Assembly: GCF_013106755.1 (NCBI RefSeq)
Contig: NZ_WHPF01000015.1
Coordinates: 1-64,000, forward strand
DNA: 64,000 bases
Reading direction: 5' to 3'
Origin: Limnovirga soli
Lineage (GTDB): Bacteria > Bacteroidota > Bacteroidia > Chitinophagales > Chitinophagaceae
Shown: positions 1 through 64,000 of the stretch, piece by piece
How positions within the stretch are numbered: position 1 is the first letter of the stretch
Layout: the number at the start of each line of letters is the position of its first letter
The notes under the pieces: generated by a model
The model's input: the letters and a program-made list of their open reading frames with translations, nothing else
Database searches by the model: none
What the model was told of the DNA's origin: nothing
Translations under genes and position numbers: made by a program

Positions 1-298
1 TAACGTTGGTTTGGCTAAAAAATAAACCATAATTGGTATTGCCGCTATATTGAAAAGCGTATTTGTTACCACCTACCTTATATGCAGCTGTACCATTAAA
101 CAAAAGGTTACCATTAGCATCTACACTAATGCTATTTGCAGCGCCACCAAGTTTACTGGTGCCCACTACTTCCAATGCTGATGCAGGCGCCAATGTACCT
201 ATGCCTACATTGCCTGTTGTTGGAAATGTATTTGTTTGTGCATTGGCAGTGAAGTGAGCTACTGCAAGAAACAAAAGAGCAAACGAAATCTTTTTCAT
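1..298 (-). CDS. Secreted S74-type/T9SS surface protein, N-terminal part (cut by window edge)
   Basis: The reverse strand is open from an ATG at 298 to the window edge, so only the first 99 residues are present. It begins with a signal peptide (MKKISFALLFLAVAHFTANA) followed by QTNTFPTTGNVGIGT. This matches the start of the complete gene at 43871-45532 (NTFPAAGNVGIGT, then shared GNLLF and YKV motifs), so the two are paralogues. By that paralogy the missing part probably holds an intramolecular chaperone (peptidase S74) domain and a T9SS sorting domain, as in phage-tail-like surface proteins of Bacteroidota. The N-terminal match is seen directly; the C-terminal content is inference. Inverted repeats lie upstream at 366-426. 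Confidence 0.75.
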   Translation of the reverse strand, partial: MKKISFALLFLAVAHFTANAQTNTFPTTGNVGIGTLAPASALEVVGTSKLGGAANSISVDANGNLLFNGTAAYKVGGNKYAFQYSGNTNYGLFFSQTNV

Positions 299-365
299 AA
301 AGTGATTTTTGGTTTTTGATTTTATCCGTGACACAAATCTCCACCAAAAAGAAGGGTTGATTTTG

Positions 366-379
366 TACTAAACTTAGTA
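366..379. promoter_or_regulatory. Short palindrome TACTAA-AC-TTAGTA
   Basis: TACTAA and TTAGTA are exact inverse complements separated by two bases. The site lies 68 bp upstream of the surface-protein start at 298 and next to a longer inverted repeat (385-426) that contains the same TACTAA word. A regulator-binding role is inference. Confidence 0.4.
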
Positions 380-384
380 TATGC

Positions 385-426
385 AACTCCTAAATATAGT
401 AAGCGCTTGTACTAATTTTAGGAGTT
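385..426. promoter_or_regulatory. Long inverted repeat upstream of the surface protein gene
   Basis: Two 17-base arms (385-401 and 410-426) match as inverse complements at 15 of 17 positions, around an 8-base centre that contains AGCGCT. The outer arms begin AACTCCTAAA and end TTAGGAGTT. It may be an operator or the hairpin of a leader transcript for the gene starting at 298. No T-run follows on either side, so a terminator is less likely. Confidence 0.45.
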
Positions 427-549
427 ATACCTTGTAATAAAATGATCTGATTATATTTCACGCTTGTTAGATATGGAGGACATGCGAAAGATGAAAGGAT
501 AGGGTAAATTTTTGACAACTATGTAAGCTGCTGCCAAAGGTTATGGCGC

Positions 550-566
550 ACAAGAGTGCGACGCAA
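550..566 (+). repeat. Dispersed 17-bp core repeat, copy 1 (forward, A variant)
   Basis: Exact core ACAAGAGTGCGACGCAA in the divergent gap between the surface protein (298) and the sensor kinase (658). Confidence 0.9.
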
Positions 567-657
567 CTTAGCTGCTATGAAATACAGATGCCGGGGACAC
601 CATAATTGCAACTCATTTATTTTAAAATAATAAAACTTATAGCATACTTTAGCCGAT

Positions 658-3600
658 ATGCGTAACGCAATTACTTTATTGATTGTAGTAGCATGCTGCA
701 TGTTAAATGCGGCCAGCTCGTTTGCGCAAATTGATGCCAAACAGGTGTATCCAGTTTTTGAGAAACTAACCGCAGAATACGGTTTATCACAAGGCACGTT
801 GCAGGATATTTTACAGGATAATGAAGGCTTTATGTGGTTTGCCACACAGGATGGCCTTGACAGATATGACGGCTACCACATGAAGGTTTACCGGTATAAC
901 CCTGATGATACATTTTCATTACCTGACAATGACATTCAACAAATTGAGCAGGATGATCATGGCAATATCTGGATTGGTACCTTAACCAAAGGACTGTTTT
1001 TATTTGATACAAAGCAGGAGCGCTTTTATCCTGTGAATCCTGGAACAATTACCAAACAATCAGCAGATGAAATAAGGGCAATTGAATGCCGGGGAAATAA
1101 AATGTGGATGCTGTTTGGTACTGATTATTGTGTGTACGACATTAGTAATATAGCCATTCAAAACGTTATTAGTACTGGTAAAGCCAGTATCAAACAGGAA
1201 TTTAGTTTTCACAGCCTTTCCAATATTACCGGAAAAAATCTAATTGATGAATTTGGCGTATTCTGGATAAAGTGGATGCCAGATAACAGCATCTTCATGG
1301 CCTGGAAGGATTCTGTAATGATAATGAAACCACAAGCGGGCAGTAAACAATGGAAAGTGGATTATATGAAAGCGCCTTTATTTGGGATGGATAAAAACCA
1401 AACTATCTATCATTTTTATCCGATAGGAAATGGCGATAGCATTGTATTTATAGGTATATCAACACTTTCCGTTTATAGCAAAGCCCAAAACAAAGTTATT
1501 TATCAGAAAAGCTTTGGCGAATACAGTCAGTTGGCTGATAATTTTTACTGGTATTACCCGGTTTTTGTGAATGATGAAGAAATTTTGTTTTTTGATAAGC
1601 TTAATTGCCTTTCTTTTAATCCACGTACCCTACAGTTTAAAAGATACAATGTAGCCAAGACCGACCCCAACGGTCATTTTACCAGTTTTGCAAATTACAA
1701 AGACAGGGATGGGATATTATGGGTGGGCGATATAGGCCATGGACTTTATAAATACAATAGCAGGAGAGAATTATTTGGCATTGGCAAACCCCTTGCAGAT
1801 GAATCCATCTTTAATGAAGATAATGTAGGCAATGTGTATTGTTTCGATGGCACTCAATCCTATATAATAAATCCTAAAGACAGAACGCAACAACCAGCAA
1901 TTACACCGCAATTACTGGCCGGGAAATGGCTACGCCCAACCGTATTGAGTGCAGATGAAAAAGGAAACATCTGGTTTAGGGCAACAAATAGAGAAAAATT
2001 CGAAAAATTAAACCGGTATTACGATACAGCAACTCCCCGCCCTTCAAAACGTATATTCTGGAAAGCGATTAACCTGTTGAAATATAATGTGCTTACCGGT
2101 AAAATTGAAGACCACACTGATCTTGTACCCGACGAAGTTTTTGGAAATGGCAGGTATCAGCTATCTGCATTTACAGATGCCGGCAATAATCTATGGCAAC
2201 TAATATATGGCGCCGACAAAAATTGCAGGTTTGAGGTTGCAGATGCAAATACCGGAAAACCAAAAGCAATATATATATTGCCTCTACCCGAAAAACAAGT
2301 TGACAGGGATATATTTTATTTTACCCATTGGCAAGATGTTGACGGTATTTTTTGGTTTGGCACCAATCAGGGTTTGTTCAGGTTTGATGAGCCCAGGAAG
2401 CAATGGAAAATATATAAAAACAATACATCCGACACAACTTCCATAAGCGGTGACTATATTTTCTCTATTTGTGCAGATCCAAAGCAACCAAACAAGTATT
2501 TGTGGATTGGCACTAATGGCCGCGGCTTTAACAGATTCGACAAACAAACAGGAAAATGCATCAGATACAGCGATAAAGATGGCCTTCCTAATAACACCGT
2601 ATTTGGTATCCTGAATGATGATTTTGGCAATCTCTGGATGAGTACCAACAAAGGCATCAGCTGTTTCAACACACAGCAAAAAAGTTTTAGAAATTTTACT
2701 ACTGAAGACGGACTGCCCGGCAATGAATTTGAGAGAGGCCAATTTCTAAAAACAAAATCAGGCGAAATGTTTTTCGGTGGTGTTAATGGCATTGTTTGGT
2801 TCAAACCCGCAGACCTATTAAATTCAGCACTTTCTGCCAACAACATTTTTATTACGGGGCTAAATCTTTTTAACAAGCCCATCGACTACAAAAAAGACAG
2901 TTCTCTAATTAACAAACCCATTCAGTACACGCAAAGCATAACATTACCATATGCAAAGAATGTAATTAGCCTTGAGTTTGCCCTGTTGCAATTTACCAGC
3001 CCCGAAAAAAAACATTATAAATACAAACTACAGGGTTTTAACAAGGAATGGGTTGATAATGGCACCAGTAACACGGTTACTTTTACAAACCTGGATCCGG
3101 GCACTTATGTATTTCAGGTAACAGGCAGCAACAGTGATGGTGTATGGAACGAACATGGCACCTCGTTAACCATTATTATAACACCGCCATGGTACAGAAC
3201 CTGGTGGTTCCTAAGTTTGGTGGCATTGATTGTTGCAGGTGCTTTATATGCTACCTATCGTTTCAGGTTATACCAATCTTTGCAACTGCTTAACATGCGC
3301 AACAAAATTGCAAGTGATCTGCACGACGAGATTGGCTCAACTCTTAGCAGTATCACTGTTTACAGCGATATCATCGAAGAACGTGAACAGGATGAGGAAC
3401 TAAAACTTATCGCCGGCAGAATTAGCACCAGCTCCCGTAATACTTTGGTAGCTATGAGTGATATTGTATGGAGTATCAACCCCAAAAACGACCGCTTCGA
3501 CAATATTTTACTTCGTATGAAATCTTATGCATACGAAATACTCGAAACACAAAACCGCCAGTTTCACTTTGAGGCAGATGAAAGATTGAGCGATCTTAAA

Positions 3601-3885
3601 CTCTCCATGAACGATCGTAAAAATTTCTACCTCATTTTTAAAGAGGCCTTAAACAATGCAGTGAAATATGCACAACCAACCAATGTATGGATCACCGTTC
3701 ACCTATTAAACAATTATATTTTATTTACACTTAAAGACGATGGTATCGGTTTTAACCTGTTGGATTACAAGGAAGGCAATGGACTGATCAACATAAAAAG
3801 AAGAAGTAAAGATCTAAAAGGTGCTGTCAATATAAAATCAGCACCAGGAAAAGGAACAGAAATTTCACTCCAGTTTCCTATATAA
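658..3885 (+). CDS. Propeller-type sensor histidine kinase (Reg_prop, Y_Y_Y, HisKA_3, HATPase)
   Basis: This 1075-residue kinase starts with a signal peptide ending near SSFAQ. A long periplasmic part holds two-component propeller repeats (for example GFMWFATQDGLDRYDG and NIWIGTLTKGLFLFD), followed by a Y_Y_Y domain around residues 750-840 (YKYKLQGFNKEWVDNG) and one membrane helix (WWFLSLVALIVAGALYATY). The cytoplasmic HisKA_3 domain carries the phospho-acceptor His889 in SDLHDEIGSTLSS. The ATPase domain has an N-box with Asn1000 (KEALNNAVKYA) and a DDGIGF G1 box from residue 1027. The response regulator gene follows 168 bp downstream on the same strand, so they probably form one NarL-type pair. 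In Bacteroidota such sensors often detect glycans, but the ligand here is unknown. Confidence 0.95.
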   Translation: MRNAITLLIVVACCMLNAASSFAQIDAKQVYPVFEKLTAEYGLSQGTLQDILQDNEGFMWFATQDGLDRYDGYHMKVYRYNPDDTFSLPDNDIQQIEQDDHGNIWIGTLTKGLFLFDTKQERFYPVNPGTITKQSADEIRAIECRGNKMWMLFGTDYCVYDISNIAIQNVISTGKASIKQEFSFHSLSNITGKNLIDEFGVFWIKWMPDNSIFMAWKDSVMIMKPQAGSKQWKVDYMKAPLFGMDKNQTIYHFYPIGNGDSIVFIGISTLSVYSKAQNKVIYQKSFGEYSQLADNFYWYYPVFVNDEEILFFDKLNCLSFNPRTLQFKRYNVAKTDPNGHFTSFANYKDRDGILWVGDIGHGLYKYNSRRELFGIGKPLADESIFNEDNVGNVYCFDGTQSYIINPKDRTQQPAITPQLLAGKWLRPTVLSADEKGNIWFRATNREKFEKLNRYYDTATPRPSKRIFWKAINLLKYNVLTGKIEDHTDLVPDEVFGNGRYQLSAFTDAGNNLWQLIYGADKNCRFEVADANTGKPKAIYILPLPEKQVDRDIFYFTHWQDVDGIFWFGTNQGLFRFDEPRKQWKIYKNNTSDTTSISGDYIFSICADPKQPNKYLWIGTNGRGFNRFDKQTGKCIRYSDKDGLPNNTVFGILNDDFGNLWMSTNKGISCFNTQQKSFRNFTTEDGLPGNEFERGQFLKTKSGEMFFGGVNGIVWFKPADLLNSALSANNIFITGLNLFNKPIDYKKDSSLINKPIQYTQSITLPYAKNVISLEFALLQFTSPEKKHYKYKLQGFNKEWVDNGTSNTVTFTNLDPGTYVFQVTGSNSDGVWNEHGTSLTIIITPPWYRTWWFLSLVALIVAGALYATYRFRLYQSLQLLNMRNKIASDLHDEIGSTLSSITVYSDIIEEREQDEELKLIAGRISTSSRNTLVAMSDIVWSINPKNDRFDNILLRMKSYAYEILETQNRQFHFEADERLSDLKLSMNDRKNFYLIFKEALNNAVKYAQPTNVWITVHLLNNYILFTLKDDGIGFNLLDYKEGNGLINIKRRSKDLKGAVNIKSAPGKGTEISLQFPI

Positions 3886-3952
3886 AAAAACGTTTAAATT
3901 TTATTGGTTAAACACTAATTAACCCGGCAGTAAATCCTTCATGAAGCATTCG

Positions 3953-3969
3953 TTGCGTCGCACTCTTGT
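3953..3969 (-). repeat. Dispersed 17-bp core repeat, copy 2 (reverse, A variant)
   Basis: Exact core in reverse orientation, between the sensor kinase and its response regulator. Confidence 0.9.
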
Positions 3970-4053
3970 GCAGCAACAAGTGTATTCAGCAGAAAAAACG
4001 CAATACTAATATTAGGACAATAAAAAATGTCAGCTAAAATATAATTTTACAAA

Positions 4054-4689
4054 ATGGCAATAAAAGTAATTGTATATGACGATAATAAAGACCGGCGTGA
4101 AAGCCTGAAAATATTGATTAATATTCAATCAGAAATGGCATGCACAGGCATTTTCAAAGATTGCCTTAATGTGTGGGACGATATTGTGAATACCCAGCCC
4201 GACGTAATATTAATGGATATAGACATGCCAGACATGAGTGGTATTGAGGGCGTGAAGATGATACGTAAACAGTATCCTGATGTTAAGATAATCATGCAAA
4301 CTGTTTTTGATGATACCGATAAAATATTTGCAGCTATCGAAGCCGGCGCTGATGGGTATTTTCTTAAAACAACACCCACCGCAAAAATTATCGAAGGCAT
4401 TAAAGAAGTAATGGAAGGTGGTGCCCCCATGACAGCCACCGTAGCCAAAAAAGTGCTGGCAAAATGCAAGGAGCAACCCAAAAATGTAAAAGAAGTTTTT
4501 GAGTTAAACGAACAGGAACGTACCATTTTAAACCATCTGGTAAATGGCCTTAGTTATAAAATGATTGCCGATACTACTGACATGACTTATACCACCGTAA
4601 ACATGTATATAAAACGCATTTACAAAAAATTGCAGGTACATTCCGCCACAGAAGCCATTTCAAAAGCCATTCGCAATAATATCGTATAA
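4054..4689 (+). CDS. LuxR/NarL-family response regulator
   Basis: The 211-residue protein has an N-terminal receiver domain (about 3-120) with acidic pocket DD at 9-10, phospho-acceptor Asp55 in ILMDIDMPDMSG and the conserved Lys in FLKTT. A C-terminal LuxR-type helix-turn-helix follows (about 148-207: LNEQERTILNHLVNGLSYK, then TTVNMYIKRIYKKLQVHSA). It is the natural partner of the kinase ending at 3885, because HisKA_3 kinases pair with NarL/LuxR regulators. Its target genes cannot be read from the sequence. Confidence 0.95.
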   Translation: MAIKVIVYDDNKDRRESLKILINIQSEMACTGIFKDCLNVWDDIVNTQPDVILMDIDMPDMSGIEGVKMIRKQYPDVKIIMQTVFDDTDKIFAAIEAGADGYFLKTTPTAKIIEGIKEVMEGGAPMTATVAKKVLAKCKEQPKNVKEVFELNEQERTILNHLVNGLSYKMIADTTDMTYTTVNMYIKRIYKKLQVHSATEAISKAIRNNIV

Positions 4690-4755
4690 CAATAACTGGT
4701 TTTTTTGGTACCGGGGCTTATATTGCAGTATTGTTTAAATACTAAATTTACAGCC

Positions 4756-6873
4756 ATGAAAAAGGTACTGCCTTTACTATTGGTTCTTTTTTATATGAAT
4801 ACATATGCCCAACAACAAGCTGCATTTACCGGCAACTATCCTGCAACAAAAAAAGTAAACCAAACAGATGACTTTTTTGGTACAACAGTCGCCGACCCCT
4901 ACCGCTGGCTGGAAAACGATACTGCTGCAGATACCAAAGTCTGGGTACAAGAACAAAATACAGTTACACAGGCCTATTTAAATAAAATTCCTTTTAGGGA
5001 TAAAATAAAAAACAGGTTAACCCAATTATGGAATTATGAAAGGTTCTCTGCCCCGTTTACAGAGGGCGCTTTTACCTATTTCTACAAAAACAATGGCCTG
5101 CAAAACCAGGCAGTTTTATACCGTCAAACAGAAGCAGGCACCCCTGAAGTCTTTCTTGACCCTAACACTTTCTCAACAGATGGCACCATTGCCTTATCTG
5201 GCATAGAATTTACCCATGATGGTTCGCTGGCGGCATATACTATTAGCATTGGTGGCAGCGATTGGAATAAACTGATGGTGATTAACACTACCACTAAACA
5301 ACTGCTTGATGATACACTGGAAGTAAAATTTAGCGGTATAGCGTGGGCAGGTAACCAGGGGTTTTATTATAGCACTTACGATAAACCTGCCGACGGCAGT
5401 ATTCTTAGCGGACTTACCAGCCAGCACAAACTGATGTATCATCAACTGGGCACCAAACAATCGGATGATGTGCTGATATTTGGGGGTGCGCTTACTCCGC
5501 GCCGTTATATTGGCGCCTATGTAACCGAAAATCAGGAATGGCTGGTAATTACTGCTGCCGAAGCTACTTATGGCAATGAGTTATATATTAAATCGCTGGT
5601 TAAAAAAGATGCGCCTATAGTACCCATAGTAACAGGTTATGCTACCGAACCCTATGTGGTTTATGCCAACCAGGATTTATTATACATACTTACCAATGAA
5701 AATGCACCCAATAAAAAACTGGTTATTGCACCGGCAGCCACACCAACACCTAACCATTGGAAAGAACTGATAGCCGAGACAGCCTTTCCATTATCAGTGA
5801 CTACCTGCGGGGGTAAACTATTTGCCCAATACCTTAAAGATGCAGTTTCCCTGGTAATTCAATACAACCTGGATGGTACCAAAGAAAAAGAAATACCATT
5901 ACCCGGCTTAGGTACTGCCAGCGGTTTTAGCGGTAAAAAAACCGAGCACCAGCTGTATTTTAGTTTTACCAGCTATATATATCCGCCCACTATTTTTAGC
6001 TACGATATTGCCAAAGCAACATCAGTAGTATATAAAAAATCCAATGTGCAGTTTAATGCTGCAGATTATGAAAGCCGGCAGGTAATGTATCCATCTGCCG
6101 ATGGCACTAAAATACCTATGATTATCACCTGTAAAAAAGGTACGGTATTAAACGGGAAAAACCCCACCCAACTATATGGTTATGGCGGTTTTGGTGTTAG
6201 CCTTACGCCAGCATTTAGTGTATCTAATCTAGTGTTTATGGAGAATGGCGGCGTGTATGCCGTTGCCAATTTACGTGGCGGTGGCGAGTATGGCGATGCC
6301 TGGCATATTGCCGGCACCAAAATGCAAAAACAAAATGTATTTAACGATTTTATAGCCGCTGCTGAATATTTAATTAAAGAACAATATACCAGTCCGGCAT
6401 ACCTTGCCATTTCCGGGGGGAGCAATGGAGGTTTACTGGTTGGAGCCTGTATGACACAAAGACCCGAGTTATTTCGCGTTTGCCTTCCGGCGGTGGGCGT
6501 TATGGATATGCTGCGCTATCATAAATTTACTGCCGGCGCAGGCTGGGCATACGATTATGGCACCGCAGATGATAGCAAGGAAATGTTTGATTACCTGTAC
6601 AAATATTCTCCGGTACAAAACCTGCGGCCGGGTACCTGTTACCCTGCCACCATGGTAACCACCGCCGATCATGATGACCGGGTGGTGCCTGCACACTCAT
6701 TTAAATTTGCGGCAGGTTTACAGGCAGCACAATCCTGCAATAATGCCACTCTAATTAGAATAGAAAGCAATGCGGGCCATGGTGCAGGTAAACCTACTTC
6801 TAAAACCATTGAAGAAATTACTGATAAGCTGAGTTTTATATTTTGGAATATGGGTATTGATTACAACCATTAA
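4756..6873 (+). CDS. Prolyl oligopeptidase (S9A family)
   Basis: Start chosen at ATG 4756 because a signal peptide (MKKVLPLLLVLFYMNTYAQ) begins there; an in-frame upstream start at 4705 would only add 17 non-conserved residues. The 705-residue protein has an N-terminal beta-propeller with the family motif DPYRWLEND and a C-terminal alpha/beta-hydrolase domain. The triad is visible as Ser556 (SGGSNGG), the Asp of DHDDR (638-642) and His675 (AGHGAG). It cleaves short proline-containing peptides after proline, here in the periplasm. Length matches the usual 690-720 residues. It stands alone between repeat copies 2 and 3. Confidence 0.95.
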   Translation: MKKVLPLLLVLFYMNTYAQQQAAFTGNYPATKKVNQTDDFFGTTVADPYRWLENDTAADTKVWVQEQNTVTQAYLNKIPFRDKIKNRLTQLWNYERFSAPFTEGAFTYFYKNNGLQNQAVLYRQTEAGTPEVFLDPNTFSTDGTIALSGIEFTHDGSLAAYTISIGGSDWNKLMVINTTTKQLLDDTLEVKFSGIAWAGNQGFYYSTYDKPADGSILSGLTSQHKLMYHQLGTKQSDDVLIFGGALTPRRYIGAYVTENQEWLVITAAEATYGNELYIKSLVKKDAPIVPIVTGYATEPYVVYANQDLLYILTNENAPNKKLVIAPAATPTPNHWKELIAETAFPLSVTTCGGKLFAQYLKDAVSLVIQYNLDGTKEKEIPLPGLGTASGFSGKKTEHQLYFSFTSYIYPPTIFSYDIAKATSVVYKKSNVQFNAADYESRQVMYPSADGTKIPMIITCKKGTVLNGKNPTQLYGYGGFGVSLTPAFSVSNLVFMENGGVYAVANLRGGGEYGDAWHIAGTKMQKQNVFNDFIAAAEYLIKEQYTSPAYLAISGGSNGGLLVGACMTQRPELFRVCLPAVGVMDMLRYHKFTAGAGWAYDYGTADDSKEMFDYLYKYSPVQNLRPGTCYPATMVTTADHDDRVVPAHSFKFAAGLQAAQSCNNATLIRIESNAGHGAGKPTSKTIEEITDKLSFIFWNMGIDYNH

Positions 6874-6980
6874 AAGTACGGCCCCTTCGCCTTTATAAAA
6901 AGATAATGCCTTACCTATTAGCAACTTAGTTGGTGGTGAAATCTACAAGGTATTAATCTGCTGCGTAGCATTACTGCTGT

Positions 6981-6997
6981 ACAAGAGTGCGACGCAA
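6981..6997 (+). repeat. Dispersed 17-bp core repeat, copy 3 (forward, A variant)
   Basis: Exact core in the convergent gap between prolyl oligopeptidase and apbE. Confidence 0.9.
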
Positions 6998-7043
6998 GGG
7001 AAGCTACATTCCTGTATCAACAGCTGGGTACAAAATCCTGTAT

Positions 7044-8051
7044 TTAGTGGTGCATTAGGGCATAAAAAGCCGTGCTGGCGGTATCGGCAACGTCACCATT
7101 GGGTTTGCGGTAAATAATATAGGCGGCCAGGTTTTTATGTTGCTCGGTAAAATGCAGGGCACTATCGCGGCCCATTACCATTAGCGCATTGTCGTATGCA
7201 TCAGCAGTGGTAGCATCGGTTGCATAAACGGTAACACTAATCATTTCGTTTTGTATGGAATAACCGGTGCGGGGATCTATAAGATGCGAAATTTTTTTGC
7301 CTCCACTCTCATAATATTTGCGGTAGTTGCCCGAGGTAGTAATGGCCCCGCTATCCAATGCCAGTATTAGCTGCATGGTTTCGGCGGCAGTATCATTATC
7401 GGGAGGTGCTTCTATACCAATTTTCATTTTATCGCCATTGGGTTTATGGCCTTTAATGCGCAGTTCGCCGCCAATTTCTACTATATAGTTGGTTATGCCC
7501 TGCTGCTGTAAAAAATTGGCTACCACATCTACACTATAGCCCTGTGCAATGCCATTCATATCCATTTGTATACAGGGTAATTGTTTGCCAATAAACTGGC
7601 CCTGTAATAATAATTTATTGCTTCCTATGCAGGGCATTATTTGGTGTATGACAGTGCTATCGGGCAAAGTATTTGTTTTTTGGGCGCCAAAACCCCAGGC
7701 TTGTACCAATGGAGCAACTGTAATATCAAACAAACCACTGGTGGCCTTATAGGTAGCCATTGATGCATTATATACATTTACCAGGTGCTCATCGGCAGCT
7801 ATGCCCCTGGCTGCCCTATTAAACTGTGTAATAAGCGAATAGGGTTTGTATAAAGACAATGAGCTATCAATTCGTTGTAATATGCTATCTATCTGCCGCC
7901 TTGTTACCAAACTATCGGCCGCATAATAAGTTATATGGTAGGTAGTGCCTTGAGCATACCCGTCAATTTCAATTCTACGGTTGCTGGCTGTTGAAAATAA
8001 CATGCCCGTTATGGTGGCTGTGTACGCTAATGCAAAAAATATCCATCGCAT
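7044..8051 (-). CDS. apbE: FAD:protein FMN transferase (ApbE family)
   Basis: This 335-residue protein begins with a membrane/signal segment (MRWIFFALAYTATITGMLF) without a lipobox cysteine. It shows the ApbE core motifs GYAQGTTYHITYY, DMNGIAQGYSVDVV, IVEIGGELRIKG, TTSGNYRKYYESGGKKISHL with IDPRTG, and TADAYDNALMVMG. The family links FMN covalently to threonine in exported flavoproteins such as NqrB/NqrC, RnfG or FMN-binding reductases. No such substrate is adjacent, so the target is presumably elsewhere in the genome. It is followed on the same strand by nothing related; the upstream gene is a T9SS cargo protein ending 69 bp away. Confidence 0.93.
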   Translation of the reverse strand: MRWIFFALAYTATITGMLFSTASNRRIEIDGYAQGTTYHITYYAADSLVTRRQIDSILQRIDSSLSLYKPYSLITQFNRAARGIAADEHLVNVYNASMATYKATSGLFDITVAPLVQAWGFGAQKTNTLPDSTVIHQIMPCIGSNKLLLQGQFIGKQLPCIQMDMNGIAQGYSVDVVANFLQQQGITNYIVEIGGELRIKGHKPNGDKMKIGIEAPPDNDTAAETMQLILALDSGAITTSGNYRKYYESGGKKISHLIDPRTGYSIQNEMISVTVYATDATTADAYDNALMVMGRDSALHFTEQHKNLAAYIIYRKPNGDVADTASTAFYALMHH

Positions 8052-8120
8052 AAAACAAAGCTACAATAACGGGCATGCAAAACAACAAAAACCTGGTTGG
8101 TTCAATTGAAAATTAGTAAG

Positions 8121-9104
8121 CTATTTGTAAATGGCTTTTGTATAAAGTGTATTGCCAACCATCATTTTAATAAGATATACGCCACTGGCAGCATTGCCCA
8201 TATTTAAAGCAATCTGGTTATTGCCTGCGGGTAATATGCCTTTATTAATACGACTAACCAAATTGCCATTGGCAGCATATATTTCCACCTGTACTTTGGT
8301 GGCTGCGGGCAATTGCAATTGTAACTGACTATTGCTGTTAACCGGGTTAGGATAAACACTCCATTTAACAGCATTGGCATTGGCTGCAATGGATTGCGTC
8401 TGGTTACTTACCATTACAGGTACAGGCTGCATGGCAGAGCCGGTTGGCTTACCCCATACCACCAAATAAAATGCACCGGGCTGACCATTTACCTTGTTTA
8501 CTTTACCACCCTTTGTGCCATCATAATACCAGGTGAGTGCGGTATTGCTGCTTTGCGCTGTACCACCAATGGTATAAAGTGGCCCATGGGTATAACCACC
8601 AATAAGGCTATCGCTGGCAATTGAAAAACTCATACCGGCAAAAAAGGTATTATAGCCACGTACCAGTACATCTTTTACTGTTTTAACCCTAAACAACGTG
8701 TGTACACTATCGCCATAGGTTTTAAACAAATTGCCAAATACACCACGGCCATATGCATTTAAAGAATCAATAGGTTTTGGTGGGTAAGTACATAGCCTGT
8801 TAAGGTTGGTGGCACTGGCATTAACCTGCGAGTAATAGAAGTTAACCCAAAGCGGTATTTGCCTGCCATATTTGCCAAAGGCAAAAGTAATTCCAGTAAC
8901 ATCCAGCGAGTCGGTAGTGCCCATTAGCGCTGTTGGAATGTTTACATCATCCAGATAAATAATGGGTGTACCCGTGGTGGTATTTACTGTTGCAGGATTG
9001 TAAAATAAACTGGCTGAAGTGTTGCTATAAATAGTTTGCGCCATTGTGTTTGGCCCAAAACATATAGCTGCAGTAATGGATAAAAGAGATACAAATCTTT
9101 TCAT
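8121..9104 (-). CDS. Secreted protein with T9SS C-terminal sorting domain, function unknown
   Basis: The 327-residue protein has a signal peptide (MKRFVSLLSITAAICFGPNTMAQ), an unassigned beta-rich middle of about 220 residues, and a C-terminal type A T9SS sorting domain (about 248-327) opening with WSVYPNPV and ending with VYLIKMMVGNTLYTKAIYK. It is therefore likely exported across the outer membrane through the Por/T9SS system and either released or surface-anchored. I do not recognise the middle domain. Confidence 0.85.
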   Translation of the reverse strand: MKRFVSLLSITAAICFGPNTMAQTIYSNTSASLFYNPATVNTTTGTPIIYLDDVNIPTALMGTTDSLDVTGITFAFGKYGRQIPLWVNFYYSQVNASATNLNRLCTYPPKPIDSLNAYGRGVFGNLFKTYGDSVHTLFRVKTVKDVLVRGYNTFFAGMSFSIASDSLIGGYTHGPLYTIGGTAQSSNTALTWYYDGTKGGKVNKVNGQPGAFYLVVWGKPTGSAMQPVPVMVSNQTQSIAANANAVKWSVYPNPVNSNSQLQLQLPAATKVQVEIYAANGNLVSRINKGILPAGNNQIALNMGNAASGVYLIKMMVGNTLYTKAIYK

Positions 9105-9267
9105 TTTGTTTGATTATGGTTATTAGCCGAAAGGTAGGCTTAAGCCTTTGATAGCGCATTGCCGGTTAACCCCAACAGGAAATTTATGCCACTGAACGGG
9201 TCTGCAGTTGATGGATGTATTTTAAATATTTTTTGGGCCGGCTTGTGATTATACAAGGCATCGCCGC

Positions 9268-9284
9268 TTGCGTCGCACACTTGT
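9268..9284 (-). repeat. Dispersed 17-bp core repeat, copy 4 (reverse, T variant)
   Basis: Exact core in reverse orientation. It is the last copy before the accessory island; the next copy is at 14161. Confidence 0.9.
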
Positions 9285-9410
9285 ACGGTTGGTAATGCTG
9301 TGTAGCTTTTATTAAAGTAAAATGAAAAGGGAATTGTTGATCTGGCCTACTTCATCAAAGCTATTTTATGGATTAGTTGTTGCAGGTGGCCCTAATTTTA
9401 AAATACATAT

Positions 9411-10073
9411 CTATTTTCTAAAAAATTTTATTTGCTCAAGTCTTACCACTGCTTGTTCGTAAGAAGTGTAATCAGTTTTGTTTAGTGTTTCTACATACTC
9501 GTAATTACCAAATTTTATTTCTTTAATATCTGGCCCACAGGCAAGCAGGTTCAATTCTTTGCAATTGTTACATCTCACCAAATACCAACCATATTCAGGT
9601 ATACCCAACTCCTTTCGCATTATATAGGTTTCAAGTGTTGTGCCGCAATTTGTGCATGGGTGTTGTATGGTTTTAATTATTTTTTCGGGGTTTAGGGCAT
9701 TTTTAATTTTAAATAATGTGGCTAACACCGGGCCATACAACCACTTGTTTAAATTGGATGTAAAGTCAATATGTATAATGGCTGCCAACTCCAGAAACAG
9801 ATCACCAATAAATTCTTTTTCCTCTGTGTCGTAGTCTGGTTTATTGCATGTTGACAGTGCTTTTTTTAAAACAGCTTTTAATTGTTTGGCGGTAGCGTTG
9901 GCGTTAACAGCATCGATTAAATTGTCGGCACAGGAATTAAACAACCCGTTTAGCTGTTCGCATAATTCGCTCCTTGAAGGGTGTAAACCTCTATCGTTCC
10001 AGGCCTTTGCCGAGAACTTATCTTTTTGTTTAAAGGCAACAAGTCTATCAATTTGAGATTGGTTGAAGTGCAT
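9411..10073 (-). CDS. Uncharacterised protein with C-terminal zinc-ribbon
   Basis: The 220-residue soluble protein is helical and charged in its first 135 residues and reminds me of DUF4844-type proteins, without certainty. Near residue 140 a CTNC pair and later a CNNC pair (VRCNNCKELNLLACG) form a likely four-cysteine zinc ribbon. There is no signal peptide. Function is unknown. It opens the repeat-free accessory segment and has no operon partner: 298 bp of GT-rich non-coding DNA separates it from the AbiEii gene, which lies upstream on the same strand. Confidence 0.65.
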   Translation of the reverse strand: MHFNQSQIDRLVAFKQKDKFSAKAWNDRGLHPSRSELCEQLNGLFNSCADNLIDAVNANATAKQLKAVLKKALSTCNKPDYDTEEKEFIGDLFLELAAIIHIDFTSNLNKWLYGPVLATLFKIKNALNPEKIIKTIQHPCTNCGTTLETYIMRKELGIPEYGWYLVRCNNCKELNLLACGPDIKEIKFGNYEYVETLNKTDYTSYEQAVVRLEQIKFFRK

Positions 10074-10371
10074 ATTAAAGTTTGTTGGGGAAAGTTATAT
10101 GAAATGCTTTGTGGGGTTTAAGAAGTTGGCGATTTCGGAGCACCAAACTGTCAACATATCACAAAATTTGATGCGAGGCAGAATGTTCCATTAACCACTG
10201 AACCTGCTTTTTTTGCAAAACTGCTGTTAGCACTACGCTCTTCTTTTCTGTCGTGTTGTTGTCTGTCCATTTTAGTTTGTCTTGGTGCGTTGGCTTGTTG
10301 GCTCTTTTGCAAGGTTGGCTTTTGTGTGTCGGCTTTGTGTGCCTTGCAAATGTGCTTGCTTTGGTGCTGGG
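10074..10371. other. Non-coding 298-bp gap, GT-rich, possible cassette remnant
   Basis: No credible gene. The right half (about 10230-10370) is strongly G/T-rich on the top strand, and TTGCAA words recur around 10310 and 10345 (CTTTTGCAAGGTTGGC and GCCTTGCAAATGTGC, a loose inverted pair). Near 10215 lies TTTGCAAAACTGCTGTTAGC, which resembles intergenic cassette-like junctions common in accessory regions of Bacteroidota. The resemblance is from memory and weak. Confidence 0.3.
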
Positions 10372-11376
10372 TTAAAGAATCATGGCATTTATTCTTTCTT
10401 GCAATTCCTGAATCCTCTTTAGCAGGTTGTTAAAATTTAATGGGTCGCCGTAAATCATATTCTGTGTCATAGCCTGATAATCTTTTTCCCACTCTTTTAT
10501 TACTGTGTCTGGCGGAATAATCTTTATTTTACCTGGAAGGTGGTTAGCATAGTCAAGCCCTCGAAGTGGATTGAATTTTTCTCTGTGTGTCACTATGCCA
10601 TTATATAATTCCGTGTCTTTGATTGCAGCCTTTCCATGGTCTGTATCCATTAATTTTTCTAAGTCATAAAGGTGTCTTGATAACCTGTCAATACGGATTT
10701 TTGAAGTGTGCTGCAAAAACTCTTCATGCAATAAAAATATCTTCTCTAAAAAAGTTTTTTGTGGCAAAACGGTCGAAATACTAAAAGGCCCGGTTGCAAA
10801 ATCTTGATTAGGAAATGCAGCACTAAGGATTGAATTTATTGCTCGGTTTTCACTTGGCTCCATCATTGAACGGGAACTTACTTCTATTAAAACTCTCTGT
10901 GGTAAATAATCAGATTTGTCGAAGACAGAATTGTAATGAATTTCAATTACCTGTGGGTCCTTATCTGAATCTGTAATTGGCTGAGCATTTAATTTGCATT
11001 CATCAATTACATTCCATTCGGTAAACAGCTTCGTTAAATCGTCTAAGAAAGTGGTGGAGATAAATTCGCAGGATATTTTTCTTAAATTTTTGATTTGGCT
11101 TTTAGTGATGTCGCCTTCAAAACCAAAGAATTTCCTGTCTATCGCCAAATCAATATCTTCTGAAAATCTTTCTATCAGATTCCAACCTTTGCTTAACGAA
11201 GTGCCTCCTTTGAAAACAATACTTGTAGAATACTTCAATTCAAAGGAAGCCTTTAATGCTACTGTTACCCACCAATCTTTTTCAATTGCAATAGCAGGTA
11301 GTCCAGTAATATTACTGGCTTGATTGAGAATTTCAATTCGTCTTTCTTTCGATATTTTTAGCCAATCTGTATTCAT
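10372..11376 (-). CDS. abiEii: AbiEii/AbiGii-type nucleotidyltransferase toxin
   Basis: The start is set at ATG 11376, one base after the stop of the antitoxin gene; a GTG at 11391 would overlap it by 14 bases. The 334-residue protein has the DUF1814/AbiEii signature: EKDWWVTVAL (32-41), FKGGTSLSKGW (55-65) and the nucleotidyltransferase acid pair SEDIDLAID (72-80; Asp74 and Asp76). Characterised members transfer nucleotides to tRNA acceptor ends and stop growth, giving phage resistance or plasmid stabilisation. It forms a type IV-like toxin-antitoxin operon with the gene at 11378-11980. Confidence 0.92.
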   Translation of the reverse strand: MNTDWLKISKERRIEILNQASNITGLPAIAIEKDWWVTVALKASFELKYSTSIVFKGGTSLSKGWNLIERFSEDIDLAIDRKFFGFEGDITKSQIKNLRKISCEFISTTFLDDLTKLFTEWNVIDECKLNAQPITDSDKDPQVIEIHYNSVFDKSDYLPQRVLIEVSSRSMMEPSENRAINSILSAAFPNQDFATGPFSISTVLPQKTFLEKIFLLHEEFLQHTSKIRIDRLSRHLYDLEKLMDTDHGKAAIKDTELYNGIVTHREKFNPLRGLDYANHLPGKIKIIPPDTVIKEWEKDYQAMTQNMIYGDPLNFNNLLKRIQELQERINAMIL

Positions 11377-11377
11377 A

Positions 11378-11980
11378 TTATTTTGCAGCACCCGTTAGTA
11401 TTTTATTTATCCAGGCTGGTGCAAGTTTGGCATCATGTAGGATATTTTCTTTTTTTTCTTTTTTAAGGATAGTGAGTAGCCTTATTAAGACTTCATCTTC
11501 AATTTTATGCTGCCCTATACTTTTTAATGCTTGAATAGCGAGCCCACTTATTTCACCTTTAGCCAATAAATTTTTTGGACTTGTTTTCTTAAAGGTGATT
11601 GTTCGCTTTCCTATTTTAATACTTCTTGCTGCTCCATCGGTTAAGAAAACAACCTTTAACGGAATTTGGGTTGACAGCCCCAATTTATTTAATGCCTGAA
11701 TGCCTGTAGGAATAATCCTTGCCCTATCTCTTTTTGCAATTGCAATAGCTATTTCTTCTGCTGAAGGATATAATACTCCCAAAGCTTTGTCTGTCTTCGG
11801 GTATAAGTAAATGCCATGAGCCAAACGAATAAGCAAGCCTTTTTCTTCCATCCTGTACAATGCTTTCTTTACACTTTCCGGATTACCAAAATCCAAAAAG
11901 TCATCTACAAAAAGAATAGTTCCCTTTTGCAGTTTTTTAAGCGCTTCAATAACTGTATTTGTTACTATTGGTCGTGCCAT
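11378..11980 (-). CDS. abiEi: AbiEi-type antitoxin/transcriptional autoregulator (DUF6088-like)
   Basis: The 200-residue protein has an N-terminal winged-helix part (about 1-70: GTILFVDDFLDFGNPESVKKALYRMEEKGLLIRLAHGIYLYPK, shown here in pieces as VKKALYRMEEKGLLIRL and AHGIYLYP) and a C-terminal basic domain typical of AbiEi antitoxins. Family members bind inverted repeats in front of their own operon and neutralise the downstream nucleotidyltransferase. It is the first gene of the operon, and a 17-bp-arm palindrome sits 7 bases upstream of its ATG. Confidence 0.88.
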   Translation of the reverse strand: MARPIVTNTVIEALKKLQKGTILFVDDFLDFGNPESVKKALYRMEEKGLLIRLAHGIYLYPKTDKALGVLYPSAEEIAIAIAKRDRARIIPTGIQALNKLGLSTQIPLKVVFLTDGAARSIKIGKRTITFKKTSPKNLLAKGEISGLAIQALKSIGQHKIEDEVLIRLLTILKKEKKENILHDAKLAPAWINKILTGAAK

Positions 11981-11987
11981 TACCTTT

Positions 11988-12026
11988 TATTTCGTCCCAA
12001 ATATAGTAAATATTTGGGACGAAATA
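11988..12026. promoter_or_regulatory. Palindromic operator/promoter of the AbiE operon
   Basis: Two perfect 17-base inverted arms (11988-12004 and 12010-12026, core TTCGTCCCAAATAT) flank a 5-base centre. It lies 7 bases upstream of the abiEi ATG. On the minus strand the inner arm includes TATATTTG, an exact TAnnTTTG Bacteroidota -7 box, so repressor binding would cover the promoter. Autoregulation by AbiEi is established for the family; binding here is inference. Confidence 0.8.
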
Positions 12027-12139
12027 GGTTTCAGTATAGCAGGTAATTATTAAACGATATGACCCAAAAAGCAAAATAGTATTTGGTCTGTCCGTAACCG
12101 CAGCCGATAGGCAAACAAAAGATGAGAATTTATTCGTCT

Positions 12140-12164
12140 GCCAGCATTGCAGCAAACCCAATGT
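12140..12164. repeat. 25-bp direct repeat, left copy (cassette-like boundary)
   Basis: GCCAGC-A-TTGCAGCAAACCCAATGT matches 13167-13191 at 24 of 25 positions in the same orientation, 1027 bp apart, and the pair brackets the lipoprotein gene. It continues into GTTAGGC, which fits the integron-type GTTRRRY core box. An integron origin is not shown, because no integrase is present. Confidence 0.7.
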
Positions 12165-12177
12165 TAGGCGGTCGTTT

Positions 12178-12990
12178 TTATTTCAGTTCAATTTGCTTTG
12201 ACAATACTATTCTGTCTTTTTCGTCAATTCCTTTGCTTTGTCCAACGGGAAAAGGTGTATAAATTGAAATGTCTAAAAACACATTGTCTTCACAATATGC
12301 TGTGTAAATTTTATTCTTGTCAATTAGTTGAGGCGGTGAATAATCAAATGAAACATAAAACAGGTCATTTCTTTCATTGTCATACCGAACAGTGAAATAG
12401 TATAACTTACTTACTGATTTTTGGATTGTTTCTTTAACTTTAAAGTCTGTCGCCTTTTCTTTTCCGTCAACCAAAACTGTATACACCTTATCAGGTAGCT
12501 TATCTTCAAATTTTTGATACTCTTCACCAACTTTTGGATACCAATAACATCTTTTGTTATCACTTAGTTGTTGAAAATATTTGTCGCAGCTTTCAATTTG
12601 ATTTTTGCCTAACTTAAAAAGGTTTAATATCTTATAAAGTTCGGTATCGGTTGAGTACTCTGAGTAAACTAAAGAATTGATATTAAAAAGAAACCATTGT
12701 CCATTTTCAGTCTTACCATATATGTAGTTTTTTGAAACACCAAAAGAATTTACTGGTATGTCACCACCTCTGTTTTTACCTAAATGTAATATCTCCTGAG
12801 AACCATTTATTACCCATTGTCCTGGGTATGTACTTGATGCCCGAAAAGGTGGAATAATTGGAACGTATTTTATGTCCCAGTCAGCAATAGAATTATAAAA
12901 GTCCTTCTTTACTCCAGTTTTGTTGTCTGAGAGATTACAGCTTGCAAATAAAAAAGCTAATAGAATTAATATAGTGTGTCGGGTCTTCAT
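12178..12990 (-). CDS. Orphan lipoprotein, function unknown
   Basis: The start is placed at ATG 12990, where MKTRHTILILLAFLFASC gives a clean lipoprotein signal with lipobox cysteine; the upstream ATG region falls in the cassette-like element. The mature protein of about 250 residues has no domain I recognise; it contains Tyr/Asp-rich beta-type segments (LYYFTVRYDNERNDLFYVSF). It lies alone between two 25-bp direct repeats, like the single gene of a mobile cassette. Transfer is inferred from context only. Confidence 0.7.
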   Translation of the reverse strand: MKTRHTILILLAFLFASCNLSDNKTGVKKDFYNSIADWDIKYVPIIPPFRASSTYPGQWVINGSQEILHLGKNRGGDIPVNSFGVSKNYIYGKTENGQWFLFNINSLVYSEYSTDTELYKILNLFKLGKNQIESCDKYFQQLSDNKRCYWYPKVGEEYQKFEDKLPDKVYTVLVDGKEKATDFKVKETIQKSVSKLYYFTVRYDNERNDLFYVSFDYSPPQLIDKNKIYTAYCEDNVFLDISIYTPFPVGQSKGIDEKDRIVLSKQIELK

Positions 12991-13004
12991 AAAATGCCGC
13001 ATAA

Positions 13005-13191
13005 CGGGCAGGGCTTGCAGCAAGCCTGGAATACATTGCTCGTTCTGCCCGGAACCGCTGCTGATTAAAGATATAAAAGTACAAGTTTACAAACAAAAGC
13101 CCAGCGATGTTTGTCCAGCCCAGGTGAAGCACAATAGCGATAAAATGACCATTGCTCCAATGTCCAGCCAGCCTTGCAGCAAACCCAATGT
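13005..13191. repeat. attC-like foldable element upstream of the orphan lipoprotein gene
   Basis: The left end holds CGGGCAG (13005-13011), the perfect hairpin GGCTTGC-A-GCAAGCC (13012-13026) and CTGCCCG (13045-13051), which pairs with the first arm. The reverse complement of the right end (about 13168-13187) matches GGGCTTGCAGCAAGCCTGG of the left end at 16 of 19 positions, so the whole 190-bp unit could fold on itself. It includes the right copy of the 25-bp direct repeat (13167-13191). The structure is seen; recombination activity is inference. Confidence 0.55.
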
Positions 13192-13418
13192 CAGCAGTAG
13201 CCCATTCATTTTAAACAAGTGAAAAAAATTAGAATTAGCAGCAGACATTCTGAATAAAACTTCTATATTTGTAAAGGTGTTTTTGGTATGCCTGCTCGTT
13301 CGTGCAAAGATTTTATCAACCAATAACAAGATAATATAACCTTCAGAGCTTATTATCCGACCAAAGTATACGAACGCAAATCTCCAGGATAATAATCTTT
13401 GAAATAAAGGATTATGTT
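13192..13418. other. Non-coding gap with inverted repeat before a small gene
   Basis: No gene seen. TTATTATCC (13350-13358) and GGATAATAA (13387-13395) are exact inverse complements with a 28-base spacer, ending 24 bases before the ATG at 13419. They could be a regulator site for that gene. Confidence 0.35.
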
Positions 13419-13868
13419 ATGAACACTATTGATTATTTCAAACTCCAAGCAAAAAATCTACACAGAGATTTTAAGACAAAAACTCCAGTTTTTGACGCAG
13501 TAATTAAAGATTATCTATACGCATACAAGTCAAAGTATTTTGATATAGAAATGATTGTCTCGGACTTTAATATCGACGAAGAGAATTTCAGCCTTATGAA
13601 TGCCCAGCATATCATTGCAAAAATCGCAAACTTTGACAGTTGGGCTGCACTTTTAAAAGCATCATCATTGGAACTTGCGAAATTATTGTATGATTATCAA
13701 GATAGAATTGATCTTATTGGGTGGCAATTTTATATTGCCGATGCACAGGCAATGAATGAAACCAAACTCGATGCAGAAATTCAGATAGATATTTTCAAAC
13801 AAGTAGTGGTCGAAGAGAATATTTTTGACACAGTAATAGAAAGCTATCTATTGAAGCACTATGATTGA
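13419..13868 (+). CDS. Small uncharacterised protein, glyoxalase-associated N-domain type
   Basis: The 149-residue soluble protein opens with NTIDYFKLQAKNLHRDFKTK and contains AQHIIAKIANFDSWAALLKAS. This pattern recurs in small Bacteroidota proteins and resembles the short helical domain found beside some glyoxalase-superfamily proteins (similar to sHsqaLe..Gf..W..L). The function is unknown. It is the last gene of the repeat-free accessory stretch, and repeat copy 5 follows at 14161. Confidence 0.65.
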   Translation: MNTIDYFKLQAKNLHRDFKTKTPVFDAVIKDYLYAYKSKYFDIEMIVSDFNIDEENFSLMNAQHIIAKIANFDSWAALLKASSLELAKLLYDYQDRIDLIGWQFYIADAQAMNETKLDAEIQIDIFKQVVVEENIFDTVIESYLLKHYD

Positions 13869-14375
13869 CTATAAACTAGCTCAATTTATCGTGGTGTTTG
13901 TTTGGGTTACTGCTAACTCTTGGATTTATACTATTAACCGATATTTTATACAATAGAAACCCATTGATAATCAACCAACTGGTATTATACATTTTGTATT
14001 GTTAATAGCATCAATATGTTTTAATTAAACAAGTTTATGTAAGGTAAATTAATACTTTATTTTAAAGTACGTATTAAGAACTATTTTTTGTTTTGATGGT
14101 ATTCTCTGTTAATTACTTTTATCTACGCTCTCATAAAAGCCCAATAAAGTATCCAACCGCACAAGAGTGCGACGCAAGTACTGCCCCATAGAAGCACTAT
14201 TGGCGGGTTAGAAAAATCTGTTATCAACTTAAAATACCGAATAGCTTACCGGTACTGGAAATAGTTTGGTTTAGGTTTAGCAGTTGGTAGCTTTCTTTTT
14301 CAGTTTCATCGCAAAGTATTGTACTAAACATAGTTTGTTTTACCTTTCTGCTTCTTAACACAACAACGAACACAT
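13869..14375. other. 507-bp non-coding gap
   Basis: Contains AT-rich sequence and repeat copy 5 (14161-14177) with its shoulders (TATCCAACCGC before, TACTGCCCC after). No small gene or RNA is evident. The promoter of the carboxylesterase should lie in the last 60 bases; CATAGTTTG at about 14330 is only an approximate -7 box. Confidence 0.5.
14161..14177 (+). repeat. Dispersed 17-bp core repeat, copy 5 (forward, A variant)
   Basis: Exact core; first copy after the accessory island. Confidence 0.9.
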
Positions 14376-15995
14376 ATGAAAAAAATTACATCATTTATGG
14401 TGTTACTGGCGTTTGCTGCATTACCCATTTTGTCTGTTGCACAAAATAATGGCAGTGGCATTAGTGCCGGTAAAGAATTAGCGATTGTACAAACCGAAAG
14501 CGGTAAGGTAAAAGGCTATATTCACGATGGTATTTATACCTACAAGGGCATTCCCTATGCACAGGCACAGCGGTTTATGGCGCCCGCAAAACCCACGCCC
14601 TGGCAGGGCATTCGCAGCTCTATGACTTATGGACCTGTTTGCCCAACCGACCCTACCACTACTACCAATGATGAATTTGAGTTTCCGTTTAACCATAACT
14701 GGGGTTATACCAACGAAAATTGCCTTAGCCTGAATGTTTGGACACAACAAATTAATGCCACCAAAAAACGCCCGGTAATGGTTTGGCTACATGGTGGTGG
14801 CTTTACTGCCGGCTCTTCCATTGAATTGCCTTCTTACGATGGAGAAAGTCTTACCAAAAAAGGAGATGTGGTAGTGGTATCAGTAAACCACCGGTTAAAC
14901 ATACTGGGCTTTTTAGACCTTTCGGCCTATGGCGATAAATACAAATCATCTGCCAATGCCGGACTGATGGATTTGATTGCAGCCCTGGAATGGGTAAAAC
15001 AAAATATTGCCCAATTTGGCGGCGACCCTGATAATGTTACCATTTTTGGACAAAGTGGTGGTGGTGGTAAAGTAACCTGTTTAATGAATGCCCCATCGGC
15101 CAAAGGCCTGTTTAATAAAGCCATTGTTCAAAGCGGGAGTTATATAACCGATTTTATGGATCCAGCTTTATCAAAGCAGATAGGTGCCGCTTTATTACAG
15201 GAACTTAACCTGCAACCCGACCAGGTAGATTCGCTGCAAAAAATTTCTTACGAGCGTTTAAATGCAGCCGGTAAAAAAGCATTGGCAAAAGTACAGGAAG
15301 CCTTAAAGGCACAGGGTAAACCTGTGGCAGGTTTTGGTTTAGGCTGGGGCCCCATTTTGGATGGTATGGTATTGCCTTATCACCCAACAGATGCTGCCGC
15401 CACAGCTTTGGCTGCGAATATTCCTTTACTGGTAGGATCTACCAAAAACGAGTTTACACCTTTTATGCCCGGTACCAGGGATATTAATATGGACCAGGCA
15501 AAAGCCAACCTGCAAAAAAAATATGGCGATAAAGCCGATGCCTTTATGGCTGCGGTATTAAAAGCATATCCTAATACGGTTAAACCATCAGATTACACAG
15601 ATCTAGACCTTACTTTCAGACCAGCTTCCATCAGGCAAGCCAATTTAAAAGCTACTACCGGCACTGCGCCTGTTTATATGTACTTATTTACCTGGCAATC
15701 TCCGGTAAATGATGGCATTTATAAAGCCATGCATTGTATTGATTTGCCTTTTCAGTTTAATAATATTCAACTATGCCAGCAAATGACAGGTGGCGGAAAA
15801 GACGCTTATACACTGGCAGCTAAAATGAGCCAGGCATGGATTAATTTTGCTACCACCGGTAACCCTAACGCTAAAGGCTTACCCAAATGGCCGGCATATT
15901 CCCCAGAGAATGGCGCTACCATGATTTTTGATACTACCTGTGAGTTAAAAAATAGTCCGGATAAAGAGTTACTGGAAATAGCAAACGGTAAATAA
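14376..15995 (+). CDS. Type B carboxylesterase, secreted
   Basis: The 539-residue enzyme has a signal peptide (MKKITSFMVLLAFAALPILSVAQ) and the type B carboxylesterase/lipase hallmarks: YKGIPYAQ, NENCLSLNVWTQ, WLHGGGFTAGS oxyanion region, nucleophile Ser227 in FGQSGGGG, acid residue in STKNEF and His453 in KAMHCIDLPFQFNN. It hydrolyses carboxylic esters in the periplasm; the natural substrate is unknown. Length fits the family (500-560). It is a single-gene unit ending at a bidirectional terminator at 16020-16056. Confidence 0.93.
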   Translation: MKKITSFMVLLAFAALPILSVAQNNGSGISAGKELAIVQTESGKVKGYIHDGIYTYKGIPYAQAQRFMAPAKPTPWQGIRSSMTYGPVCPTDPTTTTNDEFEFPFNHNWGYTNENCLSLNVWTQQINATKKRPVMVWLHGGGFTAGSSIELPSYDGESLTKKGDVVVVSVNHRLNILGFLDLSAYGDKYKSSANAGLMDLIAALEWVKQNIAQFGGDPDNVTIFGQSGGGGKVTCLMNAPSAKGLFNKAIVQSGSYITDFMDPALSKQIGAALLQELNLQPDQVDSLQKISYERLNAAGKKALAKVQEALKAQGKPVAGFGLGWGPILDGMVLPYHPTDAAATALAANIPLLVGSTKNEFTPFMPGTRDINMDQAKANLQKKYGDKADAFMAAVLKAYPNTVKPSDYTDLDLTFRPASIRQANLKATTGTAPVYMYLFTWQSPVNDGIYKAMHCIDLPFQFNNIQLCQQMTGGGKDAYTLAAKMSQAWINFATTGNPNAKGLPKWPAYSPENGATMIFDTTCELKNSPDKELLEIANGK

Positions 15996-16019
15996 TTTAC
16001 GGATGTATCGTAAAAAAAT

Positions 16020-16056
16020 AAAGCACCACACTTCAAGAAAGTCTGGTGCTTTTTTA
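16020..16056. terminator. Bidirectional intrinsic terminator
   Basis: AAAGCACCA (16020-16028) pairs with TGGTGCTTT (16044-16052), and ACTT/AAGT extends the stem across a C-C mismatch. A T-run follows on the top strand and an A-run precedes it, so it can end both the carboxylesterase (stop 15995) and the converging TolC gene (stop 16084). Confidence 0.85.
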
Positions 16057-16083
16057 TGGTAGTTTGTAAAGCCAAGCAATAAA

Positions 16084-17523
16084 TTAGTAACTTAATTTAC
16101 CCTGGTAAAAATCAAGTACTTTGGTTCTTAGTACATAATCGTATTTAGCGGCAATTAAGTTAATAGTGGCGCGGTCCATATTGTTTTTGGCAATAATATA
16201 GTCTACAACTGTAGCAGCCCCTGCATTAAAACGAACCTCAGCCGAACGGAAGGATTCTGTAAAATCCTGTACCTGCATTTGCAATTGTGTATACCTGTCT
16301 AATGCCGCAGACATATTTAAATAAGCCTGCTCTATATTTTGCCTTAGCTGTATTTTGGTGGTATTGGCTTCAAACGTAGTTTGCTTCTCGGTAATCTTAG
16401 CCTGCTTTAAACGGCTTTTAGCCTGTAATCCGTTAAGTATAGGTATTTGCAAAGAAAGACTAATACTAGAATTAAAGTTATTGGTCCACTGATTGCCATA
16501 GGTAATTTTCTGGGTTTCATAATTTCCCTGCGGGGCAATAACTGGTAATTTACTGGCCCCATTCAACACATAACTATCTGTTTGTGCTTCGGTAGTACTC
16601 AGTAATTTTTGCAATGATGCGGCACTGGAATAATTGGTACCTAAAGAGCCGTTCAGGCTAAGTGTAGGCGTTAATAATCCTTTTGCAGCTTTTACGCCAC
16701 TAGCTGCACTTTGTTTTCTTAGATCGGCAGCTTTTACAAATGCCAATTGCAGTAATGCCTGTTCGTAAATCATGTCAACAGTAGCATCGTATAATACGGG
16801 AGTAAGCGATTCGTTTATTTTCTGCAGCTCCATATTTTTATCATAGGCAATATTCATATGCTGCGCCAAATCCAGTTTAGAAGAGGCCAGGGTATTGCGG
16901 TTATTTACCACATTTATTTCATCGCTGGCTAACTGGCCCTTAACATCGTAATAAGTAGCAGGTGCAATGGCACCATCTTTATTTAACAGGTCTAAACGTT
17001 CTGCCTGCTGGCGGGTAACTGCTACCTGTTTTATGGAGGCATTCAGCAATTCCTGGTTATTTAATACGCTTAAATAGGCCAGTATAACATTGATGGTAAT
17101 ATTATCTTTCTCCTGCTGCCAATCCATTTTACCGGCTTCAAACGTAAGCAGGTTTTGTTGTATACTATTGCGAATGGCGGCACCATTCCAAACGCTAATG
17201 CTGGCATTTAAGCCATAATTGGCAAAGCTGATATTCTGGTTAATATACCCATTACTAAACGGATCGATACTACGGCCCTGGTTTATACCATGATAAATGG
17301 CGCCATTTACAAATGGCAACCTGTTGCCTTTTGCCTGCTGTAAATTAACTTCATTGCTTTCTGACTGAAAGCCGGCGCGGTTAACGGCTGCATTGTTTTT
17401 TATGGCTGTTTCAACACACTGCTGCAAGGTTAATAAATGGTTGCCGGTGGCGCTATCCTGCGCATAAACCTGTTGTATAAACAACCCACCTACCAGTACT
17501 GCAATGCCAAAAAATTTTTTCAT
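16084..17523 (-). CDS. TolC-family outer membrane efflux protein
   Basis: The 479-residue protein begins with a signal peptide (MKKFFGIAVLVGGLFIQQVYAQ) and shows the duplicated coiled-coil architecture of TolC, starting LTLQQCVETAIKNNAAVNRAG and with the second half opening near LQIPILNGLQAKSRLKQAK. It forms the outer-membrane channel of an export system. It lies downstream of the ABC ATPase (17754-18428) and FtsX-type permease (18467-20902) on the same strand, and probably works with them. The 230-bp gap before it contains a decayed repeat copy and a tandem repeat. Confidence 0.92.
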   Translation of the reverse strand: MKKFFGIAVLVGGLFIQQVYAQDSATGNHLLTLQQCVETAIKNNAAVNRAGFQSESNEVNLQQAKGNRLPFVNGAIYHGINQGRSIDPFSNGYINQNISFANYGLNASISVWNGAAIRNSIQQNLLTFEAGKMDWQQEKDNITINVILAYLSVLNNQELLNASIKQVAVTRQQAERLDLLNKDGAIAPATYYDVKGQLASDEINVVNNRNTLASSKLDLAQHMNIAYDKNMELQKINESLTPVLYDATVDMIYEQALLQLAFVKAADLRKQSAASGVKAAKGLLTPTLSLNGSLGTNYSSAASLQKLLSTTEAQTDSYVLNGASKLPVIAPQGNYETQKITYGNQWTNNFNSSISLSLQIPILNGLQAKSRLKQAKITEKQTTFEANTTKIQLRQNIEQAYLNMSAALDRYTQLQMQVQDFTESFRSAEVRFNAGAATVVDYIIAKNNMDRATINLIAAKYDYVLRTKVLDFYQGKLSY

Positions 17524-17628
17524 AATGCCCTTATTTCTGCTGTTCTAAAATTGTATTGTAAATAATCAGTTTTATAATCTATTTCAGAGGCTTTGGTAAG
17601 CCAGCTAAATACCAATGCCCGGCTCCCG

Positions 17629-17645
17629 TTGTGTCACTCACTTGT
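17629..17645 (-). repeat. Decayed dispersed repeat, copy 6 (reverse)
   Basis: TTGTGTCACTCACTTGT differs from the core at four positions but keeps its place after a CCCGGCT shoulder. It shares the altered GTGTCACTCAC word with the decayed copy at 25435. Confidence 0.55.
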
Positions 17646-17697
17646 GCACCATACCTAGTGGCAACAAAAAATTCAACCGCACATCAACGCTTCCCCA

Positions 17698-17752
17698 CAT
17701 CTTCACATCCGCCCATCTTCACATCCGCACATCCGCCCATTCCCACCTCCCC
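17698..17752. repeat. Pyrimidine-rich tandem repeat (CACATCCGC units)
   Basis: CTTCACATCCGCCCAT is followed directly by CTTCACATCCGCACAT and then CCGCCCAT, with looser CCCAC units on either side. It lies between the ABC ATPase stop and the decayed repeat copy. No coding function is seen. Confidence 0.7.
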
Positions 17753-17753
17753 A

Positions 17754-18428
17754 TCATCCTTCAATTTTCTCAATCCTGCCATCCAGCAAATGCACAATAC
17801 GTTTACCATAGGCAGCATTTTTTTCATTGTGTGTTACCTGTATAATACTTACGCCATCTTCTTTATTTAATTGGGTAAAAAGTTCCATAATTTCTTCGCC
17901 CTGCTTGCTGTTTAAATTACCGGTTGGCTCATCGGCCAAAATTAATTTTGGCTTGGTAATTAAAGCACGGGCAATGCCCACCAGCTGTTGCTGTCCGCCA
18001 GAAAGCTGCGAAGGAAACAGGTTCTTTTTGCCAACCATCTGAAACCTGTCTAACATATCAGCTACCATGGCCTGGCGCTCACTGGTTTTTATGCTCTTGT
18101 ACAGTAAGGGCGTTTCAATATTTTCATACACCGTTAATTCATCAATAAGGTGGTAGGCCTGAAAAACAAATCCAATATGATCCTTATACAATTGCGACCG
18201 GTGTTTTTCTTTTAGTGTATGCACCTGTTCATTTAAGAAAAGATATTCACCCTCATCAAAACCATCCAACATACCTAATATATTCAGCAAGGTAGATTTA
18301 CCCGAACCCGAAGGCCCCATAATGGATATAAATTCCCCCTCGCCAATGGTAAGGTTGATATCTTTTAGCAGAAAAGTTCTTATGCCACCCACGGTTACCC
18401 ATTTGGACAAATGATTTAATGTTATCAT
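17754..18428 (-). CDS. ABC transporter ATPase, MacB/LolD type
   Basis: The 224-residue ATPase has Walker A GPSGSGKST (38-46), Q-loop in FVFQAYHL, signature LSGGQQQ (142-148), Walker B LILADEP (162-168) and a switch His in QVTHNE. Sequence and length fit the LolD/MacB/FtsE group that powers FtsX-type permeases by mechanotransmission. The permease gene lies 38 bp upstream on the same strand and the TolC gene downstream. A membrane fusion protein, usual in MacAB-TolC sets, is not present here. Confidence 0.94.
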   Translation of the reverse strand: MITLNHLSKWVTVGGIRTFLLKDINLTIGEGEFISIMGPSGSGKSTLLNILGMLDGFDEGEYLFLNEQVHTLKEKHRSQLYKDHIGFVFQAYHLIDELTVYENIETPLLYKSIKTSERQAMVADMLDRFQMVGKKNLFPSQLSGGQQQLVGIARALITKPKLILADEPTGNLNSKQGEEIMELFTQLNKEDGVSIIQVTHNEKNAAYGKRIVHLLDGRIEKIEG

Positions 18429-18466
18429 GTACTTTGTTTTTCTAATGTTGAAAAAATATGCTACAG

Positions 18467-20902
18467 CTATTCACTTCTTAAACTATTAACAGGGTTTGCC
18501 AAAGCAGCTTTTATTGCCTGGAAACTCACAGTTAACAACGCTATACAAAGGGCGGTGGCACCTGCAATGGCAAATACCCACCAGCTAATACTTATGCGGT
18601 AAGCAAAATCCTGCAGCCAGGTATACATAGCCCACCAGGCCAAAGGAAAAGCAATTACCGCGGCAATACCTACCAGTTGTAAAAAATCTTTTGATAATAA
18701 TTGGGTAATGCTAAAAACACTTGCACCCAGTACCTTGCGTATACCTATTTCTTTTATTCTCTGTTTGGCGGTAAAAGCTGCCAATCCCAATAAGCCCATA
18801 CAGGCAATGCAAATGGCCAACACAGCAGCAGCAATGCACAGGTTGCCTAATTGCTGCTCGGCACTAAACTGTGCATTATAGGTATCATCAGCAAAAAAAT
18901 ATTCAAAGGGGTTACCGGGGAAATATGTCTTATACATGCTTTCCAGCGAGCTTATTTTTGCCTGCATATTACTCCCATCTGTTTGAATAGTAAAATATAC
19001 AAACGATACCGAAGGCAGGTAAATAACAGGTTCAATGGGTTGGTGCATAGATAAATGATGATAATCTTTTACCACCCCTGCAATTTCATATTCTTTGCCC
19101 CATAGAATTTTTTTGCCAACTATATTTTCATTGTGGGCAAAACCCAGTTGGGCAGCCGCTTTTTCATTTATAATTACTTTGCCGGCATTACTCCACCCGG
19201 TTGCTGCTTCATTGGCTGTAAAACTATGGCCCTGTGAAAAGTTGATGGCATAAGTATCAAAGAAATGCTCGTCTGATATAAACATGAAATAGTTTTTCTT
19301 ATCATCTCCTTTTTGTGGGTTTAGTTTGGTAATGCCTGCAGCAGAAAAATTATATCCCACACCCGGTACATTATTCGAGGCCGAAAATTTGGAAATAAAG
19401 GGTGTTTGCGCCAGCTTGTCTTTAAAAGCCATATTAAGCGCCGCCTGATTCTCACTGGATACGGTTGGCCCTTTTATTACCAGTAAATGCTGCAGGTTTA
19501 TACCCAGGTTGCTGGTTTTCATGTATTCCAGTTGCTGGTATAAAATAAGGGTGGCAATAATAAAAATAATAGAAATGCTAAACTGAAATACCACCAGGCC
19601 TTTTCTTAATACAATGCCCTTTACACTATTGGCAATTTTACCCCTTATTGCTGTAATAGGACTGTACCCACTAAGCACAAAAGATACATAGCCACCCGCT
19701 AATATGGCACCAACAATAATAAAGCCCACACCTGCCAGCCAAAACCAACCCTGATTTAACATAGCCAGCGATAACTCTTTACCCGCAAAGCCATTAAATA
19801 CCGGTTGTAATAACTGTACCAGCACAATGGCCATTAATGCAGCCACAATGGTTATAATTGCCGTTTCGGATAAATATTGAAAACTTAGCTGCCAGCGGCT
19901 GGCGCCCAAAACTTTTCTTACGCCGGTTTCTTTGGCCCGTGTAAATGATTGTACAGTGGATAAATTAATATAGTTTACCCAGGCGATAATCAGTATTAAA
20001 ACGGCTACAGAAAGCAATAGCACCACTAGTTTTAAACTACCATAGGTTTGATAGGGATAACTAAAATCCGGCCCCAGATGCAGGTTGCTAAAAGGTTGCA
20101 GATAAGCATTTTGTTCTGCGGTATTGCTATTTATGCGGTGCATTGTATTGGTAATACCGCCGGCAACCGCAGCGGCATTGGCATTGCTGCCCAGTTGCAC
20201 ATAAATATTGGTAAAACCAGATTCGGTGGTGGACGGGTCGGCCCAGTTATTATCATCGCGGTTAGCGGCATTCTCCAGTGTATGAATACTTAATAAAACC
20301 TGCGCCTGAATATCTGAGGTTTGTGGCATGTTTTTAAATACCCCCTTTACCGTATAAGGGGTATTACCAAACTGGTTGCTCATAATAACCGTTCTGCCGG
20401 CTGCCTGTACAGTACCAAATAACTTCATGGCCATATTTTCACTGATGGCCATCGTTTGTGGTGTTGCCAAAGATGTACTGCCATCTGCCAGCGGAAAACT
20501 AAACACTTCTAAAAAATTACCCTCCACATACAACACATTATTCTCTCTAAAATTCTTTTGGGTGCTGCTATTGCCATTTGCACCTGTGGCTGTTAAAACT
20601 CCATCGCCAATGCCATCGGCCACACGCACCACGGCTTGTACGCCGGGTATTTTGGTGGTAATGGCAGGTGCAAAACCAGGAGCAATATAATAGCCGGTAT
20701 TATTGTTTTTATCGGTAGTAGCCAGACGGTATAGAGTATCGTAATTTTTTTGAAACCGGTTGGCACTCCATTCGCCGGCAACAAATTCCATAATCAGTAA
20801 AAACACTGCCAGCCCAAAAGCCAGGCCTGCTATATTTATAACAGAGAAAGTAGTATTGCGTTTCAGGTTGCGCAGGGCTACTGTAAAATAGTTTTTAAAC
20901 AT
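18467..20902 (-). CDS. FtsX/MacB-type ABC permease, double module
   Basis: The 811-residue protein has two repeats of the MacB_PCD plus FtsX layout. The first starts MFKNYFTVALRNLKRNTTFSVIN, followed by a periplasmic domain and three membrane helices with the FTRAKETGVRKVLGASRWQL hinge. The second repeats this with FTAKQRIKEIGIRKVLGAS before the last two helices. Such large permeases are frequent in Bacteroidota beside LytTR or NtrC-type regulators and export lipids, peptides or drugs. It is the first gene of the operon and is preceded by a repeat doublet and the LytTR regulator gene. Confidence 0.93.
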   Translation of the reverse strand: MFKNYFTVALRNLKRNTTFSVINIAGLAFGLAVFLLIMEFVAGEWSANRFQKNYDTLYRLATTDKNNNTGYYIAPGFAPAITTKIPGVQAVVRVADGIGDGVLTATGANGNSSTQKNFRENNVLYVEGNFLEVFSFPLADGSTSLATPQTMAISENMAMKLFGTVQAAGRTVIMSNQFGNTPYTVKGVFKNMPQTSDIQAQVLLSIHTLENAANRDDNNWADPSTTESGFTNIYVQLGSNANAAAVAGGITNTMHRINSNTAEQNAYLQPFSNLHLGPDFSYPYQTYGSLKLVVLLLSVAVLILIIAWVNYINLSTVQSFTRAKETGVRKVLGASRWQLSFQYLSETAIITIVAALMAIVLVQLLQPVFNGFAGKELSLAMLNQGWFWLAGVGFIIVGAILAGGYVSFVLSGYSPITAIRGKIANSVKGIVLRKGLVVFQFSISIIFIIATLILYQQLEYMKTSNLGINLQHLLVIKGPTVSSENQAALNMAFKDKLAQTPFISKFSASNNVPGVGYNFSAAGITKLNPQKGDDKKNYFMFISDEHFFDTYAINFSQGHSFTANEAATGWSNAGKVIINEKAAAQLGFAHNENIVGKKILWGKEYEIAGVVKDYHHLSMHQPIEPVIYLPSVSFVYFTIQTDGSNMQAKISSLESMYKTYFPGNPFEYFFADDTYNAQFSAEQQLGNLCIAAAVLAICIACMGLLGLAAFTAKQRIKEIGIRKVLGASVFSITQLLSKDFLQLVGIAAVIAFPLAWWAMYTWLQDFAYRISISWWVFAIAGATALCIALLTVSFQAIKAALANPVNSLRSE

Positions 20903-20962
20903 AGCATTGTTTTAGTAAGTAATTATTTTGGTTCCCGGCTGTAAGGCTGCTGGCATCTGTTC

Positions 20963-20979
20963 TTGCGTCGCACTCTTGT
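20963..20979 (-). repeat. Dispersed 17-bp core repeat, copy 7 (reverse, A variant; doublet with copy 8)
   Basis: Exact core. Left member of an inverted doublet spanning 241 bp. Confidence 0.9.
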
Positions 20980-21186
20980 GCTGTACCAATGCTATGCAAC
21001 AGATAAAATACAAACAGCCATACAAAATGGGGTATTATAGTACTTTACAATTACATGCCAATCAATATGTATACTGAAAAGCAATTAGTTATAATTAATG
21101 CTATTGTAAAAGTGTACGGTTTTGATACAGTTATTGTACTGTTTTGATGCATGCCCGCTGCTTTGCCCGGCCAGCATTACCGCCGC

Positions 21187-21203
21187 TGAAGTGTGCGACG
21201 CAA
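21187..21203 (+). repeat. Dispersed core repeat, copy 8 (forward, 5' end altered)
   Basis: TGAAGTGTGCGACGCAA keeps the last 14 bases of the core. Right member of the doublet with copy 7. Confidence 0.8.
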
Positions 21204-21276
21204 GGAACGATGCTTTCTGCACCTTGCCGGGTTCATAAAACTGGTTTTACTGTTATATTTTTATGCCCTGGTTATG

Positions 21277-22038
21277 CTAACTGCTTAGGTTGGTGGCTGC
21301 CATTTGTTTTAGAAATTCATCTTTCTTTTTAGGCGAAATAATTAACTGGGCACCATTGCTCATTACTGCATAACCGCCATCGGTTTTTAGCATTTTTTTT
21401 ACTTCGTTCAAATTTATAATATGCGAATTGTGAATGCGCATAAAATGAAAATCGCAAAGCAGTCCTTCATATTCTTTCAGGTTTTTGCTTACCATTATTT
21501 TTTTATCATGCTTTAGGTTAAAAATACTGTAGGGACCGTTGGCTTCTATATGCACAATATCGGGCAGGGCAATAAATTCCAATCCATCAGATGTAGAGAG
21601 CGTAATACTTTGGGGTACCTGTGCAGGTTTGCGTAAATTCTGCAGCAGCGATTGCAGTGCCTGCGAGCCAAGATTGCTTTTGCGCTTGAGTATAAATTTA
21701 TCGGTAGCTTCTTTTAGTTCTTCGGCATCAATGGGTTTTAACAAATAATCTACAGCACTAAATTTAATGGCTTTTACAGCGTAATGATCGTAGGCAGTGG
21801 TAAAAATTACATCAAATGCCGGGTTGTTAAATTGTTGCAGTAAATCAAAGCCGGTACCGGTTTGCATTTCAATATCCAGAAATACAAGATCGGGTTTATG
21901 TTCTTTTATGGCAAGCACCCCTTCTTCTACTGATCCGGCAGTGGCCACAACGGTAATATCTTTGCAATAAATAGCCACCATATTTTTTAAAAGTTCGCGG
22001 CTGTGCATTTCATCTTCTGCTATTATGGCTGTATACAT
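21277..22038 (-). CDS. LytTR-family response regulator
   Basis: The 253-residue protein has a receiver domain (about 2-120; acids at 8-10, phospho-acceptor Asp55 in LVFLDIEMQ, Lys in YLLKPI) and a C-terminal LytTR DNA-binding domain (about 150-250; HIEANGPYSIFNLKHDKKIM, FMRIHNSHIINLNEVKKM). It is separated from the kinase ending at 22048 by 9 bases, so the two are one operon. LytTR regulators bind two direct half-sites about 10 bp apart. The adjacent MacB-type transporter operon is a plausible target, by position only. Confidence 0.95.
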   Translation of the reverse strand: MYTAIIAEDEMHSRELLKNMVAIYCKDITVVATAGSVEEGVLAIKEHKPDLVFLDIEMQTGTGFDLLQQFNNPAFDVIFTTAYDHYAVKAIKFSAVDYLLKPIDAEELKEATDKFILKRKSNLGSQALQSLLQNLRKPAQVPQSITLSTSDGLEFIALPDIVHIEANGPYSIFNLKHDKKIMVSKNLKEYEGLLCDFHFMRIHNSHIINLNEVKKMLKTDGGYAVMSNGAQLIISPKKKDEFLKQMAATNLSS

Positions 22039-22047
22039 AAGTGGTGT

Positions 22048-23403
22048 TTAATCGTTTATAGGAATTTTTATTTCTACCCGGGTGCCTTTAGGGCTGCCAT
22101 CTTCATTTGAAAGATCGATGGTAACAATATGGGCGCCGCTTTGCAACAAGGCTATACGGCTTATATTGGTATCGGTTGCCCGGGAAATATGCGCTTTTGA
22201 CTGTTTATCTTTTAAAGCTGCTGCAGCTAACCGGCCTATCCCATTATCCTGTATAATACAAAGTATAAAACCATACTGGTATAAAAGAATTATTTGCAAT
22301 AATCCACCACTGGCTTTATGCCTTAGTCCATGTAAAATAGCATTTTCTACATAGGGTTGTAACAGCATAGAAGGAATTTCTGTGTTTTGAATATCTATTT
22401 GTTCATCTGCTTCTATGGTAAAATTAAAATGATTGTCAAAGCGCAGTTTTTCCAGTTCTATGTAATAGGTAAGTGCTTTTAGCTCATCGGCAATTAATAC
22501 GGTTTCGTTTACTGAGTTTTCCAACACCTGCCGGGTAAGCCTTGAAAATTTTGACATATAACCCAGTGCAGCTTCGGCATTATTTTCCAGTATAAAATGT
22601 TGAATGGAGTTTAATACATTAAACATAAAGTGCGGGTCCATCTGCGCCTTTAATGCCTGCGCCTTTAAAGCCTGGTTCATGGCTTTAATTTTCTCCTGCT
22701 GGTTGGCAATGGCTTTATATTGGGCCAACAATTCCTCATTTTTTTCTTCAATTATTATGTTTTGTTCTTTGCTGCTTTCTAAACTTTCGGCAAGGCTTTT
22801 TTCATTTGCATTATTCAGGTTCATTACATAAACAAATGCCATAAAGAAAAATACCATGGCTGCAATACCACTAAAAATAACAAGGAAGGGTGAATCGTAA
22901 TTGCTATCAAATTTTATCCCGGGTAAGCGGGGTATTCGCAGGGTAATATAATCGTAGCTAATAAAGCAGGTAGCAATCCATAAAGCGCCAGTAAGCATTT
23001 TATACCATTCAGTTAACTGGTATAATAATATGGGTGCCAAAATGGTGGCCAGTAAAATAAATTTGGTATTGAAAATAATGCCCTGCGATATTAAACCCGG
23101 CACAATAAGACAAAGCAGGGGCGCTGTTATTATAATTATAAGACGGGAGGCATTATACCAATGATAATAATTGGCAAGCAATGCACTGGAATAAATGGTA
23201 ATGGCCACTATGCAAATAACAAATACTGTGGGTATATTGATATAGATAAAACTATTGATAAAATTGAACACAAAGCCATACACAGCAAAGCGGTTGGAAA
23301 GAATAATCTTCTTTCGCATATCCGACTTTACATTTCTATCCAGGCCAATGGCCGAAATGTTTTGCCAGAATGTACCAATACTATTTTCCCTTGCCTTTTG
23401 CAT
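22048..23403 (-). CDS. LytS-type sensor histidine kinase with multi-span membrane domain
   Basis: The 451-residue kinase has about six membrane helices in its first 215 residues, a short coiled coil (EQNIIIEEKNEELLAQYKAI) and a His_kinase (PF06580-type) domain with His258 in MDPHFMFNVLNSIQHF. The ATPase part is intact: LQPYVENAILHGL N-box and IQDNGIGR G-box. It has no extracellular sensor domain, so it probably senses the membrane or an associated protein. Its partner is the LytTR regulator 9 bp downstream. Confidence 0.93.
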   Translation of the reverse strand: MQKARENSIGTFWQNISAIGLDRNVKSDMRKKIILSNRFAVYGFVFNFINSFIYINIPTVFVICIVAITIYSSALLANYYHWYNASRLIIIITAPLLCLIVPGLISQGIIFNTKFILLATILAPILLYQLTEWYKMLTGALWIATCFISYDYITLRIPRLPGIKFDSNYDSPFLVIFSGIAAMVFFFMAFVYVMNLNNANEKSLAESLESSKEQNIIIEEKNEELLAQYKAIANQQEKIKAMNQALKAQALKAQMDPHFMFNVLNSIQHFILENNAEAALGYMSKFSRLTRQVLENSVNETVLIADELKALTYYIELEKLRFDNHFNFTIEADEQIDIQNTEIPSMLLQPYVENAILHGLRHKASGGLLQIILLYQYGFILCIIQDNGIGRLAAAALKDKQSKAHISRATDTNISRIALLQSGAHIVTIDLSNEDGSPKGTRVEIKIPIND

Positions 23404-23485
23404 ACCAATTAGCTATAAAATAACGTAATACCTATTGTAAATTCAACACCAATCACCTGTCCAATTCAAAGTACTATAGAACTTT

Positions 23486-23510
23486 AAAGGCAACATCTTG
23501 CAGTGCCTTT
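23486..23510 (-). terminator. Hairpin directly after the solute-sensing kinase gene
   Basis: AAAGGCA (23486-23492) pairs with TGCCTTT (23504-23510), touching the stop codon of the gene ending at 23511. Only a short T stretch follows on the minus strand, so it may attenuate rather than end transcription into the next kinase gene. Confidence 0.45.
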
Positions 23511-25292
23511 TTAAATGGGCATTTCATTTTGCAGGGCCACCAATGGAATTTTAATGATAACAGTGCAGCCATCAACTCCCTCGTTTTGGGTAATGGTTAT
23601 TTTATCTTCACTTTCATAATTAATCAAATCTATATGTGCCATTACATTTTTTAAACTGGCAATAAATTCATCGCCGGTGCGCTGCGCTAAAAAACTTTCG
23701 GTGGCTTTGCCGCCTTCTCCATTATCAGTAATGGTTACTATAATTCCATGAGTGTATTTATCAAAATGTATGGCAATATTCCCTCTTCCTGATTTTTTTA
23801 TCAGCACATGCTGGTATAATGCAGTTTCTACAAAAGGATAAATCAGCATGGAAGGTATTTCAATCAGCCTGTCTGCCGCCGCTGGCAGCGGGTGAATACT
23901 AAAATCAAATTTATTTTCAAATCTTAGTTGTTCCAGCTCCAGGTATTGGCTAAGCAGTTTAACCTCTTTTTCCAGCGTGGTAGTAAGCGAGTTTAGATTG
24001 GCCAGTATCTGCCTTAAATATCTGGAAAAATTACTGATATACAGGGTGGCATTTTTTTTATCGTTCAGGCTTACAAAATACTGTATGGCATTTAATGAAT
24101 TAAATACCAAATGGGGATTTATTTGCGCCAGCAGCACTTTCATCTCCAGTTTTTTATTCATTAACTCAATTTCGCTTTTTTGTTGCAGAATAATATTATT
24201 GCGCTGCTGCAATAAAACCGCTGAACGTTGTTTGGATGCCGACCTGCCATACAAAACCACAATAAAAATAATCGCCACCACAATAGTGGCAATTACTGCA
24301 TTTTGAATGGTATTTTGTCGTTCAGCATCCAGTGCTGCTTCAATCAGGTTTTTAGATACAATATCTTTCTCAATACTTAGCAATTCATTATCGCTTTGGG
24401 CTGTACGCAAACTATCTGGTAATGATGCTTTAAAAATAAGGCTGCTAATATCGCTGCCCAGGTAGCTTTTTATAACCCGCCCTGCATATAAAGCAAATTC
24501 TTTACTATTAAAATACTCATTCACCGGCGCTGCCCAATCGCTGTTTATGGGATAAATGCCGGCAAACCCTTCCCTACGGGCCGATAGCACCAGCTGCCGT
24601 TTTACTTTAAAGCCTTTCTCCAGGGCCTTTACATAAATAGATAAGGGCACATAACCAAAAGCTCGTGGCGTTTCTGAAACACGTTGCATTACTTCATAAT
24701 CGTTGCCCACATAATGTATGGGTAAGGCGGAGTAGTATGTATTTTTAAGATCCTGCACATCCTTTTCCATGGTTGTAGAAATGGTAGTAAACGCCTGCTG
24801 CCCGGCTAAATGGGTAATAAAATCCTGTGGACTGGCATATAAGGGCTGTTGAATATTGGTTACAATAATATTCACATCGGGCATATAGGCGGGGGTAAAC
24901 TGTACTTCTTTTTTACGCTCATTAGTGATTGAGAAATACGACCAGCCAAAAATGCCTTTCCTGTTGGTTTTGGCTATAAAGGGATAAATATTTTCAAAAT
25001 TATTGGCATCTACCCAGTTTACTGCCAGGGTTACATTGTATCTTTTGCGTATATAGGCCACAAAAGATTCCATAATTTCATATTCTACACCTGCCATAGT
25101 TTTCCCGCGGTTGGTGCGGTAAATAAAGGGGTCAATTTCATTCCATAAAACAGATATAGTACCTTTTTTTTGCTCCAACACTTTGGCCCAGCTATCTCCA
25201 TCAATATTTCCGGGGTTAAAAGATTGGGCCATGCAGTGATGGCCTATAGTAAGGAATAGTAAAATTGATATTGGCAGTAGGTATTTCACCAT
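23511..25292 (-). CDS. Solute-binding sensor histidine kinase, LytS type, with degenerate N-box
   Basis: The 593-residue protein has a signal peptide, a periplasmic domain resembling bacterial solute-binding family 3 (about 45-290: GVEYEIMESFVAYIRKRYN, PVNEYFNSKEFALYAGRVI), one membrane helix (about 333-350), a coiled coil and a His_kinase domain with His394 in INPHLVFNSLNAIQYF. The G-box is present (ITDNGEGGK), but the N-box reads YPFVETALYQHV: Thr490 replaces the metal-binding Asn of the usual VENA. Kinase activity may be reduced. It lies 107 bp upstream of the intact LytS/LytTR pair on the same strand and has no regulator of its own. Confidence 0.88.
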   Translation of the reverse strand: MVKYLLPISILLFLTIGHHCMAQSFNPGNIDGDSWAKVLEQKKGTISVLWNEIDPFIYRTNRGKTMAGVEYEIMESFVAYIRKRYNVTLAVNWVDANNFENIYPFIAKTNRKGIFGWSYFSITNERKKEVQFTPAYMPDVNIIVTNIQQPLYASPQDFITHLAGQQAFTTISTTMEKDVQDLKNTYYSALPIHYVGNDYEVMQRVSETPRAFGYVPLSIYVKALEKGFKVKRQLVLSARREGFAGIYPINSDWAAPVNEYFNSKEFALYAGRVIKSYLGSDISSLIFKASLPDSLRTAQSDNELLSIEKDIVSKNLIEAALDAERQNTIQNAVIATIVVAIIFIVVLYGRSASKQRSAVLLQQRNNIILQQKSEIELMNKKLEMKVLLAQINPHLVFNSLNAIQYFVSLNDKKNATLYISNFSRYLRQILANLNSLTTTLEKEVKLLSQYLELEQLRFENKFDFSIHPLPAAADRLIEIPSMLIYPFVETALYQHVLIKKSGRGNIAIHFDKYTHGIIVTITDNGEGGKATESFLAQRTGDEFIASLKNVMAHIDLINYESEDKITITQNEGVDGCTVIIKIPLVALQNEMPI

Positions 25293-25434
25293 ATAGAATA
25301 CAGCAATTTACATAAACATATTACCTGGCCGCCATAAATTAAGCTGTGGATTAACAAAAACATTGTTTCAGTTAATTAAACTTCATTTGTAAATAGGGTT
25401 TGGTAGCCGGCTAAGGTGGTAATGGCATCGCCTG

Positions 25435-25451
25435 TTGTGTCACTCACTGCA
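25435..25451 (-). repeat. Decayed dispersed repeat, copy 9 (reverse; doublet with copy 10)
   Basis: TTGTGTCACTCACTGCA retains the position and GCCGGCT shoulder of the element but has several changes, several shared with the copy at 17629. Confidence 0.5.
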
Positions 25452-25534
25452 GCGTTCACCCCTTGTGGCAGCAGTTTGGGAACGTTGCTTGCCCCTTCCT
25501 AAAAAAATAGTTTGTTGCCATATCATTCTGCCGT

Positions 25535-25551
25535 ACAAGAGTGCGACGCAA
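25535..25551 (+). repeat. Dispersed 17-bp core repeat, copy 10 (forward, A variant)
   Basis: Exact core, right member of the doublet in the divergent gap before the PBP2 gene. Confidence 0.9.
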
Positions 25552-25659
25552 CGGCAGCTATATTTTTACTGTTTTGCCGGGTACAAAAACAATACCTTGC
25601 ACTGCGAAGTTTTTGATTGGCGGGGCCCAAAAAATCTTTAAAGAAATATTTTGAAAACA

Positions 25660-25700
25660 TTGCACATATGTTTTTAAACAATCATAAACTTTGCACATAT
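25660..25700 (+). promoter_or_regulatory. Direct repeat TTGCACATAT, 31 bp apart, in the mrdA promoter region
   Basis: TTGCACATAT occurs at 25660-25669 and 25691-25700, both followed by T-runs; the 31-bp spacing is close to three helical turns. The copies lie 35-75 bases before the mrdA ATG. No exact TAnnTTTG box is seen; a transcription factor site is inference. Confidence 0.35.
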
Positions 25701-25734
25701 TTTACATCGATTTTTATTTTACTATAATACATAT

Positions 25735-27816
25735 ATGCCGGTATACAATCAGAGCAGAAGCAGGGTGATTCAATTGATTTTTGTAGCTATTTTTCTGGTT
25801 ATTACAGGACAGCTGTTGCATTTACAATTATTTTCATCAGAATATAAAATTCAGGCCGAAAACAATGCCATTTTTAGAAAAGTGGTTTACCCCGACAGGG
25901 GTATTATTTTTGACCGTAAGCGCAGGGCCATTTTAGAAAACACCATTATGTACGACCTGATGGTTACCCCAAACGCTACCAAAGGCAGCGATACTGCCAC
26001 CATGTGCGCTATTTTGGGTATTGATACGGCCGAATATAAAAAGCGCATGGTTACGGCCATTATTAAAAATACCAGTTATAAACCCAGTGCTTTTGCCCCC
26101 CTGGTGTCTCAGGATGTATATGCCCGGCTTAATGAAAATATGTATCGTTTTCCCGGCTTTGTATTGCAGGAGCGGCCGGTAAGAAGTTACCCTTATAATG
26201 CAGCCGGTAACGTATTGGGTTATGTGGGCGAGGTAGATACCGCCTATTTACGCAGGCATAAGGAAGATGGGTATCAAATGGGGGATTATGCCGGCATTAC
26301 CGGTTTAGAAAATACCTACGAGAAAGTGTTAATGGGCCAGCGCGGAGTTAAGCGCTCCATCCGCGATAACAAAAACCGCATACAGGGCTCTTACGAAAAT
26401 GGTGCTTTTGATACTGCCGCCGTTGCCGGCCGTAACCTGTATACCAGCATGGATGTTGATTTGCAGCAACTGGCCGAAAAATTATTGGGTAATAAAATTG
26501 GTAGTGCAGTAGCCATTAACCCCAAAACAGGTGGTATCCTGGCCATGGCTACCAGTCCAACCTACAACCCCAACGAGTTAACCGGCTCTGAGCGCAGAAA
26601 AAATTATGGCCGCCTGGTATTAGATACTGCCCGTCCATTGTTAAACCGCGCTATTAAAGGGCAATATCCACCCGGCTCTACATTTAAGCCACTGGGTGCA
26701 TTAGTAGCGTTGGATGAGGGGTTAATTACCCCAGCTTATGGCTATCCCTGTGGCGGTTCTTACAATTCCTGTGGCCGCCCGGTTAAATGCGAACACCATG
26801 ATGCTGGCCATGCCGCATCATTAAGACTGGCATTATCGCATTCCTGTAATTCGTATTTTTCAAATGTTTTCAGGATGGCGATTGATAACCCGGCTTTTGC
26901 CAATACCCAGCAAGGTTATTTAAAATGGAAGGAGTATATGAATGCCTTTGGCCTAGGTGTAAAATTAAATATTGACCTGCCCAGCGAAGACAAAGGTAAT
27001 ATACCAGATACTGCCAAATATAACCGCGACTTTGGTGGCAGCCGCTGGAATAGCTGTAATATTTTAACCCTGGGCATTGGGCAGGACAGGATGCTGGCCA
27101 CCCCACTGCAACTGGCCAATACCATGTGTTTTATTGCCAATAAGGGGTATTATTATGTGCCCCATTTTGTAGACAGTATAGAAAATGAAACTATTGAGGA
27201 TACTACTTACCTGGGCAAATACCGCGTAAAACATAAAGTAACCAATATTTCTACCGAAGATTTTGATGCGGTGCAACTGGCTATGCTGGATGTAACTGTT
27301 TCAGGTACTGCCGTTGGAGCAAGAATAGATGGTATTGATATTTGCGCCAAAACCGGTACGGCTCAAAACCCGCATGGCAAAAACCACTCGCTCTTTGTTG
27401 CTTTTGCACCAAAGGATAACCCTAAAATTGCTATAGCAGTGGTAGTAGAAAATGCAGGCTTTGGTTCTACCTGGGCGGCACCTATTGCTTCTTTGATGAT
27501 AGAAAAATACCTGAATGATACTATTTCTGCCAAACGCATGCCAGAGGTAGACAGGATTTCTCAGGCCGATCTTATCCCCGCTGCTATAAAGCATTGGTAT
27601 ATAGTAAAAGATTCTATTAAACTCGCTAAACTGGCCAAACAGCTGGATGCCGATAAAGCCCCCACCTTCGAAAATACTACTGATAATAAAAAGCACACTT
27701 TCGACCCCGAAGCAGAGCCAAACAGACAAGACAATGATAGCGGTGATTATGACAGCATGAAAATGAAATCGCCATTTATGAAACCGGAAGAAAAGCCTTT
27801 AAAAAAAATCAAGTAA
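25735..27816 (+). CDS. mrdA: Penicillin-binding protein 2 (peptidoglycan transpeptidase)
   Basis: The 693-residue protein has one N-terminal membrane helix, a PBP dimerisation domain and a transpeptidase domain with all three motifs: S315-T-F-K318 (PPGSTFKPLGAL), S370-C-N372 and K539-T-G541 (CAKTGTAQNP). It cross-links peptidoglycan during elongation, together with the polymerase RodA encoded 6 bp downstream. The C-terminal 60 residues are charged and low in complexity. mreB, mreC and mreD, often next to this pair in Bacteroidota, are not upstream here: the preceding gene is divergent. Confidence 0.95.
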   Translation: MPVYNQSRSRVIQLIFVAIFLVITGQLLHLQLFSSEYKIQAENNAIFRKVVYPDRGIIFDRKRRAILENTIMYDLMVTPNATKGSDTATMCAILGIDTAEYKKRMVTAIIKNTSYKPSAFAPLVSQDVYARLNENMYRFPGFVLQERPVRSYPYNAAGNVLGYVGEVDTAYLRRHKEDGYQMGDYAGITGLENTYEKVLMGQRGVKRSIRDNKNRIQGSYENGAFDTAAVAGRNLYTSMDVDLQQLAEKLLGNKIGSAVAINPKTGGILAMATSPTYNPNELTGSERRKNYGRLVLDTARPLLNRAIKGQYPPGSTFKPLGALVALDEGLITPAYGYPCGGSYNSCGRPVKCEHHDAGHAASLRLALSHSCNSYFSNVFRMAIDNPAFANTQQGYLKWKEYMNAFGLGVKLNIDLPSEDKGNIPDTAKYNRDFGGSRWNSCNILTLGIGQDRMLATPLQLANTMCFIANKGYYYVPHFVDSIENETIEDTTYLGKYRVKHKVTNISTEDFDAVQLAMLDVTVSGTAVGARIDGIDICAKTGTAQNPHGKNHSLFVAFAPKDNPKIAIAVVVENAGFGSTWAAPIASLMIEKYLNDTISAKRMPEVDRISQADLIPAAIKHWYIVKDSIKLAKLAKQLDADKAPTFENTTDNKKHTFDPEAEPNRQDNDSGDYDSMKMKSPFMKPEEKPLKKIK

Positions 27817-27822
27817 CACGTA

Positions 27823-29172
27823 ATGACTAGTAATTCTTCGCAAAATTCTATTTCAAGGGGAGTTGATAGCACGATCATCATATTATACGCCTTATTGGTG
27901 GCTATTGGCATTTTGTGCATTTTTATGGTAGAATATAATCCCGATAAATTTACCATCGCCTCCTTTTTTTCGTTTAATACCAACTATAGTAAACAATTAT
28001 TATTTACTGGTATTTCTGTAGTGGTAGCCATATTTATACTGCTAAGTGATAGTAAACTCTATACAGCATTTGCCAACCTGTTTTACATGTTTGGTATACT
28101 GTTAATGCTGGCCACTTTTGTACTGGGCAAAGATATTAACGGCTCTAAGAGCTGGATACCAATGGGCGGTGGCTTTAACCTGCAGCCGGCAGAATTATGT
28201 AAAATTTTTACGGCACTCGCATTATCCAAATACCTGTCTCGCCTGGATACCGATTTTAGCAAAACCAAATCGCAAATTATTGCGGCAGCTATTGCATTAT
28301 CGCCGGCCATACTTTCGGTATTACAGCACGAAACCGGTTTGGCCCTGGCCTATCTTAGTTTTTTTATAGTAATGTACCGTGAGGGCTTACCCGGCGAATT
28401 ACTGGTAACCGGTTTTTCTTTTGGTGCGCTGGTAGTGGCCACCTTAATTGTAGATCCTGATTTGCTGGCCATTATTCTTACCGTAATTGCTGCAATTACT
28501 ATCTACTTTATGCGTTGGCAAATAAAACGCAGTAAACGTATTTTGTTATTTATTGTAGCCATTTGGGCGCTTTCAGTAGGTATACAGCGTTTTGCGGTGC
28601 CCTATATTTTTAATAATGTGTTTGAGTGCTACCAAAGCCAGCGTATATATAGTGCAGTAGGCAAAGATTACGATTGCAGCCAAAACAAAAGCGCTCAAAA
28701 CCTGGAAGCCGGCGCCAAACCGGCAAAAAAACCCGATGATTATAATGTACGTCAAAGTAAAATTGCCATTGGCTCCGGGGGCTTATTGGGTAAAGGTTTT
28801 TTAAAAGGTACCCAAACCCGTGGCAAGTATGTACCCGAACAACATACCGATTTTATTTTTACTTCCCTGGGCGAGGCATTTGGTTTTACGGGTTGCTTTC
28901 TATTTCTTTTAATTTATCTGTTTTTGCTGATGCGCATTATTATGATTGCAGAGCGGCAACGCAGTGCTTTTAGCCGCGTTTATGCTTATTCCATCGCCAG
29001 CATATTGTTTTTCCATATTACAGTAAATGTGTGCATGACTATTGGCTTATTCCCCATTATTGGTATACCGCTGCCATTAATTAGTTACGGCGGTTCTTCT
29101 TTATTAACGTTTACAGTATTAATTTTTATTCTGGTACGTTTAGATGCCGACAGGCAAATGGTATTACGCTAA
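27823..29172 (+). CDS. rodA: Rod-shape SEDS peptidoglycan glycosyltransferase
   Basis: The 449-residue polytopic membrane protein has SEDS-family motifs: KSWIPMGGGFNLQPAELCKI near the third helix, GSGGLLGKGFLKGTQTRG with the catalytic-region EQHTDFIF, and GIPLPLISYGGSS near the end. It polymerises lipid II into glycan strands with PBP2 (gene 6 bp upstream). An insertion of about 40 hydrophilic residues (FECYQSQRIYSAVGKDYDCS onwards) precedes the catalytic loop; loops of this kind occur in Bacteroidota RodA proteins, as far as I recall. Confidence 0.94.
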   Translation: MTSNSSQNSISRGVDSTIIILYALLVAIGILCIFMVEYNPDKFTIASFFSFNTNYSKQLLFTGISVVVAIFILLSDSKLYTAFANLFYMFGILLMLATFVLGKDINGSKSWIPMGGGFNLQPAELCKIFTALALSKYLSRLDTDFSKTKSQIIAAAIALSPAILSVLQHETGLALAYLSFFIVMYREGLPGELLVTGFSFGALVVATLIVDPDLLAIILTVIAAITIYFMRWQIKRSKRILLFIVAIWALSVGIQRFAVPYIFNNVFECYQSQRIYSAVGKDYDCSQNKSAQNLEAGAKPAKKPDDYNVRQSKIAIGSGGLLGKGFLKGTQTRGKYVPEQHTDFIFTSLGEAFGFTGCFLFLLIYLFLLMRIIMIAERQRSAFSRVYAYSIASILFFHITVNVCMTIGLFPIIGIPLPLISYGGSSLLTFTVLIFILVRLDADRQMVLR

Positions 29173-29214
29173 ATCCGGTGTATGGGCCCTGCAAAACAAC
29201 CATGGGCAGCCCAC

Positions 29215-29231
29215 TTGCGTCGCACACTTGT
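29215..29231 (-). repeat. Dispersed 17-bp core repeat, copy 11 (reverse, T variant)
   Basis: Exact core downstream of rodA. Confidence 0.9.
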
Positions 29232-29462
29232 ACGGTTAAATACATTGGGCAGCTAACAAAACAGCCTGTTGTAACACAGGTAAAAAAGTGGGTTACCGTT
29301 TTTGTAGGTATTGTATGATACAAGGAAAGCAATCATCACCGTTTTCAAAGAAACCATGTTTTAGTTAAGCCGCAAAACATGGCCACATTACCCTAAATAA
29401 GCGGCCCTATATTTTTTAAATTATTGGGTATTACGGGTATATTTGAAATACAACTACCAAAT

Positions 29463-29873
29463 ATGAAAACAGCACCATCCATACAGTTGGACATGTATAT
29501 TAACTATCCGGGCCATTGCGAGGCCGCATTCAGGTGGTACGAGCAAATACTGGGTGGTAAAATTACCATGATGATGCCACACCAAACTCCGCCAGCCAAT
29601 TTCCCCAAAGAATGGAATAGCCCTATTATGCATGCAATCATTGATATTGGCGGTACACAGGTTAGGGGCGCCGATGTACCAAATGCCGAACCAATGCGCA
29701 GTGCTTACCTTACCCTTAGATTTGATACACCTGAGAAAGCCGAAGAAGTTTATCGGCTTCTTTCCAGCGATGGGCAAATTTTTATGCCTATGGAAAAAAC
29801 ATTTTTTGCCAACCGCTTTGCCATGCTGCGCGACAAATTTGGCACCTCCTGGATGTTGTTAAATGAACAGTAA
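29463..29873 (+). CDS. VOC-family protein, PhnB/3-demethylubiquinone-like
   Basis: The start at ATG 29463 (MKTAPSIQLDMYINYPGHCE) fits the family better than the in-frame codon at 29424. The 136-residue protein has the glyoxalase/bleomycin-resistance fold signature of the PhnB group: YINYPGHCEAAFRWYEQILG, later MPMEKTFFANRFAMLRDKFG and SWMLLNE. Members bind metals or small aromatics; many are uncharacterised. It stands between repeat copies 11 and 12. Confidence 0.85.
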   Translation: MKTAPSIQLDMYINYPGHCEAAFRWYEQILGGKITMMMPHQTPPANFPKEWNSPIMHAIIDIGGTQVRGADVPNAEPMRSAYLTLRFDTPEKAEEVYRLLSSDGQIFMPMEKTFFANRFAMLRDKFGTSWMLLNEQ

Positions 29874-29903
29874 TTTGCTGTTTAAATACTAATTGTCAAA
29901 AGT

Positions 29904-30227
29904 GTGTGTATATTTCTAGTTTTACAACCATATTCTACATTCAATGCGCAAAAAAGGCTCGCAGTCATTTTAATTATAGTAGTTGCTTTATTGTTAATTC
30001 CATTAATAGCCATGCTATTTACCAATGAAGTAAAATGGGATCTATTAGATTTTGCTATTGCTGGTGCTTTACTGTTTAGCACTGGTCTTATAGTTGATTT
30101 TATTATAAGAAATATAAGGCAGCCTTGGCAAAGAATTGTTCTTGTAGTAATCCTTTTAATAATACTATTGTTCATCTGGATGCATCTTGCCGTTGGCATA
30201 TTTACATTACCATTTGGTGGAACATAG
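29904..30227 (+). CDS. Small membrane protein, function unknown
   Basis: About 107 residues with three hydrophobic helices (LAVILIIVVALLLIPLIAML, LLDFAIAGALLFSTGLIVDF, IVLVVILLIILLFIWMHLAV). The only in-frame start is a GTG at 29904, and the first 15 residues look unlike coding sequence, so the true start may be a non-ATG codon nearer 29945. An ATG at 29944 is out of frame and stops soon. I recall similar small membrane proteins in other Bacteroidota, without known function. Confidence 0.6.
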   Translation: MCIFLVLQPYSTFNAQKRLAVILIIVVALLLIPLIAMLFTNEVKWDLLDFAIAGALLFSTGLIVDFIIRNIRQPWQRIVLVVILLIILLFIWMHLAVGIFTLPFGGT

Positions 30228-30292
30228 GATTTTACAGCCAAAAAATCATTTCAATTTTATTTTCATAAAAGCTGAATAGCATTACCAGCCGT

Positions 30293-30309
30293 ACAAGTGT
30301 GCGACGCAA
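30293..30309 (+). repeat. Dispersed 17-bp core repeat, copy 12 (forward, T variant)
   Basis: Exact core with full shoulders (GCATTACCAGCC before, TAAAGCC and GCCGGGC after). Confidence 0.9.
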
Positions 30310-30393
30310 GTAAAGCCACATACAGTTATTTGGCCGGGCCAATCATTATTGCCTTTTAAACAGGTATGCCTGTTGTATACTATTTTAATTAAG

Positions 30394-30446
30394 TATTATT
30401 TAATAATATAAATTTATTGTTTATCAATAAATATTTATTATTTTTG
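30394..30446 (+). promoter_or_regulatory. Promoter and palindromes of the DUF2975/HTH operon
   Basis: An exact -7 box TATTTTTG (30439-30446) lies 19 bases after a TTG (30417-30419), matching Bacteroidota promoter spacing. The TTG is part of an inverted repeat TTTATTG-N5-CAATAAA (30413-30431), and a further palindrome TATTATT-T-AATAATA is at 30394-30408. The operon's own HTH protein could bind these; that is inference. Start codon at 30473. Confidence 0.6.
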
Positions 30447-30472
30447 TTTTATCAAATTAAATAGAAATCATC

Positions 30473-31021
30473 ATGACAAAACAATCAACAATCTTTTTAA
30501 AGGTACTATATGTGGTATCCTGGATAATTTTTATTGGCCTGTGTATTGAAGCCGGTGTAATTATATTTAACGCAATTTTTACACTGGTTATAAAGCCGGA
30601 AAGTGCAAACATTTATTGGCAAGAAATAGATTTATCGGGCCTACATGCTTTTGATGCAGGCTATTTTCTTACCGAAACCGTGCTAATGAGTATTGTGGCT
30701 GTAATGCAAGCCTTTCTTTTTTACTTGATTGTAAAAATTTTACACGATAAAAAGCTAAACCTGGCCCAACCATTTAATAAAGAAATAGAACGTTTTATTG
30801 CCAACATGGCCTACCTGTCAATTGGCATTGGTATTTTTTGTTATTGGGGCGCTAACTATACAAAATGGCTTATTTCAAAAGGTATAGCTATGCCTGATTT
30901 GCAAACCTTACGCTTAGGCGGTGCAGATGTTTGGCTATTTATGGGCATTACCTTGCTGGTAATAGCACAGGTATTTAAAAGAGGTGTGGAAATTCAAAAA
31001 GAAAACGATTTAACAATATAA
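30473..31021 (+). CDS. DUF2975 membrane protein
   Basis: The 182-residue protein has four membrane helices, with FLKVLYVVSWIIFIGLCIEAG first and LFMGITLLVIAQVFKRGVEIQKENDLTI at its end, which is the characteristic DUF2975 C-terminus. Such proteins are nearly always encoded just before a tiny Cro/CI-type regulator, as here (2 bases apart). The pair resembles YoaS/YozG of Bacillus. The exact role is unknown; a membrane-linked control of the regulator is an inference. Confidence 0.88.
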   Translation: MTKQSTIFLKVLYVVSWIIFIGLCIEAGVIIFNAIFTLVIKPESANIYWQEIDLSGLHAFDAGYFLTETVLMSIVAVMQAFLFYLIVKILHDKKLNLAQPFNKEIERFIANMAYLSIGIGIFCYWGANYTKWLISKGIAMPDLQTLRLGGADVWLFMGITLLVIAQVFKRGVEIQKENDLTI

Positions 31022-31023
31022 TT

Positions 31024-31230
31024 ATGGCAATAATAGTAAACCTGGATGTGATGATGGCCAAGCGAAAAATTTCGCTAAACGAACTTTCTGAAAAGGTGGA
31101 TCTTACCTTGTCTAACCTTTCTATTTTAAAAACCGGTAAGGCCAAAGCCATTCGCTTTAGTACACTGGAAGCCATTTGTAAAGCATTGGATTGCCAGCCC
31201 GGCGATATTTTAGAATATGATAAAAAATAG
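31024..31230 (+). CDS. Cro/CI-type HTH regulator (YozG-like)
   Basis: The 68-residue protein is one helix-turn-helix domain: MMAKRKISLNELSEKVDLTL and LSNLSILKTGKAKAIRFSTL, ending CKALDCQPGDILEYDKK, typical of the YozG/HTH_26 group. It is translated 2 bases after the DUF2975 gene and probably controls the shared operon through the palindromes near 30394-30431. Confidence 0.9.
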   Translation: MAIIVNLDVMMAKRKISLNELSEKVDLTLSNLSILKTGKAKAIRFSTLEAICKALDCQPGDILEYDKK

Positions 31231-31261
31231 GGTACTATCCTGTAAAACAATAATACACATT

Positions 31262-31294
31262 AGTTCCAGGTTTACTTAAAAGTAGCCTGGAGCT
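31262..31294. terminator. Hairpin after the DUF2975/HTH operon
   Basis: AGTTCCAGG (31262-31270) pairs with CCTGGAGCT (31286-31294) apart from one G-T wobble. No clear T-run follows, so termination is plausible but not certain. Confidence 0.5.
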
Positions 31295-31301
31295 ATATAT
31301 A

Positions 31302-31339
31302 AACACTATTTTATAAATTGGCCCATAAAAGCTAGTGTT
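31302..31339. repeat. Second hairpin in the 31.2-31.5 kb gap
   Basis: AACACTA (31302-31308) pairs with TAGTGTT (31333-31339), and inside it TTTTAT pairs with ATAAAA. The rest of this 271-bp gap has no core repeat, but AGCAGCATTACCAG near 31387 resembles the left shoulder of the dispersed element. Confidence 0.45.
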
Positions 31340-31501
31340 GTTATTCCTTCCCACTTATTTGGCAGGCTTAAAATATCGACTTCCAGCAGCATTACCAGTT
31401 GATAGTATAACAAACCAATATTTCACTTAAGTAAATTTGCCGCAACATTTTTAGTAAACATTTATTGCTTATTACTACCTGATTGTAGTAATTTACTTTT
31501 C

Positions 31502-32764
31502 ATGCGACAATTGTTTCTACTTTCAGTTATTTGCTGCTGTGCATTGTGTGCACCTGCACAGGAATTTATAAAAAACTATGTGCAACTACATACAGCAGAA
31601 ATAAATAGCATTGACCCAAATGCTACCAGCGATGCCGACCTTGCCATAATTGCAAATGCCATAGGTAACGCCAGAATTGTAATGCTTGGAGAACAAGACC
31701 ATGGAGATGCCCCCACGTTTTTAGCTAAAACCCGACTAATAAAATATTTGCATGAGCATTTGGGTTTTAATGTATTGGCATTTGAAAGTGATTTTTTTGG
31801 GTTAAACTTTGGCTGGGATACCCTAACAAAAACACCCCAATCTGTAGATACGTTTATACATAAAAATGTTTTTCCTATTTGGACTGGTTGTAATACCTGC
31901 CAACCCCTTTTTAGCAGTTATATTCCAAATACCTATAACACAAAAAGCCCGCTGATTGTAACTGGTTTTGATAATCAAATGATACTAAATTATTCTTCCA
32001 ACAACCTGGTAGCAAAATTAGATAGTGTGCTTAGATCGGCTAATTTTCCTATCACCAAAAATGAAAATTATACAACTGAAATTTTACCCCTGTTGAAGGC
32101 TTTGCCAAACTGGTATTTTGCACCACCAAAAGATAACATGCTTTATGCAAATTGCACGAAATACCTGGCAGATATACAGCAACAAGCTGCTACACGATTA
32201 GAATCAAATAGCTATTGGCAAATGGTTATAAACAACCTTGTACAGGAAAATCTAAGTTTTACAGCTTCGCAAAACGGATATAAACTCGCAAGAAATACCA
32301 GAGATGCCCAAATGGCTTTGAATTTAAAATGGCTGGCACAACATAAATATGCAAACGAAAAAATAATTGTTTGGGCAGCCAATTATCATATTGCAAAATA
32401 TACCGACACAGCATCTGGCATTCCAGCCAAAAGTTTAACAACAATGGGAAGTTTTTTTACACGGGATACAGCCATGCTAAACAGCACCTATATCATTGCA
32501 TTTACCTCCTACAGCGGAATTGCAGGCCGGTTGGGATATAAAAATTACACTATCCAACAACCAAGACCTAATGGCTTTGAAACCTGGATAAACAACCAAT
32601 TCAATTATGCTTTTGTTAACCTTAGCAACTACCGGAATACGTACAGTGCCGAAAATGAAAAATTCTTTTTAAAGGGACTAGGCCATAACAGTTTTAAAAA
32701 CACATGGGCCAATATATTTGATGGCATATTTTACATAAAAAATATGTATCCCTGTAAAAAATAA
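31502..32764 (+). CDS. Erythromycin-esterase-like secreted protein
   Basis: The 420-residue protein has a signal peptide (MRQLFLLSVICCCALCAPAQ) and the erythromycin esterase family (PF05139) pattern: RIVMLGEQDHGDAPTFLAK with the Glu/His pair of the active site, GFNVLAFESDFFGLNFG, then IIVWAANYHIAK in the later metal-independent core. Characterised EreA/EreB open macrolide lactones, but most homologues have unknown substrates, so macrolide resistance should not be assumed. It is a single-gene unit. Confidence 0.85.
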   Translation: MRQLFLLSVICCCALCAPAQEFIKNYVQLHTAEINSIDPNATSDADLAIIANAIGNARIVMLGEQDHGDAPTFLAKTRLIKYLHEHLGFNVLAFESDFFGLNFGWDTLTKTPQSVDTFIHKNVFPIWTGCNTCQPLFSSYIPNTYNTKSPLIVTGFDNQMILNYSSNNLVAKLDSVLRSANFPITKNENYTTEILPLLKALPNWYFAPPKDNMLYANCTKYLADIQQQAATRLESNSYWQMVINNLVQENLSFTASQNGYKLARNTRDAQMALNLKWLAQHKYANEKIIVWAANYHIAKYTDTASGIPAKSLTTMGSFFTRDTAMLNSTYIIAFTSYSGIAGRLGYKNYTIQQPRPNGFETWINNQFNYAFVNLSNYRNTYSAENEKFFLKGLGHNSFKNTWANIFDGIFYIKNMYPCKK

Positions 32765-32915
32765 CTCCAACTTTAACGTTAATTGCATCAACCTAATCAG
32801 CCATAACGCATCACAAATGAAAAGGCAGCAACAGATTATCTGATATATCATCCTCAAAAGATATTTTGTAAATAGCCTTTGTATTGACCCGGCAAAGCAA
32901 CTATGGGCAACTTAC

Positions 32916-32932
32916 TTGCGTCGCACACTTGT
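32916..32932 (-). repeat. Dispersed 17-bp core repeat, copy 13 (reverse, T variant)
   Basis: Exact core in a convergent gap. Confidence 0.9.
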
Positions 32933-33027
32933 ACGGTTGAGACCTTTGGGCAGCAGAGAAGTGCAAATAAGGAAATTATAACACCAGGTATTATACTCCG
33001 TTACCTATTGTAATATAGTTAGGATAA

Positions 33028-33882
33028 CTAGTCAATCACAAATTTGTAACCCCTGCCATGAATATTTATAATTTTAATGGCATTATCATCAATTAATTTT
33101 TTACGCAATTTAGAAACCAAAACATCAACATTTCTGCTTATAACCATAATGCCTTCATTTTCCCAGATTTCCTTCATCAGCATTTCTCTTTCAATGATTT
33201 GATTTGGATTTGCAGCAAATATTTTTAACGCTTTTGTTTCATTAACAGAAAGACTAATCGTTTTATTATCGAAACTTAGCAGTTGCTTATCTGCATAAAA
33301 CATATAGCCGCCTAATTGTAAAAATGCATAATCATGTATCAATGGTGTTTTCAATTGTTTTTGCTTTAGCCTGCCACTTATATAAAAAGCCAAAAATCCC
33401 AATGGAATAAGCAAGAACAAATAATAGAAATTAAAATAATCAGTCTCTAAAAAACTAATCTGAATAAGATAACAACCAGCCTGTTGTTTACGACCTGTGC
33501 AGGGTAATAAATTACCTGTTGTTTTGTTAATCTCATACGCAAAAATGGTTTGCTTTTGCTGGCAATCTTTTACATTAACCATGTATTCCATCGGTAAATG
33601 ATACTTCTCCAATGCTGTTTGAACCAAACAGATTAAGGTATCAGGAATAAATACGAGGTTGTTTTGAAAGGATATCTGATAAGTATTATCGTTTAGTCGT
33701 TGTACCGGCAACACTCTTGAAACAGAGTCTTTGGCATGAAGCAATAGTTTATGACCAATTTCACGAAGTACAATTTCAATATGCGCATCAGAAACCGCCT
33801 TCTCCTGTTTAATAGAGGTTATGGCTGATGAAAAGCCAATAACTAATAAAATGCAAAAACCGACCAGATAAAACGTCTTCAT
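33028..33882 (-). CDS. Membrane-anchored winged-helix transcriptional regulator (ToxR-like layout)
   Basis: The start is taken at ATG 33882 (MKTFYLVGFCILLVIGFSS); another ATG at 33921 would add 13 residues and overlap the phased TTTAC repeats. The 284-residue protein has an N-terminal membrane helix, a periplasmic part of about 130 residues with three cysteines, a second helix (FYYLFLLIPLGFLAFYISG) and a C-terminal OmpR-type winged helix (about 195-284: SLSVNETKALKIFAANPNQI, ISRNVDVLVSKLRKKL, GRGYKFVI). Domain order is inverted with respect to ToxR, and there is no receiver domain. It is divergent from the serine hydrolase gene, a possible target. Confidence 0.85.
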   Translation of the reverse strand: MKTFYLVGFCILLVIGFSSAITSIKQEKAVSDAHIEIVLREIGHKLLLHAKDSVSRVLPVQRLNDNTYQISFQNNLVFIPDTLICLVQTALEKYHLPMEYMVNVKDCQQKQTIFAYEINKTTGNLLPCTGRKQQAGCYLIQISFLETDYFNFYYLFLLIPLGFLAFYISGRLKQKQLKTPLIHDYAFLQLGGYMFYADKQLLSFDNKTISLSVNETKALKIFAANPNQIIEREMLMKEIWENEGIMVISRNVDVLVSKLRKKLIDDNAIKIINIHGRGYKFVID

Positions 33883-33909
33883 ATGCACAAAATAATGTAA
33901 TAACCAACG

Positions 33910-33964
33910 TTTACTCCGCATTTACAATCTTTTTACGCTTTTTTACATTTTATACCCCCTTTAC
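33910..33964 (+). promoter_or_regulatory. Phased TTTAC repeats between the winged-helix regulator and serine hydrolase genes
   Basis: TTTAC begins at 33910, 33921, 33932, 33942 and again at 33960; the first four are 11, 11 and 10 bp apart. OmpR/PhoB-type winged-helix proteins bind tandem direct repeats of about 11 bp, and such a protein is encoded right next to the site. The stretch is T-rich, which raises the chance of a random match. Confidence 0.5.
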
Positions 33965-34080
33965 AAGCTGGTTTAATTTAGTTTTATTGTATTCATCAGT
34001 TTCAACTACAGATACAAATTTTCAAAGTTGCGTAGCTTTTAATGTTTCATCTGGACTATACCAGCAATTATCAATTAAAT

Positions 34081-35868
34081 ATGAAAAGAATATTCCTAAC
34101 AGTAAGTCTGCTTTATTGCCTTACCCAATTAAGTGCACAAACAACTTATTCAAATGCAATACAAGCCCAGATAAAACAGGTTGAAAATAACCTTGCAGGA
34201 AGAATTATAATAGACGGGAAGCCTTATAACCTGCAGGACAGAATGAAACATTATAATATTAAAGGGGTAAGTATAGCTGTTGTACAAAACTATACCTTGC
34301 TATGGGCTAAGGGTTATGGCTGGGCTGATGAAAAAGAAAAACGGCCGGTAACAAATGCCACTTTATTTAAACCAGGTTCTATTAGCAAATCATTAAATGC
34401 AGCTGGTGTATTAAGATTGGTTCAGGATAATAAACTGGATCTTTCGAAGGACATAAATGAATATTTACAATCCTGGCAATTTCCATATGACAGTTTATCG
34501 CAGGGTAAAAAAATTACTATTGCCAATTTGCTAAGCCATACTGCTGGTTTATCTGTTTATGGTGGTTTTCCTGGCTACGATACCAAAAACAAGATACCTA
34601 CCATTCCCCAAATTTTAGATGGTGAAGCACCTGCCAATACTCCCCCCGTTCGTTCTTTATTTGAACCCGGTGTAGCATTTCAATATTCAGGCGGGGGCAC
34701 CATCATTTCCCAACTCATTATTACCGATATAACCCATCAACCTTATGAAAAATATATGTATGACAGTGTGTTGAAACCATTGGGCATGCTTAACAGTTTT
34801 TATTCAACAGCGCCACCAACCAAAGAACAACTTAAAAAAATAGCAGTAGGATATACAAAAGAGGGCGAAAAGGTAGCGGCAACATTTCGTGTGTACCCCG
34901 AACAAGCTCCATTGGGTTTATGGACCACCCCAACCGAACTATCTAATTATCTAATCGAAACCCAATTAGCCTATCAGGGCAAATCTTCAAAGGTTTTAAA
35001 TAAGGAAATGGCAAGTTTACAATTAACGCCCTATATAGATAATTCTGCAACAATGGGTGCTTTTATAGGCGAAAGAAATGGCGAAAAATATTTTTTTCAT
35101 GATGCAGGAAATGAGGGATACAGGGGTTTATATTATGGAAGCGTTGAAGGTGGAAATGGGGTTGTAATATTTGTAAATTCTGATGATGGAAATATTATTT
35201 TGGAATTATTAAATAGCGTGGCTGCAGTTTACAATTGGAAAGGTTTTGACAAGATAAAAAACATAAACACCATGCAGGTACCTGAAACAATTAGCCAAAA
35301 TTACCCGGGGATTTATTTGTACGATGGCAAGCTTGCTGAAATAACCAAGGATAAAGATGGTTTACTGTATTGGGCAGATAATCAAAACTGCAGGATGTAT
35401 TTTACCTCAAACAAGGATTTTATAAATATGGAATTCGCAAGTGAAAAATCATTTATAGCGGATAGTGCCGGCAATATAACCGGCTATTCAATAAAAGTAA
35501 ACGGCACTGAATATCCGGCAGCTACAAAAGTTGTAAAAATAGACACGCTTAAAGCCAATGAAGGAGAATTAAATGCTTTTGGCTGGCACTTATTAGCAAC
35601 CAAAAGATATGATACAGCGATTTTATTTTTAAACAGAGCTAAAACAATTGAGCCAAATGATAACAGTGTAATAAAGCATCTTGCTCATTGCCATTTATTT
35701 AAAAACGAATATGACAAAGCAATTTTATTGTATAACGAATTTATCGCCACAGGGCTTAATAACCAGTCTGCTGAAAAAGAAAGTATAAAAGAGGATTTTA
35801 ATTATTTGGAGAAAAGTGGCTTTGATACATTTTTAATAGCAAAAGCAAGTGCAGCACTTAAGCTTTAA
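34081..35868 (+). CDS. Serine hydrolase of the beta-lactamase/S12 family with TPR-like tail
   Basis: The start is taken at ATG 34081 (MKRIFLTVSLLYCLTQLSAQ, signal peptide); an in-frame ATG at 34042 lacks these features. The 595-residue protein has the class C/S12 motifs SISK in KPGSISKSLNAAG, the Tyr of FQYSGGGT and HDAGNEGYRG near residue 350. The last 120 residues resemble tetratricopeptide repeats (AFGWHLLATKRYDTAILFLN, AHCHLFKNEYDKAILLYNEF). Such enzymes are D-amino-acid peptidases or esterases in the periplasm; true beta-lactamase activity is not implied. Confidence 0.9.
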   Translation: MKRIFLTVSLLYCLTQLSAQTTYSNAIQAQIKQVENNLAGRIIIDGKPYNLQDRMKHYNIKGVSIAVVQNYTLLWAKGYGWADEKEKRPVTNATLFKPGSISKSLNAAGVLRLVQDNKLDLSKDINEYLQSWQFPYDSLSQGKKITIANLLSHTAGLSVYGGFPGYDTKNKIPTIPQILDGEAPANTPPVRSLFEPGVAFQYSGGGTIISQLIITDITHQPYEKYMYDSVLKPLGMLNSFYSTAPPTKEQLKKIAVGYTKEGEKVAATFRVYPEQAPLGLWTTPTELSNYLIETQLAYQGKSSKVLNKEMASLQLTPYIDNSATMGAFIGERNGEKYFFHDAGNEGYRGLYYGSVEGGNGVVIFVNSDDGNIILELLNSVAAVYNWKGFDKIKNINTMQVPETISQNYPGIYLYDGKLAEITKDKDGLLYWADNQNCRMYFTSNKDFINMEFASEKSFIADSAGNITGYSIKVNGTEYPAATKVVKIDTLKANEGELNAFGWHLLATKRYDTAILFLNRAKTIEPNDNSVIKHLAHCHLFKNEYDKAILLYNEFIATGLNNQSAEKESIKEDFNYLEKSGFDTFLIAKASAALKL

Positions 35869-35945
35869 TTTGCTGGTATATTAACTTTGAATTTATAAAT
35901 ACAATGCTACGTCATGTTTAAAAGCTGCATCGCATTCCCTGGCGT

Positions 35946-35962
35946 ACAAGTGTGCGACGCAA
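35946..35962 (+). repeat. Dispersed 17-bp core repeat, copy 14 (forward, T variant)
   Basis: Exact core with complete shoulders; the right shoulder AGCCCAATA...TATTGCCGGGCT can form a hairpin. Confidence 0.9.
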
Positions 35963-36010
35963 GTAAAGCCCAATAGCATTCTTATTGCCGGGCTAATAAA
36001 CAGTATTGTA

Positions 36011-37129
36011 TTACATGCGTTTTTTATAATTAAGCACGGCCCATCCATTTAAAAAAATGGCAAACCCTGCAACGGTTAGCAGTTGCCGGCTAATATCGGC
36101 AAGGGTGCTACCCTTAATTACCACCATGCGTATTACCGAAATAAAATAAGCTACGGGATTAAATTTGGTAATGGTTTTTGCCCAATCGGGCATACTATCG
36201 ATAGAGGTATATAAACCACCCAGTAATACAAAAATCATCATGAGAAAAAAGGCAATTAACATACTTTGCTGTTGTGTGTTGGCATAGGTAGATACCAGCA
36301 AACCCAGACCCAGCACAGCCAGCAAATACACCATGGCAAATACATAAATGGTAACCATATTACCATAGGGTGTTATGCCATAAACTATTCTGGCTACCAG
36401 CATGCCCAGGGTGAGTACTATCAAACCCAGTATCCAAAAAGGAATAAGTTTACCCAATATAAAATGGTATTTTTTAATGGGCGTTACATTTACTTGTTCA
36501 ATGGTGCCAATCTCTTTTTCTTTTACAATGTTTAGCGATGTCATAAATGCACCTACCATGGTGAGCAATACAGCCAAAATGCCGGGTACCATAAATAACT
36601 GGTAACTCATGTGCGGGTTATACCAGGAGGCGGTAGTAATTTCTATGCGCGGCTGATCGTTTAAATGGGGCATTTGCAACCATTGCAGTCTTACATCCTG
36701 GTTATAATTGCGGATAATATTTTGCAGGTATGCTGCACCAAGATTGGCTTTGGTGCCATTAATGGCATTTACGGCCATAAATACCGGGGCTTCACTTTCT
36801 TTAACAAGGGTACGTTCAAACTGTGCAGGTATTTCCAGTATTATATCAGCTTCATCTTTTTCTACCAGATGCATGGCATCGGTATAATTGCTGTTAACCC
36901 CTACCAATTGAAAATAGCCGGATGCAGTGATTTTATTAATCATTTGCCGGGTATAACTGCTATGATCATGGTCTACAATAGCCAGGTGAATATTCTTTAC
37001 CTCAAAATTAGCAGCCAGTGGTAATAGTATTAATTGTATTACAGGCATTACCAGAATCATCCTTATGATAGAAGGATCGCGGAATATTTGCCTGAATTCT
37101 TTTTGCAATAAAAATTTTAGTGTGCGCAT
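36011..37129 (-). CDS. ABC-2 type permease (YbhR-like), distal subunit
   Basis: The 372-residue permease has one N-terminal helix, a large extracytoplasmic domain (about 40-175) and five C-terminal helices with the ABC-2 motif NIVKEKEIGTIEQVNVTP. It is the last gene of the exporter operon, 16 bp after its sister permease (37146-38255). The two probably form a heterodimer, like YbhS/YbhR of E. coli. Confidence 0.92.
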   Translation of the reverse strand: MRTLKFLLQKEFRQIFRDPSIIRMILVMPVIQLILLPLAANFEVKNIHLAIVDHDHSSYTRQMINKITASGYFQLVGVNSNYTDAMHLVEKDEADIILEIPAQFERTLVKESEAPVFMAVNAINGTKANLGAAYLQNIIRNYNQDVRLQWLQMPHLNDQPRIEITTASWYNPHMSYQLFMVPGILAVLLTMVGAFMTSLNIVKEKEIGTIEQVNVTPIKKYHFILGKLIPFWILGLIVLTLGMLVARIVYGITPYGNMVTIYVFAMVYLLAVLGLGLLVSTYANTQQQSMLIAFFLMMIFVLLGGLYTSIDSMPDWAKTITKFNPVAYFISVIRMVVIKGSTLADISRQLLTVAGFAIFLNGWAVLNYKKRM

Positions 37130-37145
37130 GGTGCTATATTTTAAT

Positions 37146-38255
37146 TTATTGCGATAACCTGATATTGTATTTTTTAATACTAATGGTTAACAATACCACT
37201 GTCATACTGGTTAAAATTAATAGCTCGTGCCATATGGCTTCAACGCCCAAACCTTTAATCATGACCGATTTTACAATATAATAAAACCATTTGGCCGGTA
37301 TGGCATTAGAAATAACCTGCATAGGCAATGGCATATTTTCTATAGGAAACATAAAGCCACTGAATATAATGGTGGGCATAAATAAACCCATTAAAGAAAT
37401 AAGCATGGCCGTTTGCTGCGTATTGGTAAAAGACGATATTAATAAACCCAGCGATAAAGAAGTGATGATAAATAAAATACTGGCTGCAAATAATAACACA
37501 ATGCTGCCGGCAATAGGCACATCCAGCAGGTACACACTTAACAATAATATGCTAATGATATTGATAATGCTTAACAGTAAATAAGGCACTGCTTTGGCAA
37601 TAATTACCATAATGGGTTTTAAAGGCGATACCAATAAAACTTCCATAGTGCCCATTTCTTTTTCTTTTACAATGGCAATAGATGTCATCATGGTGCATAC
37701 CAGCATTAATATTAATGCCATTACGCCGGGCACAAAATTATACGCACCTTTAAGCTGTGGATTATACAGCATACGTACCTGTGTGGTTATGGTATAGGGC
37801 AGTTTATTTTGCCCCATAATTTCGTCCTGATAATCGCCAATAATGGCACTGGCATAATTAGACAGTGTGGTGGCGGTATTTGGGTCAGATGCATCGGTGA
37901 TGAGTTGTATTTGCGCCGTATTGGTATGCAGCAGCGATTCCCTGAAATGTTCGGGAAAAACAATGGCCATTTTTATATCGCCCTTTCTAAATGCGGCATC
38001 AATTTCGGTATTGCTTTGCAGGTTGGTTACCAGATCAAAATAACGACTGGCATTAATGCGGTTGGCCAGTGTAATACTGGCTTCATCCCTGCTCATATCC
38101 AATATACCAATCTGCGAATTTTTTACTTCGTTGGTAAGGGCAAAACCAAATAAAACAATTTGTACAATGGGCATACCAAACAGTATAAACAGGGTGCGTT
38201 TATCCCTCCATATATGAAAGCATTCCTTTTTTACAAAACTTAAAAATTGTTTCAT
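37146..38255 (-). CDS. ABC-2 type permease (YbhS-like), proximal subunit
   Basis: The start is taken at ATG 38255 (MKQFLSFVKKECFHIWRDKR), the usual beginning of this family; an in-frame ATG lies at 38270. The 369-residue protein repeats the layout of its neighbour, with the signature SIAIVKEKEMGTMEVLLVSP and a terminal set of five helices. It lies 273 bp after the second ATPase gene, with a repeat doublet and a tandem repeat in between, so the two permeases may also be transcribed separately. Confidence 0.92.
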   Translation of the reverse strand: MKQFLSFVKKECFHIWRDKRTLFILFGMPIVQIVLFGFALTNEVKNSQIGILDMSRDEASITLANRINASRYFDLVTNLQSNTEIDAAFRKGDIKMAIVFPEHFRESLLHTNTAQIQLITDASDPNTATTLSNYASAIIGDYQDEIMGQNKLPYTITTQVRMLYNPQLKGAYNFVPGVMALILMLVCTMMTSIAIVKEKEMGTMEVLLVSPLKPIMVIIAKAVPYLLLSIINIISILLLSVYLLDVPIAGSIVLLFAASILFIITSLSLGLLISSFTNTQQTAMLISLMGLFMPTIIFSGFMFPIENMPLPMQVISNAIPAKWFYYIVKSVMIKGLGVEAIWHELLILTSMTVVLLTISIKKYNIRLSQ

Positions 38256-38334
38256 CAGCAGTATACCCAATGGGTGGTTTTGGTACTATAATATTTCATT
38301 ATTAGCCGAACATATTAACCAGCTGCAGCTTTAC

Positions 38335-38351
38335 TTGCGTCGCACACTTGT
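38335..38351 (-). repeat. Dispersed 17-bp core repeat, copy 15 (reverse, T variant; doublet with copy 16)
   Basis: Exact core; left member of a 164-bp doublet inside the exporter gene cluster. Confidence 0.9.
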
Positions 38352-38415
38352 GCGTTCCTATACAATGGCAGCAAAAGCAAATGCAAACAAATTTCATCTC
38401 ACATATCTACCTACT

Positions 38416-38457
38416 CACCATTCACCTCTCACCATTCACCTCTCAATCCTCACCTCT
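38416..38457. repeat. 14-bp tandem repeat CACCATTCACCTCT, three copies
   Basis: Two perfect copies (38416-38429, 38430-38443) and a third with three changes (38444-38457), lying between the two members of a repeat doublet. The sequence is pyrimidine-rich, like the tandem repeat at 17698-17752. Confidence 0.85.
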
Positions 38458-38481
38458 CCCAGCTGCAAAAAGAACCGAAGC

Positions 38482-38498
38482 ACAAGTGTGCGACGCAA
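38482..38498 (+). repeat. Dispersed 17-bp core repeat, copy 16 (forward, T variant)
   Basis: Exact core; right member of the doublet with copy 15. Confidence 0.9.
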
Positions 38499-38542
38499 GG
38501 AACGATCAATAGCTAACATCTTGCAGGGCCCAAAAAAATATA

Positions 38543-39289
38543 TTAATCTGCCTGCCTTACTGCTTTACGGGCCAGCTGCAAAAACACTTCGTCCATGGAA
38601 TTTGCATTGAACTGTTTTTTTAAATTTATAGGTGTATCCAATGCTTCAATTTTACCATCTACCATTATAGAAACGCGGTTACAATATTCGGCCTCATCCA
38701 TATAGTGTGTGGTAACAAAAACGGTGGTACCATTTTGGGCTGCGGCATAAATCATTTCCCAAAATTCCCGCCGGGTAACCGGGTCTACGCCACCTGTTGG
38801 TTCATCTAAAAATACAATGGCAGGTTCGTGAAAAATAGCTACCGAAAAAGCCAGTTTTTGTTTCCAGCCAAGTGGTAATGATTTTACCAGTTTGTTTTGA
38901 GATGCTTCCATATGCAGTTGCTGCAACACATCCTGCGTTTTTTGTTTAATGCGTTCATCGCTTAAGCCATAAATACCGCCGTAAAACCGCATATTTTCTT
39001 TTACGGTAAGATCTTCGTACAAAGAAAATTTCTGGCTCATATAGCCAATGCTTTGCTTTATTTTATCGGGCGAAGTATACACATCATATCCCGCAACAGT
39101 AGCTTCGCCGGAAGTGGGCAGGCTTAGTCCGCATAACATACGCATGGCTGTAGTTTTGCCGGCACCATTGGCACCCAGAAAGCCAAAAATTTCGCCCTTG
39201 CTTACTTCAAAGCTGATGGCATTGGTGGCAATAAAATCACCAAATTTTTTGGTAAGCTTATTGGCGGTTATCACTTTCCCGTTTGTCAT
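38543..39289 (-). CDS. ABC exporter ATPase, second half of a split YbhF-like pair
   Basis: The 248-residue ATPase has Walker A GANGAGKTT (39-47), Q-loop in YMSQKFSLYEDLTV, the signature region SLPLGWKQKLAFSVA (SLPLG where LSGG is usual), Walker B IVFLDEPTGG and the switch His in VTTHYMDEAEYC. Together with the ATPase at 39550-40473 it corresponds to the tandem ATPase of YbhF, here split into two genes with an 80-codon ORF between. The altered signature motif matches the degenerate half of such pairs. Confidence 0.92.
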   Translation of the reverse strand: MTNGKVITANKLTKKFGDFIATNAISFEVSKGEIFGFLGANGAGKTTAMRMLCGLSLPTSGEATVAGYDVYTSPDKIKQSIGYMSQKFSLYEDLTVKENMRFYGGIYGLSDERIKQKTQDVLQQLHMEASQNKLVKSLPLGWKQKLAFSVAIFHEPAIVFLDEPTGGVDPVTRREFWEMIYAAAQNGTTVFVTTHYMDEAEYCNRVSIMVDGKIEALDTPINLKKQFNANSMDEVFLQLARKAVRQAD

Positions 39290-39294
39290 TTTTT

Positions 39295-39537
39295 TTATGC
39301 TTTTGCCATGCGGCTTTCTATGGTTTTTACCAAATCGTTTACGGTTTGGTTGCTATGCCACTCCTGATCGTTTACACTAATTAAAAACGCTCTTTCTACA
39401 TGATTGGCCAACAGGTCCAGCTCCCAATCGGCAATATGCAGGTCATTATATAAAGACGACGATTTTTTAATACTTTTTGGTGGAATGTTCAATGAAAGGT
39501 TCATTACCTGCCTGAATTGTTTGTAGGTGAGTCTCAT
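39295..39537 (-). CDS. Acyl-carrier-protein-like small protein without the carrier serine
   Basis: The 80-residue acidic helical protein aligns by eye to acyl carrier proteins: SSLYNDLHIADWELDLLANH and VERAFLISVND, then NQTVNDLVKTI, matching the DLgaDSLDtvEL...EeeF...TV..li pattern. The phosphopantetheine-bearing DSL motif is replaced by ADWELD, so no Ser is available. It sits between the two ATPase genes of the exporter, 5 bp from one and 12 bp from the other, so it is certainly co-transcribed. A structural role in the exporter or an unrelated fold are both possible. Confidence 0.6.
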   Translation of the reverse strand: MRLTYKQFRQVMNLSLNIPPKSIKKSSSLYNDLHIADWELDLLANHVERAFLISVNDQEWHSNQTVNDLVKTIESRMAKA

Positions 39538-39549
39538 ATTTATATTGAT

Positions 39550-40473
39550 TTATTCATTTCGCATTAATGCTATAAAACAGTCTTCAATATTGGCATTGGC
39601 CTTTTGTATGTTAACTGTTGTACAACCTTTTTGGTTAAGATAGTTGCCTAACTCCTCTATGCTTATATTATCCTTCATTACCACGTGGTGATACTCTCCA
39701 AACGGATAACTGTTGGCCGCCAAACCACTTTCCCTTAACACCTGCAATAGGCCAAACATATTATCTGCTTTTACGGCCAGTAATGTGTTGTTAAACTGCG
39801 CTGTAATGACAGTGGGCTTATCTATTGAAAGTATGGCACCATTTTGCAGCAGCGCCACCCTATCGCACAAGCTGGCTTCATCCATATAAGGGGTGCTAAC
39901 CAATATGGTAATGCCCTGCTTTTTTAACTGTTGCAGCATTTCCCAAAACTCCTTTCGGGAAACTGCATCCACACCGGTAGTTGGCTCATCTAAAAACAGT
40001 ACCGATGGGCGGTGAATTAACGCGCAACACAATGCCAGCTTTTGTTTCATACCGCCAGATAGTTTGCCGGCCCGCCTTGTTTTAAAAGGCGCTATCTGTA
40101 CATATATATCTTTAATCAGGTCATAATTTTCGCGGATGCTGGTATTAAAAATGGTAGCAAAAAAATCCAGGTTTTCTTCTACTGATAAATCCTGGTATAA
40201 AGAAAATTTACCGGGCATATAACCTACTCTTTTTCTGATTTCCTTATAGTCCTTTACTACATCAAATCCATCCACAAATGCAGTGCCGCTATCGGCCAGT
40301 AACAGCGTGGTTAATATTCTGAATAAAGTAGATTTGCCGGCACCATCCGGACCAATTACGCCAAAAAGCTCTCCTGCATTAACTTTGAAGGAGATATCAT
40401 TTAACGCCTTTACCACAGATTTCTTTTCGGCCGGGTATGTTTTTATTAAATTATTAACTATAACGGCTTCCAT
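39550..40473 (-). CDS. ABC exporter ATPase, first half of a split YbhF-like pair
   Basis: The 307-residue ATPase has Walker A GPDGAGKST (41-49), Q-loop in YMPGKFSLYQDLSV, signature KLSGGMKQK, Walker B VLFLDEPTTG and the switch region STPYMDEASLC, where the usual His is a Pro-Tyr context. A C-terminal domain of about 90 residues (DUF4162-like) follows. It lies 110 bp after the HlyD gene, with repeat copy 17 between. Confidence 0.92.
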   Translation of the reverse strand: MEAVIVNNLIKTYPAEKKSVVKALNDISFKVNAGELFGVIGPDGAGKSTLFRILTTLLLADSGTAFVDGFDVVKDYKEIRKRVGYMPGKFSLYQDLSVEENLDFFATIFNTSIRENYDLIKDIYVQIAPFKTRRAGKLSGGMKQKLALCCALIHRPSVLFLDEPTTGVDAVSRKEFWEMLQQLKKQGITILVSTPYMDEASLCDRVALLQNGAILSIDKPTVITAQFNNTLLAVKADNMFGLLQVLRESGLAANSYPFGEYHHVVMKDNISIEELGNYLNQKGCTTVNIQKANANIEDCFIALMRNE

Positions 40474-40530
40474 ACTGTTTGTTTAAAATTTACCTGCGTG
40501 CCTTTGCGTTGTTGCCATACTTGCTGCAGT

Positions 40531-40547
40531 ACAAGAGTGCGACGCAA
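40531..40547 (+). repeat. Dispersed 17-bp core repeat, copy 17 (forward, A variant)
   Basis: Exact core between the first ATPase and HlyD genes. Confidence 0.9.
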
Positions 40548-40583
40548 GGGCTGCCTGATTGAAATACCAATGCCAGGCCCATA

Positions 40584-41528
40584 CTATTTGTGCTGTGTAA
40601 AAAGCACCTCGCCGTACATGCCTATTTTTAAAGTGCCATCGTTGGGTACATTTATTTTTATGGCATATACCAAATTGGCCCTTTCGTCTTTGGTTTGAAT
40701 GGTTTTAGGGGTAAACTCTGCCTTACTGGAAATCCAGCTTATTGTACCCTTATAGGTTTTAAAAGCTTTGGCGCCATCATCTACCTGAACGGTTACTGCT
40801 TGCTGTAGTTTAAGCTGGCTTAACTGATCGCCGGTGATATAGGCCCTTAGTTTAATTTCGCTGAGGTTAGCAATTTTATACAACGCCTTGCCAGGTGCAG
40901 TTACCTCGCCGGCCTCCGCATATTTGGTAAGCACTGTACCACTAATGGGGTTAATCACGGTGGATCTTTCCAGTTGATCTGCAATTTGAGCGGCTCTTTT
41001 TTCCAGTGCCGGCTGCTCGCTTAATATACTTCTATTTTGCGTGCTGGTATTGTTTAGCTGTACTTTTATCTGCTGCTCAGTTACCGCAATTTGCCTGTTT
41101 AGCATATCTATCTGGTTGCTGATATCGTCCAGTTGTTTGGTGGTGGCGGCATCGGCTTTTATCAGGTTTTCAGTACGGGCTTTTTCTTTTTGCAAATTGG
41201 CCATTTGTACTTTTTGTACTGCTATCTGGTCTTGCAGCAATTGCACCTGCGGACTGGCGTCGCTGGTTTTATTATGCAGCGCATCAATGCTGGCTTCTAC
41301 CTGTTGTTTTTGCAGGCTAAGGTTGGCAGCATCTATTACAGCTGCAAGGCGGCCTTTGGACATGGTATCGCCTTCTTTCACATCCATTTGTATAATTCGC
41401 CCGGCAATTTCTGAAGATACAATCACTTCATCTGCTTCAAATGTGCCAGATGCATCTGCCTTGCCTGTATTGCTATTGCAGGCGGTAAAAGCAATTGCTG
41501 TTATAAATAGATAGCACCATTTTTTCAT
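40584..41528 (-). CDS. HlyD/YbhG-type membrane fusion lipoprotein
   Basis: The 314-residue protein has a lipoprotein signal (MKKWCYLFITAIAFTACNSN, Cys17), a split biotinyl-lipoyl domain (VSSEIAGRIIQMDVKEGDTM and later INPISGTVLTKYAEAGEV), a long coiled coil (about 75-180) and a beta-barrel domain with LRAYITGDQLSQLKL. It bridges the inner-membrane ABC pump and TolC. It is 11 bp downstream of the TolC gene. Confidence 0.94.
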   Translation of the reverse strand: MKKWCYLFITAIAFTACNSNTGKADASGTFEADEVIVSSEIAGRIIQMDVKEGDTMSKGRLAAVIDAANLSLQKQQVEASIDALHNKTSDASPQVQLLQDQIAVQKVQMANLQKEKARTENLIKADAATTKQLDDISNQIDMLNRQIAVTEQQIKVQLNNTSTQNRSILSEQPALEKRAAQIADQLERSTVINPISGTVLTKYAEAGEVTAPGKALYKIANLSEIKLRAYITGDQLSQLKLQQAVTVQVDDGAKAFKTYKGTISWISSKAEFTPKTIQTKDERANLVYAIKINVPNDGTLKIGMYGEVLFTQHK

Positions 41529-41539
41529 TGTATAGCGGT

Positions 41540-42805
41540 TTATAGTTTTCCTAAAATATTTAAATAGCCCAATTTTGCTTGCGTTAATTGTAATTGATGA
41601 GTTACCAGGTTTTGCCTTGCCTGGTCGGCAGCATTTACTTCGCGTAAATAATCGTTGGCGGTAATTACACCGTTTTCCAGCTGACCATTACTGGCCTGCA
41701 TAACAGCTTCCCTAACGGTAATTATTTTATTGTCTACCGTTATCAGCTGTTCCAGTTTTTCTACTTCATTACCCTGTTGTGCCAGTTGTGTATCGGTGTT
41801 TAGGGTAAACAGGTCTTTTTGTACAGCAACCGTCTGGTGGCTTACGGCGATAATTTGGCGGTCTCGTTTTGTAGTATATAAACTACCCAGCGACCAGCTA
41901 AGCTTAATACCGCCGATATAGTAAAAATTAAAATCATTCATCAATTGGTTTAATCCGGGGCGGCCATAGCCACCTTGTACAAATGCGCTGGTTTTGGGCT
42001 TATTTCGGGCACTAATGAGTTTATTTTGTACTGTAAGCAGGCTATCCTGTAAGGCATATAACTGTAGTTCGGGACGTTCTACACTATCTGTATATGCTGT
42101 ACCCAGTGTGGGTAGTATTAAATGAATATCACCCCAAAAATTTTTATTGGTAAAATATTGCAATACATCCAACAGGGCTTTGCGGTTGGCATCCAGTTCT
42201 ATCTGCCGGGCATCGTTTTTTAATAACTCTGCTTCCAGTACCAGTTTATTTGTTTTAAAGGCAGTGCCATTAGCTACCTGTGCAGTTACTTTATTCAGTC
42301 CCAATTGCACATCGTTGCGTTGTAGCAGGGTTTGTTTTTTTTGTTCTTCCAGCAGCAATACGCCTAAGAAAAGCTGGTTAATACGGTCTTTTAATTTATA
42401 AAGTTCCACTTCAGTTTTTTGCTGTTCGACCAGACTGTTCACCTGTTGAATATCTTTCTGCGTTTTGGTAACACCACCATCGTATAAAAGCTGGTTAATA
42501 TCTGCCATTAGTTTGTATTGGTCTCGGCTTAATGGGTCGATACTAAAGCCGGGGAGCGAAATGGGAATTTTGGTTACTTCCGATTGGTAGGTAGCCTGAC
42601 CACTAACGGTAACCTGTGGTAAAAAAGCGGTACTTATATTTTCAATGGTAAGAAAGGCCGATTTATTAATCAGGTCTTTTTGTTGTAGTAAGGGATAATT
42701 GGCACGGGCAAAATCATAAGCCTGTTGCAGGGTTAATTCCTTAAGTGGTTGTGTAAAAGCCTTGCTGCCTGTAAAAAGTAAAATCAGAGCAATAAGCTTA
42801 ACCAT
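41540..42805 (-). CDS. TolC-family outer membrane channel of the exporter
   Basis: The start is taken at ATG 42805 (MVKLIALILLFTGSKAFTQ, signal peptide); the upstream in-frame ATG at 42835 would read through the operator at 42811-42826. The 421-residue protein has the TolC repeat layout (LTLQQAYDFARANYPLLQQ, and the second half near LQLTQAKLGYLNI). It is the first structural gene after the TetR gene. Confidence 0.92.
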   Translation of the reverse strand: MVKLIALILLFTGSKAFTQPLKELTLQQAYDFARANYPLLQQKDLINKSAFLTIENISTAFLPQVTVSGQATYQSEVTKIPISLPGFSIDPLSRDQYKLMADINQLLYDGGVTKTQKDIQQVNSLVEQQKTEVELYKLKDRINQLFLGVLLLEEQKKQTLLQRNDVQLGLNKVTAQVANGTAFKTNKLVLEAELLKNDARQIELDANRKALLDVLQYFTNKNFWGDIHLILPTLGTAYTDSVERPELQLYALQDSLLTVQNKLISARNKPKTSAFVQGGYGRPGLNQLMNDFNFYYIGGIKLSWSLGSLYTTKRDRQIIAVSHQTVAVQKDLFTLNTDTQLAQQGNEVEKLEQLITVDNKIITVREAVMQASNGQLENGVITANDYLREVNAADQARQNLVTHQLQLTQAKLGYLNILGKL

Positions 42806-42810
42806 TTTAT

Positions 42811-42826
42811 TTAACCGTTTAGTTAA
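42811..42826. promoter_or_regulatory. Probable TetR operator 2 (TTAACCGTTTAGTTAA)
   Basis: A 16-bp near-palindrome between the TetR stop and the TolC ATG, ending 5 bases before that ATG. It differs from the site at 43464-43479 at only two positions, and the flanking T is shared. Confidence 0.65.
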
Positions 42827-42843
42827 TTCAGCCATAAAAAAAT

Positions 42844-43446
42844 TTATTTTTTTATTGAATCAATAATAAAGTTGGCAATTTCTGTTTTCCGTTGCTCCAT
42901 TAAATAACGAAACTGCAGGTCATCAATTTTCATTACTTCCTGTATCATGGGTTTACCAATAAAAGGAAATACACACATAGACATCATATTCATAATCAGG
43001 TGTGCCGGGTTAACGGCTTTGATAATACCCTGCTGGTATTCCTCGTCAATTTGCCGGGCCAGTTTACTAAAATCCGGCGGGTTATTACCAAACATTTTTG
43101 CGTGAAAAGCATGGGGCTGTTTATGCATCTCATTTAGCACAAACATAGGCAGGTAGGGGTTTTCAATCACTACTTCCAGGTATTGTCTGGTAAAATTCCG
43201 GATCTTATCAAATAGCGGTATCTCCTCGTTTACAATGGCCACAATTCGTGGGAACAGTTTTGAAGCGGCCTCTTTAAAAATAACTTCAAACAACTTTTCC
43301 TTACAGCGAAAATAATAATGTACCAGGGCTTTATTAATGCCTGCTTCATTGGCAATATCCTGCATGCGGGCACCAGAAAGGCCTTTTTCCATAAACACTT
43401 TCTTGGCTGCTGCTAAAATTCTTTGTTCTGCTGTTAAATCTTTCAA
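42844..43446 (-). CDS. TetR/AcrR-family repressor of the exporter operon
   Basis: The 200-residue protein has an N-terminal TetR helix-turn-helix (EQRILAAAKKVFMEKGLSGA, MQDIANEAGINKALVHYYF) and a ligand-binding C-terminal domain typical of the CecR/YbiH and related group. It is the first gene of the operon, 38 bp before TolC. Two near-identical palindromes lie directly upstream of its own ATG and of TolC, which supports autoregulation and control of the exporter. Its inducer is unknown. Confidence 0.92.
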   Translation of the reverse strand: MKDLTAEQRILAAAKKVFMEKGLSGARMQDIANEAGINKALVHYYFRCKEKLFEVIFKEAASKLFPRIVAIVNEEIPLFDKIRNFTRQYLEVVIENPYLPMFVLNEMHKQPHAFHAKMFGNNPPDFSKLARQIDEEYQQGIIKAVNPAHLIMNMMSMCVFPFIGKPMIQEVMKIDDLQFRYLMEQRKTEIANFIIDSIKK

Positions 43447-43463
43447 CCTAATATCCGTTTAGT

Positions 43464-43479
43464 TTAACCATTTGGTTAA
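43464..43479. promoter_or_regulatory. Probable TetR operator 1 (TTAACCATTTGGTTAA)
   Basis: A perfect 6+6 palindrome with an ATTT centre, 17 bp upstream of the TetR ATG. CCGTTTAGTTTAA just before it (about 43455-43467) looks like an overlapping half of the second operator, so two dimers may bind here. Confidence 0.75.
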
Positions 43480-43569
43480 TGCAAAGATAAAAAGCATTCT
43501 AAAATCGCAAAATTTATTTTTCAAATACATTTATTGGCCCGGCAGGGGGGGGTAACAATTTGGCATCCG

Positions 43570-43586
43570 TTGCGTCGCACACTTAT
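43570..43586 (-). repeat. Dispersed core repeat, copy 18 (reverse, one change; doublet with copy 19)
   Basis: TTGCGTCGCACACTTAT differs from the core at one base. Confidence 0.85.
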
Positions 43587-43685
43587 GCTGTAGCAATCTT
43601 ATCGGCAACATAAAAAGGGAAATGAATATTATCAGGTCTAAATAAAATAAATGCTGCCTTACATTGCCCATTTTTTGATGAACGT

Positions 43686-43702
43686 ACAAGTGTGCGACGC
43701 AA
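43686..43702 (+). repeat. Dispersed 17-bp core repeat, copy 19 (forward, T variant)
   Basis: Exact core; right member of a 133-bp doublet in a divergent gap. Confidence 0.9.
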
Positions 43703-43870
43703 CACCGCTTAATTGCAGTACTGCAATCTGGCCCAAAAAAAGAAATCCCGATAGAAACCCCATTCCGTTAATTAATACATGGCATCTGTTAAACTACCAA
43801 TCATACTCGCTGATATGTCTTAGACATTTACAAAACAAATCAACTCACCGTTTCTTCAAAAAAAATCACC

Positions 43871-45532
43871 ATGAAAACAAAACTTTTGCTTACCACAGCC
43901 ATTTATGCATTATGCACATTACACTCAAATGCCCAAAATACATTTCCTGCAGCAGGTAATGTAGGTATTGGTACATTATTACCCGCTGCCCCATTACAGG
44001 TAATAGGCGCATCGCGTTTTGGAACAACTGTTAATTATGGCAGCTTTGATGCATCGGGCAATCTTCTCTTTACAGGCACTGCTGGCTACAAAGTGGCAGA
44101 TAACCAATATGCTTTTCGATCAGCTTCCTCTGCGAATGCCGGTTTGTTTTTTAATAAAACAAATGTGCGCTTCGAGTTTCGCAATACAGCCGGGGTTGGC
44201 CTTTTTAACATCGATGCCATAAATGGTAATGTTGGTGTTAGGGGCGGTATAAACAGCACTTTTGCATTAAATGTAAATGCTTCTTCTACCTATAATGGCA
44301 TTAATGTTACAGACCCAATTAACAATTATGCTTTTTACAGTGTAAAAACTGGCAATAACCCGGCCATCTATGTAGAGAACAGTAATAGCCTATCAACAGG
44401 TTCTGTATTAAAAGCAGTGTCAAAGTCTAACACCAGGGCAGTAGAAGGTGCAAGCAGTGAAGCAGGTACCGGAGTATATGGCTCTGCGATAAATGGTGCT
44501 GGTGTTTACGGTTACGATGCTTCATCGGGCAACGGCGTAACTGGCTATAGCAATACAGGTTATGGTGTTACCGGTACTACCGGAGATGGTTTTGCTGGTG
44601 TATATGGCAATGATAATAACCAGGCCATTGGCGTGTATGGGCGCAGCACCTCGGGTGTGGGCGTGTTTGGCGTTAGCAATGGCACCAGTTTAACTGGTGG
44701 TTATGCCGGCAAATTTACTTCCACTAATTACAGGGGTATTTATGTATCATCTGGCACTGGTTGGTTTGCAGGATATTTTGCTGGAGATGTTTATACCACA
44801 GGTGTTTACTCAAGTTCTGATGCCAAATTGAAAAAAAATATTGAAGATGTTACCAACGCAATGGATATTATTAACCGCCTGCAACCCAAACATTATGAAT
44901 TTAGAAATGATGGAAATTTTGCAAAGATGAATTTGCCACAGGGCAAACATTATGGTTTGATTGCACAAGAGCTTGAACAGGTGTTGCCTGATCTTGTTAA
45001 AGACAATCAGTTTAACACACGTGATGCAGTTGCACCAAATAATGCAGCTATTAACAAAAATGAGCCAGTAAACAATGAAACAATAGATTTTAAATCAGTA
45101 AATTATACAGAACTGATACCTGTTATTATAAAAGCAATGCAGGAACAGGATAAGACTATTCAACAACAGCAGGCAAAAATTGGTGCACTGGAACAGCTTA
45201 TCAATAAACTTACTGCCGCTACACCCGTAAACACCATTTCTGAAAATGCAAATGCACTGGTAGCAGTAACCAACGCAACAATTGACCAAAATGTACCTAA
45301 CCCATTTACCAATGTTACCCGCATTAATTATACACTTCCTGCTAAATATCAAATTGCCAAAATGGTTATTACAGATAAAAACGGTAGTACTTTAAAACAA
45401 ATAAATATTAGCGGTGCTGCAAAAGGATCTGTACAAATTGATGCGTCTGCATTAGCATCAGGCACTTACAGTTATTCTATCTTTGCCGATGGTAAAATAA
45501 TTGGCAGTAAACAAATGATTGTAATAAAATAG
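43871..45532 (+). CDS. Surface protein with S74 intramolecular chaperone domain and T9SS sorting domain
   Basis: The 553-residue protein has a signal peptide (MKTKLLLTTAIYALCTLHSN), a Gly/Asn-rich repetitive beta stalk (GVYGYDASSGNGVTGYSNTG and similar), a peptidase S74 chaperone domain starting at the SSSD site (Ser314-316, Asp317: SSSDAKLKKNIEDV, GLIAQELEQVLPDLV), a coiled coil (MQEQDKTIQQQQAKIGALEQ) and a C-terminal T9SS domain (PNPFTNVTRINYTLPAK). S74 domains trimerise and cleave themselves in phage tail spikes. It is a paralogue of the gene cut at the window start. Confidence 0.9.
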   Translation: MKTKLLLTTAIYALCTLHSNAQNTFPAAGNVGIGTLLPAAPLQVIGASRFGTTVNYGSFDASGNLLFTGTAGYKVADNQYAFRSASSANAGLFFNKTNVRFEFRNTAGVGLFNIDAINGNVGVRGGINSTFALNVNASSTYNGINVTDPINNYAFYSVKTGNNPAIYVENSNSLSTGSVLKAVSKSNTRAVEGASSEAGTGVYGSAINGAGVYGYDASSGNGVTGYSNTGYGVTGTTGDGFAGVYGNDNNQAIGVYGRSTSGVGVFGVSNGTSLTGGYAGKFTSTNYRGIYVSSGTGWFAGYFAGDVYTTGVYSSSDAKLKKNIEDVTNAMDIINRLQPKHYEFRNDGNFAKMNLPQGKHYGLIAQELEQVLPDLVKDNQFNTRDAVAPNNAAINKNEPVNNETIDFKSVNYTELIPVIIKAMQEQDKTIQQQQAKIGALEQLINKLTAATPVNTISENANALVAVTNATIDQNVPNPFTNVTRINYTLPAKYQIAKMVITDKNGSTLKQINISGAAKGSVQIDASALASGTYSYSIFADGKIIGSKQMIVIK

Positions 45533-45550
45533 TAACGCATTTATTTAATA

Positions 45551-45590
45551 CAATGCCGGCATTTTAAATATTTGCCGGCATTGTTGTTTT
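45551..45590 (+). terminator. Intrinsic terminator of the S74/T9SS gene
   Basis: Perfect 11-bp arms CAATGCCGGCA (45551-45561) and TGCCGGCATTG (45573-45583) with an 11-base loop, then TTGTTTT. It starts 18 bases after the stop codon. Confidence 0.85.
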
Positions 45591-45636
45591 ATGTTAAAAC
45601 TGTTGTTACCGGCAACACAATTAATGGCGGCTTTAC

Positions 45637-45653
45637 TTGCGTCGCACTCTTGT
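45637..45653 (-). repeat. Dispersed 17-bp core repeat, copy 20 (reverse, A variant)
   Basis: Exact core with shoulders GGCTTTA and AATGCTATGCAGCTTTT. Confidence 0.9.
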
Positions 45654-45759
45654 ACAGTGGGTAATGCTATGCAGCTTTTAATAAAGTGCAGGTGAGGTGA
45701 AATTAATATCAGGCACTGCCAATTCTATTATACCAGAAAAGCATTTACTGGCAGTTATT

Positions 45760-46167
45760 TTATTGGGTTAGAATTTCAATAGCCGGATTAATCTTTAGCA
45801 ATTCCTGGATAAAAGCAAGCTTATTTTTTGGAGAAATGGTAATACTATCTGTTTGGTTGTATTTTATTTCCAGTCTGTAAATAGATGTGGCAGGTGCTGA
45901 GAAAATATCCTTTACCTCCTTTACACTTTGAATCTGGTGAATATTAATAAATTGGTTGACTAAAAAGCCGCATTTAATTTCCAATACATCTTTGCTGATG
46001 ATATATTTAGTTGAAAGAATTAAATATCCAAAAAAAGCAATAACTGCAGTTGTTATGATTAATGCACTCCAGCTAAAATCTACAATAGCTTCATAGAGTA
46101 AAAAACCAAAAAATACTGATATGGGCAGCAACAACTCAAGCCCCACTTTGGAATTAAACTGTTTCAT
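45760..46167 (-). CDS. PH-domain (YdbT/YyaB-type) membrane protein
   Basis: The start is taken at ATG 46167 (MKQFNSKVGLELLLPISVFF). A longer frame to 46374 exists, but its first part is a translation of repeat copy 21 and is not a protein. The 135-residue product has two membrane helices followed by a bacterial PH domain (YIISKDVLEIKCGFLVNQFI, INIHQIQSVKEVKD, ITISPKNKLAFIQELLKINP). Function unknown; a small membrane protein of this kind is common in Bacteroidota. Confidence 0.8.
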   Translation of the reverse strand: MKQFNSKVGLELLLPISVFFGFLLYEAIVDFSWSALIITTAVIAFFGYLILSTKYIISKDVLEIKCGFLVNQFINIHQIQSVKEVKDIFSAPATSIYRLEIKYNQTDSITISPKNKLAFIQELLKINPAIEILTQ

Positions 46168-46321
46168 GTTCCATGCTTTTATAATTGCCATAAGATAAAA
46201 TGCACATATAGCTAATGTAAACAAAATAGTATTAATTGGCAATGATGGTAGAACCGTACAAGCCACTTTACAGGCTTTCCTTATTACCTGTTTGGTCCGG
46301 CCGCCCAAAGTATCCAACCGT

Positions 46322-46338
46322 ACAAGAGTGCGACGCAA
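46322..46338 (+). repeat. Dispersed 17-bp core repeat, copy 21 (forward, A variant)
   Basis: Exact core with TAAAGCCCC and GCCGGGTC shoulders, in the divergent gap before the photolyase cluster. Confidence 0.9.
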
Positions 46339-46513
46339 GTAAAGCCCCAAATAGTTTCCATTGCCGGGTCCCAAAAAATTTATTTCGTATTGAATACTTA
46401 CATAAAGTCTGCATTGTATACCCCCAGCCGGTTAAACAAATTACTGCAATTACTGTTCTTGTAAGGCAACACCTGCTACCCGATTAACAGCGCTATAAGA
46501 AAATAACAATGAG

Positions 46514-46807
46514 ATGAAAAAAGTAGACCTGAATGCATTTAGTGATATAGAAAAAGATAGGATTGTAGAAATGGCATGGGAAGACAGAACCACTTTTGAT
46601 GCCATAAAAGCACAGTTTGGCATTTCGCAGGGTGAAGTGGAAAAACTTATGCGCAAACAACTTACCAGTAGCGGTTTTAAACGCTGGCGCAAAAGGGTTT
46701 CATCGGGGGTGGGCGTTAAACATGCCAATAAAGCTGTTGCCGGAATGTTACGGTTTAAATGCAACAGACAAAGAACCATTAGCATGAATAAAATAGCCAA
46801 GAGATGA
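46514..46807 (+). CDS. DUF2805 (TIGR03643-type) small protein
   Basis: The 97-residue basic protein matches DUF2805: DIEKDRIVEMAWEDRTTFDA, FGISQGEVEKLMRKQL, SSGFKRWRKRVSS. The middle looks like a helix-turn-helix. Such proteins often sit beside cryptochrome/photolyase genes, as here: the next gene starts inside its stop codon (ATGA overlap at 46804-46807). Exact role unknown. Confidence 0.88.
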   Translation: MKKVDLNAFSDIEKDRIVEMAWEDRTTFDAIKAQFGISQGEVEKLMRKQLTSSGFKRWRKRVSSGVGVKHANKAVAGMLRFKCNRQRTISMNKIAKR

Positions 46808-47889
46808 TTGTTGAAACGAGCTATAAAAAGATATTAGAAAAAATTGAGGCGGCGGATGTGATTCGATATGCCGGCAGCAGAAATTATATTGATGGCGCTG
46901 TTACTTATTTATCGCCTTATATTTCAAGGGGTGTTATTAGCACCCGGCAGGTATTGGAAACTGTTGTAAGCGCTGGTTTTGCACCAAATACTATAGAAAA
47001 ATTTATACAGGAACTGGCATGGAGAGATTATTGGCAACAACTTTGGATTAGCTATGGCAACCGTATTGATGAGGATCTGAAACATACACAACCAAAATCT
47101 GAAAGATGGGGTATACCTGCGAATATTGTACAAGCCAGCACAGGCATTACGGCTATTGACAATGGTATTGAAGCCCTGTATTCAAACGGTTATATACACA
47201 ACCATATTAGAATGTATATTGCCTCTATGGCCTGCAATGTTGCCAGGTGCCACTGGAAAATACCGGCGCATTGGATGTACTATCATTTGCTGGACGCCGA
47301 CTGGGCTAGTAACGCCCTTAGCTGGCAATGGGTTTGCGGTGCCAACAGCAATAAATTATACTATGCCAATCAGGAAAATATAAATAAGTACTGCTATACC
47401 AATCAGCGCCAAACAATACTGGATGTAGATTATGAGCAGTTTGGTCAGTTAGCTATTCCTGAATTATTAAATAATACCATTTCGCCCATTTTTACTACGC
47501 CATTGCCGCAAACAGTTGCGCCAGTTATTAAACCTGAATTGCCAACTTTGATTTATAATTTTTATAACCTTGACCCAACCTGGCGAAATGAGGATAATGC
47601 AAACAGAATATTATTGCTCGAACCTTCTGTTTTTAAAAAATATCCCGTTTCAGAAAAGAGTATTGCATTTTGTATGGCATTGGCAAAAGAGAATATCCCT
47701 GATATACAAATTTGGGTAGCCGAATTTGCCGATTTAAAGGCGATAGTACCAGGAGCAATTTATTTTAAGGAACACCCGCTAAACAAGTACGCCGGGCATG
47801 AAGATGCCCGTGCCTGGCTCACAAACGTAAAAGGTGCATATCCATCGTTTTTTGCATATTGGAAAAAATGCAAAAAGGAGTTGTATTAA
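46804..47889 (+). CDS. Photolyase/cryptochrome FAD-domain protein with a C-terminal alpha/beta segment
   Basis: The 361-residue protein begins directly with the photolyase FAD-binding helical domain (about 1-205: FIQELAWRDYWQQLWISYG, NGYIHNHIRMYIASMACNVA, HLLDADWASNALSWQWVCGA). The N-terminal antenna domain that normally precedes it is missing. After a linker, residues about 245-361 (ILLLEPSVFKKYPVSEKS, ALAKENIPDIQIWVAEF) look like an alpha/beta domain, giving FAD-domain-first order. It probably repairs UV lesions or senses blue light. It overlaps the DUF2805 gene by 4 bases. Confidence 0.82.
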   Translation: MIVETSYKKILEKIEAADVIRYAGSRNYIDGAVTYLSPYISRGVISTRQVLETVVSAGFAPNTIEKFIQELAWRDYWQQLWISYGNRIDEDLKHTQPKSERWGIPANIVQASTGITAIDNGIEALYSNGYIHNHIRMYIASMACNVARCHWKIPAHWMYYHLLDADWASNALSWQWVCGANSNKLYYANQENINKYCYTNQRQTILDVDYEQFGQLAIPELLNNTISPIFTTPLPQTVAPVIKPELPTLIYNFYNLDPTWRNEDNANRILLLEPSVFKKYPVSEKSIAFCMALAKENIPDIQIWVAEFADLKAIVPGAIYFKEHPLNKYAGHEDARAWLTNVKGAYPSFFAYWKKCKKELY

Positions 47890-47949
47890 GGTTCCAATAG
47901 GTACCATCCAAAAACAATTCAATCATCAAAAAAATAGGGTGTAATAAAA

Positions 47950-49437
47950 ATGCAAAAAGTGAATATCATTTTCCCACACCAGCTATTTGAGGATAGTCCG
48001 CTTTTTTCTGAGACCGGAAACTTCTGCCTGGTGGAGGAATTTTTATTTTTCAGGCAGTATAATTTTCACAAGCAAAAAATAGCTTTTCAGCGGGCCAGTA
48101 TGAAATACTATGAAAACTATTTATGCAGCAAAGGATGCTCAGTACAATATATACAGGCTCACGAGGCACTAGCTGATATAAGATTATTATTGGCAAATTT
48201 GCAACAAACAGGTATAAGTGCTATTACTATTATTGATCCGGTAGATGATTGGCTATTAAAAAGAATAAGTAAAAGCTGCCAAAAATTAAACATACAGTTA
48301 AGGATATTGGAATCTCCTATGTTTTTAAATACCCGCGAAACATTGTCGGCATTTTTTAAACCCCATAAAAAGAAGTTTTTTCAAACTGAATTTTATAAGC
48401 AGGAAAGAATAAACAGAAAAATATTAATTGATGCAGTTGGAAAACCGGTTGGCGGGCAATGGAGTTTTGATGAAGAGAACCGAAAAAAGTATCCTAAGGG
48501 TAAGGCTGTAATTAAATTTAACCTGCCCGCAACGAATAACTATTATTTAGAAGCTATAGCCTATACCAATCAATACTTTCCAAATAATGTTGGAATAATT
48601 GGAGATGCCATACAATACCCCATTGGATTTGAGGAGAGCAAACAATGGCTGTACACATTTGTACAAACCCGTTTGGCAGCATTTGGAGATTATGAGGATG
48701 CCATTTTGCAAAAAGAGATATTGATACACCATAGCTTACTTAGTCCGCTGTTAAATATAGGTATGCTTACTCCGCAACAAGTAACCACTATTATATTGCA
48801 AACAGCAAATACCAATTGCATTCCCATCAATTCATTAGAAGGCTTTATACGGCAAATTATTGGATGGCGGGAGTTTATTAGAGGCGTATATATTACCAAA
48901 GGCACCGCAGAAAGAGCCAGTAATTTTTGGGGCTTTACCCGAAAAATACCAGCCAGCTTTTATAAAGGAACAACAGGTATTTTACCCATAGACGAAACCA
49001 TTAGTAAGGTATTGGCAACTGGTTATTGTCATCATATTGAACGACTAATGGTGTTGGGCAACTTTATGCTATTATGCGAGTTTGATCCCAACGAAGTTTA
49101 CCGTTGGTTTATGGAGTTATTTATTGATGCCTACGATTGGGTAATGGTACCAAATGTGTACGGCATGAGTCAGTTTGCCGATGGTGGGCTTATGGCCACC
49201 AAGCCATATATAAGCGGAAGTAATTATCTAATGAAAATGAGCGACTACCCCAAAGGAGACTGGCAGGCAATCTGGGATGCATTATTTTGGCGCTTCTTAG
49301 ATAAACATCGCCATTTTTTTCTTCAAAATCCAAGGCTGGGTATGTTGGTAAAAACCTTTGATAAATGGGATGACAATAAAAGAAAATCAATTCACCAGCA
49401 AGCCAATAATTTTCTATCAACGCTCACGGTAACATAG
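47950..49437 (+). CDS. PhrB/FeS-BCP-type photolyase lacking the iron-sulfur cysteines
   Basis: The 495-residue protein has the DPRP/photolyase-related N-terminal domain (IIFPHQLFEDSPLF, then FHKQKIAFQRASMKYY) and a FAD domain with motifs of prokaryotic (6-4) photolyases: IRQIIGWREFIRGVY, YCHHIERLMVLGNFMLL, FIDAYDWVMVPNVYGMSQFA. In PhrB the sequence after SDY is a CxxC pair followed by ACPFN. Here it is P434-K-G-D437 running straight into LFW after a deletion of about ten residues, with no Cys in the last 95 residues. So the 4Fe-4S cluster cannot form in the usual way. It is 60 bp after the other photolyase gene. Confidence 0.9.
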   Translation: MQKVNIIFPHQLFEDSPLFSETGNFCLVEEFLFFRQYNFHKQKIAFQRASMKYYENYLCSKGCSVQYIQAHEALADIRLLLANLQQTGISAITIIDPVDDWLLKRISKSCQKLNIQLRILESPMFLNTRETLSAFFKPHKKKFFQTEFYKQERINRKILIDAVGKPVGGQWSFDEENRKKYPKGKAVIKFNLPATNNYYLEAIAYTNQYFPNNVGIIGDAIQYPIGFEESKQWLYTFVQTRLAAFGDYEDAILQKEILIHHSLLSPLLNIGMLTPQQVTTIILQTANTNCIPINSLEGFIRQIIGWREFIRGVYITKGTAERASNFWGFTRKIPASFYKGTTGILPIDETISKVLATGYCHHIERLMVLGNFMLLCEFDPNEVYRWFMELFIDAYDWVMVPNVYGMSQFADGGLMATKPYISGSNYLMKMSDYPKGDWQAIWDALFWRFLDKHRHFFLQNPRLGMLVKTFDKWDDNKRKSIHQQANNFLSTLTVT

Positions 49438-49525
49438 TACCTGCCATTAAAAGGTTATTTAAAATATAAGCGCAATTTGGCTACATAGTTTTTTAGCCCG
49501 ACAACAACAATTATAGCAGCTTTAC

Positions 49526-49542
49526 TTGCGTCGCACACTTGT
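49526..49542 (-). repeat. Dispersed 17-bp core repeat, copy 22 (reverse, T variant)
   Basis: Exact core. Confidence 0.9.
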
Positions 49543-49688
49543 GCTGCAAATCTATAGGCAGCTAAAACATGCCAGTTCATTTCTATAAAACTCCTTAATA
49601 TAACAAAAATTATAGGAGGAGTAATTGCATATAAATTAGCTAATTTTCATTTTCTATACCTTTGAAATTATAAAAAACATTACTGCAT

Positions 49689-50030
49689 ATGGTTTCAATA
49701 AATGCATTTAGAAAATTAGCACTTTCTTTTCCCGAAGCAACAGAGGAACCTCATTTTGAAAAAATTTCATTTAGGGTAAAGCAGAAAATCTTTGCTACCT
49801 ATGATGAGAAATTAAACAGAGCCTGTATAAAACTAAACGAAATTGACCAGAATGTTTTTTCGGCGGCAGATAACACCATTATTTATGCGGTAAACAATAA
49901 ATGGGGTAAACAAGGCTGGACCCTTATTGAACTAAGTAAGGTACACAATGACCTATTTATTGATGCACTAACCACAGCCTATTGCACAGTGGCACCTAAA
50001 CAGTTAGCAGATAAAGTTAAAACCAATTAG
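49689..50030 (+). CDS. MmcQ/YjbR-family protein
   Basis: The 113-residue protein matches the YjbR fold: INAFRKLALSFPEATEEPHF, KIFATYDEKLNRACIKLN, WGKQGWTLIELSKV. Members have a CyaY-like DNA-binding fold; the biological role is poorly known. It is preceded by repeat copy 22, and a possible gene remnant follows on the same strand. Confidence 0.88.
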   Translation: MVSINAFRKLALSFPEATEEPHFEKISFRVKQKIFATYDEKLNRACIKLNEIDQNVFSAADNTIIYAVNNKWGKQGWTLIELSKVHNDLFIDALTTAYCTVAPKQLADKVKTN

Positions 50031-50058
50031 TGGCGAAAAGAAAACTGCAACTTTCTAA

Positions 50059-50196
50059 AAAAGCGATAAATTAAAGCTTTTAAAACAACTTCGCAACACA
50101 GAATTAGCAAGCACAGATGATACTGATTTGGGTATTGTATAAGCCACGCTCAATAAAAAATTTGACAATATTATTAATGTAATCATTGCTTTTTAA
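50059..50196 (+). pseudogene. Possible short gene remnant with an in-frame stop
   Basis: One forward frame reads KSDKLKLLKQLRNTELASTD and continues DTDLGIV, then a TAA at 50140-50142, then ATLNKKFDNIINVIIAF and a stop at 50194. The two halves look like one coding sequence interrupted by the stop, but there is no start codon and no recognised family. It could be chance. Confidence 0.3.
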
Positions 50197-50220
50197 CTGC
50201 TGATATACCAACCTGAAAGC

Positions 50221-50237
50221 ACAAGTGTGCGACGCAA
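50221..50237 (+). repeat. Dispersed 17-bp core repeat, copy 23 (forward, T variant)
   Basis: Exact core in a convergent gap, just before a terminator. Confidence 0.9.
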
Positions 50238-50279
50238 CGGATGAAAAATAGCAGTACTATTGCCTGGTAACAAAATAAA

Positions 50280-50303
50280 AAAAGCAGCTATAGAGCTGCT
50301 TTT
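50280..50303 (-). terminator. Intrinsic terminator of the Asp-containing lipoprotein gene
   Basis: AAAAGCAGCT and AGCTGCTTTT are perfect 10-bp arms around ATAG; on the minus strand a seven-T run follows. It ends the gene with stop codon at 50325. Confidence 0.88.
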
Positions 50304-50324
50304 AAAATATAATAGATTAATTAT

Positions 50325-51257
50325 TTATTGTACTATAATAATATAAGGAGGCCTGCATTTTACCTCGTTGGCTTTATTGGTAGCAGGGGTAATACTGGTA
50401 TTTACGGCTCCAATTATAGGGGCCGGTGTTGGGGCAAGTTCCTGGTTAATTAATACTTCGGATTGCTTTATTTTCATTTGCCTTTTAAGACTGGCTGGTA
50501 TTTCTGCCCTGGTGTGGTAGTAATATAAGCGCAAAGCCATTTTATTTAGGGATTTTGAGCTTTTATCAGACACGCGGTAGTTTAAAACAAAATCTTTAAA
50601 AGTGCCGGATAAAGGATTTACACCCAGTGCACCATTGGCAAGGGTTTGCTTAAGATCTATATTACCGGTGGCTTTATCTATTGCCACGCCTTGAGAAGCA
50701 AGTTCTAAACCTGGCAATGGTTCATCAGCAAGGCCGTCGCCATCATCATCATCCGGACCATCATCAAATTCGGTGGTGCCATTGTTATCGCCAACGGCAA
50801 GTGAAGTATTGGCATTATAAACAGGTGCTGCTGTGCCTGTTTTCTTTGTTTCGTAAATGCTATCCAGATAATTTACACCAGAAATGGTAATATATTTTTT
50901 ACAGGTATCTGTGGTGCCTGCTGCTACAAACCATATCATATATCTAAGTCCGGTTTCACTTTCGTTGATATCAAAGGCGCCGGTACGTTTATTTATACGC
51001 ATTTCGCTAGGGAAAACACCAAAAGTACCAGTTAGTGGATTTACAGGGTTGATAATATAGGTTTCTAATGCATCATTGGGGTAAAATACTGAATCGGGAT
51101 AAGCAAACTGGTCGCATACACTTAATGCCAAACCGGTAGATTGCTGTGCGGCCTGTGCAGCCAAAGCGTTTAATTCCTGACTGGTAGTTTCTTTACTGCA
51201 GGATGCACCAAATACCAGTGCAAATGCAATTATGGCAAAACAATTAGATAATCTCAT
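50325..51257 (-). CDS. Lipoprotein with an Asp-rich loop, function unknown
   Basis: The 310-residue protein has a lipoprotein signal (MRLSNCFAIIAFALVFGASC) and contains a calcium-type Asp stretch (FDDGPDDDDGDGLADEP) near residue 180. Cys residues and PVNPLTG/NPLSGTF segments in the same arrangement flank it, suggesting a duplicated beta module. It lies 207 bp downstream of the large Asp-repeat lipoprotein on the same strand. The two may act together at the cell surface. Confidence 0.75.
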   Translation of the reverse strand: MRLSNCFAIIAFALVFGASCSKETTSQELNALAAQAAQQSTGLALSVCDQFAYPDSVFYPNDALETYIINPVNPLTGTFGVFPSEMRINKRTGAFDINESETGLRYMIWFVAAGTTDTCKKYITISGVNYLDSIYETKKTGTAAPVYNANTSLAVGDNNGTTEFDDGPDDDDGDGLADEPLPGLELASQGVAIDKATGNIDLKQTLANGALGVNPLSGTFKDFVLNYRVSDKSSKSLNKMALRLYYYHTRAEIPASLKRQMKIKQSEVLINQELAPTPAPIIGAVNTSITPATNKANEVKCRPPYIIIVQ

Positions 51258-51411
51258 ACAAATAATTTTATGGATAATTTTTAAGGTTTTAAGTGCTAAA
51301 ATTGAATTTAAGGTGTGTAAAAGTAATTCCTTAATTCTTTTAAGCTGCTTAAGATACCCTGAAAAGGAAAAATTGATGGCTGAACAAGTATTTTATTGTT
51401 TTGGGTAAAAT

Positions 51412-51437
51412 AGGGTTGCCCTGGAAAGGGCAACCCT
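51412..51437 (-). terminator. Intrinsic terminator of the Asp-repeat lipoprotein gene
   Basis: AGGGTTGCCC (51412-51421) and GGGCAACCCT (51428-51437) are perfect arms around TGGAAA. On the minus strand ATTTTACCC follows. It starts 28 bases after the stop codon at 51465. Confidence 0.8.
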
Positions 51438-51464
51438 TACATTGTATAAGAACCAAACAAAAGA

Positions 51465-52751
51465 CTAGCCACCAATTTCACCGCCGCCGTTGCCACCGCC
51501 ACCGTTACCGCCGCCGCCGTTTCCACCGCCACCATTTCCACCGCCACCATGATGGCCACTATCATCGGCTGTATCACCTACACCATCATTATCATCGTCT
51601 TTATCATCAACATCAAGTACACCATCATTGTCATCGTCAGCATCAAGATCATCGCTAACACCATCGTTATCATCATCGGTATCCACATCATTACCCATAT
51701 CGTCATTATCAAAATCATTATCACTATTGTCGTCTAATGTATCAGAAATACCATCATTATCATCATCGGTATCTACATCATCATTAATACCATCATTATC
51801 ATCATCCAGATCAGATTTATCAGCAATTCTATCGCCATCATCATCCTTATCCAGATTATTGTTTATACCATCATCATCCAAATCGTTATCCCCATCACCG
51901 CCATTAATAGAGTTATGGTCGCTGTCAAAATTATCGTTCATGCCATCATTGTCATCATCTGCATCATCAGTATCTAAAATACCATCGTTATCATCATCAA
52001 TATCGTTGGCATCATTTAGGCCATCATTATCATCATCGCTATCACCTAATTCATTTTCCATACCATCGTTATCAAAATCGCTGTCGTTCTCAGTATCAAG
52101 TCTATCACCAATACCATCGTTATCATCATCTTTATCCAAATCATCGGTAACTCCGTCATTGTCATCATCCGTATCTACGTCGTCAGATAAACCGTCATTG
52201 TCATCATCCTTATCTTCTTTGTTAGATACACCATCGTTATCTTCATCATTATCGTTATTGCTGTCAAAGCCATCGTTAATGCCGTCGTTATCATCATCGC
52301 TATCCACATCGTCATTAATGCCATCGTTATCATCATCAAGGTCATTTGCATCACCAACGCCATCATTGTCGTCATCCTTGTCTTTGCTGTTCAATATGCC
52401 ATCGTCGTCACTATCGTTATCGCCAATACCACCTTTAGAATTGTCATGGTCAATATCCATGTTATCATCCAAACCATCATTGTCATCATCACCATCTCTA
52501 AAATCCTGTACGCCATCGTTATCATCATCAATATCGGCTACATCATCAATGCCATCATTATCATCATCGGCATCAGCTACCTCGTTCTCAAGGCCATCAT
52601 TGTCATAATCGTTATCATTTACTTCTTGCAGTGCATTAGCAGTAGTGGTAGATTGTAACGGTGCAGTAACCGGTAAGGTTTGTACTTCTTTGTTGCAGGA
52701 TAGTAATGCTACCATTACTACGGCTGCCATCAGCAGGGATTGTTTTTTCAT
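51465..52751 (-). CDS. Lipoprotein built of thrombospondin type 3-like Asp repeats
   Basis: The start is taken at ATG 52751 (MKKQSLLMAAVVMVALLSCN, lipobox LLSC). The 428-residue mature protein consists almost wholly of repeats with the motif DDDNDG (17 exact, about 7 near copies), typical of thrombospondin type 3 calcium-binding units. It ends with a Gly-rich tail (GGGGNGGGGNGGGGNGG). Two regions share a longer pattern (DNDGLENE/DNDGMENE, then a DHDNS/DHNS segment), which shows internal duplication. It is probably a surface calcium-binding or matrix protein. Confidence 0.88.
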   Translation of the reverse strand: MKKQSLLMAAVVMVALLSCNKEVQTLPVTAPLQSTTTANALQEVNDNDYDNDGLENEVADADDDNDGIDDVADIDDDNDGVQDFRDGDDDNDGLDDNMDIDHDNSKGGIGDNDSDDDGILNSKDKDDDNDGVGDANDLDDDNDGINDDVDSDDDNDGINDGFDSNNDNDEDNDGVSNKEDKDDDNDGLSDDVDTDDDNDGVTDDLDKDDDNDGIGDRLDTENDSDFDNDGMENELGDSDDDNDGLNDANDIDDDNDGILDTDDADDDNDGMNDNFDSDHNSINGGDGDNDLDDDGINNNLDKDDDGDRIADKSDLDDDNDGINDDVDTDDDNDGISDTLDDNSDNDFDNDDMGNDVDTDDDNDGVSDDLDADDDNDGVLDVDDKDDDNDGVGDTADDSGHHGGGGNGGGGNGGGGNGGGGNGGGEIGG

Positions 52752-52922
52752 GTTTTGTATCATTTTTTGGTTTGTTAATAAGCCATTTACGCTAAATAAA
52801 CCGGCTCTTAACTCTGTTGCCACCAAAATGCAGAATGTAACCAGTACCTAAAAAAAATCCTGCTACCTGCCTTATATTAAAATTGTTTATGAACCCGTCA
52901 TTTTAAATCTATTAAGCTTTAC

Positions 52923-52939
52923 TTGCGTCGCACTCTTGT
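52923..52939 (-). repeat. Dispersed 17-bp core repeat, copy 24 (reverse, A variant)
   Basis: Exact core in a divergent gap. Confidence 0.9.
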
Positions 52940-53064
52940 ACGGCATAATGCTTTTCAGCTTTAATAAAGTAAGCTTAAGTATGCTGTGTTTGCCAGGAAA
53001 AGGATTGTTATTAAAGCATAAAGCATCCTGGAATACTAAAATGAGGAACCGTTCTCCGGAAGGC

Positions 53065-53078
53065 AATTCCATGGAATT
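53065..53078. promoter_or_regulatory. Perfect palindrome AATTCCATGGAATT
   Basis: A 14-bp perfect palindrome ending 41 bases before the ATG at 53120; a possible operator, inferred only from symmetry. Confidence 0.3.
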
Positions 53079-53119
53079 CGCTACCTGCTTTTTATTGAAA
53101 AACTGTACATTAGCATATT

Positions 53120-53647
53120 ATGACGACCATACTAATTATACTTGCAGCCATCATACTAGTTGTGTTTATAGCACACCTGCTTGCCAAAAAAGAAATGAAT
53201 ATTGTAAAGGAGATTACCATACAAAAACCTGCAGATCAGGTATATGCCTATCTTAAGCTCACAAAAAACCAGGATTATTTCAGCACCTGGAATATGTTGG
53301 ACCCTTCCATGAAAAAAGAATACGAAGGCTCTGACGGGCAAGTGGGTTTTATTTACAGATGGGATAGTGCCACCAATAAAAATGTTGGCGCTGGCGAACA
53401 GGAAATTATTAAAATGGAGGAAGGTAAAAGCATTGATTATAAATTGCAGTTTTTGAGACCAATGAAAAATACCGCTTATTCAGGTTTTCTTATTACTGCA
53501 ACCAATAGCCAATCAACCACCGTACAATGGCGTTTTTATGGGCCAACTAAATTCCCCATGACTATTTTTAAAAGTGTATTCGAAAAAATGCTGGGTAAAG
53601 ATTTAGAAAAGGGGTTGGCTACCTTAAAACAGGTATTAGAAAATTAA
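53120..53647 (+). CDS. SRPBCC (polyketide cyclase/START-like) membrane-anchored protein
   Basis: The 175-residue protein has one N-terminal membrane helix (TILIILAAIILVVFIAHLL) and a SRPBCC domain (IVKEITIQKPADQVYAYLKL, YFSTWNMLDPSMKKEYEG, VQWRFYG), common in Bacteroidota. The domain binds hydrophobic ligands in a cavity; ligand unknown. It is a single-gene unit between repeat copies 24 and 25. Confidence 0.87.
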   Translation: MTTILIILAAIILVVFIAHLLAKKEMNIVKEITIQKPADQVYAYLKLTKNQDYFSTWNMLDPSMKKEYEGSDGQVGFIYRWDSATNKNVGAGEQEIIKMEEGKSIDYKLQFLRPMKNTAYSGFLITATNSQSTTVQWRFYGPTKFPMTIFKSVFEKMLGKDLEKGLATLKQVLEN

Positions 53648-53725
53648 TACCCACCTGATTACCGGCATAAATATCCGCATTTGCTGGTAGGTAGTCCATA
53701 TTTGGTTGAATTGGCATTCTACAGC

Positions 53726-53742
53726 ACAAGTGTGCGACGCAA
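53726..53742 (+). repeat. Dispersed 17-bp core repeat, copy 25 (forward, T variant)
   Basis: Exact core in a convergent gap. Confidence 0.9.
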
Positions 53743-53775
53743 GTAAAGCCAAATGTGCTTGCTACTGCCTGGCAA

Positions 53776-55053
53776 CTATTCCTCCCCCGTATTTTGCAAA
53801 ACCTGCTGCATAATCTGTACACACTCATACACATCAGTAAAAGAACAATAGAGTGGCGTAGGTGCAATACGAATTACACCAGGTTCACGGTAATCTACTA
53901 CAATGCCATTTGCCAATAAAGCCTCATACACTGCTCGACCCTTTTTAGTAAAAAACAGGCAAAGCTGTGCACCCCTTTCTGCCTCATTATCAGGGGTAAT
54001 AATGCTGAATATATTTTTCTGCAAAGGTTCTAATAAGTAAGCAAGAAAGTTGGTGAGCAGCATACTTTTGTTACGCAAATTTTGCATGCCAGCCGCATCA
54101 AATAATTGAAGGGAGGCTTTTAGCGCTACCATATTAAAAACGGGTGTTGTGCTCAGGTTCCAGCCACTGGCATTGGGTTTGGCAAAAAAGCCCTTTTCCA
54201 TTTTAAAACGGGTGCTTTCATCGTTGCCCCACCAACCGGCCAGGCGGGGCAATTGGGTTTGTTGGGCATAATGCTCATGTACAAAAACCCCTGCGGCTGC
54301 ACCCGGACCTGCATTTAAATATTTGTAGCTGCACCAAACCGCAAAATCAACATTCCATTGATGTAATTGGGTGGGTACATTACCGGTAACATGTGCCAAA
54401 TCCCAGCCAGCAATGGCGCCGGCTTTATGGGCAGCGGCGGTAATGGCTTCTATATTAAATAATTGGCCGGTATAATAATTAATACCCCCAAAAACCACCA
54501 TTGCCAGACTGGTACTATTGGCTTCAATTGCCGTTAAAATATCTTCCTGACTTATTAGTTTTTCGCCGGGTCGGGGGGCAATTTCTATAATGGCGTCATC
54601 AGGCCTAAATCCATGGTGTTTTACCTGGGTTTCTATTGCATATTGATCAGAAGGGAAGGCGCCTGCTTCCATGATGATTTTATAGCGTTGTGCGGTTGGT
54701 TGGTAAAAACTCAACATCATCAAATGCAGGTTTACGGTTAGCGCATTCATAACCGTAATTTCCTCGGGTTTAGCGCCAACAATTTGTGCTAGTGAGCCAC
54801 GCAAAAATTCGTGGTAATGCAGCCATGGATGGGGACCTTTAAAATAACCCTCTATAGCCAGATTACGCCAGGTGGCCAATTCAATTTCTATTGCTGCAGC
54901 TACGTTTTTTGGCTGCAAACCCAGGGAGTTACCGCAGAAATAAATCACATCACGGTCATTATGTTGCGGAAAATAAAACTGCCCACGGTAGGGTGCCAAA
55001 GCATCTGCCGCATCGAGTGATTGTGCAAAAGACAAGCTGTTTTGAAATTGCAT
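53776..55053 (-). CDS. kynU: Kynureninase
   Basis: The 425-residue PLP enzyme matches kynureninase: FCGNSLGLQPKN, MNALTVNLHLMMLSFY, VVFGGINYYTGQLFN, AGWDLAHVTGNV and the PLP lysine Lys244 in WCSYKYLNAGPG. It cleaves kynurenine or 3-hydroxykynurenine to anthranilate or 3-hydroxyanthranilate plus alanine, for tryptophan breakdown or NAD synthesis. An SDR gene lies 120 bp upstream on the same strand, across repeat copy 26. Other kynurenine genes are not in the window. Confidence 0.95.
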   Translation of the reverse strand: MQFQNSLSFAQSLDAADALAPYRGQFYFPQHNDRDVIYFCGNSLGLQPKNVAAAIEIELATWRNLAIEGYFKGPHPWLHYHEFLRGSLAQIVGAKPEEITVMNALTVNLHLMMLSFYQPTAQRYKIIMEAGAFPSDQYAIETQVKHHGFRPDDAIIEIAPRPGEKLISQEDILTAIEANSTSLAMVVFGGINYYTGQLFNIEAITAAAHKAGAIAGWDLAHVTGNVPTQLHQWNVDFAVWCSYKYLNAGPGAAAGVFVHEHYAQQTQLPRLAGWWGNDESTRFKMEKGFFAKPNASGWNLSTTPVFNMVALKASLQLFDAAGMQNLRNKSMLLTNFLAYLLEPLQKNIFSIITPDNEAERGAQLCLFFTKKGRAVYEALLANGIVVDYREPGVIRIAPTPLYCSFTDVYECVQIMQQVLQNTGEE

Positions 55054-55116
55054 ATGTTAGAATTAAATCAGCACATTAATAGATTTGTATTTAACAGCTG
55101 CATGATGTTATGCAGT

Positions 55117-55133
55117 ACAAGAGTGCGACGCAA
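55117..55133 (+). repeat. Dispersed 17-bp core repeat, copy 26 (forward, A variant)
   Basis: Exact core between kynU and the SDR gene. Confidence 0.9.
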
Positions 55134-55173
55134 GGATGTATTATAGTTATTCATTTGCCGGGCTAATAAATAG

Positions 55174-55959
55174 CTATATGCTTCCTGTTCTGCCGCCATC
55201 TACAGGTATACTGGCACCATTTACGTACGATGCGGCAGGTGAAGCCAGAAATGCAGCAACAGCAGCAATTTCTGCGGCATCACCAAAACGTTTCATGGGC
55301 ACTTCGGCAACCATTGCTGCGGTTACTTCTTCTTTGGTAGCATGTTTGGCTGCGGCAATAGTTAACACCAGGCTATCTAACCTTTTGGTACTGGTAAAAC
55401 CGGGTAATACATTGTTTACGGTGATATTGTACTGCCCCAACTCGTTGGCCATTGTTTTGGCCCAGGAGGCAACCGCACCGCGAATGGTATTTGACACACC
55501 CAGGTTATTTAAAGGAATTTTTACCGAAGTGGAAATGATATTGATAACCCGGCCATAAGCATCCTGTTTCATACCGGGCGTTACAGCTTTTACCAATAAG
55601 TGATTACAGATAAGGTGCTGATTAAAGGCATGCAGAAATGCTTCTTCACTGGCTTCTATAATTGGGCCTGCTGCAGGACCGCCAGTATTGTTAATGAGGA
55701 TATGCACTGTAGTATGCTGCACCAGGGCTTGTATTACAGTATTTACCTCGGCAGGCTTGCTAAAATCGGCCACCAGGTAGCCATGCTGCTGGCCTTCGCT
55801 TGCAGGCAGTAATGTTATGGCCTGTTCCAAGGCAGCTGTATTACGTGCCATTAAAATACAGTTGGCGCCCATACCCGCCAGTTCTATGGCGGTAGCTAAA
55901 CCGATACCTTGTGTGCTGCCACAGATTAATGCGGTTTTACCTGATAAGGAAATATTCAT
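55174..55959 (-). CDS. Short-chain dehydrogenase/reductase with atypical active site
   Basis: The 261-residue protein has the SDR nucleotide motif CGSTQGIGLATAIEL and NNTGG, and ends with NGASIPVDGG. In place of the usual Tyr-xxx-Lys it reads SNTIRGAVASWAKT: Ser and Arg stand where Tyr and Lys are expected, while the preceding ISTS Ser is present. I recall a sizeable bacterial subgroup with this pattern. The reaction is unknown. Adjacent kynU and PaiB-type genes suggest a tryptophan/kynurenine link, by position only. Confidence 0.88.
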   Translation of the reverse strand: MNISLSGKTALICGSTQGIGLATAIELAGMGANCILMARNTAALEQAITLLPASEGQQHGYLVADFSKPAEVNTVIQALVQHTTVHILINNTGGPAAGPIIEASEEAFLHAFNQHLICNHLLVKAVTPGMKQDAYGRVINIISTSVKIPLNNLGVSNTIRGAVASWAKTMANELGQYNITVNNVLPGFTSTKRLDSLVLTIAAAKHATKEEVTAAMVAEVPMKRFGDAAEIAAVAAFLASPAASYVNGASIPVDGGRTGSI

Positions 55960-55967
55960 ATGACTGC

Positions 55968-56879
55968 TTATTTAAGCGGTTGATTAAATAGATTGGGATA
56001 ATCGCTGATAATACCATCTACACCAATATTACGCAAACGGGCTATTTCGGTGGCATCATTCACCGTCCATGGAATTATTTGTATACCGGTATCATGGCAT
56101 TGCTTTACCAGCAATGGCGTTACCAGTTGGTATGCCGGACTATAAATAGTGGGTATAAAACCAAGGTCTTTTAGCTGAAGTGCAAATGATTTTGTATCAG
56201 TATCCTCAATTAATAAGGTTGTTTTAATAGTGGGATAATGCTGATGCAGGTATTGCAGGGAGCGAATATCAAAAGATTGAATAATAACCCTGCTTTCAAT
56301 ATGCTTCTCCAGCACAATTGTCATAATTTTTTCTACAAATACGGCAGGTTTTGGGTGAAAAATATCATCTGTTTCGGGCAGGCATTTGGTTTCTATATTG
56401 TATTGAACCGGCGACTTTCCTGTTGAGGTAGTATAAGCTTCTACGCTATCAATTACAGCGGTAAGTAAAGGCTTAATGGCTGCTAGTTTTTGTTGTTGCG
56501 GAAATCGTGGGTGCGGCTTTAAACCCACATCAAATGTTTTTATTTCCGCATAATTCATTTTGTACAGGTTCAGGCTTTTCTCTTCGGCCTGTGATACAAA
56601 ACTGCCATCCGGTTTTGTAGTAATCTCGTGGTTAAAAAAAGGTTCATGGCTCATTACTACGGCCCCATCTGCACTAATAATGGCATCCATTTCAATGGTA
56701 GTTACGCCAAGGTCTATAGCATGCAGGTAGGCAGCTATGGTATTCTCAGGCATCAATCCCCGGCAGCCCCGGTGACCTTCTTTATCAAAGCTGCCCGATA
56801 AAGCTGTATAAGATGGGTTAATATGTGAATGGCAGCTCATAATGGTTATGATGGCACAAAAGGCAACTAAGTTTTTCAT
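55968..56879 (-). CDS. Glycerophosphodiester phosphodiesterase, lipoprotein
   Basis: The 303-residue protein has a short lipobox-like signal (MKNLVAFCAIITIMSC) and the GDPD motifs EGHRGCRGLMPENTIAAY, IEMDAIISADGAVVMSHEP and QYNIETKC. These carry the catalytic His pair and metal-binding Glu/Asp. It cleaves glycerophosphodiesters to glycerol-3-phosphate in the periplasm. It overlaps the PaiB-like gene by 4 bases and lies 8 bases before the SDR gene. Confidence 0.92.
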   Translation of the reverse strand: MKNLVAFCAIITIMSCHSHINPSYTALSGSFDKEGHRGCRGLMPENTIAAYLHAIDLGVTTIEMDAIISADGAVVMSHEPFFNHEITTKPDGSFVSQAEEKSLNLYKMNYAEIKTFDVGLKPHPRFPQQQKLAAIKPLLTAVIDSVEAYTTSTGKSPVQYNIETKCLPETDDIFHPKPAVFVEKIMTIVLEKHIESRVIIQSFDIRSLQYLHQHYPTIKTTLLIEDTDTKSFALQLKDLGFIPTIYSPAYQLVTPLLVKQCHDTGIQIIPWTVNDATEIARLRNIGVDGIISDYPNLFNQPLK

Positions 56880-57508
56880 TTGGGAAATATTTGGTGTTTT
56901 TGTTGCTGCATGTTAGCAGCAATTTCTTTGGCATCGGTACCCTGTGTTTCCAGTTGGTTAATAATATTATCATAGGTTTTTTCATCACGGTTCTGGCTTA
57001 GTTTAAACACATGTTCCAGGGCAGTAATTTCAATTTCAAAACCCACAATCGCTTTCATCATTTGTTGCAGGTAGGTATCTTCCATTTTTTCTACCAATGC
57101 GGGGGAATTGGCTTCATTTTCAAAATGGCGGGTAAGTTTTGCCAATAGGGTAAGTAATCCCTCTTCGTTTAAAAAGCGCAGCTGGCCACTGGCATGCACG
57201 GCCTGATAATTCCAGGTGCTGGCAGTTTGCGGATGCTGATACCAACTGGCGCTTACATAGGTATGCGCCCCCTGAAACACTGCCAATACATTGGGGTTAT
57301 TTTCAAACGCCCTGGTATGCTGTTGCTTGCGCATAATATGTGCCTGTAGGTATAGCACACCATCCCGTTCTTCAATTAACACGGGCACATGAGTGGCAAC
57401 AGGTTTGCCCAATGTATCTGTGCCACATAATAATATAAAGGGATGTGCCTGCATAAAAGCCAATACATCTTCATTATCGGCCGCTTTAAAATAAGGAGTA
57501 TGGTACAT
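56876..57508 (-). CDS. FMN-binding negative regulator-like protein (PaiB family)
   Basis: The 210-residue protein matches PaiB (flavin-binding split barrel): MYHTPYFKAADNEDVLAFM, PFILLCGTDTLGKPVATHVP, TYVSASWYQHPQTASTWNYQ, IVGFEIEITALEHVFKLSQN. PaiB was named as a sporulation/protease regulator in Bacillus, but most members are probable flavoenzymes. It is the first gene of the PaiB-GDPD-SDR set. Confidence 0.92.
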   Translation of the reverse strand: MYHTPYFKAADNEDVLAFMQAHPFILLCGTDTLGKPVATHVPVLIEERDGVLYLQAHIMRKQQHTRAFENNPNVLAVFQGAHTYVSASWYQHPQTASTWNYQAVHASGQLRFLNEEGLLTLLAKLTRHFENEANSPALVEKMEDTYLQQMMKAIVGFEIEITALEHVFKLSQNRDEKTYDNIINQLETQGTDAKEIAANMQQQKHQIFPK

Positions 57509-57573
57509 AATATGAAGGTAATTTTATTGCCGTACATTAGTATCATTAAACAAATACCAATACAAAAATTATA

Positions 57574-58128
57574 GTGAAAATTATTCCCCTGATCAGCTTA
57601 GTAATTTTATTAGTCATAAGTACCCAACAAAGTAAGGCACAGATAATAGTGGATACTGCCAGCCATCATGCTGCAGATACAACGCTTGTACAAAAGCCAG
57701 TGGATGCGATACCTGAACCGGATGATGAGTTTAATATTTTTTTGTTGTTCATCGGTACTGCTTTTATGTGCGCAATGGTTGGGGCAGCTATTATTGGGGC
57801 TTTTGCAGCGGCATTGGTATTGCTTATGATAGCAGTTTTTATTGGCGCCGGTATTATTTCAAGTGCTGTATTGGTGGGTTTATATAAAAAATCTATTAGT
57901 GCCGGATTTACAACTTTGCTGATAATTATATGTGTGCTGGGTGGTGCAGTATTGGGTAGTGGCGCACTGTTGCTGGCAAAAGATATATTTAACTTTAGTA
58001 TTACCCCTGTCAATGCTTTGTTAACAGGAGCAGCCGGCGGGGGCATTGGCGGTTTATTGATGGCTTTTATAATTAGGAAAATGATAAAGGCCATTTTTAC
58101 CATTTTTAAAAATAAGCTTTCCCAATAA
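57574..58128 (+). CDS. Membrane protein, function unknown
   Basis: The start is a GTG at 57574, since no ATG precedes the signal peptide (KIIPLISLVILLVISTQQSK). The 184-residue protein has four or five Gly/Ala-rich helices (FIGTAFMCAMVGAAIIGAFA, GGAVLGSGALLLA, LLTGAAGGGIGGLLMAFIIR). It is divergent from PaiB. I recognise no family. Confidence 0.7.
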   Translation: MKIIPLISLVILLVISTQQSKAQIIVDTASHHAADTTLVQKPVDAIPEPDDEFNIFLLFIGTAFMCAMVGAAIIGAFAAALVLLMIAVFIGAGIISSAVLVGLYKKSISAGFTTLLIIICVLGGAVLGSGALLLAKDIFNFSITPVNALLTGAAGGGIGGLLMAFIIRKMIKAIFTIFKNKLSQ

Positions 58129-58174
58129 ACGCATTATTGTATTAGCCCGGCTGCAGCACCTGCTGCAGTTTTAC

Positions 58175-58191
58175 TTGCGTCGCACTCTTGT
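58175..58191 (-). repeat. Dispersed 17-bp core repeat, copy 27 (reverse, A variant; doublet with copy 28)
   Basis: Exact core; left member of the tightest doublet (109 bp), in a convergent gap. Confidence 0.9.
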
Positions 58192-58266
58192 ACTGCAGAT
58201 TAAATGGCAACTGGTAAAATACAAAGCAAATACTAATTGCCTTGTGCTGCCCATAGTGCTAACCGT

Positions 58267-58283
58267 ACAAGAGTGCGACGCAA
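58267..58283 (+). repeat. Dispersed 17-bp core repeat, copy 28 (forward, A variant)
   Basis: Exact core; right member of the doublet with copy 27. Confidence 0.9.
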
Positions 58284-58327
58284 GAGTAGCCCCATTATTT
58301 ATCAAAAGCCGGGGCCAAAACTTGGTA

Positions 58328-59428
58328 TTAATTGGTTTCCATTTCTATCACTTTAGTACTGGCCATATTGGCATTACGTACGGCAATATTACGTGCAGCC
58401 AGCCCAGCAAAATCTTCCAGTGCTTTTTTGCTAATGGGGTCATCGCCTACCATGGCTGGCACACCGGCGTCGCCGCCTTCTCGTATGCTTTGTACCAATG
58501 GTATCTGGCCCAGAAATGGCAGATCGTATTCATCGGCAAGGCGTTTACCGCCATCTTTACCAAACAGGTAATATTTATTATTGGGCAGCTCGGCCGGAGT
58601 GAAGTATGCCATATTTTCAACCAATCCTATAATGGGCACATTTATTTGCGCCTGGCCAAACATGGCAATACCTTTTTTGGCATCAGCAAGTGCTACGTTT
58701 TGCGGGGTGGTTACAATTACCACACCTGTAACGGGTACGGTTTGCATTAGCGTTAAATGAATATCGCCGGTGCCGGGAGGCATGTCTATTACCAGGTAAT
58801 CAAGGTTGCCCCAATCCACATCAGTTACAAACTGGCGAATGGCGCTGCTGGCCATGGGTCCACGCCAAACAACGGCATTTTTTTCATCCACCAATAAGCC
58901 AATACTCATTAGTTTAATGCCATAACGTTCCAACGGCATAATCATGCCTTTGCCATTAACGTCTTTCATCATGGGTCGCTCTCCACGAACGCCAAACATA
59001 ATGGGTACACTGGGGCCATAAATATCAGCATCCATTAAACCTACGCTGGCGCCGCCCTTTGCAAAAGCCAGTGCCAGGTTAGCGGCTATGGTACTTTTAC
59101 CTACACCACCCTTGCCGCTTACCACTGCAATAATATTTTTTACCCCGGGTAAAACACTTTGGGCATCTTTACGGTTGCTGCTGGTATTTGAGGTAAAATG
59201 TACGGTAACATTCGCATTTTTATTAACCAGTATACGCACCGCATTAATGCAGGCCGTTTGCATCATATCCTTCATTGGGCAGGCCGGGGTGGTAAGAATT
59301 ACTGTAAAAGCAACATCATCACCATCTATTACAATATCTTTTACCATGTTCAAGGTTACCAGGTCTTTACCCAGGTCTGGCTCCTGTACATTACTAAGCG
59401 CCTTTAAAATATCTGCTTCTGTCATCAC
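58328..59428 (-). CDS. mrp: Mrp/ApbC-type iron-sulfur carrier ATPase without the CxxC
   Basis: The 366-residue protein has an N-terminal MIP18/DUF59 domain with TPACPMKD (48-54) and a P-loop ATPase (GKGGVGKST, 105-113; DADIYGPSVP; LVIDMPPGTGDIHL). The FeS-bridging CxxC normally after ENMxxF is absent: here ENMAYFTPAELPNNKYYLFG. I recall that other Bacteroidota Mrp proteins share this form. It probably helps load FeS clusters or another cargo. It is a single-gene unit. Confidence 0.93.
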   Translation of the reverse strand: MMTEADILKALSNVQEPDLGKDLVTLNMVKDIVIDGDDVAFTVILTTPACPMKDMMQTACINAVRILVNKNANVTVHFTSNTSSNRKDAQSVLPGVKNIIAVVSGKGGVGKSTIAANLALAFAKGGASVGLMDADIYGPSVPIMFGVRGERPMMKDVNGKGMIMPLERYGIKLMSIGLLVDEKNAVVWRGPMASSAIRQFVTDVDWGNLDYLVIDMPPGTGDIHLTLMQTVPVTGVVIVTTPQNVALADAKKGIAMFGQAQINVPIIGLVENMAYFTPAELPNNKYYLFGKDGGKRLADEYDLPFLGQIPLVQSIREGGDAGVPAMVGDDPISKKALEDFAGLAARNIAVRNANMASTKVIEMETN

Positions 59429-59543
59429 ACATTATTTTGTTAAAAAGAATTATTTTGTTGCAAAATTAATCCCCAATGGGGTTATTTTGTTTGAATAATA
59501 TTGCTGTTAGTGCAGCAAGTTACTTTTAAAAAGCCTTTACTGC

Positions 59544-60185
59544 ATGAAGCAATTGTTACAATACAGCGTTTTTTTCTTTATACTCTTCTTCGCGGCAACG
59601 GCCCATGCACAAAATACGCAGCAGGATTCTGTAATTCAATTATATGGTGTGGTAATGACGGCCGATAGTCTGGATGCCATCCCATCAGCCAGTGTAATTG
59701 TAGAAGATAAACTTAGGGGCACATTTACCAATGGGCAAGGTGTATTTTCAATTGTGGTGCTGAAGGGTGATGTTATCCGCTTTTCCTGTGTTGGTTTTAA
59801 AGACAAACTCATTACTATTCCGCGTAATTTAAATAGTAACCAGTACAGTATTATACAGTTAATGGTTACTGATACGGCCTATTTGCCAGCCACCATATTA
59901 AGACCAAGGCCTTCCCGGTCTCAGTTTGAACGCGATTTTGTGAATACGTATGTGCCTGCAGATGCGTTTGAAATTGCCCGTCAAAATACCAGCGAAGCTA
60001 CACGCCGTGCCTTAATTGCAGCCTTGCCCGCCGATGGCAGAGAAGCCGTTAGCGCACAAATGCGGGCCACTGCACAAAAATATACCTACCAAGGGCAGGT
60101 GCCGCCACAAAACATTTTTAACCCCATGGCCTGGGCCGAGTTTATACAGGCATGGAAACGCGGCGATTTTAAGAAAAAGAATTAG
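59544..60185 (+). CDS. Secreted carboxypeptidase-regulatory-like (CarboxypepD_reg) protein
   Basis: The 213-residue protein has a signal peptide (MKQLLQYSVFFFILFFAATA) and a beta-sandwich domain (IQLYGVVMTADSLDAIPSAS, GTFTNGQGVFSIVVLKGD, IRFSCVGFKDKLITIP), as at the start of TonB-linked receptors, but with no receptor following. The C-terminal part is charged and helical, about 80 residues. Function unknown. Confidence 0.85.
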   Translation: MKQLLQYSVFFFILFFAATAHAQNTQQDSVIQLYGVVMTADSLDAIPSASVIVEDKLRGTFTNGQGVFSIVVLKGDVIRFSCVGFKDKLITIPRNLNSNQYSIIQLMVTDTAYLPATILRPRPSRSQFERDFVNTYVPADAFEIARQNTSEATRRALIAALPADGREAVSAQMRATAQKYTYQGQVPPQNIFNPMAWAEFIQAWKRGDFKKKN

Positions 60186-60222
60186 TGGTTGTACCTGGCT
60201 GATTTGCTAAATGCGGCTTTAC

Positions 60223-60239
60223 TTGCGTCGCACACTTGT
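60223..60239 (-). repeat. Dispersed 17-bp core repeat, copy 29 (reverse, T variant)
   Basis: Exact core. Confidence 0.9.
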
Positions 60240-60392
60240 GCTGCAGGATAAATATGGGCAAACAGCCATCATAATTGTACACAATAACTGCATAACAGGC
60301 AGTTTAGAAATCCGGTAAAATAATCTCCGCGTCAAACTTAACAACCGTTAGCTTGGTTTACATTTGTAGCCACAAATAAAAATAGTACTGAT

Positions 60393-61289
60393 ATGCTTAA
60401 AAACATTGCAGTTATAGGTGCCGGCACCATGGGTAATGGTATTGCCCATGTATTTGCCCAATATGGTTTTAGTGTTACATTAATTGATGTAAATGCAGCT
60501 CAACTGGAAAAGGCTGTAGCCACCATTACCAAAAATTTTGACAGGCAGGTGGCAAAAGGCACTTTAACTGCAGAACAACAACAACAGGCATTGGCTTTAA
60601 TAAATACCAATACCCATATTACCAGCGGTGTAAAAGAAGCCCAGCTGGTGGTAGAAGCGGCTACAGAAAATATAGACCTTAAACTGCAAATATTTAAACA
60701 GCTGGATGAAGCTGCCCCGGCAGATTGCATTTTGGCTTCTAATACATCGTCTATTTCCATAACAAAAATAGCAGCGGCAACTAAAAGACCGGAACAGGTG
60801 ATTGGTATGCATTTTATGAACCCCGTACCAGTAATGAAACTGGTAGAAATTATTAACGGCTATGCTACCAGCAAAACTGTAACCGATACCATTTTTGCCC
60901 TAAGTACACAATTAAACAAAGTACCCTGCGTGGTAAACGATTACCCCGGTTTTATTGCCAATAAAATTCTAATGCCCATGATTAATGAAGCGATTTACAG
61001 CTTATACGAAGGCATTGCAGGCGTTACAGAAATAGATACCATCATGAAACTGGGTATGGCCCACCCCATGGGACCTTTACAATTAGCAGATTTTATTGGG
61101 CTGGATGTATGCCTGAGCATTTTAAACGTTTTATACAATGGCTTTGGCAATACCAAATATGCGCCATGCCCCCTTTTGGTAAATATGGTTACTGCCGGTA
61201 AACTGGGCGCAAAAAATGGCGAAGGCTTTTATACCTACACACCGGGGAGTAAAGAATTGGTGGTAAGCAAACAGTTTACAAAAGAATAG
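60393..61289 (+). CDS. 3-hydroxybutyryl-CoA dehydrogenase
   Basis: The 298-residue protein has the NAD-binding motif GAGTMGNGIAHVFA (9-22), the family residues SNTSSISITKIA and GMHFMNPVPVMKLVEII (catalytic His), and the C-terminal domain motif MGPLQLADFIGLDVCL. It oxidises (S)-3-hydroxyacyl-CoA, or reduces acetoacetyl-CoA, in fatty-acid or butyrate metabolism. No other pathway genes are adjacent. It is a single-gene unit. Confidence 0.95.
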   Translation: MLKNIAVIGAGTMGNGIAHVFAQYGFSVTLIDVNAAQLEKAVATITKNFDRQVAKGTLTAEQQQQALALINTNTHITSGVKEAQLVVEAATENIDLKLQIFKQLDEAAPADCILASNTSSISITKIAAATKRPEQVIGMHFMNPVPVMKLVEIINGYATSKTVTDTIFALSTQLNKVPCVVNDYPGFIANKILMPMINEAIYSLYEGIAGVTEIDTIMKLGMAHPMGPLQLADFIGLDVCLSILNVLYNGFGNTKYAPCPLLVNMVTAGKLGAKNGEGFYTYTPGSKELVVSKQFTKE

Positions 61290-61323
61290 AAATAAGGATT
61301 AGCTGCATAGCATTATCAGCCGC

Positions 61324-61340
61324 AAAAGTGTGCGACGCAA
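61324..61340 (+). repeat. Dispersed core repeat, copy 30 (forward, one change)
   Basis: AAAAGTGTGCGACGCAA, one base from the core, with complete shoulders (AGCTGCATAGCATTA before, TAAAGCCC and GCCGGGCTA after), the clearest full-length unit (about 61301-61373). Confidence 0.85.
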
Positions 61341-61396
61341 GTAAAGCCCAAAAGTGTTACTTATGCCGGGCTACAAACAATTGCATGCCCTAAAAA

Positions 61397-62641
61397 TTAA
61401 GCCAGTTCTATCACCGTTATTTCGGGCATAATACCAACGCGGCCGGGGTAACCTATAAAGCCATAGCCCCGGTTTACATATAATTTTTGATTGCCGCTTT
61501 GGTATAGTCCGGCCCATTCTTTATAAAACCATTGTACGGGGCTCCATTTAAAATAGGGGTTTTCCAGGCCAAACTGCATGCCATGGGTATGGCCGCTTAG
61601 CATAATATCAATATCGCTGTAATGTGGGCGAACTTCTGCATCCCAATGGCTGGGATCGTGGCTCATTAATATTTTAAAAGGGTATTTTTCGGTGCCGGCA
61701 TAGGCTTCCTTCATTTTACCATATTTGGGAAAATTGCCAAATGCACTCCAGTTTTCTATTCCTAATAACGCAATTTGTGCATTGTCTTTTTCCAGCGCCA
61801 CATGTTCGTTCATTAGCAAACGCCAGCCCAAATTGGCATGCACGGTTTTAAGGTCTTCCAGATTTTTTGCTTTTTCAGCCGGGGTAGGCCATGCAACATA
61901 ATCGCCATAATCGTGATTACCCAGGGTACTAAATACACCCATAGGTGCTTTAAGCCGGCTAAATACATCCATATATTGCTGCATCTCGGTGGAACGGTCG
62001 TTTACCAGGTCTCCGGTAAATAAAATAATATCGGGGTTTTGTGCCAGCACCAAATCAACCCCTTTTTGAACGGCGGCCTTATCGTTAAAGCTACCGCTAT
62101 GTATATCACTAATATGTACAATTTTAAACCCTTTAAAAGCTGCCGGCAGGTTGTTAAATGCCAGCTTAACTTTTTTAACCTGGTAATTATATTTATTAGA
62201 AAAACCATATAGCAAAGTAGAAAAAAGTCCACCACCTAAGGCAATACCCAGCCAGCTTAAAAACACACTACGGGTAATGGCTCCTTCCTGTGCAAAATTG
62301 GCACCGGTGCCGGGGAACAACTTTGCCATAAGCCACATGCTGCCGCGGCGAATATCATCTACCAGGAAAAAAACACTACCAATGATTTTGGCAAAAAACA
62401 ACCCCACCAAAATGGCAAACACATAATTTCTAAACGCAATATTGGTTTGAAAAAATTGTACAAACGGGAACAATGCAATGGTAATAATGCCAATGGCAGA
62501 TATGGACCAGTAAATGGAATAGATGGTCCATTTCATTTTCTCAGAACTGTTTTGCGATACTGTGCGCAGAGCCATAAACACATAGCAATCTATCAATAGC
62601 ATTACAATTAAAATAATCCACCAGCTGGATGTATTGCGCAT
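61397..62641 (-). CDS. Membrane-bound metallophosphoesterase
   Basis: The 414-residue protein has four or five N-terminal helices and a C-terminal calcineurin-like domain with all motifs: HISDIHSGSF, GDLVNDRS, LGNHDYGDY, MSHDPSHWD and SGHTHGMQFG. It resembles the YaeI/YkuE group of membrane phosphoesterases that act on lipids in or near the membrane. Substrate unknown. Confidence 0.93.
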   Translation of the reverse strand: MRNTSSWWIILIVMLLIDCYVFMALRTVSQNSSEKMKWTIYSIYWSISAIGIITIALFPFVQFFQTNIAFRNYVFAILVGLFFAKIIGSVFFLVDDIRRGSMWLMAKLFPGTGANFAQEGAITRSVFLSWLGIALGGGLFSTLLYGFSNKYNYQVKKVKLAFNNLPAAFKGFKIVHISDIHSGSFNDKAAVQKGVDLVLAQNPDIILFTGDLVNDRSTEMQQYMDVFSRLKAPMGVFSTLGNHDYGDYVAWPTPAEKAKNLEDLKTVHANLGWRLLMNEHVALEKDNAQIALLGIENWSAFGNFPKYGKMKEAYAGTEKYPFKILMSHDPSHWDAEVRPHYSDIDIMLSGHTHGMQFGLENPYFKWSPVQWFYKEWAGLYQSGNQKLYVNRGYGFIGYPGRVGIMPEITVIELA

Positions 62642-63027
62642 ACCAAATAATTTTTTACAAAGTACAATAAATACACAGAGATTGTTCGCAACTATTCTAT
62701 AAATGGTTACCCGTAAATTATCTGCTATTTATTTTGAGCCCGACTGTACAGCTTTATTGGGCTGTACTTGCGTCGCACACTGCAGGGTTCGGGGTGCATG
62801 GCGGCTGAGCTAAGATTATCTGGGAAAGACTAAGCAAATGCTTGAAGAGGCTGATTAACCAATAGCTTTTTAAGGTTATCAGATAAAATTGGTTGATGAT
62901 TACTTTTGTATCTGCACGTTTCTATAAATACAATTAGACAATGCTGTACAAAAAATTATCCATCTTCCTCCTCTTCTTTCAAATCAATCAGCCCTGACTA
63001 TTAAACTTCAACAAGAATGTTGAGATC
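62642..63027. other. 386-bp gap
   Basis: Holds the altered repeat copy 31 (62768-62784) and otherwise AT-rich sequence without a gene. An AAGGTTATC/GATAA-containing stretch near 62870 is unexplained. Confidence 0.5.
62768..62784 (-). repeat. Dispersed repeat, copy 31 (reverse, 3' end altered)
   Basis: TTGCGTCGCACACTGCA keeps the first 13 bases of the core. Confidence 0.75.
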
Positions 63028-64000
63028 TTATTTACCCATCATTCCTCTATACAAATCAATAATCTCGTTTACCTGTTTGGTTAAAGAGTAATACTTAATT
63101 ACAAATTCACGGGCTTTGCTGCTTTGGGTAAAATAGCTTTCCGGGTTTTGGGTGTATGCTACTACTTCATCTGCAATTGCTTCGGGGTTAAAGCCATCAA
63201 ACTTGTAACCTACCCCACCAAAATCTAATTGCTTAATACCGCCCACATTGCTTACAACAGGTATACAGCCGCAACTCATGGCTTCTAATAATGCGAGTGG
63301 TAAACCTTCAAAATCGCTGGTAAGCAAAAAAATATCAATTTGCTTGTAAACGCTTAATGTATCGTTTAGTTTGCCGGGTAATTGTATAATACCATCCAGT
63401 TTGTATTCAGTAATTTTTTGGCGCAGCATATCATCATCAGGGCCATCGCCTACCATGATAAATTGTATGGCCGGATTTTTTTTATGTATTGCTGCTGCAA
63501 CTTCCACCCACCTGTCTACCCGTTTTTGCGGACGAAACCTGGCCACTAAACCTACCGTTAAAGTTTGTGCCGGCTGCAATTGCATACGGTGGTTACAGTA
63601 AAATTTATTGGTATCTATGCCGTTTAAAATAGTGATTTCCTTTTGGGTTTTAAAAAACCAGCCCTTGCGGTATTTACGCACTACTTCGCCTACTTCTTCT
63701 GATACATAAATCAGGCAATCAAAAAAACCATAGGTTAAACCACTCAGGTAATAATTGTATTTATCGTAAAAGTTTACCAGGTTATGTTCGCTGTAAATAA
63801 ATTTGGTTTTGCGGCAAAACAATTTTGCTACAATGCCCATCCAGCCGGCAACTGGTAAGTGCATATGCACTACATCGTATTGGCCTTTGGCAATATCACG
63901 TAAAAACTGAATGTATTGAAACAGAAAAGCAGGGGTAGTAATACGGTAATAAAAGAAGTTGCGGATATTGGGTGCTACTTCATCCTTTAAACCCAGCTTT
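63028..64000 (-). CDS. GT4-family glycosyltransferase, N-terminal end beyond the window
   Basis: The reverse frame is open to the window edge, so the start is missing; at least 323 residues are present. It shows the GT-B/GT4 pattern: VVHMHLPVAGWMGIVAK, YSEHNLVNF in the acceptor half, LTVGLVARFRPQKRVDR, and the donor-sugar motif DFEGLPLALLEAMSCGCIPV. It transfers a sugar from an activated donor, probably to a cell-surface polysaccharide; the sugar is unknown. A stop at 63028 ends it. Confidence 0.92.
   Translation of the reverse strand, partial: KLGLKDEVAPNIRNFFYYRITTPAFLFQYIQFLRDIAKGQYDVVHMHLPVAGWMGIVAKLFCRKTKFIYSEHNLVNFYDKYNYYLSGLTYGFFDCLIYVSEEVGEVVRKYRKGWFFKTQKEITILNGIDTNKFYCNHRMQLQPAQTLTVGLVARFRPQKRVDRWVEVAAAIHKKNPAIQFIMVGDGPDDDMLRQKITEYKLDGIIQLPGKLNDTLSVYKQIDIFLLTSDFEGLPLALLEAMSCGCIPVVSNVGGIKQLDFGGVGYKFDGFNPEAIADEVVAYTQNPESYFTQSSKAREFVIKYYSLTKQVNEIIDLYRGMMGK

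Follow-up and report, generated by a model that had tools for sequence, protein, structure and literature searches.

Between the two ATPase genes of an ABC exporter operon in Limnovirga soli lies a short gene whose product resembles an acyl carrier protein (ACP), with aspartate in place of the carrier serine. This locus raises the question of whether such a protein belongs to the pump, and what it could do there if not carry an acyl chain.

The ORF and its exporter operon

We analysed a window of 64,000 nucleotides (the whole stretch of DNA examined) from this 5.48-Mb genome of the family Chitinophagaceae. The entire exporter operon is encoded on the minus strand, in the order TetR, TolC, HlyD, ATPase 1, the ORF, ATPase 2, permease A and permease B. 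It opens with a TetR-family regulator (42844–43446; PF00440), followed by a TolC-type outer-membrane efflux protein (41540–42835; PF02321) and a HlyD-type periplasmic adaptor (40584–41528) whose best NCBIfam match is PRK03598. The first nucleotide-binding subunit, the YbhF/RbbA-like ABC ATPase 1 (39550–40473; 307 aa), is separated by 12 bases after its stop codon from the 80-aa ORF (39295–39537, from the ATG at 39537 to the last base of the stop codon at 39295), which in turn lies 5 bases from the second, ABC ATPase 2 (38543–39289; 248 aa). The coordinates and length of the ORF and both gaps are as given in the first-pass annotation. Two YbhS/R-like ABC-2 permeases, A (37146–38270; PF12698, 4.5e-50) and B (36011–37129; PF12698, 2.3e-50), complete the operon. 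Both ATPases match RbbA/DrrA-type models; taken together with the PRK03598 match of the adaptor and the two ABC-2 permeases, this identifies an exporter of the YbhGFSR type whose ATPases are encoded by separate genes; the regulator (TetR), the adaptor (HlyD), both nucleotide-binding units and both ABC-2 permeases of that type are all present. A REP-like repeat is also found in the region: GTGCGACGCAAGG, with at most one mismatch, occurs at 27 sites in the 64-kb window against 0.01 expected (e.g. 38333, 38488, 40537 and 43568). Its inspected copies (30–46 kb) are mostly intergenic and often form inverted pairs, and it is present too in the genome of a sister species, G070.

To establish what the ORF encodes, we compared it with ACPs by sequence, profile and predicted structure. 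Single-sequence matches are weak and nearly all to ACP; NCBIfam ACP models match at 1e-6, scoring 28.3 bits against a curated cut-off of 71, and the Pfam PP-binding score is 13.1 against a cut-off of 20.8. The profile of a 22-member family that includes the window protein matches solved ACPs at 5e-11, and an alignment of Chitinophagaceae and order-level ACPs with 98.7% probability and an E-value of 4.5e-16 (hhalign). When the window protein is left out, an HMM of the remaining 21 members recovers its ORF at E = 1e-19, the next best of the 623 window ORFs having E = 1.9. AlphaFold2, run on the 80-aa protein alone as the first-pass annotation had proposed, returned an ACP-like four-helix fold rather than an unrelated one (pLDDT 87.2, pTM 0.71), with TM scores of 0.8–0.9 to ACP structures; the best structural matches include MmpL5-bound AcpM and the AcpP of MukBEF. 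The helix and length pattern first noticed in the sequence is therefore borne out: the 80-aa protein is a true ACP homologue, and the resemblance is beyond chance. Eight of the 22 family members also match PF07377 (DUF1493) weakly (best E-value 6e-4), the window protein giving no match; a literature search for serine-less ACP-like proteins and DUF1493 returned nothing relevant.

Loss of the carrier serine across a family

At the aligned carrier site, where ACPs have D-S-L-D, the window protein has A-D-W-E, with Asp37 at the serine position followed by Trp38-Glu39, in agreement with the first-pass reading of the site as ADWELD. Over the 22 aligned members the serine column holds Asp 18 times, Glu twice, Asn twice and Ser never, so that an acidic residue occupies the position of the modified serine in 20, and the next two columns hold Trp and Glu in 21 members each. 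Among the homologues found, none combines the same position with an intact DSL, and a loss confined to the window protein was rejected; judged from the alignment, serine loss is common to the whole family. In ACPs the phosphopantetheine arm requires the carrier serine. Since the serine is absent, no such arm is possible, and protein binding remains. The non-carrier role that the first-pass annotation put forward is supported by this family-wide loss and is the likely function. The strongly acidic surface of ACPs is missing as well: the pI is 8.1 as compared with 4.1 for ACPs, which indicates a remodelled surface, and the median net charge is about +1 in the family and about −11 in ACPs. Genomes that carry a serine-less member also keep an ordinary ACP with its DSL. 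A separate ACP-like protein with Ala for the carrier serine (LDAID) is encoded in another family of the order (L081; G404:C24:17221–17421) and lies outside the clade described here.

In a phylogenetic tree, the serine-less proteins form one clade apart from true ACPs (support 95/87), in which several branches are long and the inner placements unsure. The window protein, itself on a long branch with 20–31% identity to its relatives, has no supported sister. Selection could be assessed in genus g87, where four of five close pairs gave a dN/dS of approximately 0.02–0.09, dS being saturated in the fifth; no close homologue of the window gene was found. The g87 pairs are thus under strong purifying selection: despite lacking the carrier serine, the proteins are in use. 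Of the 195 genomes sampled in the bacterial family, 8 contain a member, as do 14 of 101 genomes of one genus; a phylum-wide scan of 395 genomes under strict criteria turned up none outside the family. One extra match in the phylum scan, and the matches in the order's other families, are ordinary ACPs, L081 excepted. A scan of named genomes gave no matches with the window protein as query, and matches in two Chitinophagaceae MAGs with a relative as query. Cargo of a mobile element was rejected, as no homologue was present in plasmid or phage records. The best explanation is a small, mobile, fast-diverging Chitinophagaceae family with D/E/N-W-E in place of D-S-L.

Placement in efflux operons

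We next asked whether the ORF is a regular part of this kind of exporter. Of the 195 genomes, 84 encode ATPase 1, and 85 other ATPase 1–ATPase 2 operons, including those of both sampled sister species from the same genus as the window genome, could be compared. The gap between the two ATPase genes is usually below 10 bases; a few long gaps contain repeats, and one (in G026) is partly N-masked. None of the 85 has such an ORF between the ATPases, which leaves the window's as the only one in 86 and means that the pump does not need it. A conserved operon component was rejected on these grounds. Nor does the same count support the first-pass proposal of a protein that couples the two ATPases as a general feature of YbhGFSR-type pumps; the homologues are encoded elsewhere, some of them beside RND pumps without ABC ATPases.

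In the sister species G070, a TetR-TolC-HlyD-RND operon is followed by an epimerase gene, a family member and an acetyltransferase-like gene, the last of these without a Pfam match. The window genome has kept the neighbours at this locus, its acetyltransferase-like protein being 84% identical to that of G070; the family gene is absent, and the epimerase gene adjoins the acetyltransferase-like gene. A paralogue left at the old locus was therefore rejected. Absence at the RND locus together with presence in the ABC operon is compatible with a move, and separate acquisition is a possible alternative because the window and G070 proteins are only about 31% identical. In the window genome's TetR-TolC-HlyD-RND operon, a DUF2147 gene sits between the HlyD and RND genes (L178:5173–5658, contig C67), where G070 has none.

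Two further family genes are found in efflux contexts, one placed 10 bases after TetR-TolC-HlyD-RND (G023) and the other following TolC-RND-HlyD-TauE-DUF1634 in a single run (G376). Including the window and G070, about 4 of some 13 distinct contexts involve efflux. With about 7 full RND genes and some 14 TolC genes in the window genome, a few percent of all positions are expected to be close to operons of this kind; the binomial chance of the observed contexts is about 0.003 at a 5% background and about 0.03 at 10%, for contexts judged by eye and counted after the data were seen. The recurrence in efflux operons is suggestive of a link to pumps, and suggestive only. Most family members have no adjacent pump, and their other neighbours, again judged by eye, vary (metallo-hydrolase, DUF1573, cation diffusion facilitator, histidine kinase, peptidase). 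Four members, L073/L074 (G376, G332) and L150/L151 (G977, G947), adjoin TauE/SafE-DUF1634 or a gene resembling a His-rich cation diffusion facilitator; here too the neighbours are transporters.

Possible roles and comparison with known systems

Among the explanations considered, we rank first, tentatively, the one in which an ACP-fold protein without carrier function was taken up into efflux operons and would serve there in docking or as an accessory factor. Having lost phosphopantetheinylation, an ACP-derived protein would act through contacts with other proteins, if it acts at all. In the window lineage, a copy would have inserted between the ATPase genes of the TetR-TolC-HlyD-ABC operon, probably once the gene had been lost from the locus downstream of the RND efflux operon or had moved away from it. 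The protein would then most likely dock on the pump's cytoplasmic face or its ATPases and act as an accessory or stabilising factor, for which holo-AcpM on MmpL5 and AcpP, activating MukB in apo or holo form, serve as models. We infer co-expression with the pump, binding and an effect on transport. Coupling of the two ATPases is one possible version of this accessory role, and nothing found singles it out. Several observations count against docking: the family is near neutral or basic, whereas AcpM binds MmpL5 through acidic residues (PMC11633376); the phosphopantetheine arm that helps to bridge protomers in the MmpS5L5-AcpM structure (PMC12501195) is absent in the window protein; and the 85 operons without the ORF and the majority of members without an adjacent pump point the same way. 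That the serine-less, lineage-restricted family is a dedicated, operon-encoded cytoplasmic accessory subunit of RND and ABC-type efflux pumps is unlikely.

Close behind the docking factor, and nearly as plausible, comes a protein with some other cytoplasmic job that tolerates many locations, landed in the operon by chance and borrows its promoter. The very varied family contexts and the 85 operons without the ORF fit it, as does the DUF2147 gene likewise inserted in the genome's own RND operon, whereas tripartite efflux operons, with pumps of two energy types among them, have received family genes independently three or four times, more than expected from a 5–10% background. We consider it improbable that the protein is a regulatory decoy, an ACP mimic without an acyl chain that binds ACP partners (fatty-acid and lipid enzymes, SpoT, IscS) and ties pump expression to the lipid state: the shift in median charge means that the acidic surface recognised by those partners is gone, even though the ACP fold is retained and an acidic residue stands at the modified-serine position in most members. 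Least probable is a decaying ACP copy or a functionless chance ORF. The long branch, the low identity to relatives and the lack of a close homologue for a selection test would suit it; the intact frame, the retained W-E motif, the family HMM match, the confidently predicted fold and the purifying selection in relatives all speak against it.

The family bears on a wider question. ACPs have recently been found on the MmpL5 transporter and on the MukB ATPase machine, where their fold might do something other than carry acyl chains. A serine-less family whose fold is under selection (in the one genus measured) and which occurs in several pump operons separates carrier from non-carrier roles, and allows the question to be tested in bacteria other than pathogens. 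The window family shares length, four-helix fold and detectable homology with type II ACPs (TIGR00517, PF00550); it differs in its missing carrier serine, D/N/E-W-E motif, near-neutral to basic character, own clade and scores below the curated cut-offs. With PF07377 (DUF1493), the likeness is limited to the weak matches of other members. E. coli CecR-YbhGFSR has the same regulator, adaptor, paired nucleotide-binding units and paired permeases as the window operon, yet its two nucleotide-binding domains are joined in the single chain of YbhF (PMC7190983), whereas the window operon has separate ATPase genes, its own TolC gene and the ACP-like ORF between the ATPases. In mycobacteria, AcpM binds the cytoplasmic side of the RND pump MmpL5 (PMC11633376, PMC12501195), likewise an ACP-fold protein associated with an efflux transporter; there the phosphopantetheine of AcpM, a functional carrier, touches the pump (PMC12501195), while the window protein can have no arm and its pump binding is hypothetical. 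E. coli AcpP stimulates the MukB ATPase equally in its apo and holo forms, an ACP fold acting on an ATPase with no need of the prosthetic group (PMC8602292), although MukB, to which AcpP binds at the neck, belongs to the SMC proteins and not to the exporter ATPases.

What the first reader, a model, noticed from the sequence alone, without database searches (positions are those of the whole stretch)
47950..49437. A PhrB/FeS-BCP-type photolyase without iron-sulfur cysteines
In FeS-BCP enzymes a CxxC and an ACPFN cysteine after the SDY motif bind a 4Fe-4S cluster. Here the same place is P434-K-G-D437, the following loop is about ten residues shorter, and no cysteine remains in the last 95 residues, yet FAD and DNA-binding motifs are well conserved. 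I recall a cluster-less member from marine cyanobacteria, not verified. This one may have lost the cluster independently, which helps to understand what the cluster does.
Basis: partly seen in the sequence, partly recalled or inferred. Interest (0 to 1): 0.8.

Follow-up and report, generated by a model that had tools for sequence, protein, structure and literature searches.

The report
Bacterial photolyase lacking its iron-sulfur cluster
This is an intact light-driven DNA-repair enzyme of the prokaryotic (6-4) photolyase family that lacks the iron-sulfur cluster of the best-known members; it is not a one-off loss but one of hundreds of relatives in an already recognised cluster-less branch.

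Summary
ORF 47950-49437 (+, 495 aa) is a prokaryotic (6-4) photolyase (PF04244; AlphaFold model matches PhrB at Z 40.8, rmsd 2.4 Å, 482 residues). All four cluster ligands are gone (PhrB C350→P346, C438 and C441 deleted, C454→A440), the loop is 10 residues shorter, and the last cysteine is C376. Residues needed for (6-4) repair are kept.

Among 236 homologues, 156 have none of the four ligands, 80 have all four, none is intermediate. Trees built without the ligand loop need a single change (support 100/100), so this protein inherited its state from a large clade (Bacteroidota, Dependentiae, one T4-like phage contig, one large-virus contig). No independent loss is seen. Cluster-less members were already published: PromaPL, "subgroup M", 7% of 464 homologues.

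New details: the sharpest fixed differences between the branches lie at the cluster pocket (M348→I, C350→P, C438/C441 deleted, F456→W). The cluster-less gene also tends to sit in a photorepair gene cluster with DUF2805 and a short photolyase-like gene, as in this window.

Whether the cluster was lost here or gained in the other branch stays open: my outgroup rooting was unreliable. No activity was tested.

The parts
47950..49437 (+). cluster-less prokaryotic (6-4) photolyase, 495 aa: N-terminal DPRP antenna domain (residues 6-217), C-terminal helical FAD/DNA domain
   Evidence: AlphaFold model pLDDT 83.5, best match PhrB Z 40.8
48985..48987 (+). codon of P346, at the position of Fe-S ligand C350 of PhrB
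   Evidence: alignment; P in 155 of 156 cluster-less homologues, C in 80 of 80 others
49246..49278 (+). codons of Y433-D443 (YPKGDWQAIWD): remodelled former cluster loop; ligands C438 and C441 deleted, C454 position is A440, F456 position is W442
46804..47889 (+). short photolyase-like protein, 361 aa: FAD-binding domain first, further domain behind, no N-terminal antenna domain; probable operon partner
   Evidence: PF03441 9.7e-21; an orthologue stands near the cluster-less gene in 48 of 81 loci, window included
46514..46807 (+). DUF2805 / TIGR03643 protein, overlaps the next gene by 4 bases; probable operon partner of unknown function
   Evidence: PF10985 4.5e-29, TIGR03643 above cut-off; present in 40 of 81 cluster-less loci

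Best explanation
The gene encodes a working prokaryotic (6-4) photolyase of the branch that has no 4Fe-4S cluster. It binds FAD, is reduced to FADH- by an aromatic electron relay (W386, with Y338 in place of PhrB W342), takes the (6-4) lesion into the pocket lined by H361/H362, L366, M406, Y420 and Y426, uses the D174/D250 pair for Mg2+, and repairs by photo-induced electron transfer. The place of the cluster is taken by a shortened loop and protein side chains (I344, P346, W438, W442, D443), so the cluster is not needed for the fold or the chemistry in this branch. The cluster-less state was inherited with the whole clade, not acquired in this lineage. Shown: ligand absence, conservation, one change on the tree, predicted fold, gene neighbourhood. 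Inferred: activity, Mg2+ use, electron path and the packing role of the pocket residues.
For: Family, fold and catalytic residues. H366, L370, M410, Y424 and Y430 of PhrB are invariant in both groups, and D179 and D254 too; PMC4619345 shows H366 and Y424 are needed for repair, and PMC12082625 names the matching Asp pair of the Caulobacter enzyme as predicted Mg2+ ligands. The 156/80 split without intermediates. One change on trees with the ligand columns removed: 140 rows, SH-aLRT 100; 49 rows, 100/100, in 200 of 200 bootstrap trees. At a 90%/90% threshold the five fixed differences between groups are M348 to I, C350 to P, loss of C438, loss of C441 and F456 to W. One family member per genome in 130 of 131 Bacteroidota genomes, as expected if either form does the same job. 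Literature: PromaPL is described as a photolyase without cluster (PMC9178010, PMC9426592).
Against: No activity, iron content or spectrum was measured. PMC9426592 predicts that picocyanobacterial members without cluster repair CPDs instead, on the ground that the cluster is missing. In PhrB, ligand mutants were insoluble or not expressed (PMC4619345), so the compensation by loop residues is an assumption. The AlphaFold model has low confidence in 172-177 and 394-419, near the FAD/lesion site, possibly because FAD is absent.
Confidence: 0.82

Rival explanations
1. This protein, or its near lineage, lost the cluster independently of other cluster-less photolyases.
For: Cluster-less members also exist in marine cyanobacteria (PMC9178010, PMC9426592), and I could not place those on my tree, so more than one loss in the whole superfamily is possible.
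Against: All close relatives in Bacteroidota lack the ligands, and the label changes once on the tree. The loop length and P346/W438/W442 are shared throughout the clade, as expected from common descent.
Confidence: 0.04
2. The protein repairs cyclobutane dimers rather than (6-4) products, or acts as a cryptochrome-like light sensor.
For: PMC9426592 predicts CPD repair for cluster-less Phr2 of Synechococcus; a relative, CryB, also has regulatory effects (cited in PMC9178010).
Against: The (6-4) signature H361-H362 with L366, M406, Y420 and Y426 is kept, PromaPL is called a (6-4) photolyase, and other photolyase-like proteins that could handle CPDs stand next to it and elsewhere in the genome.
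Confidence: 0.12
3. A cluster is still bound through other cysteines, such as C360 and C376, which are common in the clade.
For: C376 is present in 140 and C360 in 105 of 156 cluster-less homologues, and neither is usual in the cluster-bearing group.
Against: Only two conserved cysteines, one of them next to the active-site H361-H362; no third or fourth partner that is as specific to the clade.
Confidence: 0.02

Closest known systems
Prokaryotic (6-4) photolyases 'subgroup M', incl. Prochlorococcus PromaPL (PMC9178010; Phr2 of PMC9426592)
   Same: PhrB-type two-domain photolyase without the four cluster cysteines
   Different: PromaPL is cyanobacterial; whether the Bacteroidota clade and PromaPL are one branch was not tested here
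PhrB (Agrobacterium), CryB (Rhodobacter), SePhrB, Vibrio and Caulobacter FeS-BCPs
   Same: Fold (Z 36-41), FAD and lesion-site residues, Asp pair, Y424 and Y430 equivalents
   Different: They carry C350/C438/C441/C454 and a 4Fe-4S cluster; about 30% identity; W342 is Y338 here, Y460 is F446
Class I, II, III CPD photolyases and DASH cryptochromes
   Same: FAD domain fold (Z up to 24.7)
   Different: 11-15% identity in the structural alignments; none of them is matched by sequence

Membership tests
Prokaryotic (6-4) photolyase family | DPRP N-terminal domain PF04244 | tested here: met
   E 6.6e-51, 173.7 bits against cut-off 22.1
Prokaryotic (6-4) photolyase family | Residues shown to be needed for repair in PhrB: H366, Y424, also Y430 | tested here: met
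   H362, Y420, Y426
Prokaryotic (6-4) photolyase family | Electron relay W342 and W390 of PhrB | tested here: inconclusive
   W390 is W386; W342 is Y338, which is Tyr in 86 and Trp in 53 of 139 cluster-less homologues
Prokaryotic (6-4) photolyase family | Repair of (6-4) photoproducts | not testable with these tools
   needs protein and lesion DNA
FeS-BCP subtype | Four cysteines that bind a 4Fe-4S cluster | tested here: not met
   P346, deletion, deletion, A440
Cluster-less subgroup M (PMC9178010) | PhrB homologue with none of the four cysteines | tested here: met
Cluster-less subgroup M (PMC9178010) | Groups with PromaPL on a tree | not tested
   no PromaPL sequence was reachable with the tools

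The most novel reading that the evidence does not exclude
The cluster-less branch may be the older form and the 4Fe-4S cluster a gain of the PhrB branch, contrary to the usual view that the cluster is ancestral. In Bacteroidota the cluster-less enzyme would then work as part of a photorepair operon with DUF2805, a short FAD-domain photolyase and a flavin-reductase-like protein that keeps the flavins reduced.
Probability: 0.15. Interest if true: 0.6.

Novelty: new member of a known kind. Interest (0 to 1): 0.3.

Why it matters
The role of the 4Fe-4S cluster in prokaryotic (6-4) photolyases is still called unclear (PMC12082625), and ligand mutants of PhrB cannot be studied because they are insoluble or not expressed (PMC4619345). 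A large natural clade without the ligands offers the missing comparison: it shows which few positions change together with the cluster and gives a choice of proteins for expression. It also bears on the idea that marine iron shortage drove the loss (recalled from the PromaPL paper, not verified here), since the clade includes genera not restricted to the sea, such as Pedobacter.

Tried and rejected
Rooting with class I/DASH-like and short photolyases: the outgroup joins the cluster-less side with branch lengths near 10, so saturation or long-branch attraction is likely; I draw no direction from it. Phage records: no match. Plasmid search with the short photolyase-like neighbour gave mainly class I photolyases, so the ligand state of the short photolyase family elsewhere was not settled; the Bacteroidota ones beside this gene lack a conserved four-cysteine set. 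Considered a frameshift or sequencing error removing the loop: rejected, since the same shortened loop is shared by the cluster-less homologues.

Full report
OBSERVATION. The ORF 47950-49437 on the + strand is open, starts with ATG and gives 495 aa. Its N-terminal domain is PF04244 (E 6.6e-51) and a weak PF03441 match lies further on. The sequence hits in the PDB are all prokaryotic (6-4) photolyases and CryB (E 6e-78 to 8e-70). An AlphaFold model (mean pLDDT 83.5, pTM 0.86) matches PhrB with Z 40.8, rmsd 2.4 over 482 residues, while the best structure from any other photolyase class reaches Z 24.7; Foldseek agrees. Aligned with PhrB, the four ligands C350, C438, C441 and C454 become P346, a gap, a gap and A440, and the loop is ten residues shorter. 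The protein's seven cysteines end at C376 and none is at a ligand position.

CATALYTIC RESIDUES. PhrB H365/H366, L370, W390, M410, Y424 and Y430 are H361/H362, L366, W386, M406, Y420 and Y426 here. H366 and Y424 are essential in PhrB (PMC4619345). The Asp pair D179/D254, whose equivalents in the Caulobacter enzyme (D178/D253) are predicted to bind Mg2+ (PMC12082625), is D174/D250 and invariant in all homologues. One departure: W342, an electron relay in PhrB, is Y338; in the cluster-less group it is Tyr in 86 and Trp in 53 sequences. Y460 is F446, which agrees with the statement in PMC4619345 that the 7% of 464 homologues without Y460 also lack the cysteines.

HOW COMMON. In the same family as the window's genome, 41 of 149 genomes had a match, most full-length hits at 51-68% identity and four at 34-36%; those four carry all four cysteines (L155-L158). 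Of 213 homologues, 139 have none of the ligands and 74 all four. With further sequences from the phylum of a TM6/Dependentiae record and from viral contigs the count is 156 to 80, with no intermediate. In Bacteroidota, 130 of 131 genomes with a PF04244 match have just one, and the exception is a contaminated assembly, so the two forms appear to stand in for each other.

ONE CHANGE. With the loop and the C350 column removed, a tree of 140 sequences separates the two states by a single branch with SH-aLRT 100 (drawn). A careful tree of 49 sequences gives 100/100 and one change in all 200 bootstrap trees. The window protein lies well inside the cluster-less part, beside Sphingobacterium-, Pedobacter- and Gillisia-labelled sequences. 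An independent loss in this lineage is therefore not supported. The direction is open: outgroup rooting was unreliable. The published view is that the cluster is ancient (PMC4619345, PMC9649867).

POCKET. Comparing the two groups at 90% conservation in both, the five columns that differ are M348 to I344, C350 to P346, the loss of C438, the loss of C441 and F456 to W442; at looser thresholds N457 to D443 and Y460 to F446 join them along with several columns elsewhere. W438 is present in 154 of 156 cluster-less proteins. So the sharpest fixed differences fall on the cluster site, which fits a protein plug in place of the cluster. The model gives the region 431-450 pLDDT 88-94. That the plug keeps the fold stable is inference; PhrB ligand mutants are insoluble or not expressed (PMC4619345).

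GENE NEIGHBOURHOOD. Upstream and on the same strand lie DUF2805/TIGR03643 (46514-46807) and a short photolyase-like gene (46804-47889) that overlap by 4 bases, then 60 bases to the photolyase. Across 81 cluster-less loci, window included, the short photolyase is present in 48, DUF2805 in 40, a full-length class I/DASH-like photolyase in 46 and a flavin-reductase-like protein in 31; in 20 cluster-bearing Bacteroidota loci the numbers are 1, 2, 8 and 3 (Fisher p 7e-6 and 0.002 for the first two, not significant for the other two). The two sets were sampled by different routes, related genomes are not independent, and several loci are cut by contig ends, so this is an association and not a measure. 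The flavin-reductase assignment rests on two members of that cluster that hit PF01613. The window's genome has one more PF03441 protein on another contig.

COMPARISON WITH WHAT IS KNOWN. Cluster-less prokaryotic (6-4) photolyases are published: PromaPL and subgroup M of 20 sequences (PMC9178010), most picocyanobacterial Phr2 (PMC9426592), 7% of 464 homologues (PMC4619345), and a remark that several orthologues miss the cysteines (PMC12082625). The finding is a new member of that kind. It fails the defining feature of FeS-BCP and passes those of the wider family that could be tested. The extent in Bacteroidota and Dependentiae, the clean split and the pocket signature were not found stated in the passages read here; the papers' supplements were not read.

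Noticed in passing
L219 (IMG/VR contig), 705-2180: A T4-like phage contig (gp32-type ssDNA-binding protein, helicase loader) carries a cluster-less photolyase of this family, 41% identical to the window's.
   Followed up: partly
L220 (IMG/VR contig), 4001-5410: A contig that looks like a large eukaryotic DNA virus (DHFR-thymidylate synthase fusion, NUDIX) carries a cluster-less photolyase of this family.
   Followed up: partly
window 46514-49437: Probable photorepair operon DUF2805 - short photolyase-like - cluster-less photolyase; in Flavobacteria-labelled loci it often also holds DUF2452, a second full-length photolyase and a flavin-reductase-like gene.
   Followed up: partly
Y338 of the window protein: The electron-relay Trp342 of PhrB is Tyr here and in most of the cluster-less branch, although W342F nearly abolished photoreduction in PhrB (PMC4619345).
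   Followed up: partly
C376 and C360 of the window protein: Two cysteines common only in the cluster-less branch (140 and 105 of 156); C360 is next to the active-site histidines; role unknown.
   Followed up: no
L038: A contig binned as TM6/Dependentiae holds a copy 61% identical to the window's, nested among Bacteroidota on the tree: recent transfer or a binning error.
   Followed up: no
window 51465-52826 (-): Long acidic protein (about 450 aa) built of DDDNDG-type repeats, resembling calcium-binding repeat proteins.
   Followed up: no
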